Origin: an uncultured Saprospiraceae bacterium
GTDB taxonomy: Bacteria > Bacteroidota > Bacteroidia > Chitinophagales > Saprospiraceae
DNA: 41,602 nucleotides
Direction of reading: 5' to 3'
Assembly: GCA_937924495.1 (NCBI GenBank)
Contig: CALDSS010000187.1
Location: 1 to 41,602 of the forward strand
The notes beneath the pieces are model-generated. The model saw nothing but the letters and a program-made list of their open reading frames with translations, was not told the origin of the DNA and searched no databases. Numbering within the stretch: the stretch's first letter is position 1; each line of letters opens with the position of its first letter. The position numbers and the translations under genes were made by a program. Positions 1 to 41,602 of this stretch are shown here, piece after piece.

Positions 1-1568
1 ACCCTAAGTGGTTCATTGACACAAACAGTGTTGCCATTCAAAACCATTTCTGGTAAACTGGATGGTTTTATTCTTAAGGTAGTATCCAACTTAACTCCTA
101 ATCCACATTCATTTTCTGCTGAAACCCTAAGGGTATCGTAACGAGCATTTGGGTAATAAACCAGCTGTTTTATAAACTCAGTTTTAAACGTATCTAAACC
201 AACAAAATTCCATAGTAAACTGTCAACTCCTTGCATGCTGTCCAGCAAAATCACCAAGGAATCGAGATTACATTGGTTATCCAAAAGAGTATCTAAAACG
301 GGACTTTGCGGAGCTCCTTTTCGGGTTACTTCTATCGTATCTTTTAGTACACAGCCATTGGAATTTACTTCCACTACATAGGTACCTGCGCTATCAACTT
401 TAATTAAACTATCTGTCGAATTAGTGAGTATATTTCCATTTAAAATAGAACGCCATTGAATCGTAGAATTGGTTGGAACATTAAGCACCGCTAAATCTAA
501 TGTGTCCTTTTGATTGCATTCTAATAACGTATCTGTAGAAAGGTTGGCAAGTTGATCAGTGACAATTAAACTCAATTTTACGATACTGTCACATCCATTC
601 GCAGCTGCACTCGGAATAATTATTTCATAAGACCCCGATTCATCAAAAATCTGATTACCAATCATCACACTTTGACCTTGACAAATTGAGGAATCAATGA
701 TATTGGGTACTTGAATTTTTGTTAGAATATTATAAGTTAAGACACTATCGCATCCATTTTTGTCCTTGTCCTCAATTGTGTAGGCTCCAGGAGCATCAAA
801 AAGATGATTATCTACAGTTACTGGAAACTCTTCTTGACAAAAGGTCATTACAGGAACTATCTGTGGAACCGTAGGTGTTATCGTAACAGGTAATGCTGAA
901 GGAATACCAGGTTGACATGTCGCTGCTCCAGCCACTCTAACAACTCCTCCTCCAGGTCCAAAATAGTTTACTACAATAGTGTTGGTCCCTTGTCCTGAAA
1001 CAATTGTACCGTTGGCTGGAACTTCCCAAACAAATTCATCGATACTAGAATTCGGAGCAACTGAATATGTAATATCTACATTTGGACAGAGAGGTTCAAA
1101 GTTTGGATTGGCGGTAATTAGTCCAGGGCTGGGAGGAGGTAAAAAGTTCGCTCCACCTGATAAAACTACTGTAAAATCGCATACCGTGCTATTGGGTCCC
1201 CATACCAAAAATATATACATCCTACCAGGCACAGTGCCTATACTAAAACTTCCTGTAATTGGCGCGCCGCCAAAACAACTTAATTCCTGGCCAGTTACCC
1301 CATCAAACGCAGTCATAACTAAACCACAGGTTGAAATCAATGTTCCTGATACAGTTCCAGAGTTATCTGCAATAAAATGCATGTACACCCCTTTGCTTCC
1401 CGAACCACAATCTGTACCACCAAACCCGCCATTGGAATTATTACTACTGGTTACAGGAGAACACATTAGACAACCCGGTCTAGAAGAAGATGGTATCCCA
1501 CAAACATTCTGAGAAAACCCAAATTGATAAACTGCAAGAATGCCAAAAACGAGTAATATTTTTTTCAC
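1..1568 (-). CDS. Large secreted PKD-like / Cys-repeat protein, N-terminal part (C-terminus outside window)
   Basis: An open frame without stops runs on the minus strand from a GTG at 1568 down to the left edge, giving 522 complete codons. The GTG (MKKILLVFGILAVYQFGFSQ) begins a typical signal peptide, and an in-frame TAG lies eight codons upstream, so only a non-ATG start is available. After the signal come a Cys/Gly-rich beta domain (to about residue 140), a PKD-like domain (about 145-222, with VWEVPANG) and two copies (about 223-345) of a repeat ending in GCDSV/GCDSI, preceded by FCQ or ICQ. More Cys-containing beta repeats follow to the edge. This architecture is common in very long Bacteroidota cell-surface adhesins that end in a gliding-motility-type T9SS sorting domain. 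That end is not visible here. No enzymatic motif is seen. Role in adhesion is inferred. Confidence 0.8.
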   Translation of the reverse strand, partial: MKKILLVFGILAVYQFGFSQNVCGIPSSSRPGCLMCSPVTSSNNSNGGFGGTDCGSGSKGVYMHFIADNSGTVSGTLISTCGLVMTAFDGVTGQELSCFGGAPITGSFSIGTVPGRMYIFLVWGPNSTVCDFTVVLSGGANFLPPPSPGLITANPNFEPLCPNVDITYSVAPNSSIDEFVWEVPANGTIVSGQGTNTIVVNYFGPGGGVVRVAGAATCQPGIPSALPVTITPTVPQIVPVMTFCQEEFPVTVDNHLFDAPGAYTIEDKDKNGCDSVLTYNILTKIQVPNIIDSSICQGQSVMIGNQIFDESGSYEIIIPSAAANGCDSIVKLSLIVTDQLANLSTDTLLECNQKDTLDLAVLNVPTNSTIQWRSILNGNILTNSTDSLIKVDSAGTYVVEVNSNGCVLKDTIEVTRKGAPQSPVLDTLLDNQCNLDSLVILLDSMQGVDSLLWNFVGLDTFKTEFIKQLVYYPNARYDTLRVSAENECGLGVKLDTTLRIKPSSLPEMVLNGNTVCVNEPLR

Positions 1569-1627
1569 AGGTATCGATGTTTCTTTGCTCTAAATTAGAA
1601 GTAATTCTCTCTATTTTCAATTACAAA

Positions 1628-1666
1628 TAAAAATGATTCTCGGATGCATTCCGAGAATCATTTTTA
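1628..1666 (-). terminator. Perfect 17-bp bidirectional terminator hairpin
   Basis: Arms 1628-1644 and 1650-1666 are perfectly complementary, with loop TGCAT. The GC-rich core is TGATTCTCGGA and both flanks are A/T tracts, so U-runs follow the stem on either strand. It lies 36 bp after the stop of the SdpI-family gene (minus) and before the start of the next minus gene, so it most likely ends the protease-SdpI operon. Confidence 0.85.
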
Positions 1667-1701
1667 TCTAAACCACTGAATATCAAATATTTAATCAAAA
1701 A

Positions 1702-2049
1702 TTAATCATTGCCAAATTTTTCCGCTAATGCTATTTCTGTTTGGAAAATTGGTACGAAAGTGATGATCACAATCAATAAAACGGAAACTAAAGTATTAAT
1801 CGTTTCACCTTGATCAAAAAAGTATAATGGTATGGCAGAGAGCATCATCAAAACTGCTGCTGATTTGATTTTACCTGCTGAAACCTTTTGTGCATAATCC
1901 CAATGCTTTTGAGATTTCATAGAAGCAGGTGTTTTATAACCATACATTGCCTTTTTATCTTTCGGCGGATTTTTTGAGATATGATAACCCGTCATGTAAA
2001 AAATAGCACCAGTTGCTAAGGGCAAAATGATATGTAAATGTTCAGTCAT
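1702..2049 (-). CDS. SdpI-family integral membrane protein
   Basis: A 115-residue protein with three predicted membrane helices (about residues 5-22, 58-79 and 83-105). Between helices 1 and 2 lies the family signature YGYKTPASMKS...HWDYAQ, which matches the SdpI family motif (YGYRT..SM....W..AN). In Bacillus subtilis SdpI confers immunity to the SdpC toxin and acts in signalling. Most family members are uncharacterised, so immunity is not assumed here. The start ATG shares its A with the stop codon of the upstream metalloprotease (TAATG at 2049), so translation is probably coupled and the two genes form one operon. The signature and helix topology make the family call firm; the function is open. 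Confidence 0.85.
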   Translation of the reverse strand: MTEHLHIILPLATGAIFYMTGYHISKNPPKDKKAMYGYKTPASMKSQKHWDYAQKVSAGKIKSAAVLMMLSAIPLYFFDQGETINTLVSVLLIVIITFVPIFQTEIALAEKFGND

Positions 2050-5000
2050 TAGAGCGATTTTAAAATTAAAGTACCTGAATCAATCCACTCATTTTTCTGG
2101 CTGATTTTATAAAAATAAATACCCGATGGTTGCCCTTCTGATTGCCATTCAGCTTTTTCATTTGCATTTAAAAGGTGTCCCACTTTTGCTCCTAAACTAT
2201 TGAAAATTTCTACAGAAAAATCTCCATTCTTTCCATTTCGATTTTCAAACCAAACCACGTTTGAAGATGGATTTGGATATACCTTAATCAATTGATTATC
2301 AGAAAGTTCTGAGGTCGAAACTGGGCCATTGGAAAGTGTCACATTGTCAACTAAGTTGATATTTCCAGCTGTAAAATTGTCCCTGAAAAAAGTAATTAAT
2401 TGACCAAAAAGGGTAAAGGACTCCATAGTAATTTGGCCTTTAAATCCATCAGGCAATGGAATATTATGCGTCACTACCTCTCCATTGTTTTGTTCCATAA
2501 TTATGATTGGTTCAAAAGTTGGGTCATCTGTTCTCACAAAAAATATGGTTGCAAATTCTTTAGGGATTCCAGAATTATTATCGTGTGAAAACTGAGTTAA
2601 ATCAAAGGAAAGTGTGGGCGTATTTATTCCTGTCATATCTGCACAAAACTGGATTCTTGAATCAAAATCATCGTTTTCACTCAATATTTTTCGAAGGATA
2701 TTACAATCAGAAGAGACATTTCCACCTCCGAGACTTGAGCCAGAAAAACCTAACATTTTTTCACCTTCGTACTCCACAACTTTTATTAAATTCCTTCCAC
2801 TTTTATCTAATCTCAAATAAGGATCATCTCTATCGTCAAAATCAGAGAAGTCTTCAAAAATATCAGCAGGTGCCTCTTGGAAAAGGTTTAATTCACCTTG
2901 GGCTTGATTGGTATTCGCATTTGCATCTGTAAAATTTAACGTTGCATTATATCGGTACTCTCCAATTGGAATATCCAAAATAGGAACCTCAAAGTCTTCA
3001 AAGGTTCTTCCATTTTCTGGCAAATCAAATTGCGTTTGAAAAACGATGGTAGAATCAAAGTCAGGAAAAGAAACATCTACCCTCATCTCAGTTCCCATCG
3101 GAATGGTTTCACATCCTTCATTTCTAATTTCAATCTGAAAATTCAAAACATCTGGCTGACAGATTTCAGAGCCTTGTCTTCTCAAAGAAAGTACAGCTTC
3201 TGGTTTCGCATATTCAGTCACAAAAATTTCTCGAAAATCTGAATTATTAAGCAAATTCAAATCTCCAAAACTTGATGTTAGAAACACTTCAATTCTTTCT
3301 CTAAAACCCGTTGAATTATTTAATGAAAGGGGCTGCGAAAATGTAAGTATTGTACGCTCACCCATTGGCAAGTTGTTTTCCAAAACGAATTTTTCTGTTT
3401 TACGAGAGGAAGCCTCTGCACCCGCGTCTGAGTTTAACTGATAGCCAAGTTCAACTTCTGTTCCAGCCATAATATCAGCATTAGAAACATTCTCAATTTC
3501 TACAGAAATTTCACGTGTCGCATCATTTCCACAAATGATAGTGTCCTTATTTAAAAGATAAATAGCTAAGTCATTTTCCATTTCAAAATCGGCAGCCGGA
3601 GCAATTCCAACTGCTTTCCAAGCCTCTAAAACCGAACTATATTCTGGCGAATCAACGCCCCAAATATCTTTAGCTACTTCTACAGAAGATTCATAAGCAT
3701 GCAAGTAGTTTGAATTAGGAAGCAAATACGCCGTATTGATTGTGAATACAATTTGCATGGCTTTATCCATTCCAATTTTTTCAACATCAAAAGCGGTACT
3801 TCGTTCGTTTGTTCCACTACCTCCTTCCACTAAAAGATAAAACCAATAATTCATTACATTGGAATTCGTATGCACCGCCATCCCTTCAAAACTCCAGTTT
3901 CGACCTCGATAAAATTTTGGATGATTTCGATTGTATGGATCTGACATGTCTCTAAAGACATTTGCAGTCGAATCGGTGACAAAGTCATGTGCGATTTCCC
4001 AAGTGAAACCAGATGGATTTAAATAATATTCCAGTCCTTTTCCAAACATATCACTCATTGACTCATTGAGTCCACCAGATTCATATCGGTACAAAAGACC
4101 AGAGTTGTTGCGCGTTAATCCATGCGTAAATTCATGACTCACCACATCAATTGAGGTCAAAGGCCCATATTCACTGCAATTCCCATCTCCAAAAGTTGCA
4201 AATCGACCATTCCAAAATGCATTGACCACAGATTCCCCTTCATTCAAATGAATGACCGATCGTAATTCATGCCCTTCATTATCTATACTATTAAATCCAA
4301 AAGAGTCGCGCAACCAATCATAATACCTTGAGGCTGCCCAATGCGCATCTGCTGCCGCTTCATCCTCAAATTCGTTTCTCAAATCAAAATCCTTGGAGGT
4401 GCTTTCAAAAACTTCTCCTGTATAATCATTGACCGTGATTATTCCTTCGCCACGTGTCAAATCTTGAAGTAAAAATTTGTCTGGAGCTACAGAATCAACT
4501 ACCACTGCTCTTTTTCCGTAATACTTGGTTTCTACAGAGCCATCAACATGTAAATGGCAAACTTGTGGCATCACCTCTATGATTTGACCCGACATGGCAT
4601 CAATGGTGTACAAATCATGTCTTGGTGGAAAAGAATGAAATTCCAATTCCAACTGATAAGCCAGCGTATATTGTCCAGTGCTTCTTGGATAAAATTTATC
4701 AGAAACAAATAATTCGGGATTGGTAAATTCGATGGTTTCAAAATTTAGGTCGGCTGGAAGTGTGCCATTATTTTCCTTTTTAGCTTCATTTAGCGCATGA
4801 AATTTAGCAACCTTCACTATTTCATTTTCACTAAACTGAGGAGTTGTTGCAAGTTCAATATTGGGCAAAACGTTACCATTTCCTTTTTTTAAAACGCCAT
4901 CTTTTTCGTGCAAAATATACAGACCATTCAAAACTGGAATTCCTTTATAAAATTGATGATACTTAAAGTGTTTCCAATCTCCTTTGGTTTTTATTTCTTT

Positions 5001-5213
5001 TTGAAATTTGAAATCCTTTTCATTTGCTATTCCTAAAATAGCTTTTTCTTTTTGGAAAAATTCTTGGTGAGATTGATAGTTGCTTAGATCCTTTTTCCAA
5101 GCGTTTTGTTTCATTTTTTCAATATTCAATTCAGCTTTTTCAGCTTGACTGAACCCAAATTGAATGGTAAAAATTAAAAGACAAAAAATGCCAAAACGTA
5201 AAGGTGAATTCAT
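2049..5213 (-). CDS. Secreted M4 (thermolysin-like) metalloprotease with T9SS type A sorting domain
   Basis: A 1054-residue zinc metalloprotease. Signal peptide at residues 1-22; FTP/PepSY-type propeptide about 50-215; M4 catalytic region about 225-540. The zinc site HEFTH is at 360-364, the third zinc ligand Glu is E384 in GGLNESMSD, and the likely transition-state His is H448 in AVHTNSN. All M4 catalytic residues are present. Two Ig-like/CARDB-like domains follow (about 545-670 and 672-790), then a jelly-roll-like region. The C-terminus (about 970-1054) has the IKVYPNPSSN and SGIYFYKI signatures of a T9SS type A sorting domain, predicting export across the outer membrane and surface attachment or release. 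It heads a two-gene operon with the SdpI-family gene. M4 enzymes cleave proteins N-terminal to hydrophobic residues; a nutritional role is inferred. Confidence 0.95.
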   Translation of the reverse strand: MNSPLRFGIFCLLIFTIQFGFSQAEKAELNIEKMKQNAWKKDLSNYQSHQEFFQKEKAILGIANEKDFKFQKEIKTKGDWKHFKYHQFYKGIPVLNGLYILHEKDGVLKKGNGNVLPNIELATTPQFSENEIVKVAKFHALNEAKKENNGTLPADLNFETIEFTNPELFVSDKFYPRSTGQYTLAYQLELEFHSFPPRHDLYTIDAMSGQIIEVMPQVCHLHVDGSVETKYYGKRAVVVDSVAPDKFLLQDLTRGEGIITVNDYTGEVFESTSKDFDLRNEFEDEAAADAHWAASRYYDWLRDSFGFNSIDNEGHELRSVIHLNEGESVVNAFWNGRFATFGDGNCSEYGPLTSIDVVSHEFTHGLTRNNSGLLYRYESGGLNESMSDMFGKGLEYYLNPSGFTWEIAHDFVTDSTANVFRDMSDPYNRNHPKFYRGRNWSFEGMAVHTNSNVMNYWFYLLVEGGSGTNERSTAFDVEKIGMDKAMQIVFTINTAYLLPNSNYLHAYESSVEVAKDIWGVDSPEYSSVLEAWKAVGIAPAADFEMENDLAIYLLNKDTIICGNDATREISVEIENVSNADIMAGTEVELGYQLNSDAGAEASSRKTEKFVLENNLPMGERTILTFSQPLSLNNSTGFRERIEVFLTSSFGDLNLLNNSDFREIFVTEYAKPEAVLSLRRQGSEICQPDVLNFQIEIRNEGCETIPMGTEMRVDVSFPDFDSTIVFQTQFDLPENGRTFEDFEVPILDIPIGEYRYNATLNFTDANANTNQAQGELNLFQEAPADIFEDFSDFDDRDDPYLRLDKSGRNLIKVVEYEGEKMLGFSGSSLGGGNVSSDCNILRKILSENDDFDSRIQFCADMTGINTPTLSFDLTQFSHDNNSGIPKEFATIFFVRTDDPTFEPIIIMEQNNGEVVTHNIPLPDGFKGQITMESFTLFGQLITFFRDNFTAGNINLVDNVTLSNGPVSTSELSDNQLIKVYPNPSSNVVWFENRNGKNGDFSVEIFNSLGAKVGHLLNANEKAEWQSEGQPSGIYFYKISQKNEWIDSGTLILKSL

Positions 5214-5316
5214 ATCGGTGGTTTAAATTTTAAATTTATTCTCGCTAAAAATAATAGGATAATTCAATATAGATCTCATATATCTTACTTGTGTCCAATA
5301 GCTTGCAAGTTAGAAC

Positions 5317-5352
5317 AAAAAATGCCACCCAAATCCTTGGGCAGCATTAAAA
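5317..5352 (-). terminator. Intrinsic terminator of the DUF3179 operon
   Basis: On the minus strand AATGC-TG-CCCAA pairs with TTGGG-TG-GCATT, a two-part stem with a small symmetric internal loop (5321-5325 with 5344-5348, 5328-5332 with 5337-5341). It is followed by a T-run (TTTTTTG). It lies just after the stop of the gene ending at 5375. Confidence 0.65.
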
Positions 5353-5374
5353 CCAAAACAATAAGAAAGTAAAC

Positions 5375-6424
5375 CTACTTTATTTTTGTGCCTTCATAAA
5401 AGGTTCCAATACTAAACCAATAAGCCATAAAGGATGGCTGTAAAGACTTTAACTTTTCACCTTTAAAGGGGCCGGATACCGCCTCTCCCAGTACATTCCA
5501 ATGGGTACCAGAATTATCTTCAGCAACGACAGAAATGTCACTATTCTCAATAGGAAAAAAAGTGAGTTCTTGTCCGTCCAAGGTCGCTTCAAAAGCTGCC
5601 ATGAAATTCCTATCTTCATTTCCAAAAACGACTATGGGTTGGCCATCAAAACGGTCATTTATTACTCCATTTTTATTACCAGAGAAATTATTAAATCTGT
5701 ACACCACAGAACTGGCTCCATCAATCAAGGCAAGAACTCTTTCTTTAGGAGCCAACCTTTCATCTGCATTCGAGACAGGGAAGTTAATTGAGTTATTGGT
5801 TCGATAACCGCCATAAGGAAAGGAGCCATAGCTTCTACTAAAGCCAGTATCCGTACTCACTACTTTAGCATTCGGAAACATTCGTTTTGCTGAACTCCAA
5901 GTCGTTTCAAACAAAGGGAACAATTCAATCTCACGGCCTGACAATTCTCCATTTACGCAATCCAATCTTATTTGAGACCAGTTACTATCCGTTTCTCTAT
6001 CGTAAGGAATCAAATTAGAATTGTACAAAAGTCCACTTACACCAAAAGTAGTTTCTTTGCCATCGATTACTCGATTCCAACCAATGCCTGTTCCAGTCAA
6101 CGGGCAGTAGGTCACCGCAAATTTTTCATTGCCAATATCATCATTAATGATTTCATGCCAGTCTAAAATTGGATGAGTATAAATTTTCACTTCATTTCCG
6201 ACCTTTGCCACCAATACCAAATCTGCTTCTCCGAGATAAGATTCAACATTAGCCACCTCAACAAAATTCGGATTATCAATCGAGGGTATTCCATCTTTCC
6301 CAGGACCTCCATCAAGCACTTCATTTTCAGGAATTAACCAATCGCCAGCTTTCTGACTTGTTGAACACGAGTAAGCAAAAATCAACGAAATTATTATTGG
6401 CATAAATTTTCCTAAATGACTCAT
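5375..6424 (-). CDS. DUF3179 domain lipoprotein
   Basis: A 349-residue protein. The first 20 residues form a lipoprotein signal with lipobox-like AYSC (Cys at 20). The rest matches DUF3179: HPILDWHEIIND at about residue 85, YCPLTGTGI about 108, TFGVSGLLYNSNLIPYDR about 126-143 and SNWSQI soon after. These conserved Cys, His and Asp positions are the hallmarks of the family, whose function is unknown. It is the second gene of a pair with the outer-membrane barrel gene, whose stop lies only 10 bp upstream, so the two are probably co-transcribed and act in the same envelope compartment. Family assignment is firm from the motifs. Confidence 0.92.
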   Translation of the reverse strand: MSHLGKFMPIIISLIFAYSCSTSQKAGDWLIPENEVLDGGPGKDGIPSIDNPNFVEVANVESYLGEADLVLVAKVGNEVKIYTHPILDWHEIINDDIGNEKFAVTYCPLTGTGIGWNRVIDGKETTFGVSGLLYNSNLIPYDRETDSNWSQIRLDCVNGELSGREIELFPLFETTWSSAKRMFPNAKVVSTDTGFSRSYGSFPYGGYRTNNSINFPVSNADERLAPKERVLALIDGASSVVYRFNNFSGNKNGVINDRFDGQPIVVFGNEDRNFMAAFEATLDGQELTFFPIENSDISVVAEDNSGTHWNVLGEAVSGPFKGEKLKSLQPSFMAYWFSIGTFYEGTKIK

Positions 6425-6434
6425 AATCAGCTAT

Positions 6435-7418
6435 TTAAATTGAAAAATTGGGTAAATTATTTTTATCATCTTTTAACGAAATTCGATAAAAAATACCTGT
6501 ATTGAATCTAAAGGTTGGCGTAACCTGCGTATCTTTTACGTAGCTAAAAATCGGAATATCTCCTCCGATTGAAAATGAAAAATTCTGAGTTTTCCAAAAA
6601 TTAATGCTTGGATTTAGAAAAGCCCAACGACCACCAGTTCCAGTCTGCGCTCCTCCGTTAAATCTATCTGCTCCTGCATTTCTGAACCTTACGGCAAGTG
6701 AAGGATCTATAATATTTTTTCCAATCAAAATTCTATCTGAAACCCCAAAAAACCCTTGCCACTCGGTGCCAAATTGATAGGTATTCTGACCTAAATAATT
6801 ATCATTGATTCCTTTCAAGGTCAATATTGTCCGAACAAAAGCAGTCATACTTTTCCTAAAACCTAAGGCTTGTTGGTAATCAAAAAGAAAAATTCCGTCC
6901 CACGCTCCACTGCCCGGTTGTAGGTCGGCATTAAGCGGCAGTCCATTGTTATTTATTTTAGAAGAAGACCCAGTAGGTGCTTTTACTCCAGCAGCGATTG
7001 TCAAAAATTGGCTTTTCAATTCTTTTTTAATCAACGAATATTTTCCGAGCAAAACCAAATCTCCCAATCCATTCGTTGTTGTAAAATCAGAAACTTTGCC
7101 TAAAAATTTTATCTCCCGCTCTTGTCTAATCCAAGGAACAAAAAAATCGAAACTCACCCTTTCAGTCAAGCTAAAACCAGTTTGTAACATCAACGTATGC
7201 GTTAACCTTGAGCGGCTTCCACTTTCCAACTTTTCACTTCCAGTTTTTAATGTATTCAATGCGTTTACATCATAATTCAAGGCAAATTGAATAGTTTTAG
7301 AATTGGCTATCGGCAACCCCAGGTTATTAGCAGTAGGCACCCCACCTGAACAACAGGTCTGGGCACCTAACTCACTAAAAAACATTGATATGAAAAGAAA
7401 AAATATTATTCTTTGCAT
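6435..7418 (-). CDS. Outer-membrane beta-barrel (MetA/transporter-like porin)
   Basis: Starts at ATG 7418, where MQRIIFFLFISMFFSELGAQ forms a clean signal peptide. A GTG six codons upstream (7436) would add MTEIFS and is less likely. The mature protein begins with an unusual TCCSGG. It then shows alternating amphipathic strands with aromatic turns, including GLGDLVLLGKYSL at about residue 120, and ends in an aromatic strand (FRISL). The layout resembles the phenol-degradation MetA-like outer-membrane protein family, but that is a weak family call; outer-membrane barrel is safer. It is the first gene of a tight operon with the DUF3179 lipoprotein. Substrate unknown. Confidence 0.75.
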   Translation of the reverse strand: MQRIIFFLFISMFFSELGAQTCCSGGVPTANNLGLPIANSKTIQFALNYDVNALNTLKTGSEKLESGSRSRLTHTLMLQTGFSLTERVSFDFFVPWIRQEREIKFLGKVSDFTTTNGLGDLVLLGKYSLIKKELKSQFLTIAAGVKAPTGSSSKINNNGLPLNADLQPGSGAWDGIFLFDYQQALGFRKSMTAFVRTILTLKGINDNYLGQNTYQFGTEWQGFFGVSDRILIGKNIIDPSLAVRFRNAGADRFNGGAQTGTGGRWAFLNPSINFWKTQNFSFSIGGDIPIFSYVKDTQVTPTFRFNTGIFYRISLKDDKNNLPNFSI

Positions 7419-7505
7419 TGAAAAAATTTCAGTCACCTAAATTAAAGCTGAAACTTTCATTTTGGTTTTGTAAAAAAATTAAGTTGTCCCAACCTTGACC
7501 TATTT

Positions 7506-7531
7506 GGACAGTAATTGAGGCCAAACTGTCC
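7506..7531. promoter_or_regulatory. Candidate operator: GGACAGT inverted repeat in divergent promoter region
   Basis: GGACAGT (7506-7512) and ACTGTCC (7525-7531) form a 7-bp dyad with a 12-bp spacer. It lies between the divergent barrel gene (minus) and glycoside hydrolase gene (plus), where an operator acting on either gene would be placed. No regulator gene is adjacent, so this is only a sequence-based candidate. Confidence 0.3.
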
Positions 7532-7565
7532 TCTATCTGCTCAAACCATTTCAGTTAAGAATGTG

Positions 7566-7588
7566 AAATGATTCTCATAAAATCATTT
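7566..7588 (+). other. Leader hairpin before the glycoside hydrolase
   Basis: AAATGATT (7566-7573) pairs perfectly with AATCATTT (7581-7588) across a 7-nt loop. It lies 33 nt upstream of the preferred start ATG (7622) and contains the upstream in-frame ATG at 7568, which helps argue that 7568 is not the start. Whether it affects expression is unknown. Confidence 0.35.
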
Positions 7589-7621
7589 AACTTGCTGCCG
7601 AATTATAAAATCTACACTCCC

Positions 7622-9481
7622 ATGAATAAACAAATTATTTTCCTCACCGCTTTGCTATTTTCAATTTCTGTTGTTTTCGGACAGGTCAATTATACCGCTT
7701 TGGATCAGGTAAAACCTAATGCTGGAAAATTCCGATACGGAATCAATTTTGGCGTTTATGCTGGTTGGCTTGACTTACAAACTGCGGATGTAGTGGTCGG
7801 CAATGGCACCTTGCCAGGAATTGGCATAGATGCAATTCGTGGCTCCCTTCCTCATTTTTTTCTTGAAGAATGGAACTATGAAATTAGAAAAGATTGGTAC
7901 GCCCATTATGAGTCTTTGGGTGCCAATGATCATCTTGTTTTTGTTGGGTATCCTTCAGAAGAAGCTCGTGATACAAAAGAATATTGTTCTGGTTTTCAAT
8001 CAGAATTATTTGAAAGTCTTTACGAACCAATTTGGGATAACAACAATGGTACGCCCTACAATGAGAACAATATTTATGCAGCATATCTCTACAAAACAGT
8101 CGAAATCCATAAGGACTATGTGAAGTATTGGGAAATTATGAATGAACCTGATTTCACGACAGATTGGACAGTTGCTTTTGGTCAGCCGGGCCAGCCGGGC
8201 AATTGGTGGGAAAATGTTCCACAGCCATGTGATATGGGCATCAAAGCTCCATTTTTTCATTATGTGAGAATGATGAGAATAAGCTGGGAAATCATAAAAT
8301 CAGTCGATCCTGATGCTTATGTTTTGACAGGCGGCATTGGGAATGAAGCTTTTCTGGATGCGCTGTGCCGATATACGGATAATCCAACGGACGGGTCAGT
8401 ATCGGCAGATTATCCACACAAAGGAGGTGCCTATTTTGACGTTTTAAGCTATCATACATACCCACATTTTGACAATACTTTGCGAACTTTTAATGGCTTG
8501 GATTGGGATTATCATCGTCACTCCGATCGAGCTGCCAATGGAGTGATTGCCAAAAAAGAATCATTCCAGCAAGTATTAGATAAATATGGTTTTGACGGAA
8601 GTCAATATCCTGAAAAGTTGTGGTTGATCTCAGAGATGAATGTGCCGCGAAAAACGTTTAGCAATCTCTATTTTGGATCCAATGAAGGGCAAATCAATTT
8701 CACCATTAAATCATTGGTCAAAGTTCAGCAGCATGGTTTGGAGCAAGTCTATTTTTATAATGTTTCTGATAATCAGCCGGAAGACCAGATTGGTTATGAG
8801 TTTAACGCCATGGGGCAATTGAAATATTTGGGCGATTACACTTATCCTGATTATGAAGTAAATGACCAAGGCATTGCACTCAAAACAACTTTCGATTTTT
8901 TAAATAATAAAACCTTTGATGAAAAACTAACGAATGAATTAAATATGCCTGATGCGGTGGATGGAGGTGTATTTATTGGAACAAACGATACGGTAGCAGT
9001 GCTTTGGGCCAAAACAGCCTTAGACCAATCTGAAGATGCGTTTACGACTTTTCCGCTGCCCAATGACTTTACAATTCTTAATGATCAAGCATACGAGTGG
9101 AACTATTCCATGACTAATCTTCCTCGAATTTTAGATGATAATGTTTTGGCATTAAATGGGACTCCAGTGTTTTTTGAAATTTCAAAAAACACTACCACTT
9201 CTAAAACCAAGGAGCTGGTCGGGGAACTAAAAGTCCATAGTTTTCCAAACCCTTCAGATGGTCAATTTACAATTGAGATTTTTGCCGATAAATCGAAAAC
9301 GGTTTCTATTGAGTTGAAAAATATTCAAGGACAAATCATTCAAGAAATTGCTAAAAATCAGAAGTTGAATGTTGGGAAAAATCAGTTTGATTCCAATGAA
9401 AAACTTACAAGTGGATTATACTTTTTATCTATCAAAACAACTGATGGAATTACCCAAAATTTGAAAATTGTCATTTTATAG
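7622..9481 (+). CDS. T9SS-exported clan GH-A glycoside hydrolase (family unresolved)
   Basis: ATG 7622 is preferred over the in-frame ATG at 7568 because MNKQIIFLTALLFSISVVFG is an immediate signal peptide. The protein has 619 residues. A (beta/alpha)8 hydrolase is indicated by KYWEIMNEPD, with the predicted acid/base Glu E175, by SYHTYPH (about 276-282) and by LWLISEMNVPR, with the predicted nucleophile Glu E338. This N-E-P plus strand-7 Glu pattern is that of clan GH-A retaining enzymes; I cannot assign a numbered family or substrate. The C-terminal about 80 residues (HSFPNPSDGQFTIEI ... SGLYFLSIKT) are a T9SS type A sorting domain. It stands alone as a transcription unit, with no SusC/SusD pair beside it. 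Confidence 0.85.
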   Translation: MNKQIIFLTALLFSISVVFGQVNYTALDQVKPNAGKFRYGINFGVYAGWLDLQTADVVVGNGTLPGIGIDAIRGSLPHFFLEEWNYEIRKDWYAHYESLGANDHLVFVGYPSEEARDTKEYCSGFQSELFESLYEPIWDNNNGTPYNENNIYAAYLYKTVEIHKDYVKYWEIMNEPDFTTDWTVAFGQPGQPGNWWENVPQPCDMGIKAPFFHYVRMMRISWEIIKSVDPDAYVLTGGIGNEAFLDALCRYTDNPTDGSVSADYPHKGGAYFDVLSYHTYPHFDNTLRTFNGLDWDYHRHSDRAANGVIAKKESFQQVLDKYGFDGSQYPEKLWLISEMNVPRKTFSNLYFGSNEGQINFTIKSLVKVQQHGLEQVYFYNVSDNQPEDQIGYEFNAMGQLKYLGDYTYPDYEVNDQGIALKTTFDFLNNKTFDEKLTNELNMPDAVDGGVFIGTNDTVAVLWAKTALDQSEDAFTTFPLPNDFTILNDQAYEWNYSMTNLPRILDDNVLALNGTPVFFEISKNTTTSKTKELVGELKVHSFPNPSDGQFTIEIFADKSKTVSIELKNIQGQIIQEIAKNQKLNVGKNQFDSNEKLTSGLYFLSIKTTDGITQNLKIVIL

Positions 9482-9667
9482 ATAACGGAAGTTAGCAGAC
9501 CAGAAGTTATAAAGGTGAAACAACTTATCTCAAACAAAAGTGATAGGTTTTATTTTTATTCTTCCGAAATTAGAATATCCGTGCCACCGTTCAGCTTATT
9601 GATCGCAACTTTGATTAATTAGCAAATCTTTAGGATTTCATTAATGATCATGGTTCAAGTTTTGCTC

Positions 9668-9675
9668 TATTTTTG
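9668..9675 (+). promoter_or_regulatory. Candidate -7 promoter element of the DUF1573 gene
   Basis: TATTTTTG fits the Bacteroidota -7 consensus TAnnTTTG exactly. It is about 57 bp upstream of the ATG at 9732, giving a leader of about 50 nt. No convincing -33 TTG lies 17-23 bp upstream, so support is moderate. Confidence 0.4.
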
Positions 9676-9731
9676 GCATTACAAATAAAAACTTTAAGAA
9701 ATCATTCTATCAAAAAAATAAATCACTGAAA

Positions 9732-10241
9732 ATGAAAAAATTAACTGTATTACTTTCATTCGTTTTGGTAGCAACTTTTGTTTTTGCTCAAACCCCAACT
9801 CCGCCGCCTGCTCCAGAAGCACCAGATGCGGGCCCTGTTACTGAAATCTCATTTGAGGAGCCAACTTATAAGTTTGGAAAAATCAAGCAAGGAGAAAAGG
9901 TGGAGCATGTTTTCACCTTTACCAATACGGGTGTGGAACCTTTGGTTATCAGCAATGCAAAGGGTAGCTGTGGATGTACAGTGCCAGAATGGCCACGTGA
10001 GGTAATTGCTCCGGGCGAAACTGGCGATATCAAAGTAATTTTTAATAGTGCACGCAAGAAAGGTCACCGTAACCAACGGGTGACTATTACGGCCAATACT
10101 GAACCTGCTCAAACAGTAATTTCATTGCAAGGAGAGGTTTTGGTTGATGAAAAAGTAGATGATCATTCAGGTCATGATCATTCTAAGCATGACCACTCAG
10201 GACATGATCACTCAAAGCACGGTCATAACCACAAGCACTAA
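9732..10241 (+). CDS. DUF1573 protein with His-rich C-terminal tail
   Basis: A 169-residue exported protein: signal peptide at 1-19, Pro-rich linker 21-35, one DUF1573 domain about 41-137, then a His-rich tail. DUF1573 is an Ig-like (ASH/MSP-type) fold; FEEPTYKFGKIKQGE, FTFTNTGVEPL, SCGCTVPEWP and the APGETGDIKVIFN segment are its usual landmarks. Cys80 and Cys82 form the conserved SCGC motif. Residues 144-169 carry 11 His, with two copies of DHSGHDHSKH. The tail looks like a metal-binding appendage (Zn, Ni, Cu or Co), which most DUF1573 proteins lack. The gene stands alone, convergent with the exonuclease gene. Domain call firm; metal binding inferred. Confidence 0.9.
   Translation: MKKLTVLLSFVLVATFVFAQTPTPPPAPEAPDAGPVTEISFEEPTYKFGKIKQGEKVEHVFTFTNTGVEPLVISNAKGSCGCTVPEWPREVIAPGETGDIKVIFNSARKKGHRNQRVTITANTEPAQTVISLQGEVLVDEKVDDHSGHDHSKHDHSGHDHSKHGHNHKH
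10161..10220 (+). repeat. Two tandem 30-bp repeats encoding DHSGHDHSKH
   Basis: Codons 144-153 and 154-163 of the DUF1573 gene encode the same ten residues with several synonymous differences (for example TCAGGTCAT against TCAGGACAT). The duplication is therefore not brand new and the peptide is conserved. Confidence 0.8.
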
Positions 10242-10249
10242 AAAGATTT

Positions 10250-10307
10250 CGAGAAATCGGGAGTTTTGGAAATCGTGATTAATACTTTCCTAACTTTCGA
10301 TTTCTCG
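10250..10307. terminator. Possible long-loop hairpin between convergent genes
   Basis: CGAGAAATCG (10250-10259) and CGATTTCTCG (10298-10307) are perfect 10-bp inverted repeats separated by 38 nt. They sit between the convergent DUF1573 (plus) and exonuclease (minus) genes. No strong U-tract follows, so a terminator role is only a guess. Confidence 0.35.
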
Positions 10308-10336
10308 CATTCTCATTCTCTCCTACGCTCGCTCTC

Positions 10337-11728
10337 CTACCACTTCACAATTTTAAGTCCTTTCTTATCAGACATAAATCGTTTGATAATCCGTTTCACT
10401 TCAGGATTACTTTTGTAGGATTTGATAGTTTCCAAAAGCTCTTCTACGGAGCCCGTAAATACGTCTTCATCAAAATAACCAAAGCCGAGGTATTCACCAT
10501 CTTCAACCGCAACCACTGATTTTTCACCGGGGAAACGGCCATCATCGAAAACGAAAAAATTTCCATCTAAAACGACTGACAATTTTTCTATTGCTTCATT
10601 GGCGCGTTCGTTGTATTCCTCAGCAGACTCAATTCCGGCACAGGCACCATGACATTTTTTGATAGAATAATAAAAACACGCACCTGTGGCAGGTTCGATA
10701 TTCATCAGTTTTTTGCAAAGTTCAAATTCTAAAGTAGCCGCCTCCAGCGCACCTCTGGCATGGGTGATTTTTCCAAATTCATTGATGATATTCAACTCTT
10801 TTCGCTGCTTGGCTTTGGGAGATTTCACTTCAAAAGTGATATAACCTTCCTCATTTTCCGCCTGATGAATTACGTACGGAAAGTACTTCACACGCTGTGC
10901 CTTATTCACTTCTGGAGAAAGCACTTTTATCTCATGTGATTCGAGCAGAAGAGCGATTAACTCACTGCCAGTGACCTCTGTACTAATCGTGGCTGTCTTC
11001 TTTTGCAAAATGGCAGCTTTACGCGTTTGATCCGTAAAATGCTCCATGATGCGTTTACGGATATTGATGCTTTTTCCAACATAAAGGACTTCGCCTTTTT
11101 TATCATGCATGTAATAAACGCCAGGCTGATCGGGCAAAGAGTGCAAATACTCCAACGTTATTCCATGCGGCAATTTAGACTCTTTGACTCCTCGGTTGAT
11201 AAAATCGGTAGCTTCTGATTCGCCATTTTGTTCGGCCATCATCATCTCGAAAAGTTCGACGGTGGCCATCGTATCCGCCATGGCACGGTGGCGGGCATCA
11301 ACTTTTATTTTAAAATATTTAATCAAATTTCCCAAAGCATACGACCGCAATTCAGGAAATACCTTTCGCGCCAAGCGGACGGTACACAATTGCTTACGCG
11401 AAAAAGTGTAGCCTAACCGTTTGAATTCTTCTCGGATAAAACCATAATCGAAACGAACATTGTGGGCAACAAAAATCCGCCCTTTGGTCATTTCCACTAT
11501 TTTTTTGGCAACTTCATAAAACTTGGGTTGCCCTCGCACCATGTCATCGGTAATCCCTGTTATATGTGTAATTGCTGTGGGGATTGGTCGCTCTGGGTCG
11601 AGTAAGGTTTCGTAAGTATCGAGTACTTTTTGACCATCATGAACAACAATTGCAATCTCAGTGATCTTATGCTGATTGGCACGCCCCCCAGTGGTTTCGA
11701 TGTCAATAATTGCGTATTCAGAGGCCAT
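10337..11728 (-). CDS. DnaQ-like 3'-5' exonuclease fused to UvrC-like GIY-YIG module
   Basis: 463 residues in two nuclease parts. Residues 1-165 are a DEDDh exonuclease: D9 and E11 in IIDIETTGG, D94 in HNVRFDYGF, H147 and D152 in ARHRAMADT. Residues about 195-285 are a GIY-YIG domain (GVYYMHDKKGEVLYVGKS, R226, and E256 in TGSELIALLLES), as in the N-terminal half of UvrC. A Cys-containing segment CFYYSIKKCHGACAG resembles the corresponding UvrC stretch. The UvrC RNase H-like C-terminal nuclease and HhH are absent. This exonuclease/GIY-YIG fusion is a known arrangement in bacteria, related to Cho, and is usually annotated as a DNA polymerase III epsilon-like protein. A role in nucleotide excision repair or damage processing is inferred. 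Monocistronic here. Confidence 0.9.
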   Translation of the reverse strand: MASEYAIIDIETTGGRANQHKITEIAIVVHDGQKVLDTYETLLDPERPIPTAITHITGITDDMVRGQPKFYEVAKKIVEMTKGRIFVAHNVRFDYGFIREEFKRLGYTFSRKQLCTVRLARKVFPELRSYALGNLIKYFKIKVDARHRAMADTMATVELFEMMMAEQNGESEATDFINRGVKESKLPHGITLEYLHSLPDQPGVYYMHDKKGEVLYVGKSINIRKRIMEHFTDQTRKAAILQKKTATISTEVTGSELIALLLESHEIKVLSPEVNKAQRVKYFPYVIHQAENEEGYITFEVKSPKAKQRKELNIINEFGKITHARGALEAATLEFELCKKLMNIEPATGACFYYSIKKCHGACAGIESAEEYNERANEAIEKLSVVLDGNFFVFDDGRFPGEKSVVAVEDGEYLGFGYFDEDVFTGSVEELLETIKSYKSNPEVKRIIKRFMSDKKGLKIVKW

Positions 11729-11829
11729 TTATAAGAAAATTGAAAATTTATGTTTGAATTTGCCGTGAAAGTAAAAACATTTTGGTCATTTCTTTAATAG
11801 TTGAATGAGTTAGTTGTCCAAGCACTAAC

Positions 11830-14553
11830 TTAAAATTCTGCCTGCACTGAAAAAGTCCATCTTCTGCCTTGCCCAAAATGAACGGAAGCAGAAGCGGCAT
11901 CAAAATTATTCGTGACAACGCCTACAGCCCGCTCATCGTTGTTTTGGGCATCCGAAATATAGGTAGCGTCCAATAAATTAAAAATATTAAGACGCAGACG
12001 GATTTTGGTTTCTTCTAATTTAAAAGAATAGCCAGCATGTGCATTTGCAATAAAATAATCAGGCATTTGCCAAGATTCTCTCCCTCCATTCGTTCCTCGT
12101 AGATCTTCAGGATCAAACTCAGAGAAATTTCTTCCAAAATAGGTTCCATTTAATCGAAGATAAAGCTTTTTAAATGGCTCATATCTCAGCATCAAACCAA
12201 ATTGATTTTGGGCAGCACCACCAACATGAACACCTTTTGCATCAAAAGCATAATTGATATCAAGGTCAAATTCATCAATTTTGAGTTCTACTGTATCGGA
12301 AGAATTCCATATCCAATCACCTAAGGAAACAAGTCCTTCTATTTTTAATTTCCTTGATAATTTATAAGCAAAATCAATTTCAATTCCTTTGTGCAAAGCA
12401 TCAATTCCGGGGATATTTACAGGAACTGTTTCTTCTTCTCCGGGAATATTTGCTTGCACTGCAAAATCAAGAGGTTTGTTTTCCCAGATTGTAAAATAGG
12501 TGTTTATTCTGGAAGAAAACTTGGATGAGGTGAAGCTATACCCCCCCTCAATTGCATAAATTCTTTCGTTTTCAAAATTGGAAAACCTTTTAATCGGTTG
12601 TAATGGACTGTTTCGATTATCATTAATTACGTTGGTAAATCTTTGAGCTTTATTGATGTAGCCTGTGTTGGCATACAAATGATTTTTCTTATTTAATTTA
12701 TATCCCGCGCCTCCCTTGATAGTGAAACTGGGAAGGTAAATCCAATCAATTCTTTGATTTTTTGCCTCTGGGCTATCAAGGGTGTAGGTCGTTCCATTGA
12801 CCGTAGCGTTTTGGGAAAAATTGACAAAAACCGTGGTATCGCCAACGGTTACGACTTTTGATTTAAAATAATCTTCCATACTATACCCCGTCACGGCCGA
12901 AGAAACATTTATGAAACTTGACCATCTTGAGTTTTTCCACTCAACCAATCCAAATCCGCCTAACCATTGTACAAATCCAGAATTATTGAAATCATACCTA
13001 TCTCCAACGGTGAGTTGCGTCTTGGCTTGATCTATTCTTGCGTTCCCTACGCCAGTAAAATAATCCCCACCTAAAAGATTATGAACCGTTCGATAATGAT
13101 CTCCGCGATAATATCGACCATCTACTCCTCCTGAGAAGGAAAGATTGTCACTAAAATCATATTTAAGGGTAGAAAGTAGGCCATACCAGAAGTGGTCATT
13201 ATTACTTGCCCTAATAATTCTTTCAGATTTGCCCTCTGGTTTTAAAAAATTACCTGTCCGATTTGCCTCTGCAATCCTATCGAGATCGATCAAACGATCC
13301 TCTCCTCGTTCATCTACCCCAAACCTACCTTCCGTAGCCGTTCCACCACCCGTTCCAATAGACAAATATCCGATGTTTGACCAAAACAATTTGGGACTTG
13401 CTTGTACACTATGTCGGAGGCTAAATTGAGGTTTATGGTAAAAATTAGAGGCAGTATTCAATAATTCACCATCTAGCATGCCCCAGTGTTGATTAAAACG
13501 CCGACCGAGCCCCACTCCTAAATAATTGTCGGTTGTATTAATGGATTCTACGCTGATATCCAAATTCCTTGCGTAAAGAGAATCAGTCATCCCGATTGCA
13601 GTTTTGAAAGACCTTTGTCCATGTTTTTGAGGTGCTCCGTATCCTTGAAGACTAAAATAATGGTTGCCCAATTGCTTATCTAATCGCAAATAATAAAACC
13701 ATCCTTCCGTAAAATTGCCATCTACCCAACCATCTCCTTGTTTGTAAGAACCGGCGAGCGATACTCCCCATCCATTTTTTAAACGTCCTGTGGTAAGCCC
13801 CAAATCGGTTCTTAAAAATCCGTTGTTACCAAATTCTTGTTTTACATTAATTGACCTTTTGGAATCGATTCCTTTTGTTAAAATATTGATGGTTCCACCG
13901 ATTGAGGGTATTGATAATTTTGAAGCACCAAGGCCACGCTGCACCTGCATGGTTTGTGTTACTGCTCCTAGTCCAAACCAATTTGACCAAAACACCCAAC
14001 CATTTTCCATGTCATTGACAGGGATACCATCAATCATGACAGCCACGTTTCGTTGATTGAATCCTCGAATTGTAATTCTTGCATCGCCATCGCCACCACC
14101 TGATTGAGTGGCGTAGGCTCCCGGAGTCGAATTTAGCAACATTACCATTTCTTGAGAACCTAATTCTTCTTTCATTTTCAACGCCGGAATAGTTGAAAAA
14201 GCAACAGGCGTCTCTCTATCCTTTACAATATCTGCCACCACAACCACCTCATTTAGCACCAAGGGGGAAAGTTTAAAATTTAAACTTTTATCACTAACAA
14301 CCTCAATACTGTGGGTTGTAGCATTGAAGCCAACATAAGAAATGATCAACTCTTGTTTACCAGCTGGTAAGCTAATTTCATAGTTTCCGTCAAAATCAGA
14401 TACGGTACCAATTTGTCCACAAACGATTGTTGCTCCGATCAATGGCTCACCTGTATCAGCATCATTTACGGTTCCATAAATTTTAAAATCTTGGGAAAAA
14501 AGAAAATTTGCACCAAAAAAAAGTAAAGTAACAAGGAGGAATCGAAATCTCAT
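11830..14553 (-). CDS. TonB-dependent receptor with carboxypeptidase-regulatory-like domain
   Basis: 907 residues. Signal peptide 1-20; carboxypeptidase regulatory-like (CarboxypepD_reg) beta-sandwich about 22-110 with GTVNDADTGEPLIGATI and FDGNYEISLPAG; plug domain about 125-235 (ITIRGFNQRNVAVMIDGIP, and IGGTINILTKG at its end); then a 22-strand-type barrel to the C-terminus, which ends with an aromatic residue (WTFSVQAEF). Such receptors import bulky substrates such as siderophores, vitamins and glycans using TonB-ExbBD. There is no SusD-like lipoprotein next to it, so it is not a classic polysaccharide-utilisation SusC, and the barrel is closer in size to siderophore-type receptors. Substrate cannot be told. 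The upstream 14575-14869 region is filled by two inverted-repeat elements. Confidence 0.93.
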   Translation of the reverse strand: MRFRFLLVTLLFFGANFLFSQDFKIYGTVNDADTGEPLIGATIVCGQIGTVSDFDGNYEISLPAGKQELIISYVGFNATTHSIEVVSDKSLNFKLSPLVLNEVVVVADIVKDRETPVAFSTIPALKMKEELGSQEMVMLLNSTPGAYATQSGGGDGDARITIRGFNQRNVAVMIDGIPVNDMENGWVFWSNWFGLGAVTQTMQVQRGLGASKLSIPSIGGTINILTKGIDSKRSINVKQEFGNNGFLRTDLGLTTGRLKNGWGVSLAGSYKQGDGWVDGNFTEGWFYYLRLDKQLGNHYFSLQGYGAPQKHGQRSFKTAIGMTDSLYARNLDISVESINTTDNYLGVGLGRRFNQHWGMLDGELLNTASNFYHKPQFSLRHSVQASPKLFWSNIGYLSIGTGGGTATEGRFGVDERGEDRLIDLDRIAEANRTGNFLKPEGKSERIIRASNNDHFWYGLLSTLKYDFSDNLSFSGGVDGRYYRGDHYRTVHNLLGGDYFTGVGNARIDQAKTQLTVGDRYDFNNSGFVQWLGGFGLVEWKNSRWSSFINVSSAVTGYSMEDYFKSKVVTVGDTTVFVNFSQNATVNGTTYTLDSPEAKNQRIDWIYLPSFTIKGGAGYKLNKKNHLYANTGYINKAQRFTNVINDNRNSPLQPIKRFSNFENERIYAIEGGYSFTSSKFSSRINTYFTIWENKPLDFAVQANIPGEEETVPVNIPGIDALHKGIEIDFAYKLSRKLKIEGLVSLGDWIWNSSDTVELKIDEFDLDINYAFDAKGVHVGGAAQNQFGLMLRYEPFKKLYLRLNGTYFGRNFSEFDPEDLRGTNGGRESWQMPDYFIANAHAGYSFKLEETKIRLRLNIFNLLDATYISDAQNNDERAVGVVTNNFDAASASVHFGQGRRWTFSVQAEF

Positions 14554-14574
14554 AATTTTATGTTTCTAACAAAT

Positions 14575-14699
14575 ATGAGTCATCCCAAATTTCTGAAAAT
14601 CTCTGCTCCGTAGGAGCAGTTTCCCTTCGTTTTACATGATTTTCTACAAAGATGCTGCTCCTACGGAGCAATTTTGACCAAAAATTTGGGATGACTCAT
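14575..14699. repeat. 125-bp imperfect inverted-repeat element with nested palindromes
   Basis: The outer 18 bp, ATGAGTCATCCCAAATTT (14575-14592) and its exact complement (14682-14699), form the ends. Similarity continues inward for about 46 bp per arm. Each arm contains a second short palindrome, TGCTCC-GTA-GGAGCA on the left and its reverse complement on the right. The centre (about 14620-14652) is unpaired. This is the shape of a small MITE-like or REP-like element. There is no obvious target-site duplication. Confidence 0.75.
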
Positions 14700-14749
14700 G
14701 TTTTAAAAAAATACACAGCTATTTATTTAGTAAAGATAAAAAAATAACC

Positions 14750-14869
14750 TTTCGAAATTGAAGCTGTTCTATTTCCATTATCCTTCGTTAAAAATCCTCG
14801 CCAATGCTAAGACATTGTCTGCGGTTTTTGCCTCGTCTAATGAAAAAACAACTCACTTCAATTTCGAAA
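14750..14869. repeat. 120-bp second inverted-repeat element
   Basis: TTTCGAAATTGAAG (14750-14763) and CTTCAATTTCGAAA (14856-14869) are perfect 14-bp terminal inverted repeats. The interior is a weaker inverted repeat (shared CATTA, AAAAA and CAATG blocks when one arm is reverse complemented). It has a different sequence from the element at 14575 but a similar size. It lies 17 bp beyond the stop of the minus-strand lamin-tail gene and could also act as its terminator. Confidence 0.65.
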
Positions 14870-14885
14870 CTTTATTATTTCAATT

Positions 14886-15968
14886 TTACTTAACTAATTT
14901 TTTTAATTGGATGCCCTTTTTCCCAAAATCTACTAATACAGTATGCAGACCAGTATTTAGCATTGGCAATTCTATAGTTATGGTGTTTGAACCATTTGGA
15001 CTTGGTTGACTGAAGACTAATTGTCCTTGAACATTATAGATTTTCACAAACTCAATAGGATATTCTGCCTGAATATTAAGCGAGCTATTTCCAAGTGGAT
15101 TTGGAGAAATTTCAAAGGAATTTTCTAAAATCTCATTTTTAATTGAAGAAGTCGCACATTCAGATTCATGAATTCCGAGGTTGTCAAAGTAGTTTTTAGG
15201 TCTGCTATCCCACTGAGAAAAATCAAATACATCTTCATCAAAAGACGAAACTAAGCCAGTTCCTTCAGCAATTTTAGGAAGCCGTATCAAAGATCGGTCA
15301 CGAGTTACCCAAAAACCCTCATCGTTGACCCAAGCAGGTTGGTTTATGGTAGTTTGAGGGTCTTCTCCAATAACCCCAATAACATCTAAAATCATGGGAT
15401 TACTTGGATCAAAAGTGCGACCCTTAATCAATGCAACTGCATCGTTACCATTAAAGTACATTGCGTTATTTACGTTATATACTGGACAAAGAAAGACATC
15501 TGCCTTGCCTTGCAAATCCAGAAACGCTCTATAGGTAGTACCAATGAGCGGTTGCCCATCGTCATCATACTGAACGCAAAAAATTGTGTCCATGGTTAAG
15601 GAATCGATGATAGGGTCACCTGTTACTTCATCTGTACAAACACCATAGTCTTGGTAACCATTCCAAACAGGTGTTTCTAAGCCAGTTCCAGTAATATCTC
15701 TTTTATCAATTACGATAACAAAGGTTCCGTAAGGTTCAATGACATTGCCCTCAGGAATGGGAATTCCAGTAAACTCAGTACTTCCATTTGAAAATCGACC
15801 AACAGAGTACTGCGAGATATCGATTTGTTGATTTGTTGGATTATAAATTTCGAGTGCACGATTGTTTCCGTATCCCTCGACGTATTCAGAAATAAAAAGT
15901 TCGTTGCATTGTGAGAATGCAAAATTAGAAAGAGAAAATAAAATTGTAAGGAGTAGAAGTTGCTTCAT
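14886..15968 (-). CDS. Lamin-tail-domain protein with T9SS type A sorting domain
   Basis: 360 residues. Signal peptide 1-19; lamin tail domain (LTD, an Ig-like fold) about 20-105, opening with CNELFISEYVEGYGNNRALEIYNPT and containing VIEPYGTFVIV; a further beta-rich part about 110-270 with FNGNDAVALIKG, GVIGEDP and ending in DSRPKNYFDNLGIHE; and a T9SS type A sorting domain about 280-360 (FEISPNPLGNSSL, then VKIYNVQGQLV). In Bacteroidota the LTD plus this NGNDAVAL segment often accompanies extracellular nucleases or adhesins, but no nuclease motif is present here. The protein is predicted to be cell-surface or secreted; its function is unknown. A good promoter lies just upstream. Confidence 0.88.
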   Translation of the reverse strand: MKQLLLLTILFSLSNFAFSQCNELFISEYVEGYGNNRALEIYNPTNQQIDISQYSVGRFSNGSTEFTGIPIPEGNVIEPYGTFVIVIDKRDITGTGLETPVWNGYQDYGVCTDEVTGDPIIDSLTMDTIFCVQYDDDGQPLIGTTYRAFLDLQGKADVFLCPVYNVNNAMYFNGNDAVALIKGRTFDPSNPMILDVIGVIGEDPQTTINQPAWVNDEGFWVTRDRSLIRLPKIAEGTGLVSSFDEDVFDFSQWDSRPKNYFDNLGIHESECATSSIKNEILENSFEISPNPLGNSSLNIQAEYPIEFVKIYNVQGQLVFSQPSPNGSNTITIELPMLNTGLHTVLVDFGKKGIQLKKLVK

Positions 15969-16023
15969 TTTCGAGATGACTTAATTATTAGGAAAAATTA
16001 GGAATGATTTAAAGTATGCTTGG

Positions 16024-16052
16024 CAAAGATACTATTTGAAGATCGATTCAAA
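16024..16052 (-). promoter_or_regulatory. Bacteroidota-type promoter of the lamin-tail gene
   Basis: On the minus strand TTTG (16049-16052), a 17-bp spacer and TATCTTTG (16024-16031) match the known TTG-N17-23-TAnnTTTG consensus of the Bacteroidota primary sigma factor. Transcription would start near 16017, leaving a leader of about 49 nt before the ATG at 15968. Confidence 0.6.
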
Positions 16053-16196
16053 GACTGCATATTTGTCAATTATTTATTAAATACTTCACATATATTTTTG
16101 AGTAAATCGTTTATTTATTTGTTTTTTTGCGGCTCCAATAGCCACGTTCAGACATCTGAAATCGTTTCCATTTAAAATGAACTAAATAAATTACTA

Positions 16197-16844
16197 ATGA
16201 AATTCTTTTACTCCATCATAATCCTCTGTTTTTCAGCCTTTTATGTAAATGCCCAAGATTACGGGGTTGGATTTCGGTTTGGCTTAAATTATTCTACCAA
16301 CTCAATTTCAGATATTTTCAATAATAATGACTCTCTGAATAATAGAACTTTATCAGGATTATCCATCGCTATCATTTTTGAGAATGATCTGAAAAAGTAT
16401 CTTGCTTTCCAACCAGAAATAAGATATGCTACAATTGAAACAGACTATCAGTTAGATACTGCTGCAAAAGTTGAGCGAGGGTTAATTTTTGATAAAATTC
16501 AAATACCTGCACTTTTCAAGCTTAAAGTGGGCTCTGATGTTTTAAAATTAAATGGGTTGGCAGGGCCAAATTTTGCATTTATTACAAGAGCTTTTAATGA
16601 AACACGCCCTTTAGATTCGGCGGAAGGAGATGTGATGAAAGTTCGATTGGATAAAAATAGCTTTGATAACTTTGAATTAAACTACATTGCTGGATTCGGT
16701 CTGACCATGGTTTTTAATGACTTTTCAGTTTATGCAGACTATCGTTACAATTTTGATTTTAGAAATCTTAGTTCCATCCGACAAAATGGATTTATTGATA
16801 ATTTAGGATCGAGTATTGGTGGGGGTTTGATTTATTATTATTAA
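16197..16844 (+). CDS. Porin-family outer-membrane beta-barrel protein
   Basis: 215 residues with a signal peptide (MKFFYSIIILCFSAFYVNAQ) followed by an eight-strand-type barrel: GVGFRFGLNYST, FQPEIRYATIET, IQIPALFKLKVG, NGLAGPNFAFITR, NYIAGFGLTMVF, FSVYADYRYNF. The order and turns fit the OMP_b-brl_2/PorT-like family that is abundant in Bacteroidota. Members lack enzyme activity, and most have no assigned role. Transcribed alone, divergently from the lamin-tail gene, and ended by a strong terminator it shares with the convergent lipoprotein gene. Confidence 0.85.
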   Translation: MKFFYSIIILCFSAFYVNAQDYGVGFRFGLNYSTNSISDIFNNNDSLNNRTLSGLSIAIIFENDLKKYLAFQPEIRYATIETDYQLDTAAKVERGLIFDKIQIPALFKLKVGSDVLKLNGLAGPNFAFITRAFNETRPLDSAEGDVMKVRLDKNSFDNFELNYIAGFGLTMVFNDFSVYADYRYNFDFRNLSSIRQNGFIDNLGSSIGGGLIYYY

Positions 16845-16861
16845 ACTCTAAAAATTAGGAA

Positions 16862-16900
16862 AAAAAAAGCGTTCTGAAATTCTTTCAGAACGCTTTTTTT
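16862..16900. terminator. Strong bidirectional terminator, 18-bp perfect stem
   Basis: Arms 16862-16879 and 16883-16900 are perfectly complementary (core GCGTTCTGAAA) with a 3-nt loop. Seven A/T pairs at the base provide a U-tract on either strand. It separates the convergent porin (plus) and lipoprotein (minus) genes. Confidence 0.92.
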
Positions 16901-16922
16901 GTACGTGGATTTGTAAGACATT

Positions 16923-17480
16923 TTATTCAGAGAGTTGTCCTCTTATATTCCAGTTTATGGATTCACTTCCCGTCAAATCTCGGAAGGTTTCCCATCGATT
17001 ATTTGCTTCTGTAAAAATCATATCGCCTCCTGAAACCGCAGGGCCAACGTCACAGCCTACCGTTTGCTTTCTACTGTTTTGAGAACATTCTAAAGCAATC
17101 CAAAGGTCTTGACCAATAACTTGAACAGGTGAAGTAAGCGTATGTCGATTCCATCCATTTGGCGTAATATTAGCGGAAACGTCTGCTTCATAAAGCATTG
17201 CTCCAGGTTCTGTTGGGGTGCCCTGCGCAAATACTTGCACTTTGACTTGTTCTGGTAATTCGATAAAGAAAAATTCGACTTCTTCCAAATCCTTACCAAA
17301 ATGCTCGGCTGTAATTCCAGCCGAAAAGCGAGCTGCACAAGTATAAATCATTGGATCAAAGGATGGAGCAGTATTATTTACTCCATCTAAGTGTAGCTCA
17401 GCATCTATAATAGTGGGCTCATCTTGACAACTTGCCAACAGAATAGACAGAGAAAATAAACTTAAAATTATTTTTTTCAT
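16923..17480 (-). CDS. Small lipoprotein with gingipain-adhesin-like beta-sandwich
   Basis: The ATG at 17480 is chosen because MKKIILSLFSLSILLASCQDE is an ideal lipoprotein signal (LASC, Cys at 18); the longer frame from 17534 adds 18 residues with no signal character. The product has 185 residues. The mature part is one beta-sandwich, with GWNRHTLTSPVQV, DLWIALECSQ, GCDVGPAVSGGDMIF and WNIRGQLSE. The W-N-x-x-L...LWI...DxGPA...WNIR pattern is seen in adhesin and C-terminal modules of Bacteroidota peptidases (for example gingipain-type). It carries no peptidase here. It is likely anchored to the outer membrane; its ligand is unknown. Confidence 0.75.
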   Translation of the reverse strand: MKKIILSLFSLSILLASCQDEPTIIDAELHLDGVNNTAPSFDPMIYTCAARFSAGITAEHFGKDLEEVEFFFIELPEQVKVQVFAQGTPTEPGAMLYEADVSANITPNGWNRHTLTSPVQVIGQDLWIALECSQNSRKQTVGCDVGPAVSGGDMIFTEANNRWETFRDLTGSESINWNIRGQLSE

Positions 17481-17603
17481 AATCGGATTATTATTTAGGT
17501 TATTGAAATAAGGAAGCGGAACAAGGTACTCCATTCCCTAAGTAACAACGAAAAAATTCATGGTCTTATGAAAAAATTGAGATAGATTTAATTAAATTTT
17601 CAC

Positions 17604-17638
17604 AAAAAAAAAGGTGCAGTTTCTAAAAAACTGCACCT
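17604..17638 (-). terminator. Terminator of the SprB-repeat protein gene
   Basis: On the minus strand AGGTGCAGTTT (17628-17638) pairs perfectly with its complement (17612-17622) across a 5-nt loop. It is followed by a run of 8 T after the stem. It lies 20 bp beyond the stop codon of the 17658-22157 gene. Confidence 0.88.
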
Positions 17639-17657
17639 GAAAACATGTAATATTTAC

Positions 17658-20600
17658 TTATCTAATTAATGTAACATCGCCCTGGAACGTTTCATTTCCT
17701 CCATTTTCATACTCCACTTCTACATACCAAACATATACTCCAGAAGGCATATTCTTTGAACGATAAACCCCATCCCAACCTGCTGATGGGTCATTTACCA
17801 AAAAGTCTTTTTCGACATAAAGTAGTTCTCCCCACCGGTCATAAATCCTGTATTCATTCACTCGGATTCCATTGGTTCCATGGACATTATGAATGTCATT
17901 GGTTGCGTCACCATTGGGCGAAAATGCAGATGGAACCATTACGTTTACTTTGTTTTCTACAAAAATATTTAATACGTCTTCAGCAATACATCCTTTTTCA
18001 TCAGTCACTCTCAATTTCAATGAGAGCTGGTCTTCGGCAGTTAACGCTACTTTTTCACAATCATAACAATCCAAGGTTTCGTCAGCAGGTGACCACTCGT
18101 AGTGCTTGATTGGATATAATAATTCAATTTTCGGGACAATTTCTAATAATGTGCCGTATCTGACTACGGTATCTTTTCCAAGATTTACGGTCAAAGGATT
18201 GTCATCTTCGATAAAAATTGCATCCGATTCAAATTTGCAATTGTTTACATCAATCACCTGAATGTGGTATTCTCCTACTTCAAGACTACGTATGTGATTA
18301 TAGGACTGTTCCGTCCCATCCATCATAATTTGATAGGGTGAAGTTCCACCTTCAACCTCCACTACAATTTCGCCATCCTGTCTGCTTTGGCAGGTAATTG
18401 GAAAAACCTCTGGGAAGGCAATCAATTCTGCAGGTTGAGAAATTTCAATATCTTTAGAAAATATACATCCATTTTCGTCTAAAGCATTTAGGGTGTAGGT
18501 GCCCGCTACCAAAAATTCAATCGTTTCTGAATCTCCTAATGATCCAGTTTCATTCAACCAATTTACAGCATGGTTTCCAACTCCTCCTTCTAAATTGGTA
18601 ATTATTTTTCCATCCCTCTTTCCAAAACAGGTAACATTTGTAATTACTTCAGTTGAATTGATTGCATTAGGTTGAGTAATTTCAGACTCAAATTCAGTTA
18701 AACAATCATTTTCATCTTTTATAAAAACTTTATAATTCCCTGCAGACAAGTCTGAGACGGAAGATGTATTTCCTTGAAGGTTTTCCCATTCAAAAGAAAA
18801 ATTACCAACTCCACCATTGGTATTCAGAGCAATCTGACCTGTGCTATCCCCAAAACATTTTACATTTTCGACATCCGCAACAACGGTCAAAGCTTCAGGA
18901 GCAGCAATAATGATTTCTTTTTCAGACTTACAATTTTGTGCATCCGAAATAGTTACCCTATATGAACCTTTCTCTAAGTCATCTCTATCCATCGATTCAT
19001 TTCCATCAAACCAATTTACGGCATAGTTTGGTTTTCCTCCCTGAATAGCTAAGATTGCTCTACCATCTTTTGAGTTAGCACATTTTGCTGGTTCAACAGC
19101 AGCTACCACTTCAATTTCTGTGGGTTGATTTAATTCAATCGAAACTGTTTGTAAACAATTTTCTGAATCTCTAACAACCACGGTATAATTACCTGCTCCT
19201 AAATTTTCAATTACGGAACTCGATTGTCCTTCGCTCCATTCGTATTGATAACTACCAGTTCCGCCCGTTGCCAAAACCTCGACTTCTCCATCTATTGAAC
19301 CAAAACAACTTGGCTCTACAAAATCTAAATCCAATTCTAAAACAGGGTTTTCGTCAATTATTACCTTGTCGGAAATTTCGCAACCATTTGCGTCCGTCAA
19401 GGTATAGTCATATTCTCCACCTGCTAAATTATTGATTTGATCACTGATCTCACCTGAGTCCCACTTGTAGGCATAAGGAGTAGTTCCTCCTGTTGGTAAA
19501 ATGATGGCATTGCCATCTGCTGTACCATTGCAAGATACATTTTTGCTGTTTGTTGAAGCCAAAAGTGGTTCGGGTTGAACTAACTCAATGGTTGTATCAG
19601 TTCTGCAGCCGTTACTATCAACAACTTCTACAGAATAGATTCCAATACTTAAATTTTTGAGTGTATCTGATTGTGTACCATCTTCCCAAACAAAATTTAG
19701 GGAACCAGTACCTCCAACAGCGTTAGCAGAGACAACACCATCCGATATACCATAACAAGTAATTTGCTCTTCAATTTGTGCAGATAATAGAATGGCAGGA
19801 GGTTCAGGAATTGAAATAGGAATTTCTGTTTTACAATTTCCTCCATTCATAATTGAAGCCAAGTAGTTACCAGCTGGAAGGCCAGTAAATGCACCTGTCT
19901 CGTTCTTAACATCGTTTATGATATATTCGAAAGTAATAAATTGATTATCAGTTGTAAGTAAAACTTCAGCGTCAGCTGCTCCATTGCAAGAAACTGGTTT
20001 GACGACATCGACCTGCGTTGAAAATACTGGGCACTCGAAGGTAACACAGTTTGTAGCAGCTGTACCACCAGGACATGTTCCAATTGCTCTAATTTCAAAA
20101 TCATAACCTTGATTTGGTTGAAGGTTATTTGCTTGATAAGTCGTATCAGACGGAGCAATCTGCTCCCAGTTTCCACCATCAATTCTTACCTCGTATCCAA
20201 TGACATCTGAAACCTTATCCCAAGAAAAAGTGATTGAATTAGAGGTAGAAGTTGCACATCCAACATTGGGTATTGCGGGAGTATTGATAACTTCAACAGT
20301 CGCTACATCTGAACTTATACACCCATAATTATCCGTGATCTCAATTTCATATTGAGTAGTTTGCTCAGGAGCCACAGTGATATTTGAACAATCCAAACAC
20401 GTGATTCCAGAACCTTGAAGCCACTTATAATTCAATTGATAACTTGGGTTGAAACTAATTGACCAGCCTTTCACCAGACCAGTGGAGCCTACTTTATCAT
20501 CCATCACCATGAGTGACCATGTCCCGTTAGACTCAGACGATTTGCCCCATAAAATTGACCAATCATCCTCAGGCTGAAATTCGCCATTCAATGAGGAAGT

Positions 20601-22157
20601 CTGATCCGAAATTAATTGGGTTGCTGCTGGTGTAAAACATGTATTTGGATAATTAGTGGCCGATGCTCCATTATCGGAACTTAATAAAATAAAATCGCCA
20701 TTTGGCGAAAGAAGAAATATATCTAATTCATCAGGGTTGTTGTGCTGGATATCAACACATACCGATTCAATAATTCCTTCAGCTAGTTTTGGTGGAAAAA
20801 CATTTGTCACTTCAATCTCGCTCACAATTGTTGTATTGTGAGGTGTTATTGCTTTCACTTCTGTTGATTGAAAAAAGGAAGCATTTGTTCTATCATTTTC
20901 AATAGTCGCATCAAAAACTACCTCCTCATTTGCACAAACAACAGTGTCGTTAATAAACGGCGGGATCAATCTTGGATCCCTAATGAATAAAGCAATTGTA
21001 TCTCTTGTACAAGCATCTTTTTCTACATCAATATAAATTGATTCTGTCAGTTCGATTATTCCGTCAGGAATTGCTTCAATCGCAATTTCAACTTCTGAAC
21101 TTCCAACTGGGATCGTTACTGAACCAGGAAGAAAAGTGTAATCTACTCCATTTTCAGCAGTACCGAAAACATTGTAGTTGATAGTCCGCTCGCTAGTTGC
21201 TGGCGTGGTTAGTTGTATTTTTACAACACCATTTTCACATCCTTCTGCGATGGCTCCATCTGGACTTTGCGTGTCTGAAATTATAGTAATATCACGAGTT
21301 CCAAAACTTTTTGCTTCTAAAAAAACTCCAGAGTCATAACCCTCATCGGATACATCAGCAATGGTAAGTTTAATGGTGTATTCTACGCAAGGTTGTACAA
21401 CCGCTTGAGCGGTAAAGACTTTTGTAAAACCATCAAAGACAGGTTGAAAATTCGAATTATCGTTATTGTTAAAAAGGTTAGAATAATCTAAAGAACCATT
21501 TGGTGGTTGGCAATTTTCAGGAATTCCCCAAACACCAATCTGTCCGTTATTTACAAAATTGATAGATACTGGAAAATTTGTTCCTGGAATTTTTGCAATG
21601 TTCTCTCCATTATTTTCAAAACCCCCATTTATCCCAGGGCCGCTTATAAAGAATCCAAATACATCATTAAATGGACTACAAACGAACTCAGGATATTCTT
21701 CACTTGCAAAAACATATCTAAACCTTAGTGTATCCGCAGAAGGAATAAACTTTATGGTGTAAGTTGCTACATTCCTCAGCGGCTCACCGTTTGTTAATTT
21801 TTCCAAGTCAACTTCAGACTCGTGTTGCTGCAAAAGATCATTGTTATCTTGCGCACTATCTCCACCTACCCCAACAACTTTGGAGGCATCGCCAGTAGAG
21901 AGAATTATACCTTTGTTTATACCAATGGCCGCTTGCCCTTTGTCAAAAAAGCCAACCGCTGCTGGGTTTCCATTAAAATTTATGTCGGTAATTGTAACTC
22001 CCTCGCCGAGGAAGACTTTAGAGATTAAATTCTCTGGTGTGTAAGGGAGCACATCGCCCCCGGTCGCCTCCATTGTTTGCGCAGAAATCTGTATTGATAA
22101 GACACAGAACACCCCCGCCAATAGACACGCAACCATTCTCATGGTCATGAATCTCAT
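17658..22157 (-). CDS. Giant SprB-repeat surface protein with T9SS type B sorting domain
   Basis: 1499 residues. Signal peptide about 1-26; choice-of-anchor-L-type domain about 30-290 (including RYVFASEEYPEFV and NDVFGFFISGPG); Calx-beta-like domain about 300-390 (AENGVDYTFLPGSVTIP); proprotein-convertase P domain about 445-570 (VCVDIQHNNPDELDIFLLSP, NGTWSLMVMDD); Ig-like segment to 625; fibronectin type III-like domain about 630-708; eight SprB repeats about 715-1322; an Ig-like segment; and a gliding-motility-associated C-terminal domain about 1405-1499 (VPSAFSPNGDATND, YDRWGELLY, GWDGVY, GVYVWYVE). SprB repeats occur in the mobile gliding adhesin of Flavobacterium johnsoniae. The type B domain predicts T9SS export and surface anchoring. 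Adhesion or gliding is likely but inferred. Confidence 0.93.
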   Translation of the reverse strand: MRFMTMRMVACLLAGVFCVLSIQISAQTMEATGGDVLPYTPENLISKVFLGEGVTITDINFNGNPAAVGFFDKGQAAIGINKGIILSTGDASKVVGVGGDSAQDNNDLLQQHESEVDLEKLTNGEPLRNVATYTIKFIPSADTLRFRYVFASEEYPEFVCSPFNDVFGFFISGPGINGGFENNGENIAKIPGTNFPVSINFVNNGQIGVWGIPENCQPPNGSLDYSNLFNNNDNSNFQPVFDGFTKVFTAQAVVQPCVEYTIKLTIADVSDEGYDSGVFLEAKSFGTRDITIISDTQSPDGAIAEGCENGVVKIQLTTPATSERTINYNVFGTAENGVDYTFLPGSVTIPVGSSEVEIAIEAIPDGIIELTESIYIDVEKDACTRDTIALFIRDPRLIPPFINDTVVCANEEVVFDATIENDRTNASFFQSTEVKAITPHNTTIVSEIEVTNVFPPKLAEGIIESVCVDIQHNNPDELDIFLLSPNGDFILLSSDNGASATNYPNTCFTPAATQLISDQTSSLNGEFQPEDDWSILWGKSSESNGTWSLMVMDDKVGSTGLVKGWSISFNPSYQLNYKWLQGSGITCLDCSNITVAPEQTTQYEIEITDNYGCISSDVATVEVINTPAIPNVGCATSTSNSITFSWDKVSDVIGYEVRIDGGNWEQIAPSDTTYQANNLQPNQGYDFEIRAIGTCPGGTAATNCVTFECPVFSTQVDVVKPVSCNGAADAEVLLTTDNQFITFEYIINDVKNETGAFTGLPAGNYLASIMNGGNCKTEIPISIPEPPAILLSAQIEEQITCYGISDGVVSANAVGGTGSLNFVWEDGTQSDTLKNLSIGIYSVEVVDSNGCRTDTTIELVQPEPLLASTNSKNVSCNGTADGNAIILPTGGTTPYAYKWDSGEISDQINNLAGGEYDYTLTDANGCEISDKVIIDENPVLELDLDFVEPSCFGSIDGEVEVLATGGTGSYQYEWSEGQSSSVIENLGAGNYTVVVRDSENCLQTVSIELNQPTEIEVVAAVEPAKCANSKDGRAILAIQGGKPNYAVNWFDGNESMDRDDLEKGSYRVTISDAQNCKSEKEIIIAAPEALTVVADVENVKCFGDSTGQIALNTNGGVGNFSFEWENLQGNTSSVSDLSAGNYKVFIKDENDCLTEFESEITQPNAINSTEVITNVTCFGKRDGKIITNLEGGVGNHAVNWLNETGSLGDSETIEFLVAGTYTLNALDENGCIFSKDIEISQPAELIAFPEVFPITCQSRQDGEIVVEVEGGTSPYQIMMDGTEQSYNHIRSLEVGEYHIQVIDVNNCKFESDAIFIEDDNPLTVNLGKDTVVRYGTLLEIVPKIELLYPIKHYEWSPADETLDCYDCEKVALTAEDQLSLKLRVTDEKGCIAEDVLNIFVENKVNVMVPSAFSPNGDATNDIHNVHGTNGIRVNEYRIYDRWGELLYVEKDFLVNDPSAGWDGVYRSKNMPSGVYVWYVEVEYENGGNETFQGDVTLIR
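18192..20015 (-). repeat. Eight SprB repeats (about 76 residues each)
   Basis: Residues 715-1322 of the surface protein divide into eight units. Seven have the pattern V(S/T/K)C.G..DG...... GG.... Y.W..G......L..G.Y.V.V.D..GC......I..P. Units begin near residues 715, 789, 866, 940, 1014, 1091, 1167 and 1246. The first and last are the most divergent, and there is little DNA-level identity, so the array is old and not recently amplified. Confidence 0.85.
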
Positions 22158-22290
22158 GGTTATTTATTTTACTTGTGGTTATGGTATAAAAAACAATGAG
22201 GGGTGTTTTAAATCAGCTTTTTGGGTAGTTTTAAGGTTACTTGTTGATCAAGAAAATTTGTCTAAGGTGCCTTGATAGGGCATAAAATTA

Positions 22291-22310
22291 TTTGACCCAT
22301 TTGGGTCAAA
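22291..22310. promoter_or_regulatory. 20-bp operator-like palindrome TTTGACCCA-TT-TGGGTCAAA
   Basis: Two perfect 9-bp half-sites with a 2-bp spacer lie 134 bp upstream of the SprB-repeat gene and 259 bp upstream of sppA. The compact symmetry and lack of a U-tract suggest a protein-binding site for a dimeric regulator. No regulator gene is nearby, so the partner is unknown. Confidence 0.45.
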
Positions 22311-22472
22311 AAGAAAACTAACTTGGGAGGAAAATATTTAGGTTATAAACGTGGGGAGAAATAAAGCCGAGGAGGGTATTTAATTATCTATGATACAAAT
22401 TACGTCCATTTTACTCTTGAAAACAAGACATATACTTAAAATACCAAATTGTTAGAGAAGATATTCTTATCT

Positions 22473-22507
22473 TAAAAAAAATGATGTTTATCTAAAAAAA
22501 CATCATT
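22473..22507 (-). terminator. Orphan minus-facing terminator-like hairpin upstream of sppA
   Basis: AATGATGTTT (22480-22489) pairs with AAACATCATT (22498-22507). Read on the minus strand the stem is followed by a run of eight T (22479-22473 and the stem-base T), as in an intrinsic terminator. No minus-strand gene ends here. It may stop antisense transcripts leaving sppA, or be a DNA structure beside the sppA promoter. Confidence 0.5.
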
Positions 22508-22524
22508 ATAAGGTAAAGTAATTT

Positions 22525-22532
22525 TACTTTTG
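22525..22532 (+). promoter_or_regulatory. Candidate -7 element of sppA
   Basis: TACTTTTG fits TAnnTTTG and lies 37 bp upstream of the sppA ATG, predicting a leader of about 30 nt. No TTG occurs 17-23 bp upstream; that position is filled by the right arm of the hairpin ending at 22507. Confidence 0.5.
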
Positions 22533-22568
22533 AATCTGTTTTCAAACTAAAAATATTCAATTTATATA

Positions 22569-24335
22569 ATGGGACAATTTATTAAATTCGCATTCGCCTC
22601 TTGTTTGGGCATCTTCCTTTTCCTGATAGCCGCTCTTGGCTTTTTAGCCATTGCTGGATTAGCTTCTGGTGGGAAGAAAACAGTTAGTGTAAAACCTAAT
22701 ACGGTACTTGAACTAAATTTTGACAAAATCATTCCTGAGCTTACGGACAATGTTGAAAAAGATCCATTCGACCTTGAACAACAAAAAGTAGTTGGGCTTC
22801 AAGACATGTTGAAATCTATTAGAAATGCTGCTGATGATAAAAACATTAAAGGAATAATAATTTATCCAGAAGGTGGCGTAAGTGGTGCTGCCGCTGCCGA
22901 AGCAATGCGAGAAGCATTGAAAGATTTTAAAGATAGTGGTAAATTCATTTATTCTTACGCTACCTTTTATTCTCAAAATAATTACTACCTCGCCAGCACT
23001 GCAGATTCGGTTTTTATCCACCCAATGGGATTTGTTGATTTTAGAGGGTTTGCCGCATCAATTCCATTTTTAAAAGAAATGTTGGATAAAGTAGGTGTAA
23101 ATATGAAGGTATTTTATGCAGGTGATTTTAAGAGTGCTACTGAACCCATTAGAAGAACAAATATTAGTGAACCGAATAGACTTCAACTTCGAGCTTATCT
23201 CAATGAAGTGTATGATAATGTGCTGACGAATATTTCTGGATCCAGAAATATTTCCAAAGAGCAAATTCATAAAGCTGCAGATAATTTAGAATTGAAAAAC
23301 TCGGAAGCTGCTGTCAATTTAGGCTTTGTTGATAGAATCGTTTATCGTGATCAATTGATGGAAGTTATCAAAGATAGATTAGGATTAGATACAGATGAAA
23401 AGGTTAAAAGGATTTCCATTAATTCCTACTTTTCTTCTGTTGGAGATGGAATTGATTTTGGTGCAAAAGATAAAATTGCTGTTCTATATGCCGAGGGAGA
23501 TATTGTTGATGGCAAAGGTTCACCAGGGCAAATTGGCTCTCAGGAATATGTAAAAATGGTAGAAAAATTACGCAAAGACGATAAAGTGAAAGGAATCGTT
23601 TTACGTGTAAATTCAGGTGGAGGTAGTGCATTATCTTCTGAAAATATATGGAGAGAATTAAAATTGGCGCAAGCTGCAGGTAAGAAAATTGTGGTTTCGA
23701 TGGGCAATTATGCTGCCTCTGGTGGTTACTACATTGCCTGTGCAGCCGATTCTATTTTTGCTGAACCCCAGACGTTAACTGGCTCAATTGGTGTTTTCAA
23801 TATTTTTCCAGAAACCAAAGAGTTATTTAATGATAAACTCGGAATTCGATACGATACTGTCTCCACTGCCAAATATGCAGGTGGCTTCAACCCCGCTATG
23901 GGCTTGAGCGAAAGAGAAGGACAATTCTTCCAAAATTTTGTTGACGAATTGTATGAAAGATTTCTAAAGCGAGTTGGGGATGCCCGTGGAATGACCCGAG
24001 ACGAAGCACATAAAGTGGCTCAAGGCCGTGTTTGGACAGGAAATAAAGCATTAGAAATTGGCTTGGTGGATAAATTAGGAGACATGGATGATGCGATTCA
24101 ATCTGTTGCTTCCTTGACAGGTTTGGAAAAATACCGATTGGTCACTTATCCCAAAACAAAAGATCCTATTCAGCAATTGATTGATGAATTAACGGGTCAA
24201 GGAGACAAAGATGATATCATCGTCAAAGCCATGACGAAGGAATTGAAGCATTTTGGAATTGATTACGAAATGATTCAGAAAGTAAAAGCCACTGAGTTTC
24301 CTCAGTATAAAATGCCTTATGAGTTTAATTTCTAA
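22569..24335 (+). CDS. sppA: Signal peptide peptidase SppA, long (67K) form
   Basis: 588 residues with one N-terminal membrane helix (about 8-32) and two tandem S49-type halves, as in the Escherichia coli enzyme. The catalytic Ser/Lys dyad is visible: K188 in the N-terminal half (YAGDFKSATEPIRR) and S384 in the C-terminal half (GNYAASGGYYIACAAD). The strand before the nucleophile has VLRVNSGGGSALSSE. It is a membrane-bound Ser protease that degrades released signal peptides and related fragments at the outer face of the inner membrane. Length and both motifs match the 67K type. It is monocistronic, with its own promoter and a terminator shared with pnp. Confidence 0.96.
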   Translation: MGQFIKFAFASCLGIFLFLIAALGFLAIAGLASGGKKTVSVKPNTVLELNFDKIIPELTDNVEKDPFDLEQQKVVGLQDMLKSIRNAADDKNIKGIIIYPEGGVSGAAAAEAMREALKDFKDSGKFIYSYATFYSQNNYYLASTADSVFIHPMGFVDFRGFAASIPFLKEMLDKVGVNMKVFYAGDFKSATEPIRRTNISEPNRLQLRAYLNEVYDNVLTNISGSRNISKEQIHKAADNLELKNSEAAVNLGFVDRIVYRDQLMEVIKDRLGLDTDEKVKRISINSYFSSVGDGIDFGAKDKIAVLYAEGDIVDGKGSPGQIGSQEYVKMVEKLRKDDKVKGIVLRVNSGGGSALSSENIWRELKLAQAAGKKIVVSMGNYAASGGYYIACAADSIFAEPQTLTGSIGVFNIFPETKELFNDKLGIRYDTVSTAKYAGGFNPAMGLSEREGQFFQNFVDELYERFLKRVGDARGMTRDEAHKVAQGRVWTGNKALEIGLVDKLGDMDDAIQSVASLTGLEKYRLVTYPKTKDPIQQLIDELTGQGDKDDIIVKAMTKELKHFGIDYEMIQKVKATEFPQYKMPYEFNF

Positions 24336-24345
24336 AAGCAGTTTT

Positions 24346-24383
24346 TAGTAGTAGGGGTAATTCATGAGTTACCCCTACTACAT
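24346..24383. repeat. Palindromic repeat, copy B (covarying family with 35557-35594)
   Basis: GTAGTAGGGGTAA (24348-24360) pairs perfectly with TTACCCCTACTAC (24369-24381) across TTCATGAG. A 38-bp sequence of the same layout occurs at 35557-35594, and three stem differences between them are compensated on the other arm. It lies between the sppA stop and the terminator hairpin, so transcription through the end of sppA should include it. Confidence 0.75.
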
Positions 24384-24389
24384 TAAGAA

Positions 24390-24425
24390 AAAAGCCCGAT
24401 TCGCAATACAGCAAATCGGGCTTTT
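24390..24425. terminator. Bidirectional terminator between sppA and pnp
   Basis: AAAAGCCCGATT (24390-24401) and AATCGGGCTTTT (24414-24425) form a 12-bp perfect stem with a 12-nt loop. A/T tracts flank the GC core on both sides. It serves convergent sppA (plus) and pnp (minus). Confidence 0.9.
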
Positions 24426-24445
24426 ATATTTAGAAATTATTCAAA

Positions 24446-26701
24446 TTAATCTCTACGAGGAGGTCTTCTATCTCCTCCGCGTCTGTCACCGCCACCTCTT
24501 CGGTCACGATTGTAGCCACCGCCACCGCCTCTACGGTCATCACGACGCTCTCTTTTTGGAGGTTCAACCCATCCTTCTGGTTTCTCCATCAAAGCTTTTC
24601 TTGAGAGACGTAATTTACCCGTTTTAGGATCAACGCCTATCAATTTCACCTTAACTTCATCCCCTTCTTTGAAGTGTTCTTCAACGTTATCAATTCGAGA
24701 GTATGACATTTCACTTACGTGTAACAATCCACTTTTTCCACTGAAATCAACAAATACACCGTAGGGCATAACTGTTTTTACAACTGAATCATATACATCT
24801 CCAACTTCAGGAGTAAAGGCGATTTTATTCACCCAAGCAACTGCTTTATCAATTGCTTCTTTGTCAGAAGCAGCGATACTTACAATGCCTTGGTCTTCTA
24901 CCTCTTCAATATTGATTGTTGTACCTGTTTCAGCTTGAATTTCTTGAATCACTTTACCACCAGGTCCGATAACAGCTCCGATAAATGATTTATCAATTCT
25001 CAACTCAACGATACGAGGGGCATGTGGTTTGTAATCATCTCTCGGCTCAGAAAGTGATTTAGCCATTTCGCCCAAGATGTGTAAACGACCTGCTTTCGCT
25101 TGCTCCAATGCTTTTTCTAACTGCTCATAAGGAAGGCCATCAATTTTGATATCCATTTGACAAGCAGTAATACCTTTCTCCGTACCGGTTACTTTGAAAT
25201 CCATATCACCCAAAGCATCCTCATCACCCAAAATATCACTCAAGATAGCCACTCGGTCACCCTCAGCAATCATACCCATGGCAATTCCACTTACTGGTCT
25301 TGAAATGCCTACACCTGCATCCATCAATCCTAAAGCACCAGCACAAACCGTTGCCATAGAAGAAGAACCATTTGATTCCAAAATATCAGAAACCAACCTT
25401 ACAGTGTATGGAAATTCTTCAGGCATAACTTGCTTCAAAGACCTTGCAGCCAAGTTGGCGTGACCAACCTCTCTACGACCTGGCCCTCTCATTGGCTTTG
25501 TTTCTCCTACTGAGTAGGCGGGGAAGTTATAATGCAAAATGAAGTCCTCTGTCCCTTTGAAAAGAGCAGTATCAATCATTAAGTTATCCCGCTTTGTACC
25601 TAAAGTAACAGAAGTCAATGACTGTGTTTCCCCTCTTGTGAAGATAGCAGATCCATGAGCCGAAGGCAGGTAATCTACCTCTGTCCAGATATTTCTAACT
25701 TCATCCAGTTTACGACCATCTAATCTGACACTTTCATCAAGCACCATGTGGCGGATGGTTTTCTTCTTCAACTTATCAAAATAGTGCCCCACAAAATGAC
25801 CATTTTCTGCCACTTCTTCTTCGCTATTTTCCTCAGCATACTTTTCCTTTAAGGCCTTTTTGATTTTATCAAAGCCTTCTTTTCTATCACCTTTATTTAA
25901 AAAGGCTTTAGAAATTTTGTAAATCTCGTCTTTTGCTTCTTTCTCTACCCAAGCTTCAATGGCTTCATTCTTATCCGCCTCAACAATTTCTCTTTTGATC
26001 AATGCTTTGTCACCAACCAATTTTGCTAACTCATTTTGTGCAGCAATTTGCACCTTAATCGCTTCATGACCGATTTTAATGGCCTCAACTAAGGCATCTT
26101 CAGTTACTTCTTTCATCTCTCCCTCTACCATCGTAACATCCGCATCAGTTGCAGCAACAATGATATCCAAGTCTGCTCCTTCCAAAGCCGTTCTGGTTGG
26201 ATTTACTACAAATTCTCCATCAATACGAGCAACACGTACCTCTGAGATGGGTCCAGCAAAAGGAATATCTGAAACTGCCAATGCAGCTGATGCCGCCAAC
26301 GCAACCATTGCATCAGGCAATGTTTCTTCGTCTCCAGAAATCAGGTTGATGATGATTTGCGTATCGTTCATGTACCCATCAGGGAACAATGGTCTAATAG
26401 CTCTATCCACCAATCGACAAACAAGAATTTCATAATCAGAGAGCCTTGCTTCTCTTCTAAAGAAGTTACCTGGAATTTTTCCAGCAGCCGCAAATTTTTC
26501 TTGGTAATCAACTGAAAGTGGAAAGAAATTTTGGCCCTCACGTGGCTCTTTGGCAGATACGGCCGATGCGAATAGCATCGTTTTGCCTAATTTGACGACT
26601 ACTGCGCCATTTGAAAGCGAGGCTAATTTGCCTGTTTCCAACGTCACCTCTCTGCCATCTGGCAAAGTAAAAGAGGTGGAAATAGGAGTTTGCATTCCCA
26701 T
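24446..26701 (-). CDS. pnp: Polyribonucleotide nucleotidyltransferase (PNPase)
   Basis: 751 residues. Two RNase PH-like domains (about 10-220 and 325-555; SGDEETLPDAMVALAASAAL in the first, FNFPAYSVGE-like FILHYNFPAYSVGE and GPGRREVGHANLA in the second), a KH domain about 565-630 (GAVIGPGGKVIQEIQ), an S1 domain about 637-708 (YGVFVDFSGKSGLLHVSEM) and a basic Arg/Gly-rich tail about 712-751. It degrades RNA 3'-5' phosphorolytically and acts in mRNA turnover with the degradosome. It follows rpsO on the same strand, the conserved rpsO-pnp order. The Arg/Gly tail (RRGGGGG, RRGGGDRRGG) is beyond the classic S1 end and may add RNA binding. Confidence 0.98.
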   Translation of the reverse strand: MGMQTPISTSFTLPDGREVTLETGKLASLSNGAVVVKLGKTMLFASAVSAKEPREGQNFFPLSVDYQEKFAAAGKIPGNFFRREARLSDYEILVCRLVDRAIRPLFPDGYMNDTQIIINLISGDEETLPDAMVALAASAALAVSDIPFAGPISEVRVARIDGEFVVNPTRTALEGADLDIIVAATDADVTMVEGEMKEVTEDALVEAIKIGHEAIKVQIAAQNELAKLVGDKALIKREIVEADKNEAIEAWVEKEAKDEIYKISKAFLNKGDRKEGFDKIKKALKEKYAEENSEEEVAENGHFVGHYFDKLKKKTIRHMVLDESVRLDGRKLDEVRNIWTEVDYLPSAHGSAIFTRGETQSLTSVTLGTKRDNLMIDTALFKGTEDFILHYNFPAYSVGETKPMRGPGRREVGHANLAARSLKQVMPEEFPYTVRLVSDILESNGSSSMATVCAGALGLMDAGVGISRPVSGIAMGMIAEGDRVAILSDILGDEDALGDMDFKVTGTEKGITACQMDIKIDGLPYEQLEKALEQAKAGRLHILGEMAKSLSEPRDDYKPHAPRIVELRIDKSFIGAVIGPGGKVIQEIQAETGTTINIEEVEDQGIVSIAASDKEAIDKAVAWVNKIAFTPEVGDVYDSVVKTVMPYGVFVDFSGKSGLLHVSEMSYSRIDNVEEHFKEGDEVKVKLIGVDPKTGKLRLSRKALMEKPEGWVEPPKRERRDDRRGGGGGYNRDRRGGGDRRGGDRRPPRRD

Positions 26702-26788
26702 TTAGATACTTTTTAAAAAAATTTGTGAATGTTGACCATTAGAAGCGCAGCTGGCTGAAGATTTATATCCTTTAGTTTTTCAGACCTT

Positions 26789-26831
26789 GGATGCTAAGAA
26801 AGGAGACCGCTTGTATTCTTATAAAGCATCC
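26789..26831 (-). other. Candidate pnp leader hairpin
   Basis: GGATGCT (26789-26795) pairs with AGCATCC (26825-26831), and the inner AAGAA (26796-26800) pairs with TTCTT (26816-26820), leaving a 4-nt bulge and a 15-nt loop. It lies 88-130 nt upstream of the pnp ATG on its mRNA. In E. coli an RNase III-cut leader hairpin allows PNPase to repress its own mRNA; a similar role here is a guess from position. Confidence 0.4.
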
Positions 26832-26974
26832 ACTATTGTTCATTCATTCCTTTTTTATTTTGATTATCTGACAAGAAATGAAAGTTAAGAAATGAATAAT
26901 TAATTCAATTGATTTCTTTTTAAAACGCTGACAGTCAATTGTTTATATTAATGTCTCGATATAACGTGTTGAAA

Positions 26975-27012
26975 GACAAAAAGTGCTTCGTAAAACGAAA
27001 GCACTTTTTGTC
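26975..27012 (-). terminator. rpsO terminator
   Basis: GACAAAAAGTGCTT (26975-26988) and AAGCACTTTTTGTC (26999-27012) form a 14-bp perfect stem with a 10-nt apical part. It lies 11 bp after the rpsO stop on the minus strand. The run of Ts is inside the lower stem and just beyond it, so termination may be partial, which would suit read-through into pnp. Confidence 0.75.
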
Positions 27013-27023
27013 GATAGTGAGTA

Positions 27024-27299
27024 TTAAGTACGAATCTTTAATTCTTTCGTCAACTCACGATATTTATTAATGTCTTTTCTATAGAGATAATTCAACATCT
27101 GTCTTCTACGACCTACCAAGCGAAGTAACGAACGACGACAAGAGTGGTCTTTGTGATTTTTTTGAAGATGTTCTGCTAAACTATTAATTCTATAGGTAGC
27201 ATAAGCAATTTGTCCAGTTGTAGATCCTGTATTTTTTTCAGACCCAGCATACTGTTTGAAGATTGCTTCTTTTTTTTCTTTTTCTAAATAAGTTGCCAT
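27024..27299 (-). CDS. rpsO: 30S ribosomal protein S15
   Basis: 91 residues, close to the usual 88-90. Conserved S15 features are visible: STTGQIAYATYRINSLAEHL, the NHKDHSCRRSLLRLVGRRRQMLNYL stretch (16S rRNA-binding helices) and DINKYRELTKELKIR at the end. S15 is a primary binder of the central domain of 16S rRNA. It lies between infC and pnp on the same strand. Confidence 0.98.
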   Translation of the reverse strand: MATYLEKEKKEAIFKQYAGSEKNTGSTTGQIAYATYRINSLAEHLQKNHKDHSCRRSLLRLVGRRRQMLNYLYRKDINKYRELTKELKIRT

Positions 27300-27370
27300 T
27301 AATTAATTTTAAAAGGTTACCAAATGCGATCTCAAGGATCTTCTTTAGCGAAAGCTCTTCTGAGCGGCCG

Positions 27371-27378
27371 CAAAGGTA
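27371..27378 (-). promoter_or_regulatory. Candidate -7 element of rpsO
   Basis: On the minus strand TACCTTTG fits TAnnTTTG. The transcript would start near 27364 with a leader of about 65 nt. No clear TTG lies at the expected distance, so only half of the promoter is supported. Confidence 0.4.
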
Positions 27379-27416
27379 CATTAAATAGTGACTTTGCGAA
27401 AGTCTCAAAAGAAAAT

Positions 27417-28019
27417 TTATTCCTTCTCTTTTTTACTTTTTTTTGCTCCTTTTTTAGGTTGGACGATTACAATCATACGTCGGCCTTCCATTTTGGGCAA
27501 TTGTTCGGCAGCACCATATTCTTCCAGTTCCTTTAAGAAACGTAACAATAGTAACTGTCCCCTATCTTTAAATACGATGGTTCTCCCTCTGAAATGCACA
27601 TAAGCTTTCACTTTTGCACCTTCTTCGAGGAATTTCTTAGCATGATTCAATTTAAAATTAAAATCATGGTCATCCGTATTCGGGCCAAAACGAATCTCTT
27701 TGATAACTGTTTTTACAGTTTTCGCTTTTAGCTCTTTATCTTTCTTTTTCTTTTCGTAAAGAAATTTGTTGTAATCGATGATACGAACAACAGGTGGGTC
27801 GGCATTTGGAGATATTTCAACTACATCCAAGTCTAATTCTCTGGACCAAGCCAATAAGTCTTTTAGGTTGTGAATTACACCAGGTTCAATTGTTCTACCA
27901 GCTGCTTCGCTGATTTCATCTAAGTTTTCTCCTACCAATCGAACTCTTGCGGCTCTAATTCTTTGATTGATGTTGAAGTGCACCTTAGGCTTATGTACTC
28001 TTCTGATTCTTCTTGCCAA
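27417..28019 (-). CDS. infC: Translation initiation factor IF-3
   Basis: 200 residues. N-domain with FNINQRIRAARVRLVGENL and LDVVEISPNADPPVVRIIDY, the Lys-rich linker YNKFLYEKKKKDKELKAK, and C-domain with VKTVIKEIRFGP, DHDFNFKLNHAKKFLEEG and KAYVHFRGR. The C-terminus ends in a Lys-rich extension (KKGAKKSKKEKE) longer than in E. coli. IF-3 binds the 30S subunit, blocks 50S joining and checks start-codon selection. It begins with ATG, not the rare AUU seen in enterobacteria. The usual rpmI and rplT partners are not downstream; rpsO is. Confidence 0.98.
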   Translation of the reverse strand: MARRIRRVHKPKVHFNINQRIRAARVRLVGENLDEISEAAGRTIEPGVIHNLKDLLAWSRELDLDVVEISPNADPPVVRIIDYNKFLYEKKKKDKELKAKTVKTVIKEIRFGPNTDDHDFNFKLNHAKKFLEEGAKVKAYVHFRGRTIVFKDRGQLLLLRFLKELEEYGAAEQLPKMEGRRMIVIVQPKKGAKKSKKEKE

Positions 28020-28160
28020 ATGATATTTTTTAGTTATTAAATAGAATCTTCTTGGTTGTAATTTTTAAAAGAAAACTCTCATTCTATTAAAAAAGAGTTT
28101 CGCTTAAAAGTTCCCTCCAATTAAAATTTTTGTAAATATGAGAAAAAATAAAGGTACACC

Positions 28161-28168
28161 CAAAGTTA
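28161..28168 (-). promoter_or_regulatory. Candidate -7 element of infC
   Basis: TAACTTTG on the minus strand fits TAnnTTTG. It lies 142 bp upstream of the infC ATG and predicts a long leader of about 135 nt. No -33 TTG is seen at the right spacing, since the upstream DNA is the clpC stop region. Confidence 0.4.
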
Positions 28169-28197
28169 ATTGAATGCCCCTTTATTTTTAATTGATT

Positions 28198-30747
28198 TTA
28201 TTTCTTCTTACTATCTGCTTTGGGCTTAGACGATAGTTTGATATTCAACTTATTATCTTTTGTATTTAGATCGGCTTCAAATACTGATCCTTCCGCAGGG
28301 TTCTCGCCCAAGATAAATTCTGCTAATGGGTCTTCTATATACTTTTGAATCGCTCTATGTAAGGGCCTTGCACCAAATTGTGGATCGAAACCTTTCTCGG
28401 CAACAAAATCTTTTGCCTTGTTGGTTAATTTGAGTGTATAACCCATGGTCTCCAATCTTTCGTAAAGGCTCTTCAAAGTAATATCGATAATTTTGAAAAT
28501 GTCTTCTTTTTCTAACGTATTGAAAATGACTACATCATCAATTCTATTCAAAAATTCTGGAGAGAAAGTCTTTTTCAAAGCATTTTGAATAACGCCTTTT
28601 GACATTTCCTCTTCACTCTCTTTTCGAGCTTGAGTGGTAAATCCAACCCCAGTACCAAAATCTTTCAATTGTCGAGCACCAATATTTGAAGTCATAATAA
28701 TGATGGTATTTTTAAAGTCAACTCTTCGGCCTAAACCATCAGTCAACTGCCCATCATCCAACACCTGAAGTAGAATGTTGTAAACATCAGGATGCGCTTT
28801 TTCAATCTCATCCAAAAGAATTACTGAGTAAGGCTTTCTTCTAACTTTTTCAGTTAATTGTCCACCTTCTTCATATCCTACATATCCGGGAGGCGCTCCA
28901 ATTAATCGAGTGACCGCAAATTTTTCCATGTATTCACTCATATCAATCCGAATCAAAGTATCCTCTGCATCGAAAAGATAGCGAGCCAAAGCTTTTGCTA
29001 ATTCCGTTTTACCAACACCTGTAGGCCCCAAGAAAATGAAACTACCGATAGGTTTCTTTGGGTCTTTCAACCCTACTCTATTTCGCTGAATCGCTTTGGT
29101 AATTTTCTTAATCGCATCATCTTGACCAATGATTTGCTTCTGAATATCAGCTCCCATTGTAAACAAACGCTTACTCTCTTTCTGCGCAACACGTTTCGTT
29201 GGAATACCAGTCATCATTGCCACTACTTCTGCGATATCTTCATCATCAACTGGATAACGTTTGGTTTTTGAATCTTCCTCCCATTCTACTTTTGCCAATT
29301 CCAATTGACGCGAAAGTTTGGATTCATTGTCTCTCAAATCAGCAGCTAATTCATATTGCTGATTCTTGACGGCGTTGTTTTTTTGCTCTTTCACATTTTC
29401 AATTTGTTTTTCCAAATCTTCAATGTGCTTCGGAACATGGATATTCTTTAGGTGCACACGTGCACCCACTTCATCCAAAATATCAATCGCCTTATCTGGC
29501 AAATGCCTATCTGTGATATATCTGTCACTTAATTTTACACAACCCTCAATCGCCTCGTCAGAATATTTCACGTTGTGAAACTCTTCGTACTTACCTTTGA
29601 TATTGTGTAGAATATTGACACACTCTTCTGGTGTAGGCGGCTCAACTAAAACTTTTTGGAATCTTCGATCAAGCGCTCCATCCTTTTCAATGTATTGGCG
29701 GTACTCATCTAAAGTAGAAGCACCAATTGTTTGGAGCTCTCCTCTTGCCAATGCAGGTTTGAAAATATTGGAAGCATCTAATGAACCTGTCGCTCCTCCT
29801 GCTCCAACAATCGTATGAATTTCATCAATGAATAAAATCACATCACGCGATTTTTCTAATTCATTCATGATGGCTTTCATCCTTTCTTCAAACTGTCCAC
29901 GATACTTTGTACCAGCAACCATGGCAGCCATATCCAACATCACAATTCGTTTATCAAAAAGTGTTCTTGATACTTTCTTTTGTTGGATTCTTAAAGCAAG
30001 ACCTTCAACGATTGCCGTTTTACCAACCCCAGGCTCACCAATCAAAATTGGGTTATTTTTCTTTCTTCTACTTAGAATCTGGCTGACTCTTTCAATTTCT
30101 GTTTCACGACCGATAATTGGATCTAATTTGCCTTCTTCCGCAAGTTTAGTGACATCTCTTCCAAAATTATCCAAAACCGGTGTACGAGATTTCGCATTTC
30201 CTTTTCTTGGATAACGACCAGAATCTTCTTCTTCGAATGACTCCTCAGATTCCTCTGGTGCTTGAGCAAATGGTTCAATATAATCTTCTCCAAAGTCTCT
30301 TTCTTGGATTACAAAATCCAATTCTGCCTTAAAAATATCATAGTCCACATCAAACTTGTTCAAGATTCGAGTGGCTTGAGAATTTTTATCTTTCAAAATA
30401 GAAAGAATCAAATGTTCTGGATCTGCTACCTCAGATTTTGAGTTCTTAGCCTCCAAAATGGTTATTTTTAAAACTTTTTCGGCAGGACGACTCAGTGGGA
30501 GATTACCAATTTCAAGATCGGTGTTATTGGAAGGCCCTGATCTTTTGATGGAATTTTCAAGTGTCGAAACCAGTTTATCAACATCAATTTCTAAAGAATC
30601 AAGGACTTTGACAGCCAAACTCTCATCATTTTCAATGATACCTATCAATAGGTGTTCGGTTCCAATAAAGTCATGACCAAGCCTAAGTGCAACATCACGA
30701 CTGTTTTTTATTACTTTCCGGACTCTGGGCGAAAATTTTTTATCCAT
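28198..30747 (-). CDS. clpC: ClpC-type Clp protease ATPase subunit
   Basis: 849 residues. Two N-terminal Clp-N repeats (about 5-145), AAA+ module 1 with Walker A GEPGVGKT (237-244) and Walker B LFIDEI, a UVR-containing middle coiled coil (about 430-490, with [13 protein letters not shown]), and AAA+ module 2 with Walker A GPTGVGKT (574-581), the [17 protein letters not shown] pore region and Walker [13 protein letters not shown]. The short M domain and UVR motif mark it as ClpC, not ClpB. It unfolds substrates for ClpP. It lies just upstream of infC on the same strand, but the 178-bp gap suggests separate promoters. Confidence 0.97.
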
Positions 30748-31320
30748 ATTTCTTAATTGTTCTTTTAGGATGTTTGTTTTTTGATCAAGTTTAAAATTCG
30801 GATTTTAATAGAAAATTGAAAACTTGCGTTTCTGATGAAAATATTACTAACGAAAGCAATAAAAAGACCTCTAAGATCAGATTCAAAAGAATACAGTTTG
30901 CAACTTAAAATCGAGGCTTAAACATGAACACAAAGAGCAAGTTTATTGTTTCCTCAAGAAGGAACAATATTAGTAGTAATTTGTCAACTTTACAAGGATT
31001 AAAAAATCATAATTTGCATTGCGCTGTTTTAAACAAATAACTACGCACTAAGATTCATAATTATTAGAATAAATTAAAAAATCCATGCCAAGTCTAATTA
31101 GCTTCTCAAAATAGTCAGAAGTTATTTAAGTTTTACCTTTTACCTGCCATAACGTCACAAAATATTTTCAAAAACCATTGGGCGAAGAAAAAGAAATAAT
31201 TTACTATTCGTTATAATAACACCAAATAATTTGTTTTTTAAAAAACATACTCGACCTTTACGGCTCGATAAAAATAAAAGAGCCACCGTATATTTATAAA
31301 AAAAAAGAGAAAATTGTCTT
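30748..31320. other. 573-bp gene-free divergent region between clpC and the STAS gene
   Basis: Very AT-rich, with many stops in all frames. I find no TAnnTTTG for either gene. The only clear structure is the inverted repeat at 30944-30969. A minus-strand frame at 31155-31409 overlaps the STAS gene in antisense, has no recognisable features and is not called. Confidence 0.5.
30944..30969. promoter_or_regulatory. Inverted repeat upstream of clpC
   Basis: TATTGTTTCC (30944-30953) and GGAACAATA (30961-30969) form a nine-pair stem with one bulged T and a 7-nt spacer. It lies about 200 bp upstream of the clpC start. It does not match CIRCE or the CtsR heptads, so if it regulates clpC, a different factor is involved. 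Confidence 0.3.
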
Positions 31321-31707
31321 ATGAAGTTTAGTACTGACAAACAAGAAAAATATACAATTTTTAAATTGGAGGAGGAGAATCTCAATTCTATCTTATCGCC
31401 AGATCTCAAATCTGAATTCGTTTTCTTTTACAACGAAGGGGTTCAAAACTTAATACTGGATTTATCCGATGTAAAATTTGTAGATTCTTCTGGTTTAAGC
31501 TCGATTTTGGTTGCAGATAGATTGTGGAAAAAATTAGGAGCATTTATTATTACAGGTGTCAAACATGACGCAGTAAAGAAATTGATAGAAATCTCAAGGC
31601 TTGATTCTGTTTTACAAATTATTCCTTCTGTCCATGAAGCTATTGATCATGTTCAAATGGATGCACTTGAAAAAGGAGTCAGAGCTAATTTAGAAAAAGA
31701 GGAATAA
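31321..31707 (+). CDS. STAS-domain protein (anti-sigma factor antagonist-like)
   Basis: 128 residues, one STAS domain over nearly the whole length. LILDLSDVKFVDSSGLSSIL carries the D-S-S-G-L signature; S56 or S57 is at the position phosphorylated in SpoIIAA/RsbV-type antagonists. A helical extension with AIDHVQMDALEKGVRANLEKEE follows. In the classical switch an anti-sigma kinase phosphorylates the STAS protein, which otherwise binds the kinase and frees the sigma factor. No HATPase kinase, PP2C phosphatase or sigma gene lies beside it, so partners must be elsewhere, and it could equally act in another partner-switch pathway. Confidence 0.88.
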   Translation: MKFSTDKQEKYTIFKLEEENLNSILSPDLKSEFVFFYNEGVQNLILDLSDVKFVDSSGLSSILVADRLWKKLGAFIITGVKHDAVKKLIEISRLDSVLQIIPSVHEAIDHVQMDALEKGVRANLEKEE

Positions 31708-31727
31708 TTTATTTTGTTGTTTACCAA

Positions 31728-31762
31728 AAAAAAACCGATTCACAATGTGTATCGGTTTTTTT
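31728..31762. terminator. Bidirectional terminator between the STAS gene and topA
   Basis: AAAAAAACCGAT (31728-31739) and ATCGGTTTTTTT (31751-31762) form a 12-bp perfect stem with an 11-nt loop. A/T runs of seven lie on both sides. It serves the convergent STAS and topA genes. Confidence 0.9.
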
Positions 31763-31784
31763 ATGCCCAGTAGATTGGATGTGC

Positions 31785-34322
31785 TTATTTTTTCTTCTTA
31801 GCAGCTTTCTTCTTTGGCTTCTTTTCCTTAAAATCAGCCAACTTTTTCACCTCTTCAAGTGTCAGCTGAGCTCCTTCTTCGGGCGTCATTCTTTTTCCAT
31901 CCTCATGTTTCAATTGAATAGGTTTCTTTTTGTCGTATTTGATAAAAGGGCCCCATCTTCCATTTTGAACAGATAACTTCAACTCTGGCCAACGGTGAAT
32001 ATATCGATTCGCTTCTTTTTCCTCCTTAGCTTTTACGATTTCTAAAATCTCTTCTTGCGTTAAATTTTCAAAATCATATTTTTTACTCACGTTCGCAAAA
32101 AATCCATTCCATTTTAAAAAAGGACCAAAACGACCTTTCCCTTTTGTGATGGGCATGTCTTTATAAGTTGCAATTGGTTCTAACTCTTTCTGCTTGGCTT
32201 GGATGATTTCTTCGGCTCTTTGTTGCGTGAGTTCTAACGGGTTTTCTCCTTTTGGCAAACTGCAAGAAAGTTTATCGTCATACTTGATGTAAGGGCCATA
32301 AGGGCCAGCATTAATTATCACTGATTTTCCATTATAGTCATCCATTTCTCTTGGCAATTTGAAAAGGTCGATAGCCTCTTCTAAAGTCACATTTTCCATG
32401 GATTGACCAGGAGCTAAGTTTGCATATTTTGGTTTTTCATCTTCTCCCAACTCATCAGGTGCCCCAATCTGAGCTACTGGTCCAAATTTTGAAAATCGAA
32501 CCAAAAGTGTACGTCCACTCGCTGGATCTTTACCTAAAATCCGTTCTCCACTGGCACGTTTTGCGTTTTCCTTAGTGTCCTCTACTGTGTCATGAAATGG
32601 ATGATAAAATTTTGCAAGCATCTTGGAATACTCCATTCCACCTTCTGAAATTACATCAAATTCCTTCTCAACGTTTGCAGTAAATTTATAGTCCATAATT
32701 TCGCTAAAGTGTTCTTCAAGGAAATCGGTAACTATCATTCCAATATCAGAGGCAATCAAGCGATTTTTTATTGCACCAGTTGTTTCGGTTTGGGTTTCTT
32801 CATTGATTGCATTATTTGCCAAAGTCAAAACTGCATATTTCCTCTCCGTTCCTTCTCGCTCTTCCTTAAGTACATACCCTTTGGTTTCGTTCATAATTCG
32901 AGTAATAGTCGGCGCATAAGTAGAGGGTCGGCCTATACCCATTTCCTCTAATTTTTTAACCAAACTCGCCTCTGTATATCTTGCTGGAGGACGCGTAAAG
33001 CGCTCTGTTCCAGTCATATTCTTTAAGTCAAGACTTTGACCCATTGTCAGCGGAGGAAGAATACCCTTTTCCTCAGTGTCGTCATCGTCGTCTTTGGATT
33101 CCAAATAAACTTTCAAAAATCCATCAAATTTCAAAACCTCACCTTCTGCTTTCAAATTTTCTCCAGGTGCGCCCGAAATTCCAATCTGAACGGTAGTTTT
33201 TTCAAGTTCGGCTTCAGCCATTTGAGAAGCAACAGTTCGTTTCCAAATCAACTCATATAATCGAGTTTGGTCAGAATCAGCGCCACCTGTATGATTTTCA
33301 AAATAAGTAGGACGGATGGCCTCGTGAGCTTCTTGTGCCCCTTCTTTTTTGCTCTTGTATTGTCTGGTTTTGACATATTGATTGCCGTAAGCATTTTGAA
33401 TCTCATCCGCAATCGCACCAATCGCGGTAGCACTCAAAGTGGTACTATCCGTTCTCATGTAAGTAATTTGTCCTGCCTCATATAGTTTCTGAGCAGTTCT
33501 CATCGTACGACTTACATTGAAACCCAATTTTCTACTCGCTTCTTGTTGGAGTGTAGAAGTTGTAAAGGGAGCCGCTGGTTTCCTCTTAATTGGCTTTACC
33601 TTTATATCATTAATTGAAAACGTAGAACCTAAACTTCTATTTAAAAAGCTTTGTGCCTCAGCTTTTGTATCAAAACGGGATGGCAATTCAGCTTTCAACT
33701 CAACAGGTTTTCCGTTTTTATTCAAAACATTAAAAATGGCATTTATTCTAAAAAACGGGCTGGATTTAAATCTCATAATCTCCCTTTCGCGCTCTACGAC
33801 AATCTTTACTGCCACAGATTGAACTCGACCAGCAGATAAGTTTCGTCTAACTTTTTTCCAAAGAACTTCGGAAAGTTCATATCCCACCAATCTATCCAAT
33901 ATTCGACGTGCTTGCTGCGCATCTACCAAATTGAGATCCAAAGTTCTCGGATTTTGCACTGCTTTCTGAATGGCAGGCTTGGTAATCTCCCTAAAAACTA
34001 TTCGTTTAGTCGTTTTTTCATCAAGTCCTAAAACCTTACATAAATGCCATGAAATGGCCTCTCCTTCCCGGTCTTCATCCGTTGCGAGCCATACCTCATC
34101 TACCTTCTTCACCCATTCTTTGAGTTCCTTTACCAACTTTTGTTTATCTGAAGAAACGACATATTTTGGGGTGAATTTATTTTCAATATCAACGCTTAAA
34201 TTCTTTTTTTCCAAATCCCTCACGTGCCCATAACTGGACTTAACCTTGAATTGCGAACCCAAGTATTTCTCTATCGTTTTAGCCTTCGCTGGTGACTCTA
34301 CTATCAATAAGTTTTGTGGCAT
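31785..34322 (-). CDS. topA: DNA topoisomerase I
   Basis: 845 residues. N-terminal Toprim domain (LLIVESPAKAKTI, acidic TDEDREGE at 81-88), type IA core with the catalytic Tyr Y288 in GQITYMRTDST, and the GRPSTYAPTI motif. In place of zinc fingers, the C-terminal part has repeated PYGPYIKY, FGPFLKW and WGPFIKY-type topoisomerase C-terminal repeats, as in many Bacteroidota. The tail is Lys-rich (KKPKKKAAKKKK). The enzyme relaxes negative supercoils by single-strand passage. Monocistronic, with a good promoter candidate about 186 bp upstream. Confidence 0.98.
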   Translation of the reverse strand: MPQNLLIVESPAKAKTIEKYLGSQFKVKSSYGHVRDLEKKNLSVDIENKFTPKYVVSSDKQKLVKELKEWVKKVDEVWLATDEDREGEAISWHLCKVLGLDEKTTKRIVFREITKPAIQKAVQNPRTLDLNLVDAQQARRILDRLVGYELSEVLWKKVRRNLSAGRVQSVAVKIVVEREREIMRFKSSPFFRINAIFNVLNKNGKPVELKAELPSRFDTKAEAQSFLNRSLGSTFSINDIKVKPIKRKPAAPFTTSTLQQEASRKLGFNVSRTMRTAQKLYEAGQITYMRTDSTTLSATAIGAIADEIQNAYGNQYVKTRQYKSKKEGAQEAHEAIRPTYFENHTGGADSDQTRLYELIWKRTVASQMAEAELEKTTVQIGISGAPGENLKAEGEVLKFDGFLKVYLESKDDDDDTEEKGILPPLTMGQSLDLKNMTGTERFTRPPARYTEASLVKKLEEMGIGRPSTYAPTITRIMNETKGYVLKEEREGTERKYAVLTLANNAINEETQTETTGAIKNRLIASDIGMIVTDFLEEHFSEIMDYKFTANVEKEFDVISEGGMEYSKMLAKFYHPFHDTVEDTKENAKRASGERILGKDPASGRTLLVRFSKFGPVAQIGAPDELGEDEKPKYANLAPGQSMENVTLEEAIDLFKLPREMDDYNGKSVIINAGPYGPYIKYDDKLSCSLPKGENPLELTQQRAEEIIQAKQKELEPIATYKDMPITKGKGRFGPFLKWNGFFANVSKKYDFENLTQEEILEIVKAKEEKEANRYIHRWPELKLSVQNGRWGPFIKYDKKKPIQLKHEDGKRMTPEEGAQLTLEEVKKLADFKEKKPKKKAAKKKK

Positions 34323-34507
34323 CTATGGGTAATTTCTTATCTAATTTGAAAATAAATTTTAGGATAATTCTTTATAACTAATTGGTTTTCAGCGCTTTGT
34401 ATAACTCAACTTAATATTCTACTTTTAGAAATATTTTATTCCTAAAATGGTTCAGGAACGACTCAAATTTCTTTCCGAAATAAATCAAGGTTTTTCAAAT
34501 CTGGCTG

Positions 34508-34539
34508 CAAATGTATAAAAAGGATAAAGTTCTTCGCAA
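34508..34539 (-). promoter_or_regulatory. Bacteroidota-type promoter upstream of topA
   Basis: On the minus strand TTG (34537-34539), a 21-bp spacer and TACATTTG (34508-34515) fit the TTG-N17-23-TAnnTTTG consensus. The leader to the topA ATG would be about 180 nt, which is long, so a closer start site is possible too. Confidence 0.5.
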
Positions 34540-34617
34540 TTGATTTTTAAAATTTAATAAAACCTATTTTGTTAAGCTTTGTCTTTTTCCCTAAAATTGC
34601 CCCTCAAGAAAATAAAC

Positions 34618-35547
34618 ATGAAAGTATTTAGTAAAGAAATAGAACCTGGTGAACATCGCGAAATTAGAATTCCAGTTGGAAGGCTACCATCGGACACCTC
34701 TATTGCCATTCGTACCTTTATTTATAGAAGTAAAAAGGATGGTCCTACTTGTTTAGTCATGGGTGGTGTTCATGGCGACGAGATCAATGGAGTTGAAATT
34801 GTTCGTCGCGCGATGCAAGAAAAGATTTTTGAAAATCTGAATTGCGGGGCGGTAATCGCAGTTCCTTTAGTAAATGTTTACGGATTTATAAACTTCTCAC
34901 GTGATTTGCCCGATGGTAAAGATGTAAATCGAAGTTTTCCTGGATTAAAAGTAGGCTCCTTGGCTTCTCGTGTAGCATATACGGTTTCAAAACATATCAT
35001 TCCGAACATTGATTTCGGATTAGATTTTCATACGGGTGGAAAAAGTATTCATAATTTCCCGCAGGTAAGATTTTCAAGAAACCATGAAGAGAGTGAGGAA
35101 TTGGCAAGAGTTTTTGCACCACCTATAATTATCGCTAACAAGCCAATACCAAAATCTATGCGTCATCATGCATTAAAAAATGGTAAACCAGTCATTGTAT
35201 ATGAAGGGGGCGAGTCGCTCAGAATGGATGGGTTTTCAATACAAAGAGGCGTTGAAGGCATTAAAAGAGTTTTGATTCACAAAGGAATGTTGGACGGAAA
35301 AAATGAGCCCGTCAACAGTTTATTCTTTGAAAATTCAACTTGGGTTCGTGCACCTCGCTCAGGCATTTTTGAATGGTCGCAAAGTGCAGGAAGTTTTGTT
35401 CGGCCCGGTGAACCTTTAGGAAGAATCGGAGATCCGTACTGCCGAGATCATACCATCGTTTATGCCAAAAGAAAAGGATTCATTTACGGGCATAATAATG
35501 CTCCGGTGGTTAGTTTAGGCGATGCGCTCTATCATATCGCCTACTGA
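34618..35547 (+). CDS. Succinylglutamate desuccinylase/aspartoacylase-family zinc hydrolase
   Basis: The ATG at 34618 is used; a TTG 13 codons upstream adds residues with no family similarity. 309 residues. The AstE/AspA zinc site is seen as H52 and E55 in GGVHGDE and H138 in LDFHTGG, with the probable catalytic Glu E196 in VIVYEGGES. The VPLVNVYGF and DGKDVNRSFPG segments are also typical. Bacteroidota proteins of this type are usually annotated as M14-family metallopeptidase or succinylglutamate desuccinylase/aspartoacylase; the true amide substrate is unknown. No arginine-catabolism (ast) genes and no RimK-like ligase are beside it. It converges on the S41 gene, with a 60-bp palindrome between. 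Confidence 0.9.
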   Translation: MKVFSKEIEPGEHREIRIPVGRLPSDTSIAIRTFIYRSKKDGPTCLVMGGVHGDEINGVEIVRRAMQEKIFENLNCGAVIAVPLVNVYGFINFSRDLPDGKDVNRSFPGLKVGSLASRVAYTVSKHIIPNIDFGLDFHTGGKSIHNFPQVRFSRNHEESEELARVFAPPIIIANKPIPKSMRHHALKNGKPVIVYEGGESLRMDGFSIQRGVEGIKRVLIHKGMLDGKNEPVNSLFFENSTWVRAPRSGIFEWSQSAGSFVRPGEPLGRIGDPYCRDHTIVYAKRKGFIYGHNNAPVVSLGDALYHIAY

Positions 35548-35605
35548 TTTCATAAAATGTAGTAGAGGAGATTCATAAATCTCCTCTACTACATTTTATG
35601 AAATC
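35546..35605. terminator. Perfect 60-nt palindrome filling a convergent gene junction
   Basis: Arms 35546-35573 and 35578-35605 are perfect 28-bp complements with loop CATA. The left arm overlaps the TGA of the hydrolase gene and the right arm abuts the stop of the S41 gene, so the hairpin is the entire intergenic region. It lacks a classic U-run, but such a strong stem would end both transcripts or at least stabilise their 3' ends. Its inner part (35557-35594) is the second copy of the covarying palindrome family also found at 24346-24383. Confidence 0.85.
35557..35594. repeat. Palindromic repeat, copy A (covarying family with 24346-24383)
   Basis: The 38-bp core (GTAGTAGAGGAGA, then TTCATAA, then TCTCCTCTACTAC) has the same length, the same end (CTACTACAT) and the same TTCAT loop as the copy at 24346-24383. 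Stem positions that differ do so on both arms. Confidence 0.75.
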
Positions 35606-36622
35606 CTACTTTTGTTCTTCGTTCTGTTTTTTAATAAAAACAATTGCTTTTTCAATCACCGTATCGACCCCTTTTCTTGCCGCTTTTTCATCTAAAAATG
35701 CCTCTATTTCTGGGGTAATTCCTGGCTCAATATTTTGACCTTTTGAGTCAATGGTTCTGGTTGCACTCAATCTAAAAATCCAGCCATTAGGCAGTTCAAA
35801 ATGATAAGGCACTCCCCCACCTCCACCTGAGTGATCTCCCATCAAAGTAACATGAGGAAACACTTGCATTCCTGAAGGAAAAAAGGTGGCCGCACTGTAG
35901 CTTTTCCGATTGGTTAAAACTACAACTGGCTTTTTATTAAATGCTTTTTTGTGGGGTTTGATTTTATATTTTATCGGCTCCGAAAAATCGTCTTTTCCTG
36001 GTCCATTTTTGAAATAAAAATCATGCGAAACACGAGTGGTATCTGCAAAAGCAGAAAGTAATCTTTTTACATTACTTAACTTTCCACCTCCGTTATTTCG
36101 AATATCAAAAACCACCCCCTTCATCGGGGCAATTCTGTCTAATAAAAAATTCAAATGCTTGCCTGAAATCGGTGTAGAAAAACTGCCGTAATAAATATAA
36201 GCAATACTGTCAATTATGGTATGAGAGAATGGCCCAGTTCTCCAATAATTTTTGTTTAAATAATGTCTTTCAATTAATTCAGGATCATAATTTGAAGGAT
36301 AATTTAAGTACCAATCCCAATATCTTGTATAATCAAAAACACCATAAATATTTGTGTGACCGTCTTCTAAATTTCCGATCAAATGTCCCATTACTTTTAG
36401 GAAATCTTGATCGGATAATGAATCATTTATTAATGCTCTGTACTCATCCTTGGCAAGCTCCCAGTCCACATCTTTTATATCGAAAAGCGAGTAACGCGCA
36501 TCAATAGTTTTGGTGAGATAATCATAGGATTCAAAATTTGAACCCGACTCGTCTGAACCAAAAAAAACAGAAGCACATGAAGTTAAAAAAACAAAAGGAA
36601 CAAAAATTACGATTATTCTCAT
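35606..36622 (-). CDS. S41-family (C-terminal processing-type) peptidase lipoprotein
   Basis: 338 residues. MRIIVIFVPFVFLTSC is a lipoprotein signal (lipobox LTSC, Cys16). The S41 core is about residues 40-320: LIGNLEDGHTNI, GVVFDIRNNGGGKLSNVKRL, and VVVLTNRKSYSAATFF with the probable catalytic Ser S243, then HSGGGGGVPYHFELPNGW and GITPEIE. S41 proteases use a Ser/Lys dyad; the Lys is not certain from sequence alone. There is no PDZ domain, so it is closer to tricorn/IRBP-like members than to CtpA. It is the second gene after the M14 carboxypeptidase (35-bp gap), so the two are probably one operon of envelope peptidases. Confidence 0.88.
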   Translation of the reverse strand: MRIIVIFVPFVFLTSCASVFFGSDESGSNFESYDYLTKTIDARYSLFDIKDVDWELAKDEYRALINDSLSDQDFLKVMGHLIGNLEDGHTNIYGVFDYTRYWDWYLNYPSNYDPELIERHYLNKNYWRTGPFSHTIIDSIAYIYYGSFSTPISGKHLNFLLDRIAPMKGVVFDIRNNGGGKLSNVKRLLSAFADTTRVSHDFYFKNGPGKDDFSEPIKYKIKPHKKAFNKKPVVVLTNRKSYSAATFFPSGMQVFPHVTLMGDHSGGGGGVPYHFELPNGWIFRLSATRTIDSKGQNIEPGITPEIEAFLDEKAARKGVDTVIEKAIVFIKKQNEEQK

Positions 36623-36657
36623 AAATCACTCATTATCAATTAGATACACTAAAAAAA

Positions 36658-39216
36658 TCAATGCTGATGCCCATGTCCCTCGTCATCAAAGGAAGGTCGA
36701 ATTTCAATCAAATCTCCATAAAACAATGCGTTCATGAATAGTTTATTAGTGCCATACCAATAGGCCCTAAATAATGGATTTTCTGAAAACGCAATTACTT
36801 TTCCTTTGCCTAAACTCGTAACAACCAAGGCAGCCTTACCACTTAAATTTTGTTGGTTTTCTTCGGACATATAACCACTCAACAAAGGTTGATTTTTATA
36901 CTGAACAACAGTAGCGTATTTATTGTTAGTAATTTCTAAAATATTGTTATTATTCTTCCATAAAGGAATACTTTCATCCTTATATCCAAAGGCAAGTGGA
37001 TGTGTCAAATCGAGAGAACCTTCAATTATGGCTCCACCAATAGAGTGCTTCCTTCTGTCGCCTTCCATCTGACCATAAGGCAATCGTTTTTTATTAGGAT
37101 GAGCCTTTGGGTTTTCGGTATTTTTCAAGGTAGTCAATTTGCTTTTCACTAACCATCCAGTAGCTTTTCCAAGGGTGATTAGATTGCCTCCTCTCTCAAC
37201 AAATTTTTTGATACTATTTGTTACTTTTCCATAATTTCCATCCGCTAAAACTAAGGTGTTATATCTGTCCAAATTCATTCCTCTAAATTTGTCAAAATCG
37301 ACCATCGTTACAGACATTCCAAAACGTTGATCCAGTAAATGCCAAACCTCTCCTGCACCATAGGATGATACACCCTCTCCAATGAGCATCAGCACCTCTG
37401 GCTTCCTAATTTTTTCAAAATTTCGACTTCCTAAATCAATTCCTGAAGGTGTCAAACCTGTAGAAACTGGGGTAATTCTAACACCAGTTTTCTTGACTAC
37501 ATTATGCAGAAAGGTGTGCATTTCTTCACCATTCAAATTTTGATTTTGAATAGGAATAAAAACAGTCCCACGAGGATAATTACTCCCCTCCAAACTAAAT
37601 GTTTTCATAGCAGATTTTGCCCTTAATCCACTCTTCAATATGGTATTCAAGGCATCTGGTGCAAAGTAATCTTCCCAATGCAACAAATACCCATAATTTG
37701 ATTTACCTAAAACAACTTTTTCAGTTACATCATCATAATGAAATTTATCTTTTTTTCTCAATCCAGATTTTTTTGAATACTCAAATTTCAAATTAAAAGC
37801 CATCGGCATATTCCATGCAGAAACATCATAAAAAAGGCTATCGTTAAATTCAGTATTGGTATAAAACATGGATTTAATAAGGCGATATTGTGGCTGGTTT
37901 AAAGGAACATAAAAGGAATTTTCGCTTTTAAATTCTCCCTTTGCACTGGACTTAAAATCAGATTTTAACTGATAAACATCAATTTCATGCTCTGTCAACA
38001 TTTCAACGAATGGTCGAACAATTTGCTGATCTCCTTTTGAAGAAAAAACATAGCCGCCTTTAGAATCTTTGCCAAAGTTCTTTTGGGATTTTCTTTGAAA
38101 ATCAAGTAATTTATCCTTTAACGCTATTGCTGCTCTCTCCGTTGAGATGGCAGTAGTCAATTGATTCTTTATGGTAAAGGGGAATGAAAGAACTCCGTTT
38201 TCAGATTCAACCTTATGTCCCCGAGAACTTCCTTGTTCAAATAAAATTCCTATCGTCCCTAATGCATCAGGATAAGTACTTCCCTTACCATAATAAAAAT
38301 CATCAAACCCCTCTTCGGAAAAATATAGAGAACCAATTTTATCTAAAGCAGAGGCATGAAATTTTGCAATTTCACCTGTAAGTATTTGATTTTCAGGATG
38401 AGTTAAAGGATTAGTTCTTGAAGGTACACCGGGCTGAAAAAAGAAAGTAGAATTGGTTCCCATTTCATGATGATCGGTCAAAATTGAAGGGCGCCAATGA
38501 TGAAATGTGCGAATTCTACCCTTAGACTCTGGGTGCTGAACTGGAAGCCAATCTCGATTCAAATCAAACCAATAATGATTGGTTCTACCTCTTGGCCAAA
38601 CTTCTTTAAACTCACGATTATTGGGGTCGGTATTTAAGTTAGTGCTCTTATGAGAATTCGCCCAAGTCGAAAACCTGTGAAATCCATCAGGATTATAACA
38701 AGGGTCGAGAATTATCACAATATTATCTAAATATTCTTTAACCTCAGCACTTTTTGAAGCAGCTAATCTATAAGCCAATAAGGGAGCAGCATTGCCACCG
38801 CTTGGCTCATTTCCATGAATACTAAATCCCTGATAAATAATAATCGGCAAGTCCTTTCGATTACCTGCCGTCTCTTTTGGATTCAAAAAATCAAGATGCG
38901 CTTTTCGAATATTTTCGAGATTCGTATGGTTTTTTTCTGAAGTAATAATCATATAGAACAAAGACCTATCCTCGTAGCTTTTGGCATACTCATGATAGGT
39001 TACTTTAGAACTTTGAGCAGCCAAACTCTTGCAATAACCTTTTAGCTGACTATGATTGATGTGCCACTTTCCTATCTGCCAACCTAAATAATCTTCAGGA
39101 GACTCAATTTTAAAATCAAATTCCTCGTTTGGCAAATAATAAGAAAGAGGAATTTCCTGAGCATTAATACAAAAACCACAAAAAATGGAAATAGAAATGA
39201 TAAAAAACCTATTCAT
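36658..39216 (-). CDS. M14-family zinc carboxypeptidase, secreted
   Basis: 852 residues. Signal peptide 1-20. The M14 domain spans about 50-370 with zinc ligands H134 and E137 (SIHGNEPSGG) and H249 or H250 (LTDHHEMG), and the catalytic Glu E327 in GILFEQGSSRG; YNPDGFHRFS and FDLNRDWLP fit the substrate pocket. The C-terminal half (about 480-840) includes a glutamine-amidotransferase-like Rossmann region (VLMLIGEGVSSYGAGEVWHLLDQRFG, LVLADGNYG), the usual extension of this long Bacteroidota subgroup. The end is His-rich (GHGHQH). Predicted periplasmic or extracellular metallocarboxypeptidase, probably transcribed first in an operon with the S41 peptidase. No T9SS sorting domain. Confidence 0.92.
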   Translation of the reverse strand: MNRFFIISISIFCGFCINAQEIPLSYYLPNEEFDFKIESPEDYLGWQIGKWHINHSQLKGYCKSLAAQSSKVTYHEYAKSYEDRSLFYMIITSEKNHTNLENIRKAHLDFLNPKETAGNRKDLPIIIYQGFSIHGNEPSGGNAAPLLAYRLAASKSAEVKEYLDNIVIILDPCYNPDGFHRFSTWANSHKSTNLNTDPNNREFKEVWPRGRTNHYWFDLNRDWLPVQHPESKGRIRTFHHWRPSILTDHHEMGTNSTFFFQPGVPSRTNPLTHPENQILTGEIAKFHASALDKIGSLYFSEEGFDDFYYGKGSTYPDALGTIGILFEQGSSRGHKVESENGVLSFPFTIKNQLTTAISTERAAIALKDKLLDFQRKSQKNFGKDSKGGYVFSSKGDQQIVRPFVEMLTEHEIDVYQLKSDFKSSAKGEFKSENSFYVPLNQPQYRLIKSMFYTNTEFNDSLFYDVSAWNMPMAFNLKFEYSKKSGLRKKDKFHYDDVTEKVVLGKSNYGYLLHWEDYFAPDALNTILKSGLRAKSAMKTFSLEGSNYPRGTVFIPIQNQNLNGEEMHTFLHNVVKKTGVRITPVSTGLTPSGIDLGSRNFEKIRKPEVLMLIGEGVSSYGAGEVWHLLDQRFGMSVTMVDFDKFRGMNLDRYNTLVLADGNYGKVTNSIKKFVERGGNLITLGKATGWLVKSKLTTLKNTENPKAHPNKKRLPYGQMEGDRRKHSIGGAIIEGSLDLTHPLAFGYKDESIPLWKNNNNILEITNNKYATVVQYKNQPLLSGYMSEENQQNLSGKAALVVTSLGKGKVIAFSENPLFRAYWYGTNKLFMNALFYGDLIEIRPSFDDEGHGHQH

Positions 39217-39360
39217 AGTATATACTTTTTGAACGACTGCAATGTAGGATATTTTTATAAAAGATTGATTCTCAATGAGTTTAGAAAAAATTTCTAATTC
39301 CTAAAAAATGTAATTTTTAAAATACCAAAATATCGGTATAGACAGACTATGACCGAATGC

Positions 39361-39368
39361 TACTTTTG
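39361..39368 (+). promoter_or_regulatory. Candidate -7 element of the structured RNA
   Basis: TACTTTTG fits TAnnTTTG. A transcript would start near 39375 and run to the terminator at 39697. There is no TTG at -33, so the promoter is only half supported. Confidence 0.45.
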
Positions 39369-39374
39369 TTCTCG

Positions 39375-39697
39375 TAAAATATACACCATCCCGCCCACCG
39401 ATTTAAAAGTTTATTAAAAAAACTGTTGAAGGAAGTCCCTTCGGCCTTTGCCGATTATAATCCTTTGAAATCCTTTTTTAAGCCATAGTCTCCTCCCTTT
39501 CAATATTCAGGTATTAAAAACCCAAAGAGAGTGAAGATTATACAAGGCAGAATCGCTACTAACAAATAAGGGACATAATCGCCTTGAACAAGCGATACTT
39601 CACAAGAGAAAGTTTTAAGTAATTAAAACTTTATTTAAAGAGCAGTTTTTGGGATGGCCTCTCTCCGCGAATTATGGAGGGGGGCTCCTTTTTTTTT
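39375..39697 (+). ncRNA. Candidate structured non-coding RNA (or leader) of about 320 nt, family unknown
   Basis: Bounded by a -7 element and a strong terminator, with no ORF. Visible helices: 5' CCATCCC (39386-39392) with GGGATGG (39651-39657); TCGGC/GCCGA hairpin (39441-39454); outer stem GTGAAG/CTTCAC (39531-39536 with 39598-39603) enclosing CAAGGC/GCCTTG (39543-39548 with 39581-39586) and ATCGCT/AGCGAT (39552-39557 with 39591-39596), which interlock as an H-type pseudoknot; and AAAGTTTT/AAAACTTT (39609-39632). The 5' CCATCCC competes with the left arm of the terminator for the same bases, as in an antiterminator. It does not show the conserved cores of tmRNA, RNase P, SRP RNA or riboswitches that I know. 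Boundaries are predicted, not observed. Confidence 0.5.
39652..39697 (+). terminator. Strong intrinsic terminator with 9-T tail
   Basis: Left arm 39652-39666 and right arm 39676-39688 give ten continuous pairs (two G-U), then three more past a 2-nt bulge. Nine Ts (39689-39697) follow directly. It faces plus, although no plus-strand gene ends upstream. Confidence 0.88.
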
Positions 39698-39767
39698 GGC
39701 TCAATTCAAAAAGCAACCAACCAAATTGACATAATTTATCCTATTTTCCTACCTTAAAACAGGACCC

Positions 39768-39804
39768 AAAAACCTCCTTATTTCCTATGATTTTTAAGGT
39801 TTTT
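39768..39804 (+). terminator. Weak terminator-like hairpin
   Basis: AAAAACCT (39768-39775) pairs with AGGTTTTT (39797-39804) across a 21-nt loop, and two more Ts follow. The long loop and low GC make it weak. Confidence 0.3.
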
Positions 39805-39811
39805 TTCACTA

Positions 39812-39842
39812 AAAAAAGCAAGTCGTTTTTTGTTGCTTTTTT
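39812..39842 (+). terminator. Second terminator-like hairpin before the DUF1508 gene
   Basis: AAAAAAGCAA (39812-39821) pairs with TTGCTTTTTT (39833-39842) across an 11-nt loop. A six-T run forms the outer right arm. It faces plus and lies 210 bp before the next gene. Confidence 0.5.
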
Positions 39843-40051
39843 ATAAATTATTTTGATTTTTCGGAAGAAAAACACCACTGTCGGCCAAAATACACCGAGT
39901 TTCCCTCTAAATACCTTTCCATTTAGTTAACATTTGCTTAGTTTTTATTATGTTTAGCACAAATTCAAGTGACTTATCACTTCAAAAGAGTCATTATATC
40001 GTGAATTTTAATTTAACTTAATTAGATTATTTAACCAACTTTCAACCTACT

Positions 40052-41602
40052 ATGAAGTATAGACTGTTTAAACGTAAAAAGTCGAATCAATTCTTCTTCC
40101 AAATTCAGACAGACGGAGATGTGACGGTTTTGGAAAGCCAAGGTTATGACCAAAAGGACGCCAGAAACAATGGCCTTCGTTCAGTTGTAACCAATGGTGG
40201 TGATGCAGGGAAATACGAGAAGAAAACTGAAGGCGGAGAACATTATTTCATTTTAAAAGCAGGTAATGGTCAAGAAATTGCCCGTTCCGTAAAATACGGA
40301 AATGAAGGGGATGCGGACAGCTCAATTGCATTGTGCGTAAAAGAAATTCCAGGTATAGCTCCAGGAAAAGATGCTGGAGATGGAAATGCAAAAACTACCG
40401 CTACCACCACCACTACTACAACTACCACTACAACTGAAGAAGCGGGTAAGACTGTGACAGAAGGAACAAATTTGGTAGCTGCAAATCGCAACGCAAATGT
40501 TTCTATCGATGCTCCTCCTCCTCCAAAGGAAGACAAACCTAAAAAGAAACGTAAAAAGCGTAAACCTGCTGGCGAGAAAAAGCCTAAAAAAGAAAAAGTT
40601 TACCTTTCAAATGGGGAATATTACTTCAATGATATTACCTACCAAATATTTAGAAGTAGTAACGACAAGCACTACTTCACATTCAAAAACAAGGCAGAAA
40701 AAACAATCTTCCTAAACGCAGATGTCAGAGGTTTTGAGACTCAAGCTCAAGCTGAGGCAATGGTAGAGGAAGTGTTTAAATATGCTCCATTCGAGGGCAA
40801 TTACGAAGGAAAAGCTACTCGAAATGGCAAGTACTACTTTTACCTTAAAGGTGATGACGGAAAAAACCTTGCAAAAAGTTTCTTCTACGGTACTACTGAA
40901 GGGATGCAAGAAGCAATTGGCGAATTACTTGGTAACGAAGAAGCAATAGCGGCAGCCGCTGCTGCAAGAGGAGGCACCGCTGCTCCAGCACCTGCTGCCA
41001 AAGCTAACGTAGATGAATATCTTGAGTGTTCTGCTTATTCTGGAGATAGTGGATGGCACAAATTTGAAAAAGGTGGCGAGTTCTATTTTTCATATAATAA
41101 TGAAAATGGAAAATCACTGCTTCGCTCAGAAGGATATACCACAGAAAAAGCAAGAGATAATGGTATCGAGTCTGTTAAGAAAAATGCCCCATTGAGTGAA
41201 AGATGGAGTATTGGTGAGGAGGATGGAAAATGGTTCCATATTCTTAAGGCAGGTAATCACCAAGAAATTGGTCGTTCTTGTCCTCTTAATGCAAAGCCAA
41301 GTGCAATGAATTGGAGCTCCTACTCTGCAAAGAAAGTAGTTGCGAAAGCTGCTGCACCTGCACCTGCACCTGCTGCCAAAGCTAACGTAGATGAATACTT
41401 AGAATGTGCTGCTTATAGTGGAGGAACTGGTTTCCATAAGTTTGAAAAAAATGGAGAATACTACTTTGGATATAATGATGACAAAGGAAACACCATTTTG
41501 CGCTCAGAAGGTTATACCACTGAGAAAGCAAGAGACAATGGTATCGAATCTGTTAAGAAAAATGCAACCGAAGAGAAAAGATGGTCAACCATCGAAGAAA
41601 AC
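40052..41602 (+). CDS. Large multi-module YegP/DUF1508-like repeat protein (C-terminus outside window)
   Basis: From ATG 40052 the frame is open for 517 codons to the right edge. There is no signal peptide or membrane segment in the visible part, so it starts as a cytoplasmic protein. It is built of short DUF1508/YegP-like beta-beta-alpha units: ESQGYDQKDARNNGLRSVV near residue 28; FYFSYNNENGKSLLRSEGY plus NGIESVKKNAP near 345-380; and a near copy 126 residues later. Each is paired with a half-unit of the form FHILKAGNHQEIGRS. Units are separated by low-complexity linkers: a Thr run (T118-T128), PPPP then a Lys/Arg-rich patch (about 159-182), and Ala/Pro linkers (APAPAA). DUF1508 occurs in small proteins such as YegP, of unknown function. 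A giant repeat version with basic and Thr linkers is unusual. Confidence 0.8.
   Translation, partial: MKYRLFKRKKSNQFFFQIQTDGDVTVLESQGYDQKDARNNGLRSVVTNGGDAGKYEKKTEGGEHYFILKAGNGQEIARSVKYGNEGDADSSIALCVKEIPGIAPGKDAGDGNAKTTATTTTTTTTTTTEEAGKTVTEGTNLVAANRNANVSIDAPPPPKEDKPKKKRKKRKPAGEKKPKKEKVYLSNGEYYFNDITYQIFRSSNDKHYFTFKNKAEKTIFLNADVRGFETQAQAEAMVEEVFKYAPFEGNYEGKATRNGKYYFYLKGDDGKNLAKSFFYGTTEGMQEAIGELLGNEEAIAAAAAARGGTAAPAPAAKANVDEYLECSAYSGDSGWHKFEKGGEFYFSYNNENGKSLLRSEGYTTEKARDNGIESVKKNAPLSERWSIGEEDGKWFHILKAGNHQEIGRSCPLNAKPSAMNWSSYSAKKVVAKAAAPAPAPAAKANVDEYLECAAYSGGTGFHKFEKNGEYYFGYNDDKGNTILRSEGYTTEKARDNGIESVKKNATEEKRWSTIEEN
40994..41602 (+). repeat. 378-bp direct repeat inside the DUF1508-like gene
   Basis: GCTGCCAAAGCTAACGTAGA occurs at 40994 and again at 41372, exactly 378 bp (126 codons) later. 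Similarity continues from there to the window edge (for example SEGYTTEKARDNGIESVKKN in both copies). Third positions have drifted in places, so the duplication is not brand new. The second copy runs off the edge, so the total number is unknown. Confidence 0.85.

Follow-up and report, generated by a model that had tools for sequence, protein, structure and literature searches.

A candidate regulatory RNA of Saprospiraceae with a 5' end complementary to a signature at the 3' ends of type IX secretion genes

What is encoded by a stretch of about 320 nt that contains no ORF of at least 60 codons and ends in a strong terminator where no plus-strand gene ends? The segment occupies positions 39375-39697 of the plus strand of a 41,602-nt stretch of DNA from an uncultured Saprospiraceae bacterium (the whole stretch analyzed, referred to as the window). 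An earlier note on this DNA had called it an undescribed structured RNA with a pseudoknot and antiterminator-like pairing. Its TAnnTTTG element is the Bacteroidota-type -7 element TACTTTTG (39361-39368, assigned from its sequence), and a transcript would start near 39375. The intrinsic terminator (39656-39697) forms the final part of a conserved 3' element and consists of a stem of 12 pairs, 7 of them G-C, at 39656-39686 and a run of nine T at 39689-39697. With its own promoter and terminator and without an ORF, the segment has the makeup of a base-pairing small RNA, as judged by sequence only. The earlier note could match it to no known family, and an Rfam search of the segment at both thresholds likewise gave nothing, with no match at the gathering score. 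In the literature, which was covered in part, this RNA, its 3' signature, and its promoter palindrome are nowhere described, and the wider system around the RNA has apparently not been reported before. That system comprises features absent from the earlier note, namely a palindromic regulon promoter, a 3' signature common to type IX secretion genes, and a 5' element complementary to this signature.

Conservation in relatives, without which the earlier note would have given up its reading, was found within the genus. L002 is the sole full-length homologue, a copy with 84% identity in one congener, and L003 and L006 are two diverged homologues; longer stretches of these loci were also compared (L195 for L002, and L196 and L197 for L003 and L006), with one of the four congeners compared separately from the joint alignment. 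Common to the window RNA and both diverged members are the -7 element, CATCCC-N5..6-CCGATT, TTATAATCC, and AAAGAGCAGTTTTTGGGATGGCC; these features recur in L002 with a spacer of 4 nt, and the L002 contig begins at GGTAT, 21 nt 5' of TACTTTTG. In the window, the 5' element CCATCCC-GCCCA-CCGATT lies at 39386-39403 and TTATAATCC, which recurs in regulon leaders and stand-alone RNAs, at 39455-39463; both are retained in L195, L196, and L197. Taken with its promoter and terminator, this computational evidence makes it very probable that the segment is a genuine gene for a stand-alone RNA in Saprospiraceae.

The promoter contains the palindrome ATACC-N8-GGTAT at 39322-39339, 21 nt 5' of the -7 element, a spacing kept in L197 and L002, and this palindrome is a probable regulator site. 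The 18-bp element also marks a family-wide promoter class. The pattern ATACC-N8-GGTAT-N20..22-TAnnTTTG occurred in 64 of 120 family genomes, compared with 3 hits for the reversed pattern, and the exact palindrome-plus-promoter copy in the genome under study is found only in the window. Among 131 such promoters gathered, 26 lead to RNAs that end in the signature, and 27 promoter-to-signature units measure 95 to 600 nt. Leaders behind the promoter are often 200-600 nt long. Where the first downstream ORF was clear, 60 of 70 had signal-peptide-like N-termini by a crude rule; domain matches in these genes were few, HYR-type and cohesin domains among them.

At its other end, the RNA carries the signature in the form GAGCAG-TTTTT-GGGATGGCC (39640-39659), with GAGCAG in place of the AATCGG half, 3' of a predicted AT-rich hairpin AAAGTTTT...AAAACTTT (39609-39632) that is identical in L002. 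Elsewhere, the signature (AAUCGG)UUUUUGGGAUGGCC and its terminator follow genes for type IX-secreted proteins and PorP/SprF. The last 60 nt of the RNA have matches in many family genomes, and (AATCGG)TTTTTGGGATRGCCTC followed by a terminator was found in 43 of 61 family genomes, with about 105 matches (at most 8 per genome) versus 6 for the reversed pattern. In an order-wide sample, signature matches were confined to the family except for one inexact hit (G050). The 49 ORFs located 5' of signature copies included 23 with Por_Secre_tail, 14 with PorP_SprF, and 3 with CHU_C domains; Por_Secre_tail frames in these genomes number at least 150, so only a small subset of them is marked by the signature. 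Across 97 distinct copies, the linker is nearly invariant and the terminator stem positions vary with pairing retained. The lower stem of the terminator (39656-39686 in the window) contains U-G wobbles (CCUCUC versus GGGGGG) in most copies, and the upper stem varies freely. In the same genome as the window, a frame that matches Por_Secre_tail below threshold (in L190) is followed by the form AATCGG-TTTTT-GGGATAG. A second, weaker signature (AATCGGTTTTTGGAACAGCC; G000:C189:16724-16744) lies about 800 nt past that copy, directly after another hairpin.

The 5' element of the window RNA is complementary to the regulon signature AATCGG-TTTTT-GGGATGG, and so are words in the leaders of the promoter class. 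The most enriched leader words include CCGATT, ACCGATT, and ATCCCA, all three complementary to the signature, together with TATAATCC (9 of 125 leaders versus 0.7 expected). For 125 non-redundant leaders, duplexes with the signature had a mean energy of -13.1, compared with -11.5 for shuffled leaders. The 1% tail contained 12 leaders (1.2 expected) and the 5% tail 30 (6.2 expected), and not one motif among 200 shuffled ones did as well as the signature. The effect lies mainly in the first 150 nt and in the antisense orientation, where 20 leaders had at least 12 matches versus 7.8 expected; in the sense orientation there was no clear enrichment (6 versus 3.0 expected). The enrichment is significant yet limited to a minority of leaders. 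The duplex of the window 5' element with the signature (-21.8 kcal/mol) ranked second of 125 leaders, with the congener L006 first, and against a longer consensus it reached -26.2; the one good mRNA partner found in the same genome, the GGGATAG form in L190, pairs more weakly (-16.6). Across the family, complementarity above chance to several mRNAs of the same function is found through the shared signature and the leaders. The window RNA retains CCGATT though its own 3' end has GAGCAG rather than AATCGG, and the matching half is present in the 3' UTRs of secretion genes, an arrangement that suggests a partner in trans. As a separate observation, TCCCATGA occurs in 14 of 125 leaders (L204-L316; 0.3 expected) and often opens a short frame of about 10-40 codons 5' of the main gene, possibly encoding leader peptides.

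The structural claims of the earlier note fared unevenly. The predicted fold of the region is modestly better than those of shuffled sequences (z -2.1, with 3 of 100 shuffles as good), that of its minus strand is no better, and we give conservation more weight than this z-score. The three perfect 6-bp helices that the note had listed are present (arms at 39531/39598, 39543/39581, and 39552/39591), and it had read them as a closed H-type pseudoknot (39531-39603). Dinucleotide shuffling produced a closed triple of this kind in 51 of 2000 sequences, 10 of 516 window tiles contain one, and the plain 6-bp H-type crossing is commonplace (1276 of 2000 dinucleotide shuffles). In the alignment with L002, which is ambiguous around the first helix, each of the three helices has lost one pair with no compensatory change in these two alignable sequences, and the closed triple was absent from the two diverged congeners. 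The pseudoknot as a defining feature is not supported, its quality being near chance and the triple not being kept in relatives. CCATCCC (39386-39392) and its complement GGGATGG (39651-39657) are both present, as the note had said; its antiterminator reading, in which their pairing excludes the terminator, was rejected because the two helices share only two bases and coexist, stacked side by side, in the minimum-energy structure. No mutually exclusive alternative hairpin, as in an attenuator, was found. In the same predicted structure, the CCATCCC/GGGATGG helix is lengthened by AAAAACTG (39418-39425) pairing in cis with CAGTTTTT (39643-39650); 8 of these 8 pairs are identical in L002, and L197 has a 10-bp equivalent. 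A leader paired in cis with its own GGGAUG appears in the predicted folds of the window RNA, L006 of the same genus, and L025, L251, and L301 of other genera, which places a comparable long-range 5'-3' helix in three or more genera besides that of the window RNA. This modeled helix is the better-supported structural part, with the full architecture known from only four congeners, not enough to test it for covariation. What stands of the original description is a probable plus-strand RNA, undescribed so far, that has a promoter and a terminator of its own and a predicted long-range 5'-3' closing helix.

The explanation that we consider best, and believe somewhat more readily than not, is a base-pairing regulatory RNA of a Saprospiraceae surface-protein regulon. 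The promoter class, the conserved 3' element, the association with secretion genes, and the enriched complementarity are supported by computation. Because its 5' end is complementary to the signature, the RNA probably acts by base-pairing on the messages of secreted surface proteins that carry it. A regulator bound at ATACC-N8-GGTAT would drive the RNA gene, and the transcript would terminate in the signature that also ends the mRNAs of large type IX-secreted proteins and PorP/SprF. The 5' element CCATCCC-N5-CCGATT could then pair in trans with AAUCGG-UUUUU-GGGAUGG, directly 5' of the hairpin that terminates secretion mRNAs. In turn, the RNA's own 3' signature could pair with the complementary elements in regulon mRNA leaders. 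Self-closure of CCATCCC...AAAAACTG with CAGTTTTTGGGATGG would keep both sites covered until it gives way to a stronger partner. That the RNA is transcribed and pairs in the cell, and the direction and sign of its effect, we infer; it may target 3' ends or leaders, or serve as a decoy. Decoy or sponge RNAs carry the same element as the mRNAs that they regulate, and the window RNA is like them in that an element is common to RNA and regulated mRNAs, a likeness drawn here from nucleotide sequence. More tentatively, a pairing code may span the whole regulon: the mRNAs of type IX surface proteins would have the signature at their 3' ends and its complement at their starts, and the balance struck by stand-alone RNAs with both parts would set 5'-3' closure within a message against cross-pairing between messages.

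Candidate stand-alone RNAs with this 3' end are spread over many genera. A near-identical 3' domain, GGCGATTGGATTGTATGTGATTCACAAGAACCGTTTTCAAGTGTATACTTAAATCGGTTTTTGGGATGG, was found on 43 named contigs, including those of Lewinella cohaerens, Flavilitoribacter nigricans, and Phaeodactylibacter, with P. xiamenensis and P. luteus among the carriers. The majority of these RNAs adjoin a PorP/SprF gene on its 3' side, many lie 5' of a large secreted-protein gene, and the few located directly after a secreted-protein gene may be 3' UTRs instead. Within this material (L061-L133; e.g. L095, L123, and L110), an 81-nt RNA 3' domain beside PorP/SprF genes is 93-100% identical in about 20 genera, usually with one full copy per genome, and its GGATTGTA is predicted to be able to pair with the leader element TATAATCC. 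A 5' complement was sought in the 43 PorP-adjacent RNAs and was absent in most, so pairing is not universal. This absence favors a different account, in which the UUUUUGGGAUGG linker and the terminator bind an RNA-binding protein that the stand-alone RNAs titrate, the 5' complement merely masking the site in this genus. The position of the nearly invariant linker between two helices, seen in the 97 distinct copies, is consistent with such a protein decoy. However, it leaves the enrichment of antisense elements in regulon leaders unexplained, and we regard it as unlikely.

Less probable still is a relic without present function, in which an adhesin gene lost its coding part by deletion and left behind its promoter, leader, and 3' end. 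The RNA does resemble the parts of a regulon mRNA without its coding sequence, TTATAATCC included, but it is conserved in four congeners at different loci, and the 81-nt 3' domain remains 93-100% identical over about 20 genera.

The earlier note had offered the choice between a standalone RNA with a terminal closing helix and a regulated leader. The next plus-strand ORF after the RNA begins at 40052, and the gene there (40052-41602 in the window) encodes five DUF1508 (YegP-like) repeats with low-complexity Thr/Lys/Pro linkers; a DUF1508 gene is also located 3' of the RNA in L002. This shared neighbor, and a terminator in the position expected of a leader, would suit a role as attenuator or leader for the DUF1508 gene. 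Against this, the downstream gene faces the opposite direction in L003 and L006, so that the constant downstream gene of a riboswitch or attenuator leader is lacking in relatives; 355 nt separate the terminator from the gene, and the predicted fold offers no exclusive alternative hairpin. We consider a leader quite improbable, and the standalone RNA fits better. Least probable of all is that the complementary elements are a single protein-binding DNA site that serves in either orientation: complementary sequences are inverted copies too, but the orientation here is fixed, antisense in leaders and sense at 3' ends, and the 3' copy is part of a terminator stem that varies yet stays paired.

The base-pairing reading has counterparts in outline among known Bacteroidota small RNAs. 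Rfp18 of Flavobacterium psychrophilum is predicted to pair with metalloprotease mRNAs and the mRNA of a putative secreted adhesin, and two protease mRNAs were reduced upon its deletion, according to the part of the report covered (PMC9723704). Like the window RNA, it is a Bacteroidota small RNA with predicted pairing to mRNAs of secreted or surface proteins; compared by description, it differs in belonging to the genus Flavobacterium and in that the part of the source covered reports neither a 3' signature shared by its targets nor complementary leaders (PMC9723704). The FopS/GibS family of Bacteroides thetaiotaomicron, also tied to surface-protein mRNAs, has a shared seed and acts near the start codon of these mRNAs (PMC11697453). 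It differs in that its seed lies in the 5' single-stranded part, its targets serve polysaccharide uptake, and it has an Rfam entry (PMC11697453), whereas the window RNA has no Rfam match. Both would work similarly to the window RNA in outline, and we claim no family relation.

How type IX secretion is controlled after transcription is little known. Even should the pairing model fail, the regulon can usefully be marked by its promoter site and 3' signature. If the model is true, the promoter site, the shared 3' signature of the mRNAs, and the RNA would be testable in cultures of Lewinella or Phaeodactylibacter, and the model suggests that the members of this regulon recognize one another through their complementary ends.
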